From an uncultured Pelagibacteraceae bacterium (GTDB lineage: Bacteria; Pseudomonadota; Alphaproteobacteria; Pelagibacterales; Pelagibacteraceae), in assembly GCA_902580445.1 (NCBI GenBank), contig CACHKQ010000005.1:1-49332 (forward strand): a DNA stretch of 49,332 nt, written 5' to 3'. Numbering within the stretch: position 1 is the stretch's first letter; every line of letters starts with the position of its first letter. Of the stretch, positions 1 through 49,332 are shown piece by piece. The translations under genes were made by a program, and so were the position numbers. Below the pieces are notes generated by a model. That model searched no databases. It saw nothing but the letters and a program-made list of their open reading frames with translations, and had not been told where the DNA came from.

Positions 1-477
1 AACTCTGTTGGAGAATTTTATTCAATAGCTATTACTAATAATCATCAAAAAGCAGACACTGGCACGAAGATGATTCATCTTGGAAAAAACACGAAAAGTA
101 AAATTATTTCAAAAGGAATATCAGCTGGTAAAGCCGACAACACTTACAGAGGTTTAGTTGATATATCTAGAAAAGCAAAAAATTCAAGAAATTATACTCA
201 ATGTGACTCACTTCTAATGGGAAACAAATGCGGAGCACATACTGTTCCCTACATTAAAAATAAAAATTCATCTTCAACAATTGAGCATGAAGCAACCACA
301 TCAAAAATAAACGAGGAACAATTATATTATTGTAATCAAAGAGGACTTAACCAAGAAGAGGCAGTGAGTTTAATTGTAAATGGCTTCTGCAAAGAAGTTT
401 TACAACAATTACCAATGGAATTTGCTGTGGAGGCTCAAAAATTAGTAGGTATTAGTTTGGAAGGAAGTGTGGGTTAA
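1..477 (+). CDS. sufB: Fe-S cluster assembly scaffold SufB (3' part only)
   Basis: The reading frame is open from base 1, so the gene begins upstream and only about the last 158 residues are present. SufB is the scaffold subunit of the cytoplasmic SufBC2D complex on which Fe-S clusters are built. The visible C-terminal beta-helix and helical end carry the family signature CGAHTVPY, with the cysteine proposed as cluster or sulfur acceptor, and the EHEATTS motif containing the conserved glutamate. The frame ends in TAATG, where the stop overlaps the start of the next gene by one base, so translation is probably coupled. It heads the SUF gene run that follows. Assignment is secure from these motifs and the sufC/sufD neighbours. 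Confidence 0.96.
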
Positions 478-908
478 TGGAAAATAGATTTCATTTAGCT
501 ATACCTGCAGGGGACTTGGACAAGGCAATAAAATTTTATTGTGATACTTTAGGCTGTAGTAGAGGTAATGCAGAATTTAAATATCCAGACGCCTGGGCTG
601 ATATTAATTTTTGGGGAAATGAATTAACATTGCATGCAACAGATCCTAATAAAAAAAATGCAAGTGAGAGACATAACGTAGATATGGGAAACGTTACTGT
701 CCCACATTTTGGAGTTCATTTAGATGCAGAAACTTTTAAAAATTTAAAAGAAAGACTTATTAGTAAAAAAATTAAGTTTATAGATCCACCATATATAAGG
801 TTTGAAGGTGAAGATATTGAACAAGAGACCATGTTCTTAGAAGACCCAAACGGAAATTGTATGGAAATCAAAACCATGAAAAATCCTAATACATTATTTA
901 AAAAGTAA
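477..908 (+). CDS. VOC-family (glyoxalase/dioxygenase fold) protein inside the suf operon
   Basis: A 143-residue single-domain vicinal-oxygen-chelate protein. His6 on the first strand, His77 or His81 in the PHFGVHL segment and Glu130 in the CMEIK strand fit the usual metal-binding set of this fold, and EDPNGN is the typical VOC C-terminal signature. The substrate cannot be read from sequence; relatives include glyoxalases, extradiol dioxygenases and resistance proteins. Its start overlaps the sufB stop by one base and sufE begins one base after its stop, so it is transcribed and probably translated with the SUF genes. A role in metal or thiol chemistry linked to Fe-S assembly is only an inference from position. 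Confidence 0.85.
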   Translation: MENRFHLAIPAGDLDKAIKFYCDTLGCSRGNAEFKYPDAWADINFWGNELTLHATDPNKKNASERHNVDMGNVTVPHFGVHLDAETFKNLKERLISKKIKFIDPPYIRFEGEDIEQETMFLEDPNGNCMEIKTMKNPNTLFKK

Positions 909-909
909 A

Positions 910-1323
910 ATGAAACTAGATATTAAGCTAAACGAATACAAAAAAAATATCGATTCTTTAAAGGCTATAGAAAGTCTGGAAGTTTATAGATGGCTCATTT
1001 CGTTGGGCGAAAAATTAAATGACGACCCTCTTAGCAAAGAAAGAAGAACTATTAAAAATAAAGTAAAAAGTTGTCAGTTTGAATTATATGTGGATTATGA
1101 AAATGGACGATTTAAATCCTGGAGCAAGGCTATGGTTTCAGCTGGGTATGCTTACATTTTAATAGATATTTTTAACTCTTTACCGATTGAAGAAGCAAAA
1201 AAAATCACAATAGATGATTTTAAGAAAATTAAAATGGATGAGTTACTGACTATGAGTAGAAAAACTGGCTTCTATGAAATGATAGAAATAATGATAGGTA
1301 AATTAAAAAATGTTGGAAATTAA
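910..1323 (+). CDS. sufE: Sulfur acceptor protein SufE
   Basis: A 137-residue SufE-family protein. SufE takes persulfide sulfur from the cysteine desulfurase SufS and passes it to SufB. Cys55 in the segment VKSCQFELYV matches the position of the sulfur-accepting cysteine of the family, followed by the usual pattern of strand, hydrophobic helix (AYILIDIF) and C-terminal helices. Length is normal. It starts one base after the VOC gene, and its last 14 bases overlap sufC. The operon also encodes a SufU, which in other bacteria does a comparable job, so two candidate sulfur-relay partners for one SufS are encoded side by side. Confidence 0.92.
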   Translation: MKLDIKLNEYKKNIDSLKAIESLEVYRWLISLGEKLNDDPLSKERRTIKNKVKSCQFELYVDYENGRFKSWSKAMVSAGYAYILIDIFNSLPIEEAKKITIDDFKKIKMDELLTMSRKTGFYEMIEIMIGKLKNVGN

Positions 1324-2044
1324 AAACCTTAAAGCATCGATTAATAACAGAAACATTCTAAAAGGTTTAAATTTAAAAATTAATCCTGGAGAAGTTCATG
1401 CGATTATGGGTCCAAATGGATCTGGCAAAAGTACTTTGGCTAATATTTTATCTGGCAAAAGCGGTTATGAAATAACGGGTGAATTAAAATATCAAGGTAA
1501 AGATCTTAAAGATATACCTGTAGAAGAAAGAGCACAAAAAGGAATTTTTTTGGCATTTCAATATCCGCTGGAAATCCCCGGTGTTAATACAAATAATTTT
1601 CTTAAAACTTCTTTAAATACTATAAGAAAAGCTAGGGGCCAAAAAGAAATCGATACAATTAATTTTTTAAAATTAGTTAAAGAAAAATCAAAGGAATTAG
1701 GTATTGATGAAAAAATTCTTTCTAGGCAACTAAATGTAGGCTTTTCGGGGGGAGAAAAGAAAAAAAATGAAATTCTACAAATGAAAATTTTAGATCCAAA
1801 TTTAGTTGTTCTAGATGAGACAGACTCTGGATTGGATATTGACGCACTAAAAACTATTGCTGATGGTGTTAATACATCAAGAAATAAAGAAAAAGCTTTT
1901 TTAGTTATAACTCATTATCAAAGACTTCTTGATTATATTAAGCCAGATCATGTCCACGTTTTATCAGACGGAAAAATAATCAAATCAGGAACTAGAGAAC
2001 TTGCACTAGAGTTAGAAAAAAAAGGTTATAAAAAAATAAATTAA
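1310..2044 (+). CDS. sufC: SUF complex ATPase SufC
   Basis: A 244-residue ABC-type ATPase that drives conformational change in the SufBC2D scaffold. The ATPase motifs are complete: Walker A GPNGSGKST at 34-42, Q-loop near FQYPLEIPG, signature FSGGE at 145-149, Walker B VVLDE at 166-170 followed by the SufC-type TDSGLD, and the switch histidine His202. The first residues MLEIKNLKA align with the normal SufC start, so the 14-base overlap with sufE appears real. sufD begins immediately after the stop codon. Confidence 0.97.
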   Translation: MLEIKNLKASINNRNILKGLNLKINPGEVHAIMGPNGSGKSTLANILSGKSGYEITGELKYQGKDLKDIPVEERAQKGIFLAFQYPLEIPGVNTNNFLKTSLNTIRKARGQKEIDTINFLKLVKEKSKELGIDEKILSRQLNVGFSGGEKKKNEILQMKILDPNLVVLDETDSGLDIDALKTIADGVNTSRNKEKAFLVITHYQRLLDYIKPDHVHVLSDGKIIKSGTRELALELEKKGYKKIN

Positions 2045-3298
2045 ATGATTGAAAATTTTAAAATTGATTCTAACGAAATTGATAAAATAAAACATATAAA
2101 CAGGGATGATAAAAATTTTAGGATTGAAAATTTAAATTCATTTAATAGTTTAGGTTTTCCAGGTAAAAAAGAGGAAGATTGGAAATTTTCAGATACTAGA
2201 GCAATATTTTCAAAAAACTTTGGAAAATTGAGTTTAGATAATTCAAATTCTAAAGAGACAGATATTAAATTAATAAAAGATTTTGATCATAATTATATGT
2301 TTTTAGTAAATGGCAAACTAATTAAAAGTGATTTTAAATTTGAAGATAAAAGCAAAATAAAAATATCTAATTATCATGAAGAGAAATTTTCTGAAAAAAA
2401 AAGCGAAAATCCATTTATTTGTTTAAACCATGCTTTATCAAATAGTGGATACTATTTAGAAATTAAAGAGGGATATAAATTTGAAAAAGTATTAGTCATT
2501 TATAATCTTTTTACAAAAGATCTTTCGAGCCAAATACTCAACAATAAAAACAAAATAGTTATAAAAAAAAATTCAGAGCTACACACTGTTAATTACACAA
2601 TAAATCGATCAAAAAATAAATTTATAAATAATTCTTATGAAAGCACAATACTTTTTGAAAACTCAAAATTCAAAAATATTTGTATTCAAGCAGGTAAAAG
2701 TGATGGCTTCTTTCATAAATTTTCAAATAATAAACTTTTATCCGGTTCTAATTTTTCAAGCTTTATTTTTTCTTCTGGTCTAAAATTTTATAAGCAGGAT
2801 ATTAATGTTGATTTAGAGGGTGAAAATTCTGAATGTGATATTAAAGCCGCTCTTTTTTTAGATAACGATGAACACCAAGAAATTAAAACTAAAATTAATC
2901 ATTTAGTTCCTAATTGTAAAAGTTATCAAAAAATCAAAAATGTTTTAGACTCTGAAGGCAAAGGAATTTATCAAGGAAAAATTTATGTTAAAGATATTGC
3001 TCAAAAAACAAACGCATATCAACTAAGTAAAGCATTACTTTTAGATGATAATTCTGAATTTAACTCTAAACCCGAACTTGAAATTTATGCTGATAATGTG
3101 AAATGTTCTCACGGCTCCACATCAGGAAGTGTTGATGAGAATTCAATTCACTATTTAATGACAAGAGGATTGACTAAAAGGGAAGCAATTCAACTTTTAA
3201 TTAATGGATTTCTCAATGAAATAATCAGTGAAATAAAAAGTTCCTCTATAAGAAAATTTGTTGAAAATAAAATAGAACTTCAAATACATGGATACTAA
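2045..3298 (+). CDS. sufD: SUF complex subunit SufD
   Basis: A 417-residue SufD, the paralogue of SufB in the SufBC2D scaffold. The C-terminal half shows the SufB/D core: the segment KCSHGSTSG contains the conserved histidine implicated in iron handling, followed by the helical end (RGLTKREAIQLLINGF) that contacts SufC. The N-terminal region is lysine-rich and less conserved, as is usual. The GKKEEDWKFSDT segment is the typical SufD N-terminal motif. It starts directly at the end of sufC and overlaps sufS by 11 bases. Confidence 0.94.
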   Translation: MIENFKIDSNEIDKIKHINRDDKNFRIENLNSFNSLGFPGKKEEDWKFSDTRAIFSKNFGKLSLDNSNSKETDIKLIKDFDHNYMFLVNGKLIKSDFKFEDKSKIKISNYHEEKFSEKKSENPFICLNHALSNSGYYLEIKEGYKFEKVLVIYNLFTKDLSSQILNNKNKIVIKKNSELHTVNYTINRSKNKFINNSYESTILFENSKFKNICIQAGKSDGFFHKFSNNKLLSGSNFSSFIFSSGLKFYKQDINVDLEGENSECDIKAALFLDNDEHQEIKTKINHLVPNCKSYQKIKNVLDSEGKGIYQGKIYVKDIAQKTNAYQLSKALLLDDNSEFNSKPELEIYADNVKCSHGSTSGSVDENSIHYLMTRGLTKREAIQLLINGFLNEIISEIKSSSIRKFVENKIELQIHGY

Positions 3299-4505
3299 AG
3301 AGATTAAATCAAAATTCCCGATCTTTAAAAACAAGGTAAACGGTAAACAGCTGGTTTACCTCGATAGTGCCAATTCATCACAAAAACCAAAAACTGTGAT
3401 TGATAGAATTTCAAAATTTTATTCAAAAGAATTTTCAAATATAGGTAGAAGCGTACATTCACTAGCGGTAACAGCAACAAATCGTTTTGAAGAAACAAGA
3501 GACCTTGTGCAAAAATATATTAATGCAAAATACAGAGAGGAAATTATTTTTACTAAAAATGCAACAGAAGCTATTAATTTAGTTGCATCCACTTATGGTG
3601 AAAAATTTATTGAAATGGGAGATGAAATTTTAATAACAGACTTAGAACATCACGCAAATTATGTTCCATGGCACTTTATCAGAGAAAAGAAAGGAGCAAT
3701 TATTAAGTTTGCTAAGTGCAATGACAAGGGAGAAGTTGATATTGATGAGATTAAAAAATTAATTACAAATAAAACAAAAATTATTGCCATAACTCATATA
3801 TCAAATGTAACTGGCGCTATAATGCCAATTAAAAAGATCGTCGATCTTGCAAGCCAGAAAAAAATTCCTGTTTTAGTAGATGGTTGCCAAGGTGCACCGC
3901 ATGTAAAAGTAGACATGCAAGAATTAGGTTGTGATTTTTATGCAATCTCATGTCACAAAATGTATGGACCCACAGGTGTTGGTATTCTTTATGCTAAAAA
4001 AAAATGGGCTGATGTTTTACCCCCATATCAGGGTGGTGGCGGCATGATAGAAGAAGTTAAAAAGGATAATATTACATTTCCAGGCAGTCCAACGAAATTT
4101 GAATCTGGAACATTACAAACCGCAGAAGTAGTTGGGTTTTCTGAGTCTATAAAATTTATAGAAGATGTTGGAATTAAAAATATTATGAAGCATGAAAAAG
4201 AAATTTTAGAATATGGTTTAGAAAAAATTAAAAAAAATAATTCTGTAAAAATTATTGGTGAACCAAAAAATAGAGGATCAATAATTTCCTTTACAATTAA
4301 AGGTATTCACCCGCATGATATAGCTACTATATTAGACGAAGATGGTGTTGCGATAAGAGCTGGACATCACTGTTGCCAAATTCTACATGATAAAATGGGA
4401 CTTGCAGCATCAGCCAGAGCATCTTTGGGTATTTATAATTCAAAAGAGGATATAGATATCTTAAGTAATGCAATAAAAAAATGTAATAAGATATTTAATA
4501 ATTAA
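3288..4505 (+). CDS. sufS: Cysteine desulfurase SufS
   Basis: A 405-residue class V aminotransferase-fold, PLP-dependent cysteine desulfurase. It converts cysteine to alanine and leaves a persulfide on its active-site cysteine. The PLP lysine is Lys224 in SCHKMYGPTG and the catalytic cysteine is Cys362 in RAGHHCCQ, the group II (SufS/CsdA) arrangement. Length matches the family. Downstream sufU starts immediately after the stop. Both SufE and SufU are present as possible sulfur acceptors, so the preferred partner cannot be decided from sequence alone. Confidence 0.97.
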   Translation: MDTKEIKSKFPIFKNKVNGKQLVYLDSANSSQKPKTVIDRISKFYSKEFSNIGRSVHSLAVTATNRFEETRDLVQKYINAKYREEIIFTKNATEAINLVASTYGEKFIEMGDEILITDLEHHANYVPWHFIREKKGAIIKFAKCNDKGEVDIDEIKKLITNKTKIIAITHISNVTGAIMPIKKIVDLASQKKIPVLVDGCQGAPHVKVDMQELGCDFYAISCHKMYGPTGVGILYAKKKWADVLPPYQGGGGMIEEVKKDNITFPGSPTKFESGTLQTAEVVGFSESIKFIEDVGIKNIMKHEKEILEYGLEKIKKNNSVKIIGEPKNRGSIISFTIKGIHPHDIATILDEDGVAIRAGHHCCQILHDKMGLAASARASLGIYNSKEDIDILSNAIKKCNKIFNN

Positions 4506-4970
4506 ATGGACATTAAGGAATTATATCAAGAGATAATCTTAGATCATGGAAAAAATCCAAGGAATAAAAGTATATGTAAGGATTTTAATAAAGATGCCAA
4601 AGGCCATAACCCACTTTGTGGTGACAAAGTACATATTTTTTTAAAATTAAATAATGAAAAGAAATTAGAAGATATTTCTTTTGAAGGTGAAGGTTGTGCA
4701 ATATCAATGGCATCTGCCTCTATAATGACAGAGATAATTAAAGGAAAACAATTTAATATAGCTAAAAAAATTCAAGAAGATTTTTTAAATATGATTAAAG
4801 AGGGTTCAAAACTTAACATGAATAGTCTCACTGATACTGAAAATATGACCATGATGTCACTATCTGGTGTTAAGAGATTTCCAATGAGAGTCAAATGTGC
4901 TACTCTAGCATGGCACACATTTGTGGAAGCAGTTGAAGGAAATAAAAAAATAGTAAATACAGAAAATTAA
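4506..4970 (+). CDS. sufU: SufU/NifU-type sulfur-transfer or scaffold protein
   Basis: A 154-residue IscU-fold protein. Cys38 and Asp40 (NPLCGDKV), Cys64 (EGEGCAIS) and Cys131 (RVKCATLAWH) form the conserved metal-binding set. The long segment between the second and third cysteines (about 67 residues, containing NMNSLTDTEN) is the insertion that separates SufU from IscU. In Gram-positive bacteria SufU is a zinc protein that receives sulfur from SufS. Here it follows sufS directly, with three bases before sufT. Calling it SufU rather than IscU rests on the insertion and on the SUF context. Confidence 0.9.
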   Translation: MDIKELYQEIILDHGKNPRNKSICKDFNKDAKGHNPLCGDKVHIFLKLNNEKKLEDISFEGEGCAISMASASIMTEIIKGKQFNIAKKIQEDFLNMIKEGSKLNMNSLTDTENMTMMSLSGVKRFPMRVKCATLAWHTFVEAVEGNKKIVNTEN

Positions 4971-4973
4971 TAA

Positions 4974-5276
4974 ATGGACGATTTAAAACAAAAAATTATT
5001 AAAGAAATAAAAAAAGTCTACGATCCTGAAATACCAGTAAATATTTATGAGCTGGGTCTTATATATAAGATAGATATTGATAAAAAAAATAATGTCAAAG
5101 TAGATATGACTTTAACAACACCTAATTGCCCTGTAGCTGATAGTTTGCCAAAACAAGTGAAGGAATATATAATGAATATTAAGGGAGTTTCTGATGTTAA
5201 ATTAAATTTAGTTTGGGATCCACCATGGGACAAATCTAAAATGTCAGAAGCTGCCAAATTGGAATTAAATTTATGA
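4974..5276 (+). CDS. sufT: SUF-associated MIP18/DUF59 protein SufT
   Basis: A 100-residue MIP18-family (DUF59, PaaD-like) protein, usually called SufT when located in SUF operons, with a role in Fe-S cluster maturation or carrier function. Visible signatures are DPEIPVNIYELGLIY near residues 17-31, the TTPNCP motif with Cys52, and the C-terminal VWDPPWDKSKMSE. It begins three bases after sufU and its ATGA overlaps the start of sufA by four bases. The biochemical role of the family is not fully settled. Confidence 0.93.
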   Translation: MDDLKQKIIKEIKKVYDPEIPVNIYELGLIYKIDIDKKNNVKVDMTLTTPNCPVADSLPKQVKEYIMNIKGVSDVKLNLVWDPPWDKSKMSEAAKLELNL

Positions 5277-5608
5277 GCGAACAAGTAATTAAATTGAGCG
5301 ACAACGCAGCGAATAGAATAAAAGAGATAATGTCAAAAGCTGACAACACAGCTATTGGAGTTAGAGTAGGAGTTAAATCTGGTGGATGTGCAGGAATGTC
5401 TTATATGATGGAGTATGCGAAAGAAGTAAAGAAAAATGAAGAAGTTATTGAGGATAAAGGGGTAAAAGTTTTTATTGATGCTAATGCAGTAATGTACCTT
5501 TTAGGAACCGAAATGGACTATAAGAAAGATAAATTTTCCTCACAATTTGTATTTATAAATCCTAACGAAACTGAACGTTGTGGTTGTGGAGAATCATTTA
5601 AGGTATAG
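5273..5608 (+). CDS. sufA: A-type Fe-S carrier protein (SufA/ErpA family)
   Basis: A 111-residue A-type carrier that moves assembled Fe-S clusters from the SUF scaffold to target apoproteins. The three conserved cysteines are Cys39 in GGCAGMSY and Cys103 and Cys105 in the C-terminal CGCGESF. Sequence alone does not separate SufA, IscA and ErpA cleanly; SufA is chosen from the operon. The start is set by the four-base overlap with sufT. Clients encoded nearby would include the Fe-S subunits of complex I. Confidence 0.92.
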   Translation: MSEQVIKLSDNAANRIKEIMSKADNTAIGVRVGVKSGGCAGMSYMMEYAKEVKKNEEVIEDKGVKVFIDANAVMYLLGTEMDYKKDKFSSQFVFINPNETERCGCGESFKV

Positions 5609-5615
5609 TGATTCT

Positions 5616-5798
5616 ATGAGAGATACTAAACATCTTGAAAGCTTTGCAAGACAAAGAGTTGAAAAAGAGAAAGAAAAAACTCTTTTTAAAAATAAAATCA
5701 AAGCTGTTCATAAAGGCGCTAATGGTACCTTTGAATACACAATAAAAGAGGGTATCAATAAGGGCAAAATAGCTGACGATAGAATTTTAAAAAAGTAA
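5616..5798 (+). CDS. Small lysine-rich unknown protein, last gene of the suf run
   Basis: A 60-residue protein starting at the ATG seven bases after the sufA stop; a longer in-frame version would begin inside sufA and is less likely. It is basic and strongly charged, with a likely N-terminal helix (HLESFARQRVEKEKEKT) and a short hydrophilic C-terminal part. There are no cysteines, signal peptide or membrane segment. It is probably co-transcribed with the SUF genes. It ends eight bases before the convergent minus-strand gene. I do not recognise a family; a role in Fe-S assembly is only suggested by position. Confidence 0.6.
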   Translation: MRDTKHLESFARQRVEKEKEKTLFKNKIKAVHKGANGTFEYTIKEGINKGKIADDRILKK

Positions 5799-5806
5799 TT
5801 TGAAAT

Positions 5807-6127
5807 CTATTTAGGAAGCTTCGTAGCACCAGTTTCTTGGTGAACTATCTTTCCGTCCTTAAATTTGTAATAAGACATAACTGCTTCTTTATTACCATCA
5901 TTATAACTTGTATAGGCGTGCATAAATCCAACTTCATTATTCTCAAAAAGAATTCTATGTTTATCTATCTTAACATCTTTCATTCCAACCCATTTAACCA
6001 CATCATCTTTAGACAAAGTCTTTCCAGATGAGTGCATCAAGAATTTAAAATCATCATGCATAACTTCTTTAGCACTATTTGTATCACCTTCATTTATTAT
6101 TTTAACCAATTTTTCTATTATAGACAT
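5807..6127 (-). CDS. NTF2-like (SnoaL-type) small protein
   Basis: A 106-residue protein with the layout of an NTF2-like/SnoaL cone-fold domain: an N-terminal helix (IIEKLVKIINEG), a HDDFKFLMHSSG strand and turn, a helix with SKDDVVKWVG, then strands ending in YYKFKDGKIVHQETG. Members range from ketosteroid-isomerase-like enzymes to accessory domains, so the substrate cannot be named. There is no signal peptide. It lies nine bases downstream of the secreted unknown at 6137-6523 on the same strand and may share its transcript with glnA upstream. Confidence 0.7.
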   Translation of the reverse strand: MSIIEKLVKIINEGDTNSAKEVMHDDFKFLMHSSGKTLSKDDVVKWVGMKDVKIDKHRILFENNEVGFMHAYTSYNDGNKEAVMSYYKFKDGKIVHQETGATKLPK

Positions 6128-6136
6128 CGTATTTAT

Positions 6137-6523
6137 TTAACCTTGGTAAATAGTTCTAGATAGTTTTTCTATCTTTTCTTTTGAACCGGGAATTAGATCG
6201 TAAGTAGATTTATTACACTCACTATTCTTTTTTTTATTAAAAGGTTTACCGTAAACTTTATCTACATAAACATTCATTCCTTTATTGATTTCGTCATTTT
6301 TAATACCTTCTTTGTTAAGATATTCCCTTATTACCTTAGATGCAGCTAAAGCTATCTCAATATCCTTTACCTCAACTGTATCTGCCGGCAATACAGCAGT
6401 AGCAGTATAATGACCAAGACATTCTATTGCATTTTCTTTTTGTGCTTTAGTTATATGACCAGCTGCAAAAGACGATATTATTACTGAGCTAGCTAGCATT
6501 AGTGATATAAAAATTTTTTTCAT
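6137..6523 (-). CDS. Secreted small protein of unknown function
   Basis: A 128-residue protein with a clear N-terminal signal peptide (MKKIF, then a hydrophobic stretch ending near SSFAAG), so export to the periplasm is expected. The mature part has two cysteines (in AIECLGHY and NSECNKS), which could pair in the oxidising periplasm. A strong ribosome-binding site, AAAGGAG on the minus strand at 6536-6542, lies about a dozen bases before the ATG. It sits between glnA and the NTF2-like gene. I do not recognise the family. Confidence 0.75.
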   Translation of the reverse strand: MKKIFISLMLASSVIISSFAAGHITKAQKENAIECLGHYTATAVLPADTVEVKDIEIALAASKVIREYLNKEGIKNDEINKGMNVYVDKVYGKPFNKKKNSECNKSTYDLIPGSKEKIEKLSRTIYQG

Positions 6524-6591
6524 AAAAAAAACTTACTCCTTTATTTCAAATAATTGTTTTAAAAATTGTCACACCTTAAATATATTCACTT

Positions 6592-7998
6592 TTAACAGCT
6601 GTAGTACATTTGAAACTCCATTGGATGTGGAGTGTGCTCAAAATTATAAATTTCTTCATATTTAAGAGCGATGTAAGCATCTATTTGATCATCAGTGAAA
6701 ACATTTCCTTGAGTTAAAAATTTTCTATCTTTGTCTAAGCTCTCCATAGCTTCTCTTAAAGAGCCGCAAACTGTTGGAATTTTTTTAACTTCAGACTCAC
6801 TTAAAGCATACAAATCTTTATCCAAAGATTTACCTGGATCGATTTTATTTTTAATTCCATCAAGACCAGCCATTAATAATGCAGAAAATGTTAAGTATGG
6901 GTTTCCAGCTGCATCAGGGAAACGAACTTCGCATCTAGCAGCTTTTTTACTTTGTGTAATTGGAATTCTACATGAAGCAGATCTGTTTCTTGCTGAGTAT
7001 GCCAATAATACAGGCGCTTCAAAGCCTGGTATTAATCTTTTATAACTATTAGTTGTTGCATTAGAGAAAGCATTTATCGCTCTAGCGTGTTTTAATATTC
7101 CTCCGATGTAGTGCAATGCCGTATCGGATAAACCTGCGTATTTATTTCCAGAAAATACCGCTGTACTTCCTTTCCATATTGATTGGTGACAGTGCATTCC
7201 AGAACCATTGTCACCTTTTACGGGTTTAGGCATAAAAGTTGCTGTCTTACCAAATGAATGTGTAACCATGTGTACTGCGTACTTATAAAGCTGAAGATTA
7301 TCTGCTTGATCAACTAATGTTCCAAAATACATTCCAAGCTCATGTTGGCTCGGAGCAACCTCATGGTGATGTTTTTCAACTTTAATTCCCATGTCCTTCA
7401 TTGCTTTTAAATATTCACTTCTCATATCCTGGGCACTATCAACAGGCGGAACTGGGAAATAACCACCTTTAATACCTGGTCTGTGACCCATATTTCCATT
7501 TTCATATTTTTTTCCAGTGTTATATGGACCTTCAGAACTATCAATTTGAAATCCTGTATGATTCATATCGTTTGAATATCTAACATCATCAAAAACAAAA
7601 AATTCAGGTTCTGGTCCGAAGTAAGCTTTATCTCCCACACCAGTTTTCTTTAAATATCCTTCTGCTTTTTTTGCTGTACCCCTTGGATCTCTTTCGTAAG
7701 GATCTTTTTTTATCGCATCAAGAATGTCACAAAATATATTAAGTGTATTGTGTGTAGTAAAAGGGTCTACGACTGTTCTTGATAAATCTGGTTTTAAAAT
7801 CATGTCGGACTCATTAATTGCTTTCCATCCAGCAATAGATGAACCATCAAAGAAAACTCCTTCGTTTAACATATCTTCATCAACTATTGTTGCATCCATA
7901 GTTACATGTTGAAGTTTTCCTCTTGGGTCTGTGAATCTTAGATCTACATATTCGATCTCTTTATCTTTTATAATCTTCCTTACTGAACTAGCGCTCAT
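6592..7998 (-). CDS. glnA: Glutamine synthetase type I
   Basis: A 468-residue GSI that makes glutamine from glutamate, ammonium and ATP. Signatures include the latch DGSS near residue 51, the metal and substrate segments PEPEFFVFD and GSGMHCHQS, the ATP-site [10 protein letters not shown] and the glutamate-binding region NRSASCRIP. Tyr397 in KDLYALS lies at the position of the adenylylated tyrosine of proteobacterial GSI-beta enzymes, so GlnE-type control is possible. An AAAGGG-like ribosome-binding site precedes the ATG. No glnB (PII) gene is adjacent, unlike the common glnB-glnA order. The leader is long for this window (see the promoter entry). Confidence 0.98.
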
Positions 7999-8095
7999 AA
8001 ATCCCTTTCAAATTGTTTAAAAAAACGTTTTACATTACCAAATTTTTACACTTCAAGTAGACAAAAAAAATATATGGCTGCTATGCGTTTTTTAC

Positions 8096-8101
8096 ATTAT
8101 A
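8096..8101 (-). promoter_or_regulatory. Candidate glnA -10 box
   Basis: On the minus strand these bases read TATAAT, a perfect sigma-70-type -10 box, about 97 bases before the glnA start codon. No good -35 box stands out at the usual distance. The implied leader would be near 90 bases. On the plus strand the overlapping bases 8098-8103 read TATACA and could serve the divergent nnrD gene. These are assignments by eye only. Confidence 0.4.
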
Positions 8102-8115
8102 CAATTCCTAATTGA

Positions 8116-8958
8116 ATGAAATTCATTAAAAATTCCCCTAAAATTTGGATAAAAAAATTTCCTTGGAAAAAAAAGTCTAGCAACAAATATTCAAGAGGCA
8201 GAGTGCTTATTCTTGGAGGTCAAAAGAACATGATTGGAGCAACAATTCTTGCCGCTGAAGCTTGCTTAAGGGTTGGCGTTGGGTCAGTCAAAATTATTTG
8301 TACTAAAGAAACTATACAAATTTTATCGATAAAATTTCCATCTGCTCTTAAAATTGAAATTAATAATATTTCATATCTAAAGAGTTTTCTAAAAAAAGAG
8401 TGCAAAACAACATCAGTCGCATTAGTGGGTCCAGGCGCAGGAAACAACACAAAAACAATGAAATTTACTGAGGAAATTTTGAAACATATAAAATATGTAA
8501 TTTTAGATGCTGACGCTTTAAATTCTTTTAAAAACAAAACAAAAAAACTTTTAAAATATTTAGATAAATATAGGCTCATTACTCCTCATAAAGCTGAATT
8601 TCACAGACTTTTTCCAACAATAAAAAAGAGTTTGGAAAACAAGGAAAAAGTTTTAAAATTTTTAAAGTTATGTGAGTCAAATATATTACTTAAAGGAAAT
8701 ACAACATTGATAGGTTCAAATAAAAAAATTATAAAAAATTCACACTCTTCAAGTGAATTAGCCGTTATTGGTTCAGGAGATGTTTTAGCAGGTATAATTG
8801 CAAGTCTTGTCGGAGACAACAAGATGTCAATGATAGAGGCCGCAGCCGCCGGAGCTTGGTTGCATGGAGATATTGCAAAAAAAAATGGTAGAGGTTTAAT
8901 TTCGGAGGATTTGATCAAAGGTATTCCATTTGCATTAAAAAGATTAAAAAATGAGTGA
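8116..8958 (+). CDS. nnrD: ADP/ATP-dependent NAD(P)H-hydrate dehydratase
   Basis: A 280-residue ribokinase-fold enzyme of the YjeF C-terminal family that repairs damaged NAD(P)H hydrates. Signatures are GPGAG at 105-109, DADALN at 131-136, TPHKAEF near 156-162 and the catalytic GSGDVLAG around residues 219-226. It is a stand-alone dehydratase: the NnrE epimerase domain that is fused at the N-terminus in many bacteria is absent and would have to be encoded elsewhere. The start lies close to a divergent promoter shared with glnA, and the gene overlaps the next one by eight bases. Confidence 0.94.
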   Translation: MKFIKNSPKIWIKKFPWKKKSSNKYSRGRVLILGGQKNMIGATILAAEACLRVGVGSVKIICTKETIQILSIKFPSALKIEINNISYLKSFLKKECKTTSVALVGPGAGNNTKTMKFTEEILKHIKYVILDADALNSFKNKTKKLLKYLDKYRLITPHKAEFHRLFPTIKKSLENKEKVLKFLKLCESNILLKGNTTLIGSNKKIIKNSHSSSELAVIGSGDVLAGIIASLVGDNKMSMIEAAAAGAWLHGDIAKKNGRGLISEDLIKGIPFALKRLKNE

Positions 8959-9433
8959 ATTGTTAAATAAAGAAACGGTAAAAAGAGTCGAAAAATCATT
9001 AAAAGAATTTGATAATAATTTAAAAGTTATTGTTTTAGATGAAACTGCACGAACTGCAAAAGATGCTGCCAGTAGTTTAAAATGTGAATTAGGTGCCATT
9101 GTAAAGAGCTTAGTGTTTAAAGCCGAAGGCGAATTTTTGGTTTGTTTAGTATCTGGTGATAAAAGATGCTCACTAAACAAACTTAAGAAGATTTTAAACA
9201 AAAAAGATGTTGCCATGGCAAACGCTAATGAGGTTAAAGATCATACTGGGTTTTCAATAGGCGGTGTTGCACCAACTGGCTATTTAAAAAAATTGAATAC
9301 TATTGTAGATAAATCTTTAAGTAGATTTAATTACGTGTATGGTGCTGCAGGTCACCCTGATTGTGTATTTAAAATTACCTTTTCAGAATTAGTAAAATTA
9401 ACAAGCGGAAAAGAAGCAGAGATAACTGAATGA
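8951..9433 (+). CDS. YbaK/EbsC-type aminoacyl-tRNA deacylase
   Basis: A 160-residue single-domain YbaK/ProX-family protein, a group that hydrolyses mischarged aminoacyl-tRNAs in trans (for example Cys- or Ala-tRNA-Pro). The conserved lysine in the segment AIVKSLVF, the GDKR(C)S region and the GGVAPTG loop are the visible family marks. Substrate specificity cannot be decided from sequence. It overlaps nnrD by eight bases and the following transporter by four bases, so the four genes from 8116 to 11386 look like one transcription unit. Confidence 0.9.
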   Translation: MSELLNKETVKRVEKSLKEFDNNLKVIVLDETARTAKDAASSLKCELGAIVKSLVFKAEGEFLVCLVSGDKRCSLNKLKKILNKKDVAMANANEVKDHTGFSIGGVAPTGYLKKLNTIVDKSLSRFNYVYGAAGHPDCVFKITFSELVKLTSGKEAEITE

Positions 9434-10320
9434 GAGAACCAAAAACTATTGATGTACTTTTATTAATTCTTTTAGGAGCGATTTGGGGATCAGCTTTTTT
9501 TAATATTAAAATAGCCACATATACATATGATCCAGTAACTTTAGTTTTTCTTAGGGTATTTTTTGCACTTGTTGCTTTAGGCCTCTATTGCTTTTACAAA
9601 AAAATTAAAATTTTAGCTTTTTCAAATAATTGGAAAATTTACGCTATTGTCGGGATAACAAACATTACAATACCATTTTTATTAATTGCTTATGGTACAA
9701 ATGTAGTTGACAGTTATTTATCCGCGATATTAATGAGCACAACGCCTTTAAGCGGAACTTTGCTAGCCCATTTTTTTACAAAAAACGAAAAATTAAATAT
9801 ATTTAAATCAACAGGCGTCTTAATTGGTTTTTTAGGTATTGTTTTTTTATTTTTTGATAAATTAGTTATTTCGGAAAGTAATTTATTTTATGCTTTAGTC
9901 ATCCTTTGTGGTTCAACTTTTTATGTAGTTGGAGGTATTTTGACATTAAAATTTTTAAAAAATGAAGGTAATGAAAATGTTTCAACCTCTACAATTTTAT
10001 GGTCATTAATCTTTATTTTACCTTTTTGTTTATATCAAGAACCTTGGGCAAACCTAGAGCCGTCGAAGGAGTCTACTCTTGCATTAATTTATTTGGGCGT
10101 GTTTCCAACCGGCGTAGCATGGTTACTCAGATTTCATATATTAACCAAAGTTGGAATGGTTTTTCAAACTCAAGTTGCTTATCTGATACCAATTTTTGGT
10201 GTTTTTTTCGGATATATAATTATGGATGAGAAAATAACTTGGAAGGTTTTAGTATCTCTTATAATTATTATTTCTGGAATATTTATGGTAAAAAGAGGCA
10301 ATAAAGGGATTCAAGAATAA
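9430..10320 (+). CDS. EamA/DMT-family membrane transporter
   Basis: A 296-residue drug/metabolite-transporter protein with about ten predicted membrane segments arranged as two EamA repeats. The first begins at LLLILLGAIWGSAFFNIK and the second near LFYALVILCGSTFYVVGG. The ILGAIWGSAF and IPIFGVFFGYIIMDE segments are typical of the family. Substrates of DMT proteins are diverse and cannot be read here. Translation is probably coupled to the preceding deacylase gene through a four-base overlap. Confidence 0.92.
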   Translation: MREPKTIDVLLLILLGAIWGSAFFNIKIATYTYDPVTLVFLRVFFALVALGLYCFYKKIKILAFSNNWKIYAIVGITNITIPFLLIAYGTNVVDSYLSAILMSTTPLSGTLLAHFFTKNEKLNIFKSTGVLIGFLGIVFLFFDKLVISESNLFYALVILCGSTFYVVGGILTLKFLKNEGNENVSTSTILWSLIFILPFCLYQEPWANLEPSKESTLALIYLGVFPTGVAWLLRFHILTKVGMVFQTQVAYLIPIFGVFFGYIIMDEKITWKVLVSLIIIISGIFMVKRGNKGIQE

Positions 10321-10321
10321 A

Positions 10322-11386
10322 ATGCCGAATAGTTCAGCCTCATTAAGTCTTTTATCCGTAATATCTTTGTTAAGTTTTTTTGTAGTTCTATTAACAAACA
10401 AATTTTCTTATAAAATTAAAAATGGAGCTTTATTAGATGAGGATTTTGAAAAACCCCAGGCTTTTCATCAATATCCAACCGCAAGAAGTGGAGGATTAGC
10501 TTCTTTTATATCGTTAGGTTTATTTTTTACTCTTTATTATTTTTTATTCGAAAAAGTTTTAATAGATTATTTGGTCTTAACTATAGCGATGTTTTTTTTG
10601 GGTTTCTTGGAAGATTTAAAGTTCAGCTTAAGAGCAATTTACAGACTGCTAATAATGTCAATTTTTTTATATTTGTTTATATTTTTTTTCTCTATAAGCA
10701 TTATTTCTCTTGATCTAAATTTATTAAATTTATGGATGAAAAATTGGTATTTTTCATCTTTTTTTATTTTGATCTGTTTTTTATTTATTATCAATGGAGC
10801 TAATCTTGTAGATGGTTTTAATGGGCTTTTAACAATACACATGCTTATAATAAATTTTATACTTTTGTATATAAATTTAAATAATGAAAACCAAGACCTT
10901 GCAATGATAATTACTGCTCAGATTGTTGTTTTAATATCTTTTCTACTTTTTAACTTTCCAAGAGCAACTATGTTTTTGGGAGATAGTGGCTCATATTTAT
11001 TTGGTTCATTGTTAGCTTTTAATATAATAAATACAAATAATTTAAATCCCCAGATTTCATCTTTCTTTTTTTGTATACTTTTATTTTACTTATTTTTTGA
11101 GGTTTTCTTTTCTTTTTTCAGAAAATTATATTTAAAAAAATCACCCCTTAAACCAGATAGATTACATCTACATATGTTAACATACGGTTTTTTATCTAAT
11201 TCTTTACACTTTAAAGATACCAACTATATAAATTCACTTTTAATAAATGTAATTTATACTTCTTTAATTATACCGGCAGTTTTTTTCATAGATAATGGGT
11301 TAATTTGTAAATACTGGTTTTTTTCATTATTAATTCTTTATATTATCTTTTATTCACTACTTTATAGTTTCGCAAAAAAGCAATAG
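10322..11386 (+). CDS. WecA/MraY-family phosphoglycosyltransferase
   Basis: A 354-residue polytopic membrane enzyme of glycosyltransferase family 4 (polyprenyl-phosphate N-acetylhexosamine-1-phosphate transferase). It shows the conserved acidic motifs FLGFLEDL, NGANLVDGFNGL and FLGDSGSYLFG, and the cytoplasmic histidine motif DRLHLHML. WecA/WbpL-type enzymes start surface polysaccharide or lipid-linked glycan synthesis; MraY proper is less likely because no peptidoglycan genes adjoin. It starts one base after the EamA gene. The aminosugar donor is unknown. Confidence 0.9.
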   Translation: MPNSSASLSLLSVISLLSFFVVLLTNKFSYKIKNGALLDEDFEKPQAFHQYPTARSGGLASFISLGLFFTLYYFLFEKVLIDYLVLTIAMFFLGFLEDLKFSLRAIYRLLIMSIFLYLFIFFFSISIISLDLNLLNLWMKNWYFSSFFILICFLFIINGANLVDGFNGLLTIHMLIINFILLYINLNNENQDLAMIITAQIVVLISFLLFNFPRATMFLGDSGSYLFGSLLAFNIINTNNLNPQISSFFFCILLFYLFFEVFFSFFRKLYLKKSPLKPDRLHLHMLTYGFLSNSLHFKDTNYINSLLINVIYTSLIIPAVFFIDNGLICKYWFFSLLILYIIFYSLLYSFAKKQ

Positions 11387-11403
11387 TTGTTATAAACTTT
11401 TGT

Positions 11404-11414
11404 TATAAAATTAA
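11404..11414 (+). promoter_or_regulatory. Candidate tRNA-Leu promoter box
   Basis: The bases TATAAAATTAA end six bases before the tRNA-Leu gene. The same 11 bases occur with the same six-base gap before tRNA-Ser at 40377-40387. TATAAA would act as the -10 box, with transcription starting just upstream of the tRNA. A direct repeat TTGTTATAAA (11387-11396 and 11400-11409) lies across it. No clear -35 box. Confidence 0.45.
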
Positions 11415-11420
11415 TTTAAT

Positions 11421-11505
11421 GGGCAAGTGGCGGAATTGGTATACGCGCTAGTCTTAGGAACTAGTGCCGCAAGGCTTAAGAGTTCGAGTCTCTTCTTGCC
11501 CACCA
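11421..11505 (+). tRNA. tRNA-Leu (anticodon UAG)
   Basis: An 85-base class II tRNA with the acceptor stem GGGCAAG/CTTGCCC, an encoded CCA end, the GTTCGAGTC T-loop region and the long variable arm expected of leucine tRNAs. The anticodon stem CTAGT/ACTAG encloses the loop CTTAGGA, giving anticodon TAG at 11455-11457. The CCA end lies only six bases before the tig start codon, so the two are almost certainly on one primary transcript. Confidence 0.96.
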
Positions 11506-11511
11506 ATATTT

Positions 11512-12876
11512 ATGAAAGTAAAAGTAAATTCTAAAAAAGGTTTTAAAACTATTTTATCTGTTTTAGTTGATAAAAAAACTATACAGAAAAAACTAGACGA
11601 AAAACTTAATGAACTTCAAAACAAAGTCCAATTAAAAGGTTTTAGACCAGGAAAAGTTCCAACTAATATTATAAAAAATCAATTTGGAAAGGCAGTATAC
11701 GGCGAAGTAATAGACGGTATTTTAAAAGAAACATCATCTAAAGCCATTGAGGACAATAAAATTAAAGTAGCAGGCCAACCAAAAATTGATTTGAAAACAT
11801 TTGGAGAGGGCAAGGATTTAGATTATACAATTGAATTAGAAACCTTACCGGAAATTAAAGTAAAGCCACTAAACACAATCAAGGCAACAGAATACAACAT
11901 TGAGATTGAAAAAAATATTATTGATAAAAGAATTGGTGAAATTGCTAAAAGTCAGCAAACTTTTGAAGATAAAAATGAAAATGAAAAAACTGAAAAAGGA
12001 GATATGGTTATTTTTGATTACGAAGGTAAAATTGACGGAAAAGAATTTGAAGGAAACAAGGGGAAAAATGTTCAATTAATTTTAGGTAGAGACCTTTTTA
12101 TAAAAGGTTTTGATGACCAACTTTTGGGAGCAAAAAAAAATGAAAATAAAACAGTAACTGTTAATCTTCCGCAAAATTTTCCAAAAAAAGAATTAGTAAA
12201 TAAAAAAACAAATTTTGACTGTAAAATTATAAATATAAAAAAACCTATTGACACAAAAATTAATGATGATTTTGCAAAAAAAATGGGTGCTAAAAATTTA
12301 GAAGATCTGAAAAGTTTAATTACAAAACAAATTTCAAATGAATATAAAAATAGTTTAAATATAATTACAAAAAAAAATATTTTAGAACAATTGGAAAAAT
12401 CTCACTCAATAGAGTTACCACCAAACTTAGTTGATCAAGAGGCAAAATTATTAACCAAAAATCAAAAAAAAGAAGATGAACAAAAAAATAAAGAAAAAAA
12501 TACCAAACTGGCCAAATCAAGAATAAAAGTTGGATTATTGTTAAATGAAATTGCTCAATCCAATAATTTAAAAATAGATGAGAATGAAATTAAAAATGAA
12601 ATACAAAAACAAATTAAAACCATGCCTGGTCAAGAAAAAATGGTAATGGATTATTATCAAAAAAATCCAAGCGCTGTTTCAAGTTTAAGAGGAGCTTTGT
12701 ATGAAGAAAAGATATTAGATTTAATTAAAAATAAAATTACGCTTAATAAAAAAAATATAACCACCAAAGAAGCCGAAGATATACTAAAATCTCATACTCA
12801 TGATCACGATCATAAGAGTGATAAAGAAAAAAACGTTAAAAAATCAAAAATTAAAAAAAAAAGTAAAAAGAAATAG
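11512..12876 (+). CDS. tig: Trigger factor, ribosome-associated chaperone and peptidyl-prolyl isomerase
   Basis: A 454-residue trigger factor. The N-terminal ribosome-binding domain carries the GFRPGKVP signature, followed by a FKBP-like PPIase domain (GDMVIFDYEGKIDGKEFEG through roughly residue 240) and a helical C-terminal chaperone domain. The chosen ATG lies six bases after tRNA-Leu; a longer frame would run into the tRNA and is rejected. There is no Shine-Dalgarno sequence. Residues 427-454 form an unusual tail, SHTHDHDH followed by a lysine-rich stretch. It heads the tig-clpP-clpX-lon order known from many bacteria. Confidence 0.96.
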   Translation: MKVKVNSKKGFKTILSVLVDKKTIQKKLDEKLNELQNKVQLKGFRPGKVPTNIIKNQFGKAVYGEVIDGILKETSSKAIEDNKIKVAGQPKIDLKTFGEGKDLDYTIELETLPEIKVKPLNTIKATEYNIEIEKNIIDKRIGEIAKSQQTFEDKNENEKTEKGDMVIFDYEGKIDGKEFEGNKGKNVQLILGRDLFIKGFDDQLLGAKKNENKTVTVNLPQNFPKKELVNKKTNFDCKIINIKKPIDTKINDDFAKKMGAKNLEDLKSLITKQISNEYKNSLNIITKKNILEQLEKSHSIELPPNLVDQEAKLLTKNQKKEDEQKNKEKNTKLAKSRIKVGLLLNEIAQSNNLKIDENEIKNEIQKQIKTMPGQEKMVMDYYQKNPSAVSSLRGALYEEKILDLIKNKITLNKKNITTKEAEDILKSHTHDHDHKSDKEKNVKKSKIKKKSKKK

Positions 12877-12889
12877 CTAAAAGCTATTT
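12871..12889 (+). terminator. Hairpin overlapping the tig stop codon
   Basis: AAATAGCT and AGCTATTT form a perfect 8-base-pair stem with a three-base loop, and the stem includes the tig stop codon. It is followed by a T and then AAATT rather than a long T tract, so it would be a weak intrinsic terminator or an mRNA 3'-end stabiliser. In such AT-rich DNA, chance pairing is possible. Confidence 0.3.
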
Positions 12890-12912
12890 TAAATTGTATA
12901 ACCCTTATTGCC

Positions 12913-13524
12913 ATGATTCGTAGAATAGAAGAACAATTAAACAATCTCGTTCCAATGGTTGTTGAGCAAACAACTAAAGGTGAAAGAGCTTTCGATATTT
13001 ATTCAAGATTATTAAAAGAAAGAATTGTTTTTTTAGTGGGTGGCGTAAACGATACAGTAGCCTCCCTGGTCACAGCACAACTTTTGTTTCTTGAGTCCGA
13101 AAATCCAAAAAAAGAAATTTTTTTTTATATTAATAGCCCTGGTGGATTAGTTACTTCAGGCTTAGGTATTTATGATACCATGCAATACATTAAATCACCT
13201 GTTTCAACACTTTGTATAGGCCAAGCATCATCAATGGGATCTTTTTTATTATCTGCCGGTGAAAAAGGAAAGAGATTTTCCTTACCAAATTCAAGAATAA
13301 TGGTGCACCAACCGTCAGCAGGATTTCAGGGTCAAGCTACTGACATTCAAATTCATGCAAAAGAAATATTAGCTTTAAAAGAAAGATTAAATAAAATTTA
13401 TTCTAAACACACAGGTAAATCTGTTAAGGAAATTTCCCAAGCCTTGGAAAGAGATAATTTTATGACTCCTGAAGAGGCTAAAGATTTCGGACTAATAGAC
13501 TCTGTAGTTGAAAAAAGAAAATAA
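12913..13524 (+). CDS. clpP: ATP-dependent Clp protease proteolytic subunit
   Basis: A 203-residue serine protease subunit that forms the ClpP 14-mer and degrades substrates fed by ClpX. The catalytic triad is complete: Ser107 in GQASSMGS, His132 in MVHQPSAG and Asp181 in ERDNFM, each ten residues beyond the E. coli mature numbering. The ATG at 12913 fits the family; the first dozen residues would be the processed propeptide. A TATAAC box at 12897-12902 could be a local -10 element. clpX follows after a 79-base gap. Confidence 0.97.
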
Positions 13525-13603
13525 TACACAATATATAGATTAGCATTCAACTTCTGCTTGCCTTGTTACACACATAGATTTAAAATTAGGTTAGTGATTC
13601 GTT

Positions 13604-14857
13604 ATGTCAGAAAAAAATAATAAAAATATACTTTATTGCTCTTTTTGTGGAAAGAGCCAACACGAAGTTAAAAAACTCATCGCAGGACCAACTGTATTTA
13701 TTTGCGACGAATGTGTTGAATTATGTATGGATATTATTAAAGAGGAAAATAAGAGTTCTTTAATAAAACATCAAGAAGGCGTTCCAACCCCAAGAGAAAT
13801 TTGCAAAATATTAGATGATTATGTAATTGGACAGACTCACGCTAAAGAAGTTTTATCAGTTGCTGTTCATAATCATTACAAAAGATTAAGCCACGAAAAT
13901 AAATCTAACAAAGATGTTGAGTTATCTAAATCCAATATCCTTTTAGTTGGACCAACAGGGTGTGGAAAAACTCTATTAGCACAAACTCTTGCTAGAATTT
14001 TGGATGTACCTTTTACAATGGCGGATGCAACAACTTTAACCGAGGCTGGTTACGTTGGGGAAGATGTAGAAAATATAATTTTAAAACTTTTACAAGCAGC
14101 CGATTACAATGTTGAAAAAGCTCAAAAAGGAATAGTTTATATTGATGAAGTTGATAAAATAAGCAGAAAGTCAGAAAACCCATCAATAACAAGAGATGTT
14201 TCAGGTGAAGGGGTACAACAAGCTTTGTTAAAAATAATGGAAGGTACTATTGCAAGTGTTCCACCACAAGGTGGTAGAAAACACCCTCAGCAAGAATTTT
14301 TACAAGTTGATACTACTAACATACTTTTTATTTGTGGTGGAGCCTTTGCGGGATTAGATAAAGTTATTGAAAATAGGGGTAAAGGAACTTCTATTGGTTT
14401 TGGTGCTAAAGTAAAAAGCAATGAGGATTCAACAATTTCCGAAATTATAAAAAAATTAGAACCAGAAGATTTAATTAAATATGGTCTAATACCCGAATTT
14501 ATTGGCAGGATGCCAATTATAGCTACTTTAAAAGAATTAGATGAAAAATCTTTGGTAAAAATTTTAAAGGAACCAAAAAACTCATTGTTAAAACAATACA
14601 AAAGGCTTTTTGAGTTTGAAGATGTGAAATTAGAATTCAGAGATGATGCTTTGATAGAAATATCTAAAAAGGCAATTAGCAAGAAAACAGGAGCAAGAGG
14701 TTTGAGATCTATATTAGAGTCTCTATTATTAAAAACAATGTTTTCTCTTCCAGATATGGAGAATGTAGAATCGGTCACAGTTGATAAATCAGTAGTTAAG
14801 GGCAAATCTGAGCCTATAATTACTTATTCTAAAGCCAAATCCACATCTGTGGCTTAA
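13604..14857 (+). CDS. clpX: ClpX ATPase, unfoldase of ClpXP
   Basis: A 417-residue AAA+ unfoldase. The N-terminal C4 zinc finger (CSFC with CDEC, residues about 10-38) binds adaptors and substrates. Then follow Walker A GPTGCGKT, Walker B VYIDEVDK, the pore loop in AGYVGEDVE, sensor regions (IPEFIGRMP) and the C-terminal domain with [11 protein letters not shown]. Length is normal. The 79-base gap upstream has no convincing promoter; co-transcription with clpP is likely. Confidence 0.97.
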
Positions 14858-14863
14858 ATTTCA

Positions 14864-14892
14864 CTTGAAATAACTGCTTTTAATATCCATAT
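14864..14892 (+). promoter_or_regulatory. Candidate heat-shock (RpoH) promoter of lon
   Basis: CTTGAAA at 14864-14870 and TCCATAT at 14886-14892, separated by 15 bases, resemble the sigma-32 consensus (CTTGAAA, 11-16 bases, CCCATnT). Only the first base of the -10 part differs. Transcription would start at about 14898-14900, that is, at the lon ATG, giving a nearly leaderless mRNA. The region also contains the 14-base palindrome ATTTCACTTGAAAT (14858-14871). Confidence 0.5.
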
Positions 14893-14899
14893 TAAAAAT

Positions 14900-17287
14900 A
14901 TGAGTCTTGAAAATTTCAAACCATTACTGCCCCTTAGAGACATAGTTATATTTCCGTCCACGGTAGTACCTCTTTTTGTCGGAAGAAAAAAATCTATTAA
15001 AGCTCTTGAAGAGGTTATGAAATCAGATAAATCAATAGTTCTAGTTGCTCAAAAAAACTCTGAAGTAGACGATCCTAAAGAACAAGATATTTATTCTTAT
15101 GGATGTCTAAGCAAAATTCTACAATTACTCAAACTCCCAGACGGAACAGTAAAAGTTTTAGTTGAAGGTATTAATAGAGTTAAAATTAAATCAATAAAAA
15201 ATGAAGAAAAAAAATATTTAAATTGTGAAATTGAAATAGTTTCAACTGTTGGTGACACTGATCAAAGCAAGGCTTTAGCGACAAGCTTAATTAAAAAATT
15301 TGAAAAGTTATCAAATTTAAGTAAAAAAGATTTGGGTGATTTCACAAAAAACCTTAAATCTTTATCTAAAACGTCTGATATATCAGATAATATCTCATCT
15401 AATCTAAATGTTTCAATTTTTGAAAAGCAAAAACTATTAGAAATTTTTGATATTACGAAAAGATTAGAGAGAATTTACGAAATTATTGAAAAAGAGACTA
15501 GCGTTATAAGTATGGAGAAAAAAATTAGAGGTAGAGTCAAAAACCAAATGGAGAAAACTCAAAGAGAATACTATTTAAATGAACAGCTTAAAGCCATACA
15601 AAAAGAATTAGGAGAAATCGAAGAAGGTAAGGATGAAGTTTCAAACCTAAGTAGCTCAATTTTAAAAGCTAAAATGACAAAAGAGGCACAATCAAAATGC
15701 TTATCTGAATTAAAGAAATTAAAATCTATGAGCCCAATGTCTGCAGAAGCAACTGTAGTAAGGAATTATCTTGATTGGATGATAGATCTACCTTGGAGTA
15801 ATAAAAGCAAAATTATAAAAGATTTAAAATCTGCGCAACAAATTCTAGATGAAGATCACTATGGTTTGGATAAAGTTAAAGAGAGAATTATTGAGTTTTT
15901 AGCAGTTCAAAAAAGGATAGAAAAATTAAAAGGTCCAATACTTTGTTTAGTAGGACCTCCAGGAGTTGGCAAAACCTCTTTAGGAAAATCTATAGCAAGA
16001 GCTACAGGAAGAAAATTTGTAAGAATATCTTTAGGCGGTGTTAGAGATGAAGCAGAAATCAGAGGCCACAGAAGAACCTATATAGGCTCTCTACCTGGAA
16101 AAATTATTCAAATGATGAAAAAAGCAGGTACCAAAAATCCTTTATTTTTATTAGATGAAATTGATAAGGTTGGAAGCGATTATAGAGGTGATCCATCTTC
16201 TGCTTTACTAGAGGCATTAGATCCAGAGCAAAATAAACAATTTAACGATCACTATCTTGAAGTTGATTATGATTTATCTGACGTAATGTTTGTCACAACA
16301 GCAAACACTCTTAACATATTACCTCCTTTGTTGGACAGAATGGAAATAATAAGAATACCTGGTTATACAGAAGATGAAAAAACTAATATTGCTCAAAAAT
16401 ATTTAATACCTAAACAAAGTAAAGATAACGGATTGAAAGATAATGAATGGAAAATATCTGAGAAAGTTATAAAAAAAATCATTAGAGATTATACAAGAGA
16501 ATCTGGTGTAAGAAATTTAGAGAGGGAAATTTCAAAAATTGCCAGAAAGACAGTTAAAAAAATAGATTCAAGTGAAAAAATAGAAAAAGAATTATTAGAA
16601 AAAGATGTTAATAGCTTTCTCGGAGTTAAGAAATACAATTATGGTGAGATCGAAAGTGAAAATAAAATAGGAGTTTCAACTGGTCTCGCTTGGACCGAAG
16701 TTGGTGGAGAAATACTTAAAATAGAATCAGTCAACATGCCTGGCAAAGGAAAAATGCAAATAACAGGTAAGCTTGGTGAGGTTATGCAAGAGTCAGTAAA
16801 AGCCGCAAAATCTTTTGTTAGATATAAGTCTGTAGAATTTGGAATAGTACCACCGCTTTTTGAAAAAAAAGATTTCCATATCCATGTGCCCGAAGGAGCG
16901 ACACCCAAAGATGGTCCATCTGCTGGTATTGCTATAGTGACTTCTATAATATCTTCAATTACTGGAATCCCGGTTAATAAAGATGTAGCGATGACAGGTG
17001 AAGTTACCCTAAGAGGAAATGTGCTACAAATCGGAGGTCTAAAGGAAAAATTATTAGCAGCACACAGAGCTGGTATTAAAAAAGTTTTAATTCCATTCGA
17101 TAATCAAAAGGATTTAATTGAAATCCCCGAAACGATAAGAAATAGTATTGAAATAGTAAGTGTAAAAACTGTCGAAGAAGTGCTTAAACATGCGCTTACA
17201 AAAGAACTCAAACCAGTTAAATGGGTAGAAATAGATCAAGTTTCAAATAAAAATAAAGAAAAATCAGAAGTTACAAGCGCTCATTAA
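14900..17287 (+). CDS. lon: ATP-dependent protease Lon
   Basis: A 795-residue LonA protease that degrades misfolded and short-lived regulatory proteins. Domains in order are the N-terminal LON substrate domain (PLLPLRDIVIFP, about 1-200), a coiled region with REYYLNEQLKAIQKELGE, the AAA+ domain with Walker A GPPGVGKTS and Walker B LFLLDEIDK, and the C-terminal serine-lysine protease domain with GPSAGIAI (catalytic Ser) and GGLKEKLLAAHRAG (catalytic Lys). No Shine-Dalgarno sequence precedes the ATG, which agrees with the leaderless promoter proposed just upstream. Confidence 0.97.
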   Translation: MSLENFKPLLPLRDIVIFPSTVVPLFVGRKKSIKALEEVMKSDKSIVLVAQKNSEVDDPKEQDIYSYGCLSKILQLLKLPDGTVKVLVEGINRVKIKSIKNEEKKYLNCEIEIVSTVGDTDQSKALATSLIKKFEKLSNLSKKDLGDFTKNLKSLSKTSDISDNISSNLNVSIFEKQKLLEIFDITKRLERIYEIIEKETSVISMEKKIRGRVKNQMEKTQREYYLNEQLKAIQKELGEIEEGKDEVSNLSSSILKAKMTKEAQSKCLSELKKLKSMSPMSAEATVVRNYLDWMIDLPWSNKSKIIKDLKSAQQILDEDHYGLDKVKERIIEFLAVQKRIEKLKGPILCLVGPPGVGKTSLGKSIARATGRKFVRISLGGVRDEAEIRGHRRTYIGSLPGKIIQMMKKAGTKNPLFLLDEIDKVGSDYRGDPSSALLEALDPEQNKQFNDHYLEVDYDLSDVMFVTTANTLNILPPLLDRMEIIRIPGYTEDEKTNIAQKYLIPKQSKDNGLKDNEWKISEKVIKKIIRDYTRESGVRNLEREISKIARKTVKKIDSSEKIEKELLEKDVNSFLGVKKYNYGEIESENKIGVSTGLAWTEVGGEILKIESVNMPGKGKMQITGKLGEVMQESVKAAKSFVRYKSVEFGIVPPLFEKKDFHIHVPEGATPKDGPSAGIAIVTSIISSITGIPVNKDVAMTGEVTLRGNVLQIGGLKEKLLAAHRAGIKKVLIPFDNQKDLIEIPETIRNSIEIVSVKTVEEVLKHALTKELKPVKWVEIDQVSNKNKEKSEVTSAH

Positions 17288-17308
17288 TTGTTTAAGATCA
17301 CTAAACAA
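17288..17308 (+). other. Small hairpin just after lon
   Basis: TTGTTTA and TAAACAA form a 7-base-pair stem with a seven-base loop directly after the lon stop codon. It is not followed by a T tract, so it is not a standard intrinsic terminator. It could protect the lon mRNA end or separate lon from the sugar-pathway gene, or be chance pairing in AT-rich sequence. Confidence 0.25.
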
Positions 17309-17334
17309 ACACATTTGCATCGATAATAAAAAAA

Positions 17335-19878
17335 ATGAAAAAAATAGTCATTACTGGCGGTATTGGATATATCGGAACCGAAATATGCAAAATCTACTCC
17401 GGTGAAAGCTGGAACAATCAAATCACAGTAATCGATAACCGATTTATATCTGAGAGAGTGAATCAATTAAGAAAGTGGAATATGAACTTTGTTCACGCAG
17501 ATATTAGAAAAATAGATGAAGTTAAAAAGTATTTAAATGAAGCAGACATAGTCCACCATTTAGCGGGAGTTACTGATGTCCCCAGAACTGAATTAGAATT
17601 AAATGAAGAAAAAGATAAAGAGTTAAGAGATATTGCAGAAAAAGGAACAGAAGTTGTTTTATCAGAAACATCACAGAATTGTAAAATTATATTTCCATCG
17701 ACGCATGTTGTTTTTGAGGGAAAAAAAGATTTAGTAAAAGACATCAGGGAGGATTTTGAAAAATTACCAATATTACCATATGCAAAAAGTAAAGATAATA
17801 ATGAAGAACAAATAAAAAAATCTGGAAAAAATTATGTAATTCTAAGACTTGCCTCTGTGTATGGATATTCAAGTGACACTATGAGATTAAATATAATGCC
17901 AAATTTGTTTGCCAAGATTGCATCGCAAAATGGAATAATTAGACTTTTCGGTGGTGGAAAACAATTAAAAGCCCTTGTTCCATTAATTGATACTGCGAGA
18001 TGTTTTAAATTTATGGAAGAAAAAGACGAAATTCAGAAAGAAATTTTTAATGTTTCAAAAGATTCAATCACTGTCGAAGATGTAGCAAGCCTTTGTAAAA
18101 AAATAAATTCTAAATTAGAAATAATCAAAACGAATGATAAAATTCCAAATCCAGGTTATTCATTATCTAATCAGAAACTTTTAAAAACTGGTTTTAAATT
18201 TCTTTATTCTTTAGAAGAAAGCTTAAAAGAAATGATATTTAAGTGGTCAACACAAATTTTTACTAAAGATTTAGAGTACGTAAAAGACGGTGAAAATGAA
18301 TATATTGATCAAAGAGGCAAAATCAGCAATCACGAACTTACTGAACCAATAAACTTAATTGGTCTCATTCATTCAAAAAAAGGCACGATTAGAGCAAATC
18401 ACTATCATCCACAACAAGAACAAAAATGTTTGTTCACTAGCGGTCAAATTATTGAAGTCTTTCAGGATTTATTAAATCCAAATTCGCCAAAAATTACACA
18501 AGTTGTTAATGAGGGACAATTATCTGTAATAAAACCAAATGTTGCCCACACTATGGTATTTTCAAAAGATACTACTTTTTTAAATTTAGTTAGGGGTGAA
18601 AGGGATCATGATAATTATGGTATTACTCATACAATAAAACATAACATTGTTAGTGAAAAAGAAAAAAAATTATTATTAGATAGCTATAAATTCAGTTGCA
18701 GATGCTGTGGAGAGACCAAGTTAAAAAGAGTTGTGTCACTAGGTTATCAACCTCTAGCGAATAATTTACTTAATAATAAAAATGAAGAATGTGAATTATA
18801 CCCTTTAGAATTAAATTATTGTCCAAATTGCCATAACTGCCAATTATCAGTTTCTGTTGATCCAAAAAAGATGTTTTCTAATTATTTGTATACCTCATCC
18901 ACATCTCAATCATTCAGAAAACATTTCGAGGATGCAGCAAAACATTACGTAAAAGAGTTTAAATTATCACCAAAAAAGTCTTATATAATCGATATTGGTA
19001 GTAACGATGGTGTAGCTCTTAAACCATTTAAAGATTTAGGTTTTAAAAAAATTCTGGGCGTTGAGCCTGCCAAAAATCTATCAAAACTTGCAAATAAAAA
19101 TGGAATTAAAACAGTAAACTGTTTTTTAAGTCTAAAAAATTTAAAAAAAATTAAAAAAAATGCCGATATTATTCTAGCATCAAATGTATTTGCCCATTCA
19201 GATAATTTAAAAGAAATGGCCGATTGTATGCTCAAACTTTTGAGTAACAAAGGAAATATAGTAATCGAAGTTCAGTACTTATTAAATACACTACAGGATC
19301 TTACATTTGATAACATTTATCATGAACACTACAATTATTGGTCACTTACTTCATTGGTTAACTTTTTCAATCAGTTTAAAGCAAAAATTGTTAAAGCCGA
19401 AAGAATAAATACGCATGGTGGATCTCTTAGAATTTTTATAAAAAAAGATAAAAAAGCAAAAATTGATAAGAGTGTAAGCAATCTATTAAAAGAAGAAGAA
19501 AAGTTTGGTTTAAAAAAATATAAAACTTATCAAGAGTTTGGCGAAAAGATTTATAAAATCAAAAACAACGTTAAAAAAAATATTGAAAAATTAAGGAACA
19601 ACAATAAGAGATTAATTGGCTATGGATCTCCAGCAAAAGCCACAACAGCACTTAATTTTTTTGGTGTTTCAGATGAAATAGATTTTATAGTTGAGGATAA
19701 TAAACTAAAACATGGAAAGTATATACCTGGCGTTAAAATTCCAATTGTTAGTAAAGATAAAGTATCTGATAATAACAGCACAGTTCTCGTATTAGCCTGG
19801 AACTTTTTTGAAGATATAAAAAATAATAATGATCAATTATCAAGTAACTTCGTAAGTATCAAAGATTTAGAGCAATAG
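17335..19878 (+). CDS. Fused sugar-nucleotide SDR, cupin and sugar C-methyltransferase
   Basis: An 847-residue three-part protein. Residues about 1-305 are an extended SDR sugar-nucleotide epimerase/dehydratase: GGIGYIG at 8-14 binds NAD and Tyr149-x3-Lys153 is the catalytic pair. Residues about 320-430 form a cupin with NHYHP (His356, His358), Glu362 and His405. Residues about 450-847 resemble TylCIII/NovU-type sugar C-methyltransferases: zinc cysteines near 455, 458, 496 and 499, SAM motif DIGSNDG at 553-559, YHEH at 662-665 and the C-terminal GYGSPAK near 763. The product is probably a branched, C-methylated deoxysugar for a surface glycan. It is a single open frame with no frameshift, convergent with the next gene two bases away. 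Confidence 0.88.
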   Translation: MKKIVITGGIGYIGTEICKIYSGESWNNQITVIDNRFISERVNQLRKWNMNFVHADIRKIDEVKKYLNEADIVHHLAGVTDVPRTELELNEEKDKELRDIAEKGTEVVLSETSQNCKIIFPSTHVVFEGKKDLVKDIREDFEKLPILPYAKSKDNNEEQIKKSGKNYVILRLASVYGYSSDTMRLNIMPNLFAKIASQNGIIRLFGGGKQLKALVPLIDTARCFKFMEEKDEIQKEIFNVSKDSITVEDVASLCKKINSKLEIIKTNDKIPNPGYSLSNQKLLKTGFKFLYSLEESLKEMIFKWSTQIFTKDLEYVKDGENEYIDQRGKISNHELTEPINLIGLIHSKKGTIRANHYHPQQEQKCLFTSGQIIEVFQDLLNPNSPKITQVVNEGQLSVIKPNVAHTMVFSKDTTFLNLVRGERDHDNYGITHTIKHNIVSEKEKKLLLDSYKFSCRCCGETKLKRVVSLGYQPLANNLLNNKNEECELYPLELNYCPNCHNCQLSVSVDPKKMFSNYLYTSSTSQSFRKHFEDAAKHYVKEFKLSPKKSYIIDIGSNDGVALKPFKDLGFKKILGVEPAKNLSKLANKNGIKTVNCFLSLKNLKKIKKNADIILASNVFAHSDNLKEMADCMLKLLSNKGNIVIEVQYLLNTLQDLTFDNIYHEHYNYWSLTSLVNFFNQFKAKIVKAERINTHGGSLRIFIKKDKKAKIDKSVSNLLKEEEKFGLKKYKTYQEFGEKIYKIKNNVKKNIEKLRNNNKRLIGYGSPAKATTALNFFGVSDEIDFIVEDNKLKHGKYIPGVKIPIVSKDKVSDNNSTVLVLAWNFFEDIKNNNDQLSSNFVSIKDLEQ

Positions 19879-19880
19879 CT

Positions 19881-20087
19881 TTACTTTTTAAGAAATTTTT
19901 CCGCTTCTAATATAATTTTTTCTGTGTCCAAAGGAATATCATCTTTATTTTTTTTAGTTTTAACTTCATCATTTAATATCAACACTTTACTTTCTTTATT
20001 ATTAAAATTTTTTTTTATTGATATTTTTTTTTTTAAAATTTCATCTACAGCTACCAATATATCTTGAATTTCAAATTTATTATTCAT
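19881..20087 (-). CDS. Small unknown protein overlapping acetoacetyl-CoA synthetase
   Basis: A 68-residue lysine-rich, charged protein. Its start overlaps the end of the acetoacetyl-CoA synthetase gene by eight bases, so translation is probably coupled. There are two likely helices, one N-terminal (FEIQDILVAVDEILKK) and one C-terminal (DTEKIILEAEKFLKK), joined by a polar linker. There is no signal peptide, membrane segment or cysteine. I do not recognise the family. It ends two bases from the convergent fusion gene, leaving no room for a separate terminator. Confidence 0.6.
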   Translation of the reverse strand: MNNKFEIQDILVAVDEILKKKISIKKNFNNKESKVLILNDEVKTKKNKDDIPLDTEKIILEAEKFLKK

Positions 20088-22044
20088 TTAACAAATTACT
20101 TTTATAAAGTTTTTTAAAGAAATTAATACTTCCAGGGTTTGCAAGTGCTTGTAAATTTTCAATTTTATTTCCATGAATAGCTTTTTTTACAGCCAACTCA
20201 ACAATTTTACCACTTTTTGTTCTTGGTATTTCATCAATCTTAATTACTTTATGAGGTACGTGTTTTGGAGAACAATCTTTTTTAATTTTTTTCTTAATGA
20301 AATTTATGTCTGAATCGCTCAATTTATTTTTATTATTCATTACAACAAAAAGTAAAATTTTAACATCACCATCTTTTTCCTGCCCGACTACAAGACTCTC
20401 ACGAATAAAATTAATTTTTTCTACCTGTCTGTATATTTCAGCCGTTCCTATTCTTACTCCACCAGGGTTTAATGTAGCATCTGACCTTCCATAAATTATA
20501 AAACCTCCATTTTTGGTCTTTTGAATGAAGTCTCCATGGTGCCAAATATTTTTATATTTTGTAAAATATGCATTTTCAAACTTTTTATTTTTCGGGTCGT
20601 TCCAAAACTTAATTGGCATTGTTGGAAATGGTTTTTTTATTACCAATTCTCCTTTTTTGTTTTTTGAAACCTTTTTTCCGTTTTCATCAAAAATATCCAC
20701 ATCGATTCCTAAACTTTCACCCTGAATTTCACCGGCATACACTTTTGAAAAAATATTTCCAAGAACTAAACATCCAACAACGTCTGTACCACCACTTATA
20801 GATGTTAAATGAACATCTTTTTTAATGTTTTTATAAACATACTCAAAACACTCTTTAACAAGTGGTGAGCCTGTTGAAGCTATAATTTTTAACTCAGGTA
20901 ATTTTAATTTATTAAAATTAAAATTTTCTTTTTTTAGAAAATCAATATATTTAGCGCTGACCCCAAATAAATTAATATTTTCTCTGGAGCAAAACTTTAT
21001 TAAAGAGTCCTTGTAGGGATAAGTTGGTGATCCGTCGTATAAAAATAGACTTGATCCAGACGAAAGTGCTCCCACCAACCAATTCCACATCATCCAGCCA
21101 GTAGTCGTATAATAAAAAACTTTAAAGTTATTTTTAATATTACAGTGTAAGGAGAACTCTTTATTATGCTCAATAAGGACATTCCCAGCGCCATGAGTAA
21201 TGCATTTGGGCGCTCCAGTAGTTCCACTTGAGTACAAGATATAAAGCGGATGGTTAAAATCAAATTTTTTAAAAGTATTATCAATTGGAGAACTTTTAAT
21301 AATACTATAAAAATCAATATACTTAGGATTTATTTTTTTTGTAAATTTATCTGAGTATGGAAAAACTATAATCTTTCGTATAGATTTAATTTTTTTTAAA
21401 ATATTTGGTATTTTTTCAATTATATTAATCTTTTTTCCATTATAAAAATAATAATCACAAGTAATCAAAACTTTGGGTTTTATTTGATTAAATCTATCAA
21501 TAACACCGTCAGTTCCAAAATCAGGAGAGCAAGAAGACCAAACCAATCCATTTTTAGAAGAAGCTAAAAAAGAAATGATAGCTTCTATTGTATTAGGGGC
21601 ATACGCTGCAACTCTTTCTTTCTCCTTTAATCCAATTCTATTAAAATAAGCTGATAACTTACAAACGTTCTTAAACAAATCATTCCACTTAATATTTTTT
21701 TTAATACCAGACTCAGAAAAAAAATTTAAAGCTATTTCGCTGTTTCTTTTAGACAAAAGATTTTCAGCATAATTTAATTTAGAATCTGGAAAAAAATTAT
21801 TTTTATAAAATATTTTATTTTTTTTGATGATTTTTTTTCCTTTAATTCCCTTTATTTTAGTAAAGTTCCAAACTTCTGACCAGAAAACCTCAGGTTTTCT
21901 TACAGACCATTTCCATAGATCATTAAAATTTTCATTTTTTTTGTATAGTTTTTTTTTATTTAATATTTTACAAAAATTATAAAGATTTGACTTTTTTCTT
22001 AGAGCTTCATTTGCTACCCATAATGAAGGCTGTTTATTTTTCAT
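20080..22044 (-). CDS. Acetoacetyl-CoA synthetase (acetoacetate-CoA ligase)
   Basis: A 654-residue adenylate-forming enzyme that activates acetoacetate to acetoacetyl-CoA with ATP. The acyl-adenylate synthetase motifs are present: the P-loop YSSGTTGAPK, SISGGTD, the GRSDATLNPGG hinge region and the C-terminal catalytic lysine in PRTKSGKIVE. The N-terminal extension (SLWVANE, then FWSEVWNF) and overall length fit the acetoacetyl-CoA rather than acetyl-CoA synthetase branch. The protein is exceptionally lysine- and asparagine-rich. Neighbours do not show whether it serves ketone-body use, isoprenoids or polyhydroxybutyrate turnover. Confidence 0.9.
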   Translation of the reverse strand: MKNKQPSLWVANEALRKKSNLYNFCKILNKKKLYKKNENFNDLWKWSVRKPEVFWSEVWNFTKIKGIKGKKIIKKNKIFYKNNFFPDSKLNYAENLLSKRNSEIALNFFSESGIKKNIKWNDLFKNVCKLSAYFNRIGLKEKERVAAYAPNTIEAIISFLASSKNGLVWSSCSPDFGTDGVIDRFNQIKPKVLITCDYYFYNGKKINIIEKIPNILKKIKSIRKIIVFPYSDKFTKKINPKYIDFYSIIKSSPIDNTFKKFDFNHPLYILYSSGTTGAPKCITHGAGNVLIEHNKEFSLHCNIKNNFKVFYYTTTGWMMWNWLVGALSSGSSLFLYDGSPTYPYKDSLIKFCSRENINLFGVSAKYIDFLKKENFNFNKLKLPELKIIASTGSPLVKECFEYVYKNIKKDVHLTSISGGTDVVGCLVLGNIFSKVYAGEIQGESLGIDVDIFDENGKKVSKNKKGELVIKKPFPTMPIKFWNDPKNKKFENAYFTKYKNIWHHGDFIQKTKNGGFIIYGRSDATLNPGGVRIGTAEIYRQVEKINFIRESLVVGQEKDGDVKILLFVVMNNKNKLSDSDINFIKKKIKKDCSPKHVPHKVIKIDEIPRTKSGKIVELAVKKAIHGNKIENLQALANPGSINFFKKLYKSNLLNE

Positions 22045-22049
22045 TAAAC

Positions 22050-22583
22050 TTACCTAAAAAAATCTAAAATGAGTATTTTAAATATTTCTAAAGACTCAAA
22101 AAAATGATCGATATAAGGTTCAAGAACAGGAAACTTTCTACCAATTCTGCTTCTCTCAAAGTTTAGAATTCCTATAAAAAAAATTGATAAAATTGAATAG
22201 GTGATAATATAGTTGAAAAAACCAAATCCTGGTTTTTCGATAGTTTTTGATTTCGGTTGTTTCTGAATTTTTGTTGTTGTTTTTACCTTTTTGACTTTAC
22301 TAGTAAGCCCTTTATCTACAGCATATTTCTCAATTGAGGTCCCCCATTTTTCTTGCATATATTCTTTAGAATAAGGTACAGGACCCTTGCGTTTTTGAGT
22401 TTTTTTCTTAGGAGCTGCTTTGGTAACTATTGGTGGTGTTTTAACAATTTCTGGAGTTTGCTTTAATGGATATTGTGTCCATTTTTTTTCACAAAAGCCG
22501 CACTGGACCAATCTACCAGTTGCTGGTATTGAACCATCTGGGAGATTAAATTTCTTTTCACCACAAACGCAAGTTATAATCAT
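22050..22583 (-). CDS. Zinc-ribbon protein with one membrane helix
   Basis: A 177-residue protein with an N-terminal MJ0042-type zinc ribbon: cysteines in ITCVCGEKKF and in QCGFCEKKW, with the usual PDGSIPATGRLVQC between. A long lysine- and proline-rich linker (about 45-120) is followed by one membrane segment (YIITYSILSIFFIGILNF) and an amphipathic C-terminal end. Proteins with this layout are common in alphaproteobacteria but their function is unknown. It lies five bases upstream of the acetoacetyl-CoA synthetase on the same strand, perhaps only by compaction. Confidence 0.8.
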   Translation of the reverse strand: MIITCVCGEKKFNLPDGSIPATGRLVQCGFCEKKWTQYPLKQTPEIVKTPPIVTKAAPKKKTQKRKGPVPYSKEYMQEKWGTSIEKYAVDKGLTSKVKKVKTTTKIQKQPKSKTIEKPGFGFFNYIITYSILSIFFIGILNFERSRIGRKFPVLEPYIDHFFESLEIFKILILDFFR

Positions 22584-22684
22584 ATAATTGAATAATACTG
22601 CTATTTATAAAAATTACACTAGAAATTAAATACTTTTTTACTTTACAAATTTAATGTTGTATATCTCGGATCGACTGATTAATG

Positions 22685-22760
22685 GGGCGGTTAGCTCAGT
22701 TGGTAGAGCATCTCGTTTACACCGAGAGGGTCATAGGTTCGAGTCCTTTACCGCCCACCA
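22685..22760 (+). tRNA. tRNA-Val (anticodon UAC)
   Basis: A 76-base tRNA with the acceptor stem GGGCGGT/ACCGCCC, A73 and an encoded CCA. The anticodon stem TCTCG/CGAGA encloses TTTACAC, giving anticodon TAC at 22718-22720. The D-arm (AGCTCAGTTGGTAGAGC) and T-arm (GTTCGAGTC) are standard. It lies two bases before tRNA-Asp and they are surely co-transcribed. TATATC at 22660-22665 may be the -10 box. Confidence 0.97.
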
Positions 22761-22762
22761 GT

Positions 22763-22840
22763 GGGGGTGTAGCTCAGTTTGGTTAGAGCGCCTGCCTGTC
22801 ACGCAGGAGGTCGCGGGTTCGAGTCCCGTCACTCCCGCCA
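22763..22840 (+). tRNA. tRNA-Asp (anticodon GUC)
   Basis: A 78-base tRNA with the acceptor stem GGGGGTG/CACTCCC (one G-U pair), G73 and an encoded CCA. The anticodon stem CCTGC/GCAGG encloses CTGTCAC, giving anticodon GTC at 22798-22800. D- and T-arms are standard. It follows tRNA-Val directly; the tRNA-Val/tRNA-Asp pair is a common alphaproteobacterial arrangement. Confidence 0.97.
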
Positions 22841-22918
22841 CTATTGATAATCGTTTTCAGTTAAATAATTGATAAATGTGAATATCTGTCACTGTACACT
22901 TTTGATTAAGTTGATATA

Positions 22919-22924
22919 TATAAT
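22919..22924 (+). promoter_or_regulatory. Candidate -10 box of the nuo operon
   Basis: TATAAT lies 60 bases upstream of nuoA, in the only gap before the complex I operon (22841-22984). A strong -35 box is not visible at 17 bases upstream (the bases there read ACACTT). Transcription would start near 22931, giving a leader of about 55 bases that contains the hairpin at 22948-22968. Confidence 0.4.
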
Positions 22925-22947
22925 CCTATAAAGATTAATATAAGAAT

Positions 22948-22968
22948 CCCCAAACTAAGGTATTGGGG
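22948..22968 (+). other. GC-rich hairpin in the nuoA leader
   Basis: CCCCAA (22948-22953) pairs with TTGGGG (22963-22968) around a nine-base loop. Four consecutive G-C pairs are striking in this AT-rich intergenic sequence. It lies about 16 bases before the nuoA start, with no T tract after it, so it looks like a leader structure rather than a terminator. A regulatory role is speculation. Confidence 0.4.
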
Positions 22969-22984
22969 TAGATATTGATAAAAA

Positions 22985-23353
22985 ATGCTATTTGAATTTT
23001 TAACAGATTACTTATCTATAATAATATTCGTATTTATTGCTTTAGCTTTAAGCATCGGCTTTATTGCTATTAATTACGCGGCATCTCCAAAAAATCCAGA
23101 TCCAGAAAAGCTATCAGCTTACGAGTGCGGGTTTAGTCCCTTCAGCGACTCGAGAATTAAGTTTGATGTCAGGTTCTATTTAGTTGCAATTTTGTTCATT
23201 ATTTTTGACTTAGAAATTGCTTTTCTATTTCCATGGGCCGTTTCTTTGGGGAACATTGGTTTACTTGGATTTTATTCCATGATGGCATTTTTATTTATAC
23301 TTACAGTTGGATTTATTTATGAGTGGAAGAAAGGGGCATTAGAATGGGAATAA
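22985..23353 (+). CDS. nuoA: NADH-quinone oxidoreductase subunit A
   Basis: A 122-residue complex I membrane subunit with three predicted helices. The conserved loop between the first two helices carries YECGF (the redox-sensitive cysteine of the ND3 loop) followed by [24 protein letters not shown], a hallmark of NuoA/ND3. It is the first gene of the nuo operon. Its last ten bases overlap nuoB, whose ribosome-binding site therefore lies inside nuoA. Confidence 0.97.
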
Positions 23354-23880
23354 ATTTATTTAATCAAAAGAGTAGACAAGACAGTATTCCTGACGAGTTT
23401 AAGGAAATTGCAAAAGATTTTAGCGAAAAAGGTTTTATAACGACCTCATCAGAAAATTTAATAAATTGGGCTAGAACAGGATCACTTCATTGGATGACTT
23501 TCGGTTTAGCTTGTTGCGCCGTTGAAATGATGCAGACATCGATGCCAAGATACGATTTAGAAAGATTTGGAGCAGCTCCACGAGCTTCCCCAAGGCAATC
23601 AGATGTTATGATTGTTGCAGGTACGCTAACAAATAAAATGGCAGCACCATTAAGAAAAGTTTATGACCAAATGCCCGAACCTAGATATGTCATATCTATG
23701 GGTAGTTGTGCTAATGGTGGTGGCTATTACCATTACTCATATTCAGTAGTGAGAGGATGTGATCGAATTGTTCCAGTTGATATTTACGTTCCCGGATGTC
23801 CACCCTCTGCCGAAGCTTTGTTGTACGGAATTCTTCAACTACAAAAAAAAATAAGAAGAGAAGGCACTCAAAAGAGATAA
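23344..23880 (+). CDS. nuoB: NADH-quinone oxidoreductase subunit B
   Basis: A 178-residue peripheral-arm subunit that holds Fe-S cluster N2, the last in the chain to quinone. Cluster cysteines are in [17 protein letters not shown] and [10 protein letters not shown] place the start at the ATG at 23344, preceded by an AAAGGGG ribosome-binding site; an in-frame ATG seven codons earlier (23323) is possible but lies deeper in nuoA. The Fe-S cluster would be supplied by the SUF system encoded at the beginning of the window. Confidence 0.96.
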
Positions 23881-23887
23881 ATTCACA

Positions 23888-24487
23888 ATGAATCTTGCCG
23901 AACTAAACAATTTGCTAAACTCAGAACTGACTTCCAAAATAAAAGAGTCAAAGATAGAAAACGGCGAACTTTTAATTAACGTGGAGCTCGCAAACATCTA
24001 TTCGACAATGTTATTTTTAAAAACTGATAGTAAATGTAAATTTAGACAGTTGATTGATATTTTAGCTGTAGATTTTCCAGGTGAGGAAGACAGATTTAAA
24101 ATATATTATCTTTTATTAAGTCATGAAAATAACATAAGAATAAAAATTGTTAGCCAAATTCAAATTGATAGCAAAGTTCCCTCAATTACTAAAATTTATC
24201 CATCTGCAAATTGGATGGAAAGAGAGGTTTTTGACATGTACGGTATTAAATTTAAAAATCATCCAGATCTAAGGAGAATTTTAACAGATTACAATTTTAA
24301 AGGCTTTCCATTAAGGAAAGATTTCCCACTGACAGGCTTTAATGAGGTCAGATATAGCGAAAAAGATAAAAAAGTTATTTATGAACCGGTAAAGCTTGAA
24401 CAAAACTATAGAAATTTCGATTTCAGCAGCCCTTGGGAAGGAACCAAATACATTAAAGAGGTGAAAGAAAAAGTTAAAAATGACTAA
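23888..24487 (+). CDS. nuoC: NADH-quinone oxidoreductase subunit C
   Basis: A 199-residue hydrophilic 30-kDa-type subunit of the complex I peripheral arm, without cofactor. The family signature is visible in [28 protein letters not shown] and the following [10 protein letters not shown]. It is separate from nuoD, unlike the fused NuoCD of enterobacteria, which is the alphaproteobacterial and mitochondrial-like arrangement. The end overlaps nuoD by eight bases. Confidence 0.97.
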
Positions 24488-25655
24488 ACAAAAAAAAACA
24501 ATGAATTTAAATTTTGGTCCACAGCATCCTGCCGCTCACGGGGTTCTTAGACTAATACTTGAACTTGATGGTGAGGTTGTTGAAAAAGTTGATCCACATA
24601 TAGGATTGTTACATAGAGGTACAGAAAAATTAATCGAACATAAAACATATACTCAAGCTTTACCATATTTTGATAGATTAGATTATGTGGCACCAATGAA
24701 CCAAGAACATGCATTCGCATTAGCAACTGAAAAGTTATTAAAAATAGAAGTTCCAATTAGAGCTCAGTATCTAAGAGTAATATTTTGCGAAATTGGAAGA
24801 ATTTTAAGTCACCTGCTAAATATTACTACTCAAGCCTTAGACGTAGGAGCTCTCACTCCATCACTGTGGGGTTTTGAGGAAAGAGAAACGCTTATGACTT
24901 TTTACGAAAGAGCGTCAGGTTCTAGATTGCATGCTAATTATTTTAGAACAGGTGGGGTTCATCAAGATATTACAAACGATCTTTTAAATGACATAGGTAA
25001 ATTCTCTGAGAAATTCCCTAAAGTAATAGATGATCTTGAAAATCTACTTACAGACAATAGAATTTTTAAACAAAGAAACGTCGATATTGGAATTGTAACA
25101 AAAGAAGATGCTCTATCTCATAGTTTTTCAGGGGTTATGTTGAGAGGATCTGGAGTAGCTTGGGATTTAAGAAAATCTCAACCTTACGAGTGTTATAAAA
25201 ATTTAGATTTTAAAATACCCATAGGAAACAATGGAGATTGTTATGACAGGTATTTATGCAGAATTGAAGAAATGCGCGAGAGTGTAAAAATTATCAAACA
25301 ATGTTTAAAACAAATACCAAAAGGTCCAATTAAAACAATAGATGGAAAAATTTCGCCGCCAAAAAAAGAAGAATTAAAAGAGTCAATGGAAGCTCTTATT
25401 CATCATTTTAAATTATTTACTGAGGGATACAGGGTTCCCAAAGGAGAGGTGTATAGTTCTGTGGAGGCTCCAAAAGGAGAATTTGGTGTTTATTTAATAT
25501 CAGATGGATCAAACAAACCTTATAGATGTAAAATACGAGCCCCAGGATTCTCACATCTACAAGCAATAGATTATTTAACTAAAGGACATATGTTGGCGGA
25601 CGTGCCTGCAGTTTTAGGATCTTTAGATATAGTTTTTGGCGAGGTAGATAGATGA
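24480..25655 (+). CDS. nuoD: NADH-quinone oxidoreductase subunit D
   Basis: A 391-residue 49-kDa-type subunit that forms the quinone-binding cavity with NuoB and NuoH. Signatures include [14 protein letters not shown] at the N-terminus (quinone-site histidine region), [12 protein letters not shown], the [11 protein letters not shown] segment and the C-terminal ending DIVFGEVDR, the normal family terminus. The start overlaps nuoC by eight bases and the stop overlaps nuoE by four. Confidence 0.98.
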
Positions 25656-26260
25656 GTGTAAAAAAAGTATACGACAAGCAACCTGATACGTTTGAGTTTA
25701 CAAAAGAAAATTTGGTTTTAGCTGAAAATATTTTAAATAAATATCCTAAAGAAAGAAAAAAAAGTGCTGTTATGCCTCTACTTTATTTAGCTCAAAATCA
25801 AAACGATAATTGGATACCTTTGGCAGCACTAAAGTACATAGGTAAATTTTTATCTATGCCATATATAAATGTTTATGAAATAGCGACGTTTTATTCAATG
25901 TATAATCTAAGCCCAGTAGGTAAATATTTTGTTCAAGTTTGTACAACAACACCGTGCCTATTAAGAGGTGCAAATGAAATTGTTAAGGCCTGTCAAAAAA
26001 AAATATCGAAAAATGAAAATACAATTTCTGAAAATGGCATGTGTTCTTGGACCGAAGTTGAGTGTTTAGGAGCTTGTGTTAATGCACCAATGATGCAGGT
26101 AAATAGAGATTACTATGAAGATTTAAGCAAAAATAATATAGAAAAAATACTCGACTCATTTATGCAAGACGACCCTATAAAACCTGGCTCGTTTAGAAAT
26201 AGAAAAAATAGCGCTCCTGAAAACAATAAAATTAATGGGAATGGAATAAATAATGCTTAA
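25652..26260 (+). CDS. nuoE: NADH-quinone oxidoreductase subunit E
   Basis: A 202-residue 24-kDa-type subunit with a thioredoxin-like [2Fe-2S] domain (cluster N1a). The four cluster cysteines are in CTTTPC and in ECLGAC. The helical N-terminal part ([12 protein letters not shown]) is typical. The last 30 or so residues are a polar asparagine-rich tail. It overlaps nuoD by four and nuoF by eight bases and forms the NADH-oxidising module with NuoF and NuoG. Confidence 0.96.
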
Positions 26261-27575
26261 GCAAGAAGACAGAATTTTTAAAAATTTATATAACGATTTA
26301 GGATCTAGTTTAAATGACTCTTTTAAAAGAGATGATTGGTCGAATACGAAAGAATTAATTTCCAAAGGTAAAGAGTGGATAATTAATGAAGTTAAACTTT
26401 CTGAACTAAGGGGAAGAGGAGGCGCTGGTTTTCCAACCGGTGTTAAATGGTCATTTGCTCCAAAAAAAGTAGGCTCAAGACCACATTACCTAATTATCAA
26501 TGCCGATGAATCAGAACCAGGCACATGCAAGGATAGAGATATAATGAGGTTTGAACCACAAAAATTAATCGAGGGTTGTTTAATAACTGCTTACGCAGTC
26601 AATGCACACAAATGTTATATTTATATTCGTGGCGAATATACAAAAGAGGGAGAGTATTTACAAAAAGCCATAGACGAAGCATATGAAAAAAATTTAATTG
26701 GAAAGAACGCGTGTAATTCTGGTTGGGATTTGGACATTTATATTCATTATGGAGCCGGGGCATATATATGCGGAGAAGAAACCGCATTGTTAGAAAGTCT
26801 TGAGGGAAACAAGGGTCAACCAAGACTTAAACCACCTTTTCCAGCTTTAGTTGGATTATACGGCTGTCCAACAATTGTAAATAATGTTGAGACTATTGCT
26901 GTGGTTCCAACAATTCTAAGGAGAGGAGCCAAATGGTTTGCTTCTTTGGGAAGACCTAAAAATACAGGCACTAAAATATTTTGTATATCAGGGAATGTAA
27001 ATAAACCCTGCAACGTAGAAGAAGAAATGGGTATATCATTAAAAGATCTAATCGAAAAGCACGCCGGTGGAGTGATTGGTGGATGGGAAAATTTACAAGC
27101 TGTAATTCCCGGAGGATCTTCGATGCCTCTAATACCAAAAGCATCATGCGATACACTTAAAATGGATTTTGACTCGCTGGTTGCTGAAAAAAGTGGATTA
27201 GGAACAGCTGGTGTTATTGTTATTAATAAAGATCAAGATATTTTAAAATGTATGGCAAGGATCGCTAGATTTTATAAACATGAAAGCTGTGGCCAATGTA
27301 CTCCTTGCAGAGAAGGCTCTGGTTGGATGTGGAGAATTTTAGAAAGAGCTGCAAAAGGTGAAGCAACACATAAAGATATTGATTTACTATCAGATGTTAC
27401 CAAACAAATTGAGGGTCACACTATTTGTGCTTTTGGCGAAGGTTCTGCTTGGCCGGTGCAAGGTCTACTTAGACACTTTAGAAAAGAAATAGATAAGAGA
27501 TGTTATTCTGAACCAATAATTAAAAAAAGAAAAAATATTCCGTATTTAGTTGATCAACATTTATTAGAAAAATAA
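26253..27575 (+). CDS. nuoF: NADH-quinone oxidoreductase subunit F (NADH-binding)
   Basis: A 440-residue 51-kDa-type subunit that binds NADH and FMN and carries a [4Fe-4S] cluster (N3). Signatures are [12 protein letters not shown] (NADH/FMN glycine-rich loop), [19 protein letters not shown] and the cluster motif [12 protein letters not shown] with the last cysteine in HTICAFGE. Length is normal. nuoG starts two bases after the stop. Confidence 0.98.
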
Positions 27576-27577
27576 AT

Positions 27578-29626
27578 ATGCCAAAAATTACAGTTAATAA
27601 TAAAGAGATTGAGTTTGAAAATGGGATGACCGTTTTGCAGGCTTGTGAACTTGCTGGTGCTGAAATTCCAAGGTTTTGCTACCACGAGCGTTTATCAATA
27701 GCGGGAAATTGTAGAATGTGTTTAGTTGAAATGGAAAAATCTTCAAAACCAATTGCCTCTTGCGCAATGCCAGCTACTGAGGGAATGAAAATTAAAACTA
27801 ACACTGAGAAAGTCGAAAAGGCTAGAAAAGGAGTTATGGAATTTTTATTAGCCAATCATCCTTTAGATTGTCCTGTGTGTGACCAGGGTGGAGAATGTGA
27901 TTTACAAGATCAGTCACTTTACTATGGGTTCGATAAATCAAGATTTAAAGAAAATAAAAGAAAAGTTAAAGACAAGTATATGGGTCCATTAATTAAAACA
28001 ATAATGACAAGGTGTATTCACTGCACTAGATGCGTAAGATTTGCAACAGAGGTTGCAGGAGTAACAGAGATAGGAGCGATTGGAAGAGGAGAGAACATGG
28101 AAATTACAACTTTCTTAGAAAAATCTATGGAGTCTGAACTCTCAGCTAACGTTATCGATCTATGTCCAGTTGGTGCACTAACTTCAAAACCTTATGCATT
28201 TGAAGCTAGACCGTGGGAGTTAAAAAAGACAGAAACTATAGATGTAATGGATGCTGTTGGTTCAAATATTAGAGTCGATACCTATGGATGGGAAGTGAAG
28301 CGGGTTTTGCCGAGATTAAATGAAGAAATAAACGATGAATGGATTTCAGACAAAACAAGATATGCATGTGATGGTTTATTAAAACAAAGGATAGACAAAC
28401 CTTTTAAAAGAGAAAACGGTAAATTAATCGAATGTTCTTGGGATGAAGCCTTAAATATAGTTGGTTCAAAAATAAAAGAGACAGATAAAAATCAAATAGG
28501 TTTTCATGCTGGCGACATGTTAAGTATGGAAACAATTAATTCTTTAAAAGAGTTTGCAAAAAAACTAAGTATTCCAAACTACGAGTTTAGAGAGAAACCT
28601 CTTTATTTAAATTCTGATAATAAGATGAATTATATTTTTAATTCATCAATCAAAGGAATTGAAGAGTCTGACTGCATAGTGCTTATAGGCACAAATCCGA
28701 GACATGAGGCAACAATGTTGAATGCCAGAATTCGAAAAGCATTCGTAGCAAAGAAAATACCTATAATTTCTTTTGGCGATCCAGGCGATCTTACTTATGA
28801 TTATACTAATGCAGGAAATTCAACCGAGGATATAAAAAAACTATTAAACAAAGAAAACGAAACCAGTAAAATACTTCTTAATTCAAAAAAACCAATCATA
28901 ATTATTGGGGAATCTGCGCTAGAACTTAAGTCAGCAAAGTTTATTTTGCAAGGTATCAAAAAATTTTTGAAAGAAAATAATTTTATAAATGAGAACTGGA
29001 ACGCATTTAATGTTCTTTTACAAAATGCCTCTTCAGTGGGTGCGATTGATCTAGGTTTTTTTGAAAAAGATAATAGTTTTAATTTTTTTAACAAACTTAA
29101 AAATAACGAATTTAAACTATTATACTTTATAGGTTCAGATAATCTAGATTTTATAAAATCAAATGAATTTATTATTTATCAAGGTAGCCATGGCGATAGA
29201 ATGGCTCAAATCGCAGATGTGATATTGCCAAGTCCGGCTTACACCGAACAGAATGGTTTATTCATAAATTTAGAAGGAAGACTTCAAAAATCTAATAAAT
29301 CAACATATCCACCCGGATCATCCAAGGAGGACTGGAAGATATTCAATTTAATTTTAAACAATCTTGAAGAAGATGAAAAATTCAAAAATTTTGTAGAACT
29401 TAGAACTGATACTATTTCAAAAATTAAAAATCATACAGATTTTGATCTTTTACCAAAAAAAACTATTCAGGATTTAAAATTTGAATCAGGATCACTTATA
29501 AATGAGCCTATTTATGTGAATGAAATAGATTATTATTTTAGCAACTCAATAGCTAGATCATCTAAAACGATGAGTGATTGTAGGGCCGCAAGATCAAAGA
29601 AACTTAACAAAATTACAGGAAGTTAA
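27578..29626 (+). CDS. nuoG: NADH-quinone oxidoreductase subunit G
   Basis: A 682-residue 75-kDa-type subunit with several Fe-S clusters. The N-terminal ferredoxin-like [2Fe-2S] site is in RFCYHERLSIAGNCRMC; the His-ligated cluster follows in HPLDCPVCDQGGECDLQ, and a [4Fe-4S] site in CIHCTRCVRF with the later CPVGAL. The C-terminal half is a molybdopterin-oxidoreductase-like domain without cofactor, as in other complex I enzymes. Length is typical of alphaproteobacteria. Confidence 0.97.
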   Translation: MPKITVNNKEIEFENGMTVLQACELAGAEIPRFCYHERLSIAGNCRMCLVEMEKSSKPIASCAMPATEGMKIKTNTEKVEKARKGVMEFLLANHPLDCPVCDQGGECDLQDQSLYYGFDKSRFKENKRKVKDKYMGPLIKTIMTRCIHCTRCVRFATEVAGVTEIGAIGRGENMEITTFLEKSMESELSANVIDLCPVGALTSKPYAFEARPWELKKTETIDVMDAVGSNIRVDTYGWEVKRVLPRLNEEINDEWISDKTRYACDGLLKQRIDKPFKRENGKLIECSWDEALNIVGSKIKETDKNQIGFHAGDMLSMETINSLKEFAKKLSIPNYEFREKPLYLNSDNKMNYIFNSSIKGIEESDCIVLIGTNPRHEATMLNARIRKAFVAKKIPIISFGDPGDLTYDYTNAGNSTEDIKKLLNKENETSKILLNSKKPIIIIGESALELKSAKFILQGIKKFLKENNFINENWNAFNVLLQNASSVGAIDLGFFEKDNSFNFFNKLKNNEFKLLYFIGSDNLDFIKSNEFIIYQGSHGDRMAQIADVILPSPAYTEQNGLFINLEGRLQKSNKSTYPPGSSKEDWKIFNLILNNLEEDEKFKNFVELRTDTISKIKNHTDFDLLPKKTIQDLKFESGSLINEPIYVNEIDYYFSNSIARSSKTMSDCRAARSKKLNKITGS

Positions 29627-29629
29627 TAT

Positions 29630-30625
29630 ATGGAAACTTTTCTACAAATATATAATGAGACTTATAAAATTTTATTATTGTTAGTTCCAATATTAATATC
29701 TGTGGCATTAATCGTTTGGTTTGACAGGCGTGTCTGGGGGTTTGTACAAAAAAGAAAAGGGCCTAATGTAGTTGGTCCGTTTGGTTTATTTCAAACACTA
29801 GCAGATGCACTAAAATATATTTTTAAAGAAATTATAATCCCTGCTAGTGCAAATAAAATTGTTTTTATTTTAGCACCAATAATAACAATGACACTTGCTT
29901 TATCAGCCTGGGCTGTAATTCCATTAAGTGATAAAATGGTCATCGCAGACATTAATGTTGGTATACTTTATATTTTTGCAATTTCATCATTGAGCGTTTA
30001 CGGAATTATTATGGGAGGCTGGGCTTCTAACTCCAAATATCCTTTTCTAGGAGCAATTAGATCTGCAGCTCAAATGGTATCTTACGAGGTTTCAATTGGG
30101 ATAATAATAATTAATGTTTTACTTTGTGTAGGTTCTTTAAATTTAAAAGATATTGTAATGGCGCAACAAAATCTTTGGTTTGTAGTTCCACTATTTCCTA
30201 TGTTTGTTGTATTTTTTATATCTGCTTTAGCTGAAACTAATCGACCACCATTTGATTTACCTGAGGCTGAGGCAGAGCTGGTAGCTGGTTATCAAACTGA
30301 ATATTCTGGAATGATGTATGCAATGTTTTGGCTTGGCGAGTATGCGAACATATTATTGTTGTGTGCTCTAGGCTCTATACTTTTTTTAGGTGGCTGGTTA
30401 TCACCAGTTGATATTTATCCTCTAAATGCAATACCAGGTATATTCTGGATGATATTTAAAATTTTAATATTATTTTTTATGTTTGCTTTAATAAAAGCAA
30501 TTGTTCCAAGATATAGATATGATCAATTAATGAGACTAGGTTGGAAAATATTTCTTCCATTCTCATTAATATACGTCGTTCTTACAGCAAGTTTTTTGGT
30601 TTATTTTGATTTATTACCTAAATAA
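29630..30625 (+). CDS. nuoH: NADH-quinone oxidoreductase subunit H
   Basis: A 331-residue membrane subunit (ND1 type) at the junction of the two arms that forms part of the quinone channel. Typical segments are [14 protein letters not shown] near the N-terminus, and the acidic loop [26 protein letters not shown] that links quinone chemistry to proton pumping. It has about eight or nine membrane helices. It starts three bases after nuoG, with nuoI nine bases after its stop. Confidence 0.98.
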
Positions 30626-30634
30626 GGATTTGAA

Positions 30635-31120
30635 ATGAAATTAAATAGATTTTTTAAAATTATTTTTTTATCAGAATTTATCAAAGGTATTTTTATTGCC
30701 ATAAAAGAGATTTTTAGTAAAAAGAAAACAATTAATTATCCTTTTGAAAAAGGAAAAATAAGTCCTAGATTTAGAGGCGAACACGCTCTCAGAAGATACC
30801 CAAATGGAGAAGAAAGATGCATTGCATGTAAGTTGTGTGAGGCTGTCTGTCCAGCTCAAGCAATTACTATTGAAAATGAAGAGCGAAGTGATGGAAGCAG
30901 AAAAACAACAAGATATGATATTGATATGCTCAAATGTATCTATTGTGGATTATGTGAAGAATCATGTCCAGTTGATGCAATCGTCCAGGGCCCAAACTTT
31001 GAATTTTCAACAGAAACACGAGAAGAACTTTATTACAATAAAGAAAAACTTCTAGAAAATGGAGATAGGTGGGAATCGGTTCTAGCAGAAAACATAAAAC
31101 TGGATAAACCTTATAGGTAA
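30635..31120 (+). CDS. nuoI: NADH-quinone oxidoreductase subunit I
   Basis: A 161-residue subunit with two ferredoxin-type [4Fe-4S] clusters (N6a and N6b): [12 protein letters not shown] and [12 protein letters not shown]. The [19 protein letters not shown] segment before the first cluster is characteristic of NuoI. An AAGGA ribosome-binding site lies before the ATG. It follows nuoH by nine bases and precedes nuoJ by five. Confidence 0.98.
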
Positions 31121-31125
31121 TTTTA

Positions 31126-31758
31126 ATGATTGCTCATGCATTATTTTTTTACTTTTTTTCAATTATAGCAATCGTATCAGCAATTTTCGTAATAGTTTCT
31201 AGAAATACAGTCCACGCAGTATTTTTTTTAATATTAGACTTCATTTCTATAGCATGCTTATTCATTATGATTGGAGCAGAATTTTTAGGTATGATGATGC
31301 TCATCGTTTATGTTGGTGCTGTAGCCGTTCTTTTTCTATTTGTTGTTATGTTAATGAATGTGACAGAACAAAAATTATCTTGGTTTAGAGGAACTAAAAA
31401 GACAGGACACATACCAGTTGGACTTATTATTGGAACAGTAATTCTATTAGAACTTATTGTTATTGTGGGTGGTTGGAGATATAGAGACTCATTTTCTGAA
31501 ACAGAGTTTTTATCCTTTAATAGTGAATTTACAAATACCCACATGATTGGAAATGTAATGTATACAGATTTTATACATTTGTTTCAGATATCTGGAATAA
31601 TACTCTTATTAGCTATGATTGGTGCAATTGTTTTAACTTATAGAAAAAGAGAGGGAGTCAAAACACAAAGCTACATTAAACAAATTTCTAGAGAGAGAGA
31701 GGACTCTGTTCAACTTAAAGATGTTGAATTTGATAAAGGAGTGAAACTTGATGATTGA
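31126..31758 (+). CDS. nuoJ: NADH-quinone oxidoreductase subunit J
   Basis: A 210-residue ND6-type membrane subunit with five predicted helices. The conserved third-helix motif [27 protein letters not shown], split here by the family pi-bulge, identifies it. The C-terminal tail after the last helix ([20 protein letters not shown] onward) is soluble and charged. It overlaps nuoK by eight bases if nuoK starts at its ATG. Confidence 0.96.
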
Positions 31759-32062
31759 AATTGGTTTAGGACATTATTTAACATTAGGTGCTATAATTTT
31801 TTCATTAGGCACTCTCGGCATATTCTTGAATAGAAAAAACGTTATAGTTATTTTAATGTCAGTAGAACTAATTCTTTTAGCGGTAAATATAAATCTAGTT
31901 TCGTTTTCAATTTATCTTCAAGATATTACAGGGCAGATTTTTACAATGCTAATACTTACTGTAGCAGCTGCAGAAGCTGCAATAGGTTTAGCTATCATTG
32001 TATCTTACTATAGAAACAAAGGTTCAATCAGGGTTGAAGAAATTGATGAGATGAAAGGTTAA
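31751..32062 (+). CDS. nuoK: NADH-quinone oxidoreductase subunit K
   Basis: A 103-residue ND4L-type membrane subunit with three helices and the two conserved buried glutamates, in [14 protein letters not shown] and in [12 protein letters not shown] use the ATG at 31751; a TTG one codon earlier (31748) is also in frame but there is no reason to prefer it. It overlaps nuoJ by eight bases and nuoL starts immediately after its stop. Confidence 0.96.
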
Positions 32063-33973
32063 ATGGAATACGTAATTTTATTTTTACCATTAATAGGGGC
32101 CTTACTAGGTTATGTAGTTAAAGTATTTGGAGATATCTACTCAGAGATAGTCACAACTTTATTTGTTTCGGCAGCTGCAATTTTCTCGATAATTTTATTC
32201 TATAATGGAATTGTTTATGAGGAATACGGGAATTACAAAATTTATCAGTGGATAGCATCAGGAAAATTTGTAGTTAATGCATCAATTAATATCGATCCTC
32301 TTTCAAGTATAATGCTTGTAGTTGTGTCACTTGTTTCTGCTTTGGTTCATATTTACTCAATTGGATATATGTCCCATGATCCTGATAAACCTCGGTTCAT
32401 GTGTTATTTGTCTTTGTTCACTTTCGCAATGTTTACATTGGTAGTATCAGATAATTTTTTACAATTATTTTTTGGTTGGGAAGGGGTCGGTTTATGTTCG
32501 TATCTGCTAATTGGATTTTGGCATAAAAAAAATTCAGCTAACAATGCAGCTATTAAAGCATTTATTGTAAATAGAATAGGTGATTTTGGTTTTGCAATTG
32601 GAATATTCTTAATATTTATATTTTTTGGCACTTTAAATTATGAGGAAGTTTTTACATTAGCTCCAAATTTTTCAGATACAGAAATTAATTTTTTAGGGTT
32701 AGAAGTTAATTTAATAACTGTTACCTGTTTATTTCTATTCATTGGTGCGATGGGTAAATCAGCTCAATTTTTTTTACACACATGGCTACCAGATGCAATG
32801 GAAGGACCTACACCAGTATCAGCTTTAATTCACGCCGCAACAATGGTTACTGCAGGTGTTTTTTTAGTAGTCAGATGTTCACCAATTTTTGAATACTCTC
32901 AAGTAGCTTTAAATTTTGTGGCTATTGTCGGAATGATCACAGCACTTTTTGCAGCATCTGTTGCTATGGTGCAAAATGATATTAAAAAAATAATTGCATA
33001 TTCAACTTGTAGTCAGCTTGGGTATATGTTTTTTGCTGCAGGTGTTGGTGCATATCACGTTGCAATTTTTCATTTGTTTACCCATGCTTTTTTTAAAGCT
33101 TTGTTGTTCTTAGGATCGGGGTCTGTAATTCATTCATTAAATGATGAGCAAGATGTTAGAAATATGGGTGACCTTTGGAAAAAAATGCCATTTACTTGGT
33201 TCGCTATGGTCGTTGGAACACTCGCCTTAACTGGTTTCCCTTTTCTTTCTGGTTTTTATTCAAAAGATGCAATTATAGAATTTGCTTTTTTAAAAGGAAC
33301 TAATGTTGGATACGTTGCTGCTGGAATTGGAATTATGACAGCTGTTTTAACCGCTCTATATTCGTGGAGATTAATTTTTAAAACTTTTCACGGAAAATTT
33401 AACAATAAAAATTTATCAAAATCAGAGATTCATGAGTCAGGATTGACTATTACCATTCCTCTTTTACTGCTGGTAGTTGGTTCAATCTTTTCAGGTTTTT
33501 TATTTAAAGAATTCTTAATAGGGCATGACTATAATAATTTTTGGAGAGATTCTATTCTAATTCTTGAGAAATTTGATCATTCAGGTATTCCTCTTTGGCT
33601 TTTAGTGATAACTCCTTTCTTTGTTACAATTCTTATTCCTGTTTCCTTTTTTTTATATATCAAAAATACAAATGTTTTGGATGGAATTGTCTTAAAATAT
33701 AAATCTTTATATAACTTTCTATTAAATAAATGGTATTTTGATGAATTGTATAATCAGATTATAATAAAGCCTACAAAATTTATAGGATCTTTTTTTTGGG
33801 AAAAGGGCGATATCAAAATAATCGACAGATTGGGTCCTGACGGTATATCAAAAATAATTAAAATTATATCTAACAAATCAAGCAAATTTCAAAGTGGTTA
33901 TATTTATGATTATGCATTCATAATGTTAATTGGACTTTCTTTGCTTTTAACTTTTTTCATATTCTATAAATGA
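32063..33973 (+). CDS. nuoL: NADH-quinone oxidoreductase subunit L
   Basis: A 636-residue antiporter-like proton-pumping subunit (ND5 type) with about 16 helices and the long lateral amphipathic helix toward the C-terminus. Signatures are FFGWEGVGLCSYLLIGFW with the conserved glutamate, HTWLPDAMEGPTPVSALIHAATMVTAG, and a central lysine in ATCSQLGYM-type sequence (here YSTCSQLGYMF). Length is close to other alphaproteobacterial NuoL. Its stop overlaps nuoM by four bases. Confidence 0.98.
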   Translation: MEYVILFLPLIGALLGYVVKVFGDIYSEIVTTLFVSAAAIFSIILFYNGIVYEEYGNYKIYQWIASGKFVVNASINIDPLSSIMLVVVSLVSALVHIYSIGYMSHDPDKPRFMCYLSLFTFAMFTLVVSDNFLQLFFGWEGVGLCSYLLIGFWHKKNSANNAAIKAFIVNRIGDFGFAIGIFLIFIFFGTLNYEEVFTLAPNFSDTEINFLGLEVNLITVTCLFLFIGAMGKSAQFFLHTWLPDAMEGPTPVSALIHAATMVTAGVFLVVRCSPIFEYSQVALNFVAIVGMITALFAASVAMVQNDIKKIIAYSTCSQLGYMFFAAGVGAYHVAIFHLFTHAFFKALLFLGSGSVIHSLNDEQDVRNMGDLWKKMPFTWFAMVVGTLALTGFPFLSGFYSKDAIIEFAFLKGTNVGYVAAGIGIMTAVLTALYSWRLIFKTFHGKFNNKNLSKSEIHESGLTITIPLLLLVVGSIFSGFLFKEFLIGHDYNNFWRDSILILEKFDHSGIPLWLLVITPFFVTILIPVSFFLYIKNTNVLDGIVLKYKSLYNFLLNKWYFDELYNQIIIKPTKFIGSFFWEKGDIKIIDRLGPDGISKIIKIISNKSSKFQSGYIYDYAFIMLIGLSLLLTFFIFYK

Positions 33974-35469
33974 ACTTTCCAATTTTATCAGCTATAACTT
34001 TTATTCCTATAATAGGTGCATTATTTGTTTTTTTAACAAGAAGTGAAAAAGATGAAAAAAATTCTGGTGCAATATATATTTCAATATTTACTAGCATTGT
34101 TAATTTTTTTATAATTTTATTTGTTTGGTACTCTATTGACAAAACAACTTCAGACTTTCAATTTATCGAAGAATACAATTGGATTAGTGGTTTTATAAAG
34201 TTTAAATTTGGTATAGACGGGATATCAATTTTATTTATTTTACTAACTGCTTTTATAATTCCTATTTGTATTTTTTCATGTATTAACAGCATTAAAACTC
34301 GTCTTAAGGAATTTTTAATAGCACTTCTTGTTTTAGAAACTTTTATTATAGGAGTTTTTTGTTCTTTAGATCTGGTTATTTTTTATCTATTTTTTGAAGC
34401 AGGTTTGATACCAATGTTTTTAATTATTGGTATTTGGGGAGGACCAAGAAAGGTTTACTCAGCATTTAAATTTTTCTTATTTACACTTTTAGGTTCAGTT
34501 TTAATGTTGGTTGCAATAATAGCAATTTATTGGATCTCTGGCACAACAGATATAACTGAGATTTATCAAACGGGAATACCATCAGAATACCAATATTTAT
34601 TATGGTTAGCATTTTTTAGTTCATTTGCAGTTAAATTACCAATGTGGCCAGTACACACCTGGCTCCCGGATGCTCATGTTGAAGCACCAACGGCTGGATC
34701 AGTGGTATTAGCTGCAATTTTACTAAAAATGGGCGGATATGGTTTTATTAGATTTTCAGTGGGTATGTTTCCAGTAGCCTCTGAATATTTTACTCCTCTA
34801 ATTTTTTCCTTAAGTACAATAGCTGTAATTTACACATCTTTAATAGCCTTGATGCAAAAAGATATGAAAAAATTGATAGCATATTCATCTGTTGCACATA
34901 TGGGATATGTAACAATAGGAATTTTTACTTTTAATAAACAGGGCATTGAAGGAAGCATTGTACAAATGTTTAGTCATGGTTTAATTTCTGCTGCTCTTTT
35001 TTTAAGTGTCGGGGTTCTTTATGACAGAACACATTCAAGACTAATAAAAACATATGGCGGTATAGTAAATTTAATGCCTAAATATTCATTTCTTTTTATG
35101 ATCTTTGTTTTAGGAACACTAGGTTTACCTGGTACGAGCGGTTTTGTGGGTGAATTTTTAGTTTTAGTAGGAGTTTTTAAAGTAAATTATTTAGTCGCAA
35201 TCCTTGCAAGTATAGGAGTTATATTGGCTGCTGCATATATTTTATGGCTTTATAAAAGAGTTGTTTTTGGAAAAATGGAGAATATTCAATTAAAAAAAAT
35301 AAAAGATGTAAATTTATCAGAAGCAGCAATTTTAGGAGTATTAAGTGCTGCTGTTTTATTTTTTGGATTTTATCCAGACCCATTATTTCAAACTGTAAAT
35401 GTATCAGTCGACAATTTGATTAATAACTACAATGCAGATATTCAACAAAACATAACATTAAAAAAATAA
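33970..35469 (+). CDS. nuoM: NADH-quinone oxidoreductase subunit M
   Basis: A 499-residue antiporter-like proton-pumping subunit (ND4 type) with about 14 helices. Key segments are FYLFFEAGLIPMFLIIGIWGG with the conserved glutamate, KLPMWPVHTWLPDAHVEAPTAGSVVLA with the pump lysine, and AYSSVAHMGYVTIGIF. It overlaps nuoL by four bases and nuoN starts directly after its stop, the typical L-M-N order. Confidence 0.98.
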   Translation: MNFPILSAITFIPIIGALFVFLTRSEKDEKNSGAIYISIFTSIVNFFIILFVWYSIDKTTSDFQFIEEYNWISGFIKFKFGIDGISILFILLTAFIIPICIFSCINSIKTRLKEFLIALLVLETFIIGVFCSLDLVIFYLFFEAGLIPMFLIIGIWGGPRKVYSAFKFFLFTLLGSVLMLVAIIAIYWISGTTDITEIYQTGIPSEYQYLLWLAFFSSFAVKLPMWPVHTWLPDAHVEAPTAGSVVLAAILLKMGGYGFIRFSVGMFPVASEYFTPLIFSLSTIAVIYTSLIALMQKDMKKLIAYSSVAHMGYVTIGIFTFNKQGIEGSIVQMFSHGLISAALFLSVGVLYDRTHSRLIKTYGGIVNLMPKYSFLFMIFVLGTLGLPGTSGFVGEFLVLVGVFKVNYLVAILASIGVILAAAYILWLYKRVVFGKMENIQLKKIKDVNLSEAAILGVLSAAVLFFGFYPDPLFQTVNVSVDNLINNYNADIQQNITLKK

Positions 35470-36882
35470 ATGCTTGATTTAAATTTTATAATTCCTGAGA
35501 TTTTTTTAACATTGTCAATATTAATTTTTGTAATAATTGGAGTATTTATTAAGAATAGTTTTGAAATTATTTATAAACTTTCGCTATTTTTAATATTTTT
35601 ATTAATTGTAATTATCCTCAGTAATAATGATGAATATTCAAAAATTTTTAATGAAAGTATCTCAATTGACATGTTTTCAATTTATTCAAAAATTTTAATC
35701 TTAACTTCAACTTTTTTTATTTTATTTATTTCGAAGAGATACATTATTGATATAAAAAACAACAAATTTGAGTACCCAGTTATAGTATTACTGTCAATAC
35801 TTGGAATGTTTATAATGGTTAGTTCTAACGATTTAATAGTTTTCTATTTAGGGTTAGAATTGCAATCTTTAGCATTATACATTTTAGCTTCTATAGATAG
35901 GGATAATATAAAATCATCCGAAGCAGGTATAAAGTATTTTGTCCTAAGTGCACTTTCATCAGGTTTATTATTATATGGGTGTTCATTAGTTTACGGATTT
36001 GCAGGGTCAACTAATTTTGAAACTATTTCAAATAATACCCAAGCTTTTAACGTTGGTATTATATTTGGTATGGTATTTATACTTGTTGGATTAGCATTTA
36101 AAGTATCTGTAGTACCATTCCATATGTGGACGCCAGATGTTTATCAAGGAGCACCAACATCTGTTACAAGCTTTTTCTCAGTAGTTCCAAAAATTGCAGG
36201 TATGGCAATTTTTATTAAATTTATGTATTTACCATTCAGAGAGATACTTGACCAATGGCAATACATTTTAGTTTTTATGTCTATTGCTTCTATGATTTTA
36301 GGAGCGGTAGGAGCAATGGCACAGAAAAATATTAAAAGATTAATGGCCTACAGTTCAATTGGACATATGGGTTATGCTCTAGCAGGTATTGCTTCAGGAA
36401 CTGAAAATGGTTTTAAGAGTACTCTGGTATATATTTCAATTTATCTAGTGATGAATATAGGTGCCTTTGGATGCATATTATTAATGAAGAGAGATGGAAA
36501 ATATATTGAGGAAATAAATGAACTTTCAGGAATTTCAAAAAATCATCCACTTATATCTTTGGGATTTCTAGTAATATTATTTTCATTAGCAGGTATACCG
36601 CCACTAGCAGGTTTTTTTGCTAAATTTTATATTTTTATGTCAGTGATTGAGAGCAATATGTTTACATTAGCAATTGTTGGATTAGTTACTACGGTGATCT
36701 CAGCTTTTTATTATATTAGAATAATTAAAGTAATGTACTTTGATGATCCCAAGAAATCTTTTGAACGATTTACTGACTATAGAATACACGGACCTATAAT
36801 TATAAGTTGTATTTTATTAATTTCATTCTTCCTCTATCCATCTTTTTTAAATGATATAGTTTCAAAAATCATAATTTTTTGA
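35470..36882 (+). CDS. nuoN: NADH-quinone oxidoreductase subunit N
   Basis: A 470-residue antiporter-like proton-pumping subunit (ND2 type). Signatures are IVFYLGLELQSLALYILAS with the conserved glutamate, FKVSVVPFHMWTPDVYQGAPTSVT and AYSSIGHMGYALAGI, each containing residues of the proton path. It completes the 14-subunit set. Its stop overlaps the birA start by one base (TGATG type), so transcription probably continues into the genes that follow. Confidence 0.98.
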   Translation: MLDLNFIIPEIFLTLSILIFVIIGVFIKNSFEIIYKLSLFLIFLLIVIILSNNDEYSKIFNESISIDMFSIYSKILILTSTFFILFISKRYIIDIKNNKFEYPVIVLLSILGMFIMVSSNDLIVFYLGLELQSLALYILASIDRDNIKSSEAGIKYFVLSALSSGLLLYGCSLVYGFAGSTNFETISNNTQAFNVGIIFGMVFILVGLAFKVSVVPFHMWTPDVYQGAPTSVTSFFSVVPKIAGMAIFIKFMYLPFREILDQWQYILVFMSIASMILGAVGAMAQKNIKRLMAYSSIGHMGYALAGIASGTENGFKSTLVYISIYLVMNIGAFGCILLMKRDGKYIEEINELSGISKNHPLISLGFLVILFSLAGIPPLAGFFAKFYIFMSVIESNMFTLAIVGLVTTVISAFYYIRIIKVMYFDDPKKSFERFTDYRIHGPIIISCILLISFFLYPSFLNDIVSKIIIF

Positions 36883-37424
36883 TGAAACTAAAATTTATTA
36901 AATTTTCTAATGTAAAAAGTACAAATGACGAAGCCATAAAAAAAATTAAATCTAAAAAAATCCTTGCTGGAATAGTTTATTCGTATTCTCAAGCAAAAGG
37001 ACGAGGAATGATGGGTAAAAAATGGATTTCATTTAATGGAAACCTTTTCATAACAATCTTCTTTGAATTAAAAAAAAATATGCCAAACTTTCAAGAATTT
37101 TCTACTTTAAATCCTTTGATTTTAAAAAAACTGTTATCAAGATATACCAATTTAAATATTAATATTAAGAAACCAAATGACCTATTAATAAATAATAAAA
37201 AAGTATGTGGAATTTTACAAGAAACTTATAAAATTGAAAAAAAGTTATTTTTAATTATTGGTATTGGGGTAAACACAATAATTTCTCCTAGATCTAAAAA
37301 TGTAAAAGCAATTTCATTGAAAGAATGTGGTAAGGGAATTCATAATTATGATATTTTAAAAAATTTAAAATACAAGTATGAGAAAACTTTTTTTAATTAT
37401 AAATTAAATAGGTGTCTTTTATAA
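36882..37424 (+). CDS. birA: Biotin-protein ligase, catalytic core only
   Basis: A 180-residue BirA/LplA-fold ligase that attaches biotin to carboxylases such as acetyl-CoA carboxylase. N-terminal STNDEA (13-18), the biotin loop GRGMMG (40-45), the KPNDLL motif with Lys97 and the CGILQE segment are present. It lacks the N-terminal DNA-binding domain, so it is not a bifunctional repressor, and also the usual C-terminal SH3-like domain. The common loop is GRGRRG; here two arginines are methionines. I use the ATG at 36882; TTG one codon earlier is possible. Placement after nuoN is known in several alphaproteobacteria. Confidence 0.88.
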   Translation: MKLKFIKFSNVKSTNDEAIKKIKSKKILAGIVYSYSQAKGRGMMGKKWISFNGNLFITIFFELKKNMPNFQEFSTLNPLILKKLLSRYTNLNINIKKPNDLLINNKKVCGILQETYKIEKKLFLIIGIGVNTIISPRSKNVKAISLKECGKGIHNYDILKNLKYKYEKTFFNYKLNRCLL

Positions 37425-37425
37425 A

Positions 37426-38082
37426 ATGATAAAAAATCTAAAAATTGATGAAAATTTAGAAAAATATATAAGAGAAAATAGTTATGATCTACATCCAGTA
37501 CAAAAAAATATTATTGAATATAACAATTCTTTAGGAAACCAAAAAAAAATGCAGATATCTGTTACTCAATCTTATTTTTTTCAATTTTTAATTAAAACAA
37601 ATAATATTAAAAATATTTTAGAAATTGGAACCTTTACAGGATACAGCGCATTAACTATGGCTTTAGCTTTACCTAAAAATGGAAAGATCACATGTTTAGA
37701 TATAAACGAAGAGACCTCTAAAAAAGCTTTAAATTTTTTTAAAAAGGCAAAAGTAGATAATCTAATTGAATTTAAAATAGGACCTGCTTTAAAATCACTA
37801 AATGAAATTAAACAACAAAACCTCTTTTTTGATATGATTTTTATTGATGCAGACAAAGAAAATTATAAAAATTATTTTAATGCATGTTTCAGTCTAATTA
37901 AAAATACAGGTTTTATAATAATTGATAATGTTTTGTGGCATGGAGACGTAGCAGATCCAAATAAAAATGATAAACTTACAAGTATTTTGAGAGAATTTAA
38001 TTCTTTTTTAAAAAAAGATGATAGGATAGAAAAAACTATTTTGCCACTTGGTGATGGTATAACAATTTGTAGAAAAATCTAA
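37426..38082 (+). CDS. SAM-dependent O-methyltransferase (catechol/caffeoyl-CoA type)
   Basis: A 218-residue class I methyltransferase of O-methyltransferase family 3. The SAM-binding signature ILEIGTFTGYSALTMALALP, the acidic GKITCLDINEE, the metal-site FIDADKENYKNYF and IIDNVLWHGDVADP are all conserved, implying a divalent-metal-dependent enzyme acting on a catechol-like hydroxyl. The substrate is unknown. It starts one base after birA and its stop overlaps trhO by one base. Confidence 0.92.
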   Translation: MIKNLKIDENLEKYIRENSYDLHPVQKNIIEYNNSLGNQKKMQISVTQSYFFQFLIKTNNIKNILEIGTFTGYSALTMALALPKNGKITCLDINEETSKKALNFFKKAKVDNLIEFKIGPALKSLNEIKQQNLFFDMIFIDADKENYKNYFNACFSLIKNTGFIIIDNVLWHGDVADPNKNDKLTSILREFNSFLKKDDRIEKTILPLGDGITICRKI

Positions 38083-38987
38083 TGTTTCATATTTTTGGTT
38101 TTTATAAGTTTTGTAAGATTAAAAAATTAAATACTTTGAAAAGTTATTTTCTGAGATTTTTAATTAATAGCAATATCAGGGGAACTCTAATTTTATCTGA
38201 AGAAGGTTTGAATGGGACATTATCAGGAAATCAACAAAATCTAATTAAAGTAAAAAAAAATATTAAGTATATATTTAAAATAAAAAAATTCGACTCTGAA
38301 AACTTTTCTAAAAGCAAATTTCAACCTTTTCAAAAAGCAAAAGTAAAAATTAAAAAAGAAGTAGTACCTATAGGTTTTAAAGTTTTACATTCTGATAAAA
38401 TCAAAAGTCAAATTGAGCCAAAAAAATGGAATAATCTATTAAAAGATAAAAATATAAAAATAATTGATACAAGAAAACCTTTTGAATACGAAGTAGGTAC
38501 TTTTAAAGGAGCGGAAAAACCAAATATAAAAAATTTTAGAGATTTTCCTAAATATTTTAAAAATTTTGAAAAAAAAACAAAAATTGCAATGTTTTGTACT
38601 GGGGGCATTAGATGTGAAAAAGCATCGATCTATCTTAAACGAAGTGGATATAAAAAAATTTATTTGTTAAAGGGCGGAATACTTAATTATTTAAATACAA
38701 TTGATAAATCAAAGAGTTTGTGGAGAGGTGAGTGCTACGTTTTTGATAATAGAGTTTCTGTTAAGCACAAATTAAAAGTTGGCACTTATTTAATTTGTGG
38801 CGGTTGTAGAATGCCAGTTTCATTAAAAGAGAGGAAGTCAAAAAAGTACAAAGAGGGAATTACTTGCCCCAAATGTTGGAATAAATTATCAGATTTACAA
38901 AAAGAGAGATTTTCGATGAGACAAAAACAAATTTTACGTGCAAAAAAATTAGGAAATAAATACTTTTTCCAAAAAGAATTTCATTGA
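38082..38987 (+). CDS. trhO: tRNA uridine(34) hydroxylase TrhO (rhodanese-related)
   Basis: A 301-residue UPF0176/YceA-family protein. TrhO hydroxylates wobble uridine 34 in some tRNAs, a step toward 5-oxyacetyl or methoxy uridine. The N-terminal acylphosphatase-like domain (SEEGLNGTLSG) is followed by a rhodanese domain with active-site CTGGIRCEK and a C-terminal cysteine-rich segment (CGGCRMP, CPKCW) typical of this family. The tRNA-Val with U34 in this window would be the kind of substrate modified. Confidence 0.92.
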   Translation: MFHIFGFYKFCKIKKLNTLKSYFLRFLINSNIRGTLILSEEGLNGTLSGNQQNLIKVKKNIKYIFKIKKFDSENFSKSKFQPFQKAKVKIKKEVVPIGFKVLHSDKIKSQIEPKKWNNLLKDKNIKIIDTRKPFEYEVGTFKGAEKPNIKNFRDFPKYFKNFEKKTKIAMFCTGGIRCEKASIYLKRSGYKKIYLLKGGILNYLNTIDKSKSLWRGECYVFDNRVSVKHKLKVGTYLICGGCRMPVSLKERKSKKYKEGITCPKCWNKLSDLQKERFSMRQKQILRAKKLGNKYFFQKEFH

Positions 38988-38994
38988 GGTATTT

Positions 38995-40368
38995 TTGAAA
39001 CAAAATCTAAATTTAACTTCAAGTCCTATCAAATCTTTATTGTTTAAAATAGCCATCCCTTCTATGACTGGGAGTCTATTTCAAGTGTTATTTAACATAG
39101 TAGATACGTTCTATGCTGGAAAAATTTCATCAGATGCTTTGGCCGCACTAGCAAAAGCATTCCCATTATATTTTATAGTAATTTCTGCTGGTATTGGAAT
39201 TGTTGCAGGTTGTAACTCTTTGATTGCAAATGCAATTGGTTCAAGAAATAGTTTGTTAGCTTCAATTTATTCTTATCATTCAATCGTATACGCAATTTTT
39301 CTTTCTATTTTTATAACTTTTGTAGGAATTTTTTTTTCAGAGCATTTGTTAAAGTCTATGGGTAGTTCAAGCCAAAGTATAATTTTATCAAAAGAATATA
39401 TTGATATTATTTTTTTTGGGACAATCATTTTTTTAATATTAACAGCCTTAAATTCTATTCTATACGCTCAAGGTGATACTAAAACATATAGAAATGTTTT
39501 ATTTTTCGGATTACTTGCAAATATAATTTTAAATCCGATTTTTATATTTGGTTTTTTATTTATCCCATCTTTCGGTGTTGCTGGTTTAGCTATATCTACA
39601 GTAATGATACAATTTTTTGCGTGTATTTACATCTTCTATAAAGTCAACAAAACTCAATTGAAAATAATAATTAAGCTTTCAAATTTTGAAATTAAAAGAA
39701 ATTTTATTTTAAACATTTTTAATCAATGTATGCCAATAACTATGGCTCTTTTTCTTGTTGCAACAGGAAGTTACTTTTTATTATCTTTCGTTAGTGTTTT
39801 TGGAGATCAGGCTGTAGCTGGTTATGGTGCAGCCGTTAGGTTTGAACATTTGTTTTCCTTGCCTGTTATAGGTTTAAATACTGCAGTAATTTCAATTGCT
39901 GGCCAAAATTTTGGTGCATTAAGATATGACAGAATAAAACAAGTATACTTTACAGCAATTTTCATTGGTTTTGTAATAATGGTGTTATCTGGAATAATAT
40001 TATTTATTTTTGCAGAAATTATTATAAGTATTTTTTCTTCAGATTTAGAGGTTTTAAAATTTGGAAAGACGTATTTGCAAATAGCTGCTTTTATTGGACC
40101 AATTTATCCAATATTTTTTATTTCTCATGCATTATTTACTGCATTAAAAAAAACTTATATTATTTTTTATTCAAATCTCTTTAGAATGGTTATTTTACCT
40201 TTAATTATAGTTTGGTCTATTTTAAATATTTTTGATGGTTATTTTCAAGATATATTTTATGGTTTATTAGTTATGAACTGGATTTTCGGTGGGATTATGT
40301 TTTTAATTGCACGCGCAATAATGATTAAAACCTTTAATGAAGAGAAAAAAGTTTTCTTTATTTTTTGA
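38995..40368 (+). CDS. MATE-family multidrug or metabolite exporter
   Basis: A 457-residue MATE transporter with about twelve membrane helices in two six-helix halves. The N-terminal half has FKIAIPSMTGSLFQVLFNIVDTFYAGK and the second half IFNQCMPITMALFLVATGSYFLL, both typical. The start codon is TTG, preceded by a GAGGT ribosome-binding site eight bases upstream; the next ATG (codon 24) would delete part of helix 1. Substrate and coupling ion are not evident. It begins seven bases after trhO and appears to be the last gene of the nuo transcription unit. Confidence 0.92.
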   Translation: MKQNLNLTSSPIKSLLFKIAIPSMTGSLFQVLFNIVDTFYAGKISSDALAALAKAFPLYFIVISAGIGIVAGCNSLIANAIGSRNSLLASIYSYHSIVYAIFLSIFITFVGIFFSEHLLKSMGSSSQSIILSKEYIDIIFFGTIIFLILTALNSILYAQGDTKTYRNVLFFGLLANIILNPIFIFGFLFIPSFGVAGLAISTVMIQFFACIYIFYKVNKTQLKIIIKLSNFEIKRNFILNIFNQCMPITMALFLVATGSYFLLSFVSVFGDQAVAGYGAAVRFEHLFSLPVIGLNTAVISIAGQNFGALRYDRIKQVYFTAIFIGFVIMVLSGIILFIFAEIIISIFSSDLEVLKFGKTYLQIAAFIGPIYPIFFISHALFTALKKTYIIFYSNLFRMVILPLIIVWSILNIFDGYFQDIFYGLLVMNWIFGGIMFLIARAIMIKTFNEEKKVFFIF

Positions 40369-40376
40369 ACATGTTA

Positions 40377-40387
40377 TATAAAATTAA
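40377..40387 (+). promoter_or_regulatory. Candidate tRNA-Ser promoter box
   Basis: TATAAAATTAA, identical to the 11 bases before tRNA-Leu (11404-11414) and at the same distance of six bases from the tRNA 5' end. It lies nine bases after the MATE stop codon and would give tRNA-Ser its own promoter. No convincing -35 box. Confidence 0.45.
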
Positions 40388-40393
40388 CATTAT

Positions 40394-40485
40394 GGTGAGG
40401 TGGGTGAGCGGTTTAAACCAGAAGTTTGCTAAATTTCCGTAGGTGTAACAATCTACCGTGGGTTCGAATCCCACCCTCACCGCCA
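40394..40485 (+). tRNA. tRNA-Ser (anticodon GCU)
   Basis: A 92-base class II tRNA with the acceptor stem GGTGAGG/CCTCACC, G73, an encoded CCA and the long variable arm (CGTAGGTGTAACAATCTACCG) expected for serine. The anticodon stem GAAGT/ATTTC, with one G-U pair, encloses TTGCTAA, giving anticodon GCT at 40428-40430. Its end is three bases from the convergent transglycosylase gene. Confidence 0.96.
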
Positions 40486-40488
40486 CAT

Positions 40489-42777
40489 TTACCTAAAAAA
40501 ATTATCAAGTTCTACAGGTTTGCCATTTAACATATAACGGTAAACACTCACATTTTCCAAAACTCTTTGAACATAATTTCTAGTCTCTTTAAATTTTATT
40601 AATTCTATCCAGTTCACAAAATCTATATTTCCTTTTTTTGGATCTCCGTTTATCTTTCTCCAGTACCTTACCCTCTTAGGCCCAGCATTGTATGCGGCTA
40701 TAGCAAAAGGATAGGTTTCTCCGTATTCGTTCAAAAGAGAGTTAAAATAATAAGTTCCTAACCTTATATTATATTCTGGATCTGAAGTTAGCTTACTTTT
40801 TCGGTAAGGAACTCCCATCTGTTTTGCAACTAGTTTGGCGGTGTAAGTCATAAGCTGCATCATACCCTTTGCACCAACATGACTATTTGCTTTCGCATCA
40901 AATTCACTTTCTTGACGAGCGATTGCCAAAATAATTTCTTGCGAAGGCATATTTTTGCCATTTATTACTCTTGGTGTGGTGATGATTGGATAATTATATT
41001 TATTATAAAATCTTTTTTCATATGATGCTTTTTTTGAAATTTGAATAGCATAGTCGTATCTACCTACTTCAGTTGCTAATTTTGCCGCCAAAACTTCGCT
41101 ACCCTCCTTAATATTTAAGTCTGCCAAATGTTTAATTATATCTTTACTATAGCTTGTTTTATTTAACTCTTTTAAAAGAATCACATGTTTAACTAATGGA
41201 TTATTGTTAAATTCCTTTTCATAACCTTTAGTATATTTTGATTGATCTATAAGTTCAAATTGTCCAGCCGGATTTATTTTTTTAAAAGATAATTGACCAT
41301 AAAAAGTTGTTAAATATTTTGATCCTTCTGTAAAATAGTCTTGAGATAATTTATTTTTTCCCAGTTTTTCGTAACATATGCCTATCCAATATGCTCCTCT
41401 TGCTAAACTTATTGGATAGCCTACATTTTCATAAAATGATTTAAAATGATTTACTGCTTTGTTTGGATTATTTAAAAAACTTACTGCAATCCATCCTGCC
41501 ATCCATTCCGCTTCAGCAAATTCAGGACCCTCATCTAAGGCATGGTTTTTTGCAACCTCATAAGCTTTTTCGTATTTTTTTTTATAAATTAGTGATCTTG
41601 AAATAATATTCCTTTGTTTCCACCACAAATCTGCTCTTACTAAATCGTCTTTGTTTAAAGGTGCTTGGTCTATAATTTCTAATGACGAATCTGTTCTACC
41701 TCTTCTACTTCTCCATTTCAGTCTGTCATATCTAAGACCTATATCTGATTTAAGATTATTTGGAACTTTAGAAATAGCATCATCAACACCATAAGAATTA
41801 CTCATTAAAATTTGTCTAGCATTGTATAGGGCTCTATAATCTTTAGGGAGATATCTTAATATTCTTTTCAAATCCCAATATTTATACTCCCATGCCATAT
41901 AATCAGCCCTTTTTAAGTGATCAGAGCTATTAAGAAATTTTTTATATTTTTTATTCAAATATCTTAAATCTTTAGAACTCAAAGATGCATCTATCCATCC
42001 GTCTTTTATAAGCTGTTCCGCTTTATCATAATTTCCTTTTATAAAATAAGACTCGCCTAACTTTATTTTTCCAAAACCACTTAACGGAGGTGTTGACTCA
42101 AACCATCCAATTACAGTATTTGGACTATTTGAATTTAAGTTAATTTTATGTTCTGCTAAATATCTCAATCTATTTATTCTTGGATAATTTGAGTTATTAT
42201 CAATAAAGTTTATATAGTCAGAAAATGTTGCTTTATTACTTTTTTCTTTTAAATAAATCCAGGATATTAGATTTTTAAAATCTTTGTCTTTTACTTTTTT
42301 GGTGATCCTAAATGCAGATGTCCATTTTTTTTCACTAATATTTAAAAAGACCTCTTTAGCGTAAGAATAATCTTTTTTACTCAAAACTTTTGACTCTTTA
42401 GCTTCTTTTGAAACAATTTCCTTATATGTAACAGGTTTTTTTTCTGGTAATAGAAATTCTTTTACCACTTGCTCATTGATTGAAGTTTGAGTAATTGATT
42501 TTTTTTCCTCAACGATTTCAACTTTTTTTTCAACTTTTATTTCTTTTTTTGCTAAAGGCTTGTTCTGAGGTAAAATTTCTTTTGTTTTTATTAGCTTGAG
42601 TTTTCCTTTTATTGGTTTTTTAAGAGGTAAAATATTTCTCGATTCTGCTTTTTTTAATGATTTAAATATTCCTTGTGGTTTAGGTTTTGGTAAAATTACT
42701 GTTTTAGTATCCGAATATGCTTTTACAAAAGTAAGTGCCACAAATAAAAAAACTAGACTAATCAAATGTTTAAGCAT
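40489..42777 (-). CDS. slt: Soluble lytic murein transglycosylase (Slt family)
   Basis: A 762-residue periplasmic transglycosylase that cleaves peptidoglycan glycan strands to 1,6-anhydro ends. A signal peptide ends near residue 20 (LTFVKA). A lysine- and proline-rich linker (about 25-130) holds four copies of an LPxxKP motif. A long alpha-superhelical ring domain follows, and the C-terminal SLT domain has the catalytic glutamate in ARQESEFDAKA, then GAKGMMQLM, NIRLGTYY and FAIAAYNAGPKRV. Members are often about 640 residues; the extra length is mainly the N-terminal linker. It is divergent from dapA across only 39 bases. Confidence 0.94.
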   Translation of the reverse strand: MLKHLISLVFLFVALTFVKAYSDTKTVILPKPKPQGIFKSLKKAESRNILPLKKPIKGKLKLIKTKEILPQNKPLAKKEIKVEKKVEIVEEKKSITQTSINEQVVKEFLLPEKKPVTYKEIVSKEAKESKVLSKKDYSYAKEVFLNISEKKWTSAFRITKKVKDKDFKNLISWIYLKEKSNKATFSDYINFIDNNSNYPRINRLRYLAEHKINLNSNSPNTVIGWFESTPPLSGFGKIKLGESYFIKGNYDKAEQLIKDGWIDASLSSKDLRYLNKKYKKFLNSSDHLKRADYMAWEYKYWDLKRILRYLPKDYRALYNARQILMSNSYGVDDAISKVPNNLKSDIGLRYDRLKWRSRRGRTDSSLEIIDQAPLNKDDLVRADLWWKQRNIISRSLIYKKKYEKAYEVAKNHALDEGPEFAEAEWMAGWIAVSFLNNPNKAVNHFKSFYENVGYPISLARGAYWIGICYEKLGKNKLSQDYFTEGSKYLTTFYGQLSFKKINPAGQFELIDQSKYTKGYEKEFNNNPLVKHVILLKELNKTSYSKDIIKHLADLNIKEGSEVLAAKLATEVGRYDYAIQISKKASYEKRFYNKYNYPIITTPRVINGKNMPSQEIILAIARQESEFDAKANSHVGAKGMMQLMTYTAKLVAKQMGVPYRKSKLTSDPEYNIRLGTYYFNSLLNEYGETYPFAIAAYNAGPKRVRYWRKINGDPKKGNIDFVNWIELIKFKETRNYVQRVLENVSVYRYMLNGKPVELDNFFR

Positions 42778-42803
42778 AATGTTTAAAAAATAAAGATATT
42801 AAC

Positions 42804-42811
42804 TATATAAA
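42804..42811 (+). promoter_or_regulatory. Candidate dapA -10 box
   Basis: The bases TATATAAA contain TATATA (42804-42809) and TATAAA (42806-42811). They end five bases before the dapA ATG, so transcription would start at or next to the start codon and the mRNA would be leaderless. No Shine-Dalgarno sequence is present. The whole divergent gap to slt is 39 bases, so slt must also start within it. Confidence 0.45.
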
Positions 42812-42816
42812 GAATT

Positions 42817-43701
42817 ATGTTCAAAGGATCAATCGTAGCTTTAATTACTCCTTTTAAAAATAATAAGATAGATGAGGAAAGATACGCATCTTTAGTTCAT
42901 TACCATATTTCTAATGGCACAAAAGGTTTGGTGCCAGCTGGTACAACTGGCGAATCTCCAACTTTGGACCATGATGAACACAAAAAAGTTATTGAAGTTG
43001 CTATCAAGGAGTCAAATGGAAAAATCCCAGTTATTGCAGGAACTGGTTCAAACTCTACATCTGAAGCGATTGAACTATCTAAGCACGCCGAAAAAGCAGG
43101 AGCAAATGCTCTTCTAATTGTAACGCCCTATTATAATAAACCCACACAAGAGGGTCTTTATCAACATTATAAAACTATAAATGATAACGTTGGTATACCA
43201 ATTATTATTTATAATATTCCTCCAAGATCAGTAGTTGATATGAGTGTTGATACAATGGCAAGACTTTATGAATTGAAAAATATTGCAGGTGTGAAAGATG
43301 CTACGGCTGATTTAAATAGAGTTGATCAACAATTAAAGAAAATGGGTCCAGATTTTATACAGTTATCTGGCGAAGATGGAACGGCTATGGAGTTTAATTC
43401 AAGAGGTGGAGTAGGTTGTATTAGCGTTACAGCAAATGTTGCAGCAAAACTTTGTTCTGAGTTTCAAGATGCATCCTTAAAAAGGGAAGATAAGGAGTCA
43501 ATTAAAAAAACAAAAGAAATTAATAATAAACTTATGCCTCTCCACAAAGCTTTGTTTATAGAAAGCAACCCAAGTCCTGTAAAATATGCCGCTAGTTTGT
43601 TAAACTTGTCGTCTGAAGATGTAAGACTACCTTTAGTTAAGCTCACAGAAAAAACAAAAAAAGAAGTGGAAAAAGCTTTAAAGATTGCACAATTGCTTTA
43701 A
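42817..43701 (+). CDS. dapA: 4-hydroxy-tetrahydrodipicolinate synthase
   Basis: A 294-residue TIM-barrel enzyme that condenses pyruvate with aspartate semialdehyde, the first step of the lysine and diaminopimelate branch. Thr43-Thr44 in AGTTGES, Tyr132 in IIYNIPPR and the Schiff-base Lys160 in AGVKDAT are in the expected places. No lysine-type riboswitch can fit in the 39-base upstream gap. The smpB start overlaps its stop by one base, the usual alphaproteobacterial pairing. Confidence 0.97.
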
Positions 43702-44171
43702 TGAAAGCAAAAAAAAATATTGGTATCAAAATTGTTTGTAATAACAGAAAAGCTAGATTTAATTATTTCTTTCACGAACTTATTGAAGCCGGGATAGTTT
43801 TAAAAGGCTCAGAAGTTAAATCATTGAGAGACGGCAAAGCAAACATTACAGACGCTTATGCTTCGGACCATAATGGCGAAATTTACTTGATAAATTCCCA
43901 CATACCATCTTACAAAGAGTCGAGTTATAATAATCACGAGCCAAGAGACTCAAGAAAATTACTACTAAATAAAAAAGAAATTAATAAATTAGTTGGCAAA
44001 GTAAATAGAGAAGGTTTAACAATTATCCCAACAAAAATGTATTTTAAAAAGGGAAAAGCAAAAGTTGAAATAGCCATTGCCAAAGGAAAAAAACTTTACG
44101 ATAAAAGAGCAGTTAAAAAAAAGAGAGATTGGGATAGAGAAAAAGCGAGAATATTTAGTAAAAATAAATAA
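43701..44171 (+). CDS. smpB: tmRNA-binding protein SmpB
   Basis: A 156-residue SsrA-binding protein that delivers tmRNA to stalled ribosomes. Signatures are [10 protein letters not shown] near the N-terminus, [19 protein letters not shown] and the basic C-terminal tail ([14 protein letters not shown]) that enters the empty mRNA channel. The tmRNA gene itself is not in the window. It overlaps dapA and folK by one base each. Confidence 0.97.
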
Positions 44172-44701
44172 TGATTATTTTAGGGTTGGGCTCAAATTTA
44201 TCATCAGACTTTGGAGATAGGTTTAAGAATATTGATTTAGCAATTAATTTTTTAAAGGATAAAAATATTAATTTAGTAAATAAATCAAGTTTTTATGAAT
44301 CAGTTGCATATCCAAATAAGAATGACCCAAAATTTGTTAATATAGTTATCTCGGTAGAAACTACCCTTAAATCTGTAGATTTGATGAAAAGCTTACTATC
44401 TGTCGAAGAAAAATTAGGTAGAAAAAGATTTAAAAAAAACGATCCAAGAACCTGCGATATTGATATCATTGATTTCCATGGAATGATTATAAATAAGAAA
44501 ATAGATAATTTTGAATTAAATATACCTCATAAAAAAATGAAAGAAAGAAACTTTGTACTTTATCCATTAAAAGAAATTTGTCCTGATTGGAAGCATCCGA
44601 AAACAAAAGATAGCATTGATATATTAATTAAAAATCTTAAAACCTTAAATAATGAGATTACAAAATTAACTCAAAATGATATAAATAGTTATGTTAAATG
44701 A
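44171..44701 (+). CDS. folK: 2-amino-4-hydroxy-6-hydroxymethyldihydropteridine pyrophosphokinase
   Basis: A 176-residue HPPK of folate synthesis, transferring pyrophosphate from ATP to hydroxymethyl-dihydropterin. It has the N-terminal LGLGSNL, the FVNIVISVET strand and the signature RTCDIDIIDF carrying the magnesium-binding aspartates. It lies between smpB and the RSH gene, where related genomes commonly also have rpoZ. Its last 11 bases overlap the next gene. Confidence 0.95.
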   Translation: MIILGLGSNLSSDFGDRFKNIDLAINFLKDKNINLVNKSSFYESVAYPNKNDPKFVNIVISVETTLKSVDLMKSLLSVEEKLGRKRFKKNDPRTCDIDIIDFHGMIINKKIDNFELNIPHKKMKERNFVLYPLKEICPDWKHPKTKDSIDILIKNLKTLNNEITKLTQNDINSYVK

Positions 44702-46436
44702 TGAGGAATTAATTAAAAAAGTTCAATCTTATAATAGATTTTTCAATCGAGATGCTCTTAGCAAGGCTTACAATTTTGCACTCAGCGCACATAAAAACCA
44801 AAAAAGAGATGAGGGTATTCCCTATATAAGTCATCCAGTTGCTGTAGCAAGTATACTCACAGAGTTAAAGCTTGATAGCGCTACTATAACAACCGGTTTG
44901 CTTCACGATACAGTTGAAGATACCAAGGCAACTTATGAGACTGTAAAAAAAGAATTTGGAAAAGAAGTTGCAGATTTAGTTGATGGAGTAACAAAAATCT
45001 CAGCCTTAGAGGAAAAAGCAGTTGAAAATTCAAAAGCTGAAAATTTTAGAAAGTTAATACTTGCTACATCAAAAGATATTAGAGTTTTATTGGTTAAGTT
45101 AGCTGACAGACTACATAATATGAGAACTATTCATTTTGTTAAAGATGAAAATAAAAAAATCAGAAAAGCAAAAGAAACAATGGAAATTTATGCACCTTTG
45201 GCAGATAGAATGGGCATGAATCGTATTCGAGATGAACTTGAAGATTTATCCTTTTCAATTTTAAATTTAGATGCAAGAAATTTAATCTTAGATAGATTAT
45301 CTGTAATTAAAAATAAAAGAGATGACAATATTAAACAGATATCAGATGAGCTTAAAAAATTATTAAAACTTAATAGCATAGATGCAGAAATTACTGGACG
45401 AGAAAAAACCCCATTTTCAATATGGAGAAAAATACAATCAAAAAGAATATCTCTAGAACAACTCACAGACGTTGTTGGTTTTAGAGTAATAGTAAAAGAT
45501 ATAAACACTTGTTACATAACATTAGGTTTATTTCATAGTAAATTTTCAGCGATACCAGGAAAGTTTAAAGATTATATTTCTACACCAAAAATTAATCAAT
45601 ACAAATCAATCCACACCTCTGTGATAGGTCCAATGAAAAAAAGAATTGAAATTCAAATTAGAACCAAACCAATGCACGAGTTTGCAGAAAGAGGTATAGC
45701 AGCACATTGGAAATACAAATCTTCAGAAAAATTTTCTGAATTGTCTTGGAAAGAATATGATTGGCTAAGAGACCTTGTTGAAATCATAGAAACTGGTGGA
45801 AGCCCTGAACATTATTTTGAATTTACAAAATTACAAATGTTTCAGGACAATGTTTTTTGTTTTACACCCAAAGGTGCGGTTATTAAATTACCTAAAGACG
45901 CAACTCCAATTGATTTTGCTTATGCTGTTCATACGAAAATTGGTGATACAGCAATAGGATGTGAAGTTAATGGGAAGTCCTCACCATTACAAACCGTATT
46001 AAGTAATGGCGATATGATCAAAATTATTACTTCTAAAAAAGTGTCACCATCTCTACACTGGTTATCATCAAGCAAGACTGGTAAAGCAAGAGCTTCAATT
46101 AGGAAACATTGGCATGGCAAGCTTTTAGATAATGAGACTAAAAAAAAAGAATATACATCAACTCTATCTATTGATTTACCTCACAAACCTGGGATATTAG
46201 GTAAGGTTAGTACACTGATAGGGATGAATGATGCTAATATAATAAATATAGAAATGACAAAAAGAAGTAAAGATTATCTGCAATTTTTGTTTGATATTCA
46301 AATTAAAGATTTAAAAAACTTTACAAACTTGATAAGTCAGATTAAGCAACAAAATTTAAAGCTTAAAGTAATTCGTCATAAAAAGAAAAAGTATGATTTC
46401 ATACAAAGAGTCCTTAAAAATTTTAAAAGAAACTAA
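44691..46436 (+). CDS. spoT: Bifunctional (p)ppGpp synthetase/hydrolase, short RSH form
   Basis: A 581-residue RelA/SpoT homologue. The hydrolase domain has the HD pair His72-Asp73 (LLHDTVEDT). The synthetase domain has YKSIHT at 304-309 and EIQIRT with Glu320, so both activities look intact. A TGS domain follows (about 385-450), then an ACT domain begins near residue 489. Long RSH enzymes usually have more than 700 residues; here the helical and zinc-finger/CC region between TGS and ACT is cut to about 40 residues. The frame is clean. It overlaps pyrE by 44 bases. Confidence 0.94.
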   Translation: MLNDEELIKKVQSYNRFFNRDALSKAYNFALSAHKNQKRDEGIPYISHPVAVASILTELKLDSATITTGLLHDTVEDTKATYETVKKEFGKEVADLVDGVTKISALEEKAVENSKAENFRKLILATSKDIRVLLVKLADRLHNMRTIHFVKDENKKIRKAKETMEIYAPLADRMGMNRIRDELEDLSFSILNLDARNLILDRLSVIKNKRDDNIKQISDELKKLLKLNSIDAEITGREKTPFSIWRKIQSKRISLEQLTDVVGFRVIVKDINTCYITLGLFHSKFSAIPGKFKDYISTPKINQYKSIHTSVIGPMKKRIEIQIRTKPMHEFAERGIAAHWKYKSSEKFSELSWKEYDWLRDLVEIIETGGSPEHYFEFTKLQMFQDNVFCFTPKGAVIKLPKDATPIDFAYAVHTKIGDTAIGCEVNGKSSPLQTVLSNGDMIKIITSKKVSPSLHWLSSSKTGKARASIRKHWHGKLLDNETKKKEYTSTLSIDLPHKPGILGKVSTLIGMNDANIINIEMTKRSKDYLQFLFDIQIKDLKNFTNLISQIKQQNLKLKVIRHKKKKYDFIQRVLKNFKRN

Positions 46437-46974
46437 TGCTCTATTAGAGGGACATTTTGTTTTATCCTCAGGTTTACATAGTGACAAATATGTACAATGT
46501 GCACAGTTATTAAGTAAACCTAATAAAGCAAAAGAAATTTGTTTATCTCTCGCAGATAAAATAAAAGAAAATTTTAAAAATATTGATTTAATAGTTTCAC
46601 CTGCAATGGGAGGTGTAGTTATTGGTTATGAAATTGGAAGAATTTTAGACAAAGAAACTATTTTTGCTGAAAGAGTGAATGGTAAATTTGAATTAAGGCG
46701 TGGCTTTAAAATTAAAAAAGACCAAAAAATTTTAATAGTTGAAGATGTGATTACTACTGGAAAATCAAGTTTAGAATGTGCTGACATGATAAATAAACTT
46801 AATGGAAATGTAATTGGATATGCCTGTATAATTGATAGATCAAATGACAAGTCTTTAATTAAAAAAGGTTTTGTATCCCAAATTAAAATTGAAATACCCA
46901 CTTATCATAAAGATGAATTGCCTGATCATCTAAAAAAATTAAATCCCATTAAACCTGGAAGCAGAAACTTATAA
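46393..46974 (+). CDS. pyrE: Orotate phosphoribosyltransferase
   Basis: A 193-residue type I phosphoribosyltransferase that makes orotidine 5'-phosphate from orotate and PRPP in pyrimidine synthesis. It shows the N-terminal FVLSSGLHSDKYVQ and the PRPP loop ILIVEDVITTGKSS. Its ATG lies 44 bases inside the RSH gene in another frame; because conserved OPRT sequence begins soon after (LLEGHFVLSSG), this start gives a normal N-terminus and the overlap seems genuine. pdxJ starts at its last base. Confidence 0.95.
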   Translation: MISYKESLKILKETNALLEGHFVLSSGLHSDKYVQCAQLLSKPNKAKEICLSLADKIKENFKNIDLIVSPAMGGVVIGYEIGRILDKETIFAERVNGKFELRRGFKIKKDQKILIVEDVITTGKSSLECADMINKLNGNVIGYACIIDRSNDKSLIKKGFVSQIKIEIPTYHKDELPDHLKKLNPIKPGSRNL

Positions 46975-47696
46975 TGGGTACAGCAAGATTAGGTATCAAT
47001 ATAGATCATGTTGCTACTGTAAGAAATGCAAGAGGAGAGAATTACCCAAGCCCTTTAAAAGCAGCACTTTTATCTCAAAAATATGGAGCCGACTCAATAA
47101 CTATTCATCTAAGGGAAGATAGAAGACATATAGTTGATCAAGACTTAATTGAAATAAGAAAAAAATTAAAAATACCTTTGAATTTAGAAATGGCCCCAAC
47201 AAAACAGATGTTAAAAATTGCATTAAAACACAGACCTACATTTGTTTGTATTGTGCCAGAAAAAAGAAAAGAAATTACTACAGAAGGAGGATTAAATTTA
47301 AAAAAAAACTCAAATTTTCTTAAAAAAGTTATTTATGAATTAAAAAGAAAAAAAATACGGACAAGTCTTTTTATAGAACCAAACCAGAAATCTATTTTAA
47401 ATGCAAATAAACTTGGTGCTGAGTGTATAGAAATACATACTGGAAAAATTTGTAACTTAATAAATAAAAGAAAAAAATATTCTAAAGAATTTACCAAAAT
47501 ATTAAACAGCGTAAAATATGCAAATAACCTTGGTATAGAAGTACATGCAGGTCATGGTATTACTTTTAAATCTGCAAAAATTTTATCAAAAATTAAAGGC
47601 ATTGAAGAATTTAATATAGGACATTTCATAATAGGAGAGTCAATATTCATTGGAATAAAAAATTGTATAAAAAAATTTAAAAAAATAATTAAATGA
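46974..47696 (+). CDS. pdxJ: Pyridoxine 5'-phosphate synthase
   Basis: A 240-residue TIM-barrel enzyme that closes the pyridoxine ring in the DXP-dependent vitamin B6 route. It shows LGINIDHVATVRNARG at the N-terminus, ITIHLREDRRHI and GHGITFKSAK toward the end. PLP made through this route serves enzymes such as SufS. It overlaps lepB by four bases; acpS, which commonly lies between pdxJ and lepB in related genomes, is absent here. Confidence 0.97.
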   Translation: MGTARLGINIDHVATVRNARGENYPSPLKAALLSQKYGADSITIHLREDRRHIVDQDLIEIRKKLKIPLNLEMAPTKQMLKIALKHRPTFVCIVPEKRKEITTEGGLNLKKNSNFLKKVIYELKRKKIRTSLFIEPNQKSILNANKLGAECIEIHTGKICNLINKRKKYSKEFTKILNSVKYANNLGIEVHAGHGITFKSAKILSKIKGIEEFNIGHFIIGESIFIGIKNCIKKFKKIIK

Positions 47697-48421
47697 TTTC
47701 AAAAATTATAGATAATTTAAAAACTTTGTTAATAGCGTTATTTATTGCTGTTATAATTAGGTCATTGCTATTTCAACCTTTTTATATACCCTCATCATCA
47801 ATGGAGCCTACTTTATTGGTTGGGGATAGAATTTTTGTTTCAAAATATACCTATGGATATAGCAAACATTCTTTCCCTTTCAGTCCACCAATACTTAATA
47901 AAAGAATATTTAGTTCAGAACCTAAATATGGTGATCTTATTGTTTTTAAAACACCATCGGACAATAGAACAGATTTTATTAAAAGATTAGTTGGATTGCC
48001 TGGTGATAAAATTCAGATAAAAAATGGTGACCTTTTAATCAATCAAGAAAAAGTTGAAAAAGAGGAAATGTTAAATGATTTTGAAATTAAATGCGGTGGG
48101 GAAAATATTGATGTAAAACTATTTAATGAAATATTGCCAAACAATATAAAACACACAGTTGTTTACAACAAAATTGGGAGCATGGTTAATTCAGATTTAT
48201 ATATTGTCCCGGAAGATCATTATTTCTTACTTGGTGATAATAGAGATTGCTCAAGAGACAGCAGATTTCTTTCTAGTGTTGGGTATGTTCATAAAGATAA
48301 TTTAGTTGGTAAAGCAAGATTAATATTCTTCTCAAATGATACTAATAATGGAAGTGTTTTAAAAATTTGGAATTGGAATAATTCATTTAGATTTAAAAGA
48401 TTTTTTAAGAAACTAAAATGA
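47693..48421 (+). CDS. lepB: Signal peptidase I
   Basis: A 242-residue membrane-anchored serine-lysine protease that removes signal peptides from exported proteins. One N-terminal membrane helix (LLIALFIAVIIRSLLF) precedes the active-site Ser36 in SSSMEPT. The general-base lysine is Lys97 in DFIKRLVGLPGD, and the GDNRDCSRDSR box is present near the C-terminus. It overlaps pdxJ and rnc by four bases each. Confidence 0.97.
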   Translation: MISKIIDNLKTLLIALFIAVIIRSLLFQPFYIPSSSMEPTLLVGDRIFVSKYTYGYSKHSFPFSPPILNKRIFSSEPKYGDLIVFKTPSDNRTDFIKRLVGLPGDKIQIKNGDLLINQEKVEKEEMLNDFEIKCGGENIDVKLFNEILPNNIKHTVVYNKIGSMVNSDLYIVPEDHYFLLGDNRDCSRDSRFLSSVGYVHKDNLVGKARLIFFSNDTNNGSVLKIWNWNNSFRFKRFFKKLK

Positions 48422-49083
48422 AAATTAATACAAAAATAATTGAAAATAATTTAAAAATTAATTTTAATAATAAAAAACTTTTAATTCAAAGTTTAACCCA
48501 CAAAAGCTATAGTGAAAAACACAATAACGAAAAATTAGAATTCCTCGGTGACCGAGTGATAGGTCTCGTAATATCTAAAAAACTTTTAAGTCTTTATCCT
48601 AATGAGAACGAAGGAGTAATTGATAAAAAATTTTCTTATTTAGTTAATAAAAAAACTTGTGCTCTTGTGGGAAGACAACTTAACTTAAAAAACTTCATTA
48701 AGACGGGAAATTCATTAAGATATTTAAAATCAAATGATGAAAAAATTATTAGTGACTGTTGTGAATCAATAATTGGAGCTCTGTATCTTGATCAGGGATA
48801 TTCTGCTGCAGAAAAATTTATTTTAAGGAATTGGGATAGTTTTTTAAAAAAATCTGTTATTACACGCATTGATCCAAAAACTAAACTTCAGGAATTTTCA
48901 CTAAAAAAGTTTAAAAAGTTGCCAATATATAAATCCTTTAAACCTACAGGCCCGAACCATAATCCAATTTTTAAGGTTCAGGTTAATATTTTAAACTCAA
49001 AGAAATATTTTGGGTTAGGAAAATCAAAAAAGTTAGCCGAACAAAATGCTGCATCAAAATTAGTTAAGAGTCTAAAAATTTAA
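48418..49083 (+). CDS. rnc: Ribonuclease III
   Basis: A 221-residue double-strand-specific endoribonuclease that processes rRNA precursors. The catalytic domain has the signature NEKLEFLGDRVIGL and the second acidic motif CCESIIGALYLDQG. A C-terminal double-stranded-RNA-binding domain (about 150-221, GLGKSKKLAEQNAASKLV) completes it. recO starts at the next base after the stop; the era gene that usually lies between them is missing. Confidence 0.97.
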   Translation: MKINTKIIENNLKINFNNKKLLIQSLTHKSYSEKHNNEKLEFLGDRVIGLVISKKLLSLYPNENEGVIDKKFSYLVNKKTCALVGRQLNLKNFIKTGNSLRYLKSNDEKIISDCCESIIGALYLDQGYSAAEKFILRNWDSFLKKSVITRIDPKTKLQEFSLKKFKKLPIYKSFKPTGPNHNPIFKVQVNILNSKKYFGLGKSKKLAEQNAASKLVKSLKI

Positions 49084-49332
49084 ATGAACTGGGAAGATGA
49101 AGGTTTCGTTATAGGAAAAAGAAGATTTAGGGAAAATGCAATTATATTAGATATTTTTACTCCTAAATTTGGCAAGACTAGCGGAATAGTTTATGGAGGT
49201 ACTTCAAGAAAAGTTAGAAATCATCTTCAATTAATGAATAAAATTTTTATTATTCATACATCAAGAAATGAAAATAAAATTGGCTATTTTAAAACAGAAT
49301 TAATAAAACCAATTTCACCAGAATATTTTGAT
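49084..49332 (+). CDS. recO: DNA repair protein RecO (5' part only)
   Basis: The frame opens with ATG immediately after rnc and is still open at the window edge, giving 83 residues. The N-terminal OB-fold sequence MNWEDEGFVIGKRRFRENAIILDIFTPKFG matches RecO, which helps load RecA onto SSB-coated DNA in gap repair. Its position after the lepB-rnc pair is the conserved alphaproteobacterial one, apart from the missing era. The C-terminal zinc-binding part lies outside the window. Confidence 0.9.
   Translation, partial: MNWEDEGFVIGKRRFRENAIILDIFTPKFGKTSGIVYGGTSRKVRNHLQLMNKIFIIHTSRNENKIGYFKTELIKPISPEYFD

Follow-up and report, generated by a model that had tools for sequence, protein, structure and literature searches.

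The window, that is the whole stretch of 49,332 nucleotides of DNA that was analysed, is part of a SAR11 genome labelled G000 (847 kb, 35 contigs, 82% complete). The following features lie around the junction of a leucine tRNA gene with tig, the gene for trigger factor:

10322..11386, + strand: membrane protein gene of 354 aa (open reading frame list), ending 34 nt 5' of the tRNA gene; by eye we take it to encode an MraY/WecA-like glycosyltransferase
11391-11396, + strand: a second TATAAA
11404..11409, + strand: TATAAA, candidate -10 element of the tRNA-Leu promoter, with no good -35 element seen
11421..11505, + strand: tRNA-Leu(UAG) (anticodon TAG), found by ARAGORN and matched by RF00005
11506..11511, + strand: spacer ATATTT of 6 nt, the predicted 3' endonuclease site and predicted whole tig leader
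11512..12876, + strand: tig, trigger factor of 454 aa, with the ATG at 11512-11514 (Pfam: Trigger_N, FKBP_C and Trigger_C)
12913-13524, + strand: presumably clpP (open reading frame list)
13604-14857, + strand: presumably clpX (open reading frame list)
14900-17287, + strand: presumably lon (open reading frame list)

The CCA end of the tRNA is encoded in the gene at 11503-11505 and follows the discriminator A at 11502, as read directly from the sequence. A preliminary description of this DNA had placed the CCA end at 11505 and the ATG of tig at 11512, with six nucleotides between them, and both ARAGORN and the sequence bear this out. Its statement that no Shine-Dalgarno (SD) sequence is possible for tig also holds: the 6-nt spacer is too small to contain one and there is none in the 3' end of tRNA-Leu (CTTGCCCACCA). 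The Pfam match to Trigger_N spans residues 1-143 of the protein and begins at profile position 1. Because the domain aligns from residue 1, the ATG at 11512 is well supported and a later start codon, which the description had named as a possible refutation, is ruled out. The GTG at 11464, inside the tRNA, which the open reading frame caller gave as the start, was rejected as a mechanical extension.

The preliminary description had suggested comparing the spacing in related genomes, and there the short gap is kept. tRNA-Leu(UAG) precedes tig in all 131 distinct SAR11 loci examined, with a gap of at most 12 nt in 114 of them, of 4-21 nt in 125 and with a median of 9 nt. In other alphaproteobacteria tRNA-Leu(UAG) is the nearest same-strand upstream tRNA of tig in 27 out of 29 distinct loci, taken from the best-scoring 30 of 277 genomes with a match, but here the gap is 45-937 nt. 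The gaps of the two groups differ with a Mann-Whitney p of ~4e-15, which is a guide only, as the loci are related. The pairing of tRNA-Leu(UAG) with tig is therefore old, whereas the closeness belongs to SAR11. Loci were counted as distinct over a 130-nt key, by which 34 repeats were removed from 194 loci, leaving the 131 SAR11 and 29 other loci. Excluded from the tally were L001, which duplicates L002, the non-SAR11 loci L061 and L063-L067, and the partial locus L062; two stretches of G190 (L401, L402) went unused as well. A tig match was found in 47 of 61 and in 215 of 247 genomes of two sets, and part of these loci were examined, including 80 regions and L312. An in-frame ATG near the aligned tig start was sought by the tally script, and no locus was dropped for want of one. 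Outside the alphaproteobacteria, the deltaproteobacterial locus L061 has a tRNA-Leu 163 nt 5' of tig, and no tRNA lies within 400 nt before tig in the four loci read from other phyla (L063, L064, L066 and L067).

The tig spacers in the relatives are variable in sequence, yet short and A/T-rich. An SD core is found in 3 of the 114 short spacers (≤12 nt) versus 2 of the 12 spacers of 13-60 nt, a weak hint that longer tig spacers regain the SD. Two SAR11 loci have longer gaps, of 79 nt in L180 and 116 nt in L167. The gap of L180 contains repeated GTGCAACA motifs, and L167 has CCTACCA, which resembles a tRNA tail, 9 nt before the tig ATG. The trigger factor match of L026/L060 (G013) has several in-frame stops and is split in two, so that it looks broken or misassembled.

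Besides tig, other genes follow a tRNA just as closely. In five SAR11 genomes 145 tRNAs were examined, of which 78 are followed by a same-strand gene, 42 by a convergent gene end, 21 by another tRNA and four by none of these. The gap is at most 12 nt at 40 of the 78 tRNA-to-gene junctions, or at 39 of 78 with a second gene-calling model. Per genome these short junctions number 8/15 in G000, 7/16 in G032, 10/17 in G034, 11/16 in G061 and 4/14 in G037, the only genome of the sister family among the five, in which the tig gap is 21 nt. The gene starts at the junctions come from simple codon or hexamer models and not from a standard gene finder, and the junction of the G000 tRNA-Leu UAA (56 nt) may be miscalled. 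Compared with the RF00005 matches, the tRNAs examined were 27/27 in G000, 30/33 in G032, 32/33 in G034, 30/32 in G061 and 26/28 in G037, and outside SAR11 38/40 in G369, 38/38 in G377, 21/43 in G332 and 17/27 in G561. All 40 short junctions have an ATG start and one has an SD core, versus 33 and 11 respectively of the 38 longer junctions; for the SD core the difference (Fisher p ~0.001) is partly forced by the spacer length.

In G000 itself eight tRNAs have a start codon 1-10 nt beyond their CCA, and the genes that follow were identified by Pfam matches. They are glycosyltransferase 61 after tRNA-Met, 3-hydroxyacyl-CoA dehydrogenase after tRNA-Pro, histidyl-tRNA synthetase (hisS) after tRNA-His, an AMP-binding enzyme after tRNA-Leu(CAA), an enzyme of the poly(A) polymerase/CCA-adding family after tRNA-Gln (L110, gap 5 nt), trigger factor after tRNA-Leu(UAG), 2-hydroxyacid dehydrogenase after tRNA-Glu and SecE after tRNA-Trp.

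The pair of tRNA-His and hisS was followed through two families, in the best-scoring 18 of 38 genomes with a match in the family of the window (f1) and 12 of 17 in the sister family (f2). In f1 the hisS ATG lies 4-5 nt after tRNA-His in all 18 loci read, 14 of them distinct. Of the f1 genomes beyond these 18, G034 has the pair at 5 nt, and L268 (G032) has by eye a tRNA-like end 4 nt before the hisS ATG, which ARAGORN did not call and which has an RF00005 match. In f2 the 400 nt upstream of hisS contain no same-strand tRNA by ARAGORN in any of the 12 loci (9 distinct), and by eye AGGA, AAGGA or GGAG stands upstream of the start in 9 of the 12 (6 of the 9 distinct). Thus hisS mostly has an SD where the tRNA is absent and lacks it behind tRNA-His. 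In L096 and L433-L450 tRNA-His adjoins the gene of its own synthetase, a possible feedback unit.

Chance spacing is ruled out by the tally of 131 tig loci together with the junction counts in SAR11 and in other alphaproteobacteria, in which junctions of at most 12 nt are absent from two genomes of 1.4 and 3.4 Mb (0/21 and 0/22). They are also absent (0/11) from G332, an alphaproteobacterium of 0.9 Mb, so that small genome size alone is insufficient as a cause. By eye, several tRNAs of G332 are followed by a hairpin and a T stretch, which is terminator-like. Since G561, a Marinimicrobia genome (the one of L067), has 5 of 10 junctions at ≤12 nt, with gaps measured from the ARAGORN tRNA end and perhaps a few nt off, the layout also occurs outside SAR11. 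CCA is encoded in one of the 17 tRNA genes of G561, as ARAGORN ends them, and because most of them lack it a different 3' endonuclease may cut there.

The alternative that deserves most attention is pure streamlining, in which deletion bias and selection for a small genome brought the genes together, tig is co-transcribed with the tRNA, the gap is without function and tRNA processing plays no regulatory part. Compaction is indeed general in SAR11, because the gaps between tRNAs and convergent stop codons are even shorter (median 6 nt, n=42) than those to start codons (12 nt, n=78); the two kinds of gap are thus not equally short, an idea we rejected. The intergenic spacers of Ca. P. ubique are short as well, with a median of 3 nt (PMC2704228). 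With short spacers everywhere and shorter gaps to stops, the spacing alone could arise by deletion bias, and the Marinimicrobia genome is an unrelated small genome that shows the same layout, at 5 of 10 junctions. Nor is the missing SD special to genes that abut a tRNA, because SD cores are sparse in general (13 of 50 window genes vs 11% of random stretches). The 0 of 11 junctions in the 0.9 Mb alphaproteobacterium speak against this explanation, and so does the constant hisS gap of 4 or 5 nt, which drift alone does not predict. Moreover, whether or not streamlining is the origin of the layout, a tig mRNA must still carry the tRNA or be cut from it. We therefore regard streamlining as the whole explanation as rather unlikely.

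Whether the tRNA and tig share a transcript was judged from promoters and terminators. A simple scan listed no terminator-like site in 10500-13500 and no promoter before the tRNA-Leu of the window. In relatives, TTGGAC-N17-TATAA(A/G) or TATATA, ending 12-16 nt before tRNA-Leu, is present in 70 of 134 distinct SAR11 upstream sequences. The interval from the tRNA to tig has no terminator and no credible promoter, as in a tRNA-mRNA dicistronic operon. tRNA-Leu(UAG) occurs once per genome among the tRNAs examined in the five SAR11 genomes (1 of 27 in G000), and transcription should run into tig because the sole copy found in G000 is presumably needed. Taken together, the single tRNA, the missing terminator, the lack of room for a promoter and the consensus promoter in relatives make it very probable that tRNA-Leu and tig are co-transcribed. 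The earlier proposal that tig is transcribed from the tRNA promoter stands in so far as it draws on these points, while the window itself offers only the -10-like TATAAA. Read-through from the upstream gene into tRNA-Leu and tig is possible, and such a transcript would also pass through the tRNA.

A shared transcript raises the matter of how the tRNA is removed. Every tRNA examined in the five SAR11 genomes carries CCA in its gene. Six out of six SAR11 genomes have RNase E/G. RNase Z (TIGR02651) is over the cut-off in none of the six, with weak matches in five (best 66 bits vs 293), whereas nine out of 14 control genomes exceed it; SAR11 may have a divergent RNase Z. RNase PH is over the cut-off in four of the six, the exceptions being G000, which is incomplete, and G032. 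A comparable case is Propionibacterium acnes, which has no obvious tRNase Z and in which cleavage falls a few nt 3' of the encoded CCA of tRNAs (PMC3848588). If the A/U spacer is cut, a tig leader of 0-6 nt would remain, the short leader foreseen in the preliminary description; the dependence of chaperone expression on tRNA maturation, also foreseen there, may follow. The tig mRNA would not survive trimming by an exonuclease or cleavage within tig. From the sequence, the likeliest route appears to be that tRNA 3' processing releases a near-leaderless tig mRNA.

It is also conceivable that ribosomes bind beside the folded tRNA and translate tig without prior cutting of the tRNA-mRNA, so that tRNA processing and mRNA use are alternatives. 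The normal 30S footprint extends from about -20 to +15. In a fold model of the uncut precursor the spacer and start region are open, as opening -6..+15 costs 1.4 kcal/mol before the cut and 1.2 kcal/mol after it, which would allow such initiation. The footprint, however, requires the acceptor and T stems to be opened, at 11.9 kcal/mol for the longer region -18..+15. Since cutting hardly changes the cost for -6..+15, the barrier is predicted to be the tRNA itself; the uncut RNA would therefore be poorly suited to initiation in the usual way, which cutting would remedy, and we consider translation without cutting quite improbable.

An own transcription start of tig inside the tRNA gene, the other possible refutation named in the preliminary description, is highly improbable, because no + strand promoter was listed by the scan inside tRNA-Leu or the spacer (a silence that proves little, as the scan is also silent before the tRNA), the only TA-N3-T hexamer in 11421-11511 is TAGTCT at 11449 (3/6 matches) with a -35 of at most 3/6, and the leader would include part of the tRNA.

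We therefore prefer a model in which the tRNA-Leu(UAG) gene would be the first cistron of a SAR11 tRNA-mRNA transcription unit. Transcription would begin a few bases before the tRNA, as the promoter of the relatives suggests, meet no terminator and enter tig. RNase P would trim the 5' end of tRNA-Leu, and the A/U spacer would be cut right after the CCA by an endonuclease; RNase E/G, with its preference for A/U-rich sites, is the most likely candidate. Two products would result, the free tRNA and a tig mRNA whose leader is ~0-6 nt long and on which ribosomes would start at the AUG by a leaderless or SD-independent route. For this whole model, in which the cut and the translation are inferred, we put the probability at roughly 0.6. 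The same layout at about half of the junctions in the five SAR11 genomes, with tRNA-His/hisS, tRNA-Gln/CCA-adding family and tRNA-Trp/secE as examples in G000, suggests that the steps would apply there too.

The model resembles the tRNA punctuation of animal mitochondria, in which tRNAs abut reading frames and tRNA excision defines the 5' ends of mRNAs. As in mitochondria, the SAR11 tRNAs directly abut frames, which leaves no room for either a promoter or an SD, and their excision would set the mRNA 5' end and give near-leaderless mRNAs without SD. In contrast to mitochondria, SAR11 is free-living, its anti-SD is intact (16S rRNA end of G000), CCA is encoded and only about half of the junctions have the layout. 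Mitochondrial tRNA 3' processing is done by ELAC2 (PMC11996679), whereas the six SAR11 genomes have RNase E/G and no RNase Z over the cut-off. SAR11 is thus likened to mitochondrial punctuation and not classed as such, because the RNase Z feature fails and mRNA 5' ends at the tRNA 3' ends are a prediction.

Bacterial tRNA-mRNA operons exist, such as thrU-tufB of E. coli, in which the protein-coding part retains an SD-bearing leader, and plants have dicistronic tRNA-mRNA transcripts. SAR11 shares with both a tRNA and a protein gene in one predicted transcript; unlike in thrU-tufB, tig, hisS and others have no SD leader. The ordinary operon kind is also present in SAR11, where a gene that we take to be EF-Tu-like follows tRNA-Gly(UCC) after 36-43 nt and has an SD core in five out of five genomes. 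At tig the features of a leaderless gene are the AUG start and the absence of an SD, and the leader length hangs on the mRNA 5' end. In the leaderless mRNAs of Actinobacteria the transcription start coincides with the start codon or lies close to it (PMC3848588). The predicted SAR11 leaders of at most 10 nt, without room for an SD, are similar, as is the cutting downstream of an encoded-CCA tRNA without an obvious tRNase Z, but the leaderlessness is proposed here to come from tRNA processing and not from the position of the start site. Short SAR11 spacers and phage integration at tRNA-Leu(TAG) beside the trigger factor gene are known already (PMC2704228, PMC6811365). Our literature search, with subscription literature mostly outside it, recognised no earlier report of leaderless mRNAs made by tRNA processing in SAR11, and a study of Ca. 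P. ubique RNA mentions leaderless mRNA once, in a reference title (PMC2704228). SAR11 transcription start sites have been mapped in situ (PMC5069720).

Pelagiphages are reported to integrate into tRNA-Leu(TAG), where a trigger factor gene flanks the prophage (PMC6811365); a pelagiphage-like contig carries a tRNA-Leu fragment (PMC3861242). Three loci, L022 (at 451-1500), L075 and L090, have a complete tRNA-Leu at a distance of 965, 164 and 167 nt from tig and, nearer to it, the 3' part of a tRNA-Leu that ends 7, 7 and 10 nt before the gene. Such a pattern is expected of remnants of phage-type insertions. The inserts of L075 and L090 are short and very similar, though from two genera, and that of L022 has a 195-aa open reading frame. 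In cells with these three loci tig would be cut off from the tRNA promoter, and they therefore offer a natural test of the model. If the model is true, pelagiphage integration may have a cost, since it would part tig from the tRNA promoter.

About half of the SAR11 protein genes that follow a tRNA begin at most 12 nt away, and tRNA excision probably creates their mRNAs in a mitochondria-like manner. Tentatively, and at somewhat less than even odds, we extend this to a genome-wide SAR11 tRNA punctuation, in which 3' processing, probably by RNase E/G, would make leaderless mRNAs of core genes (trigger factor, HisRS, the CCA-adding family enzyme, SecE and others), with their supply tied to tRNA synthesis and maturation, and in which the layout would have evolved separately at least once more, in the small-genome lineage of the Marinimicrobia, whose tRNA genes mostly lack CCA. 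If true, this would be organelle-style gene expression in a free-living bacterium, and would directly couple tRNA supply to a ribosome-bound chaperone, an aminoacyl-tRNA synthetase and an enzyme of the CCA-adding family. SAR11 cells are some of the most numerous in the ocean, and their tRNA junctions would show how streamlined genomes do without promoters and ribosome-binding sites.
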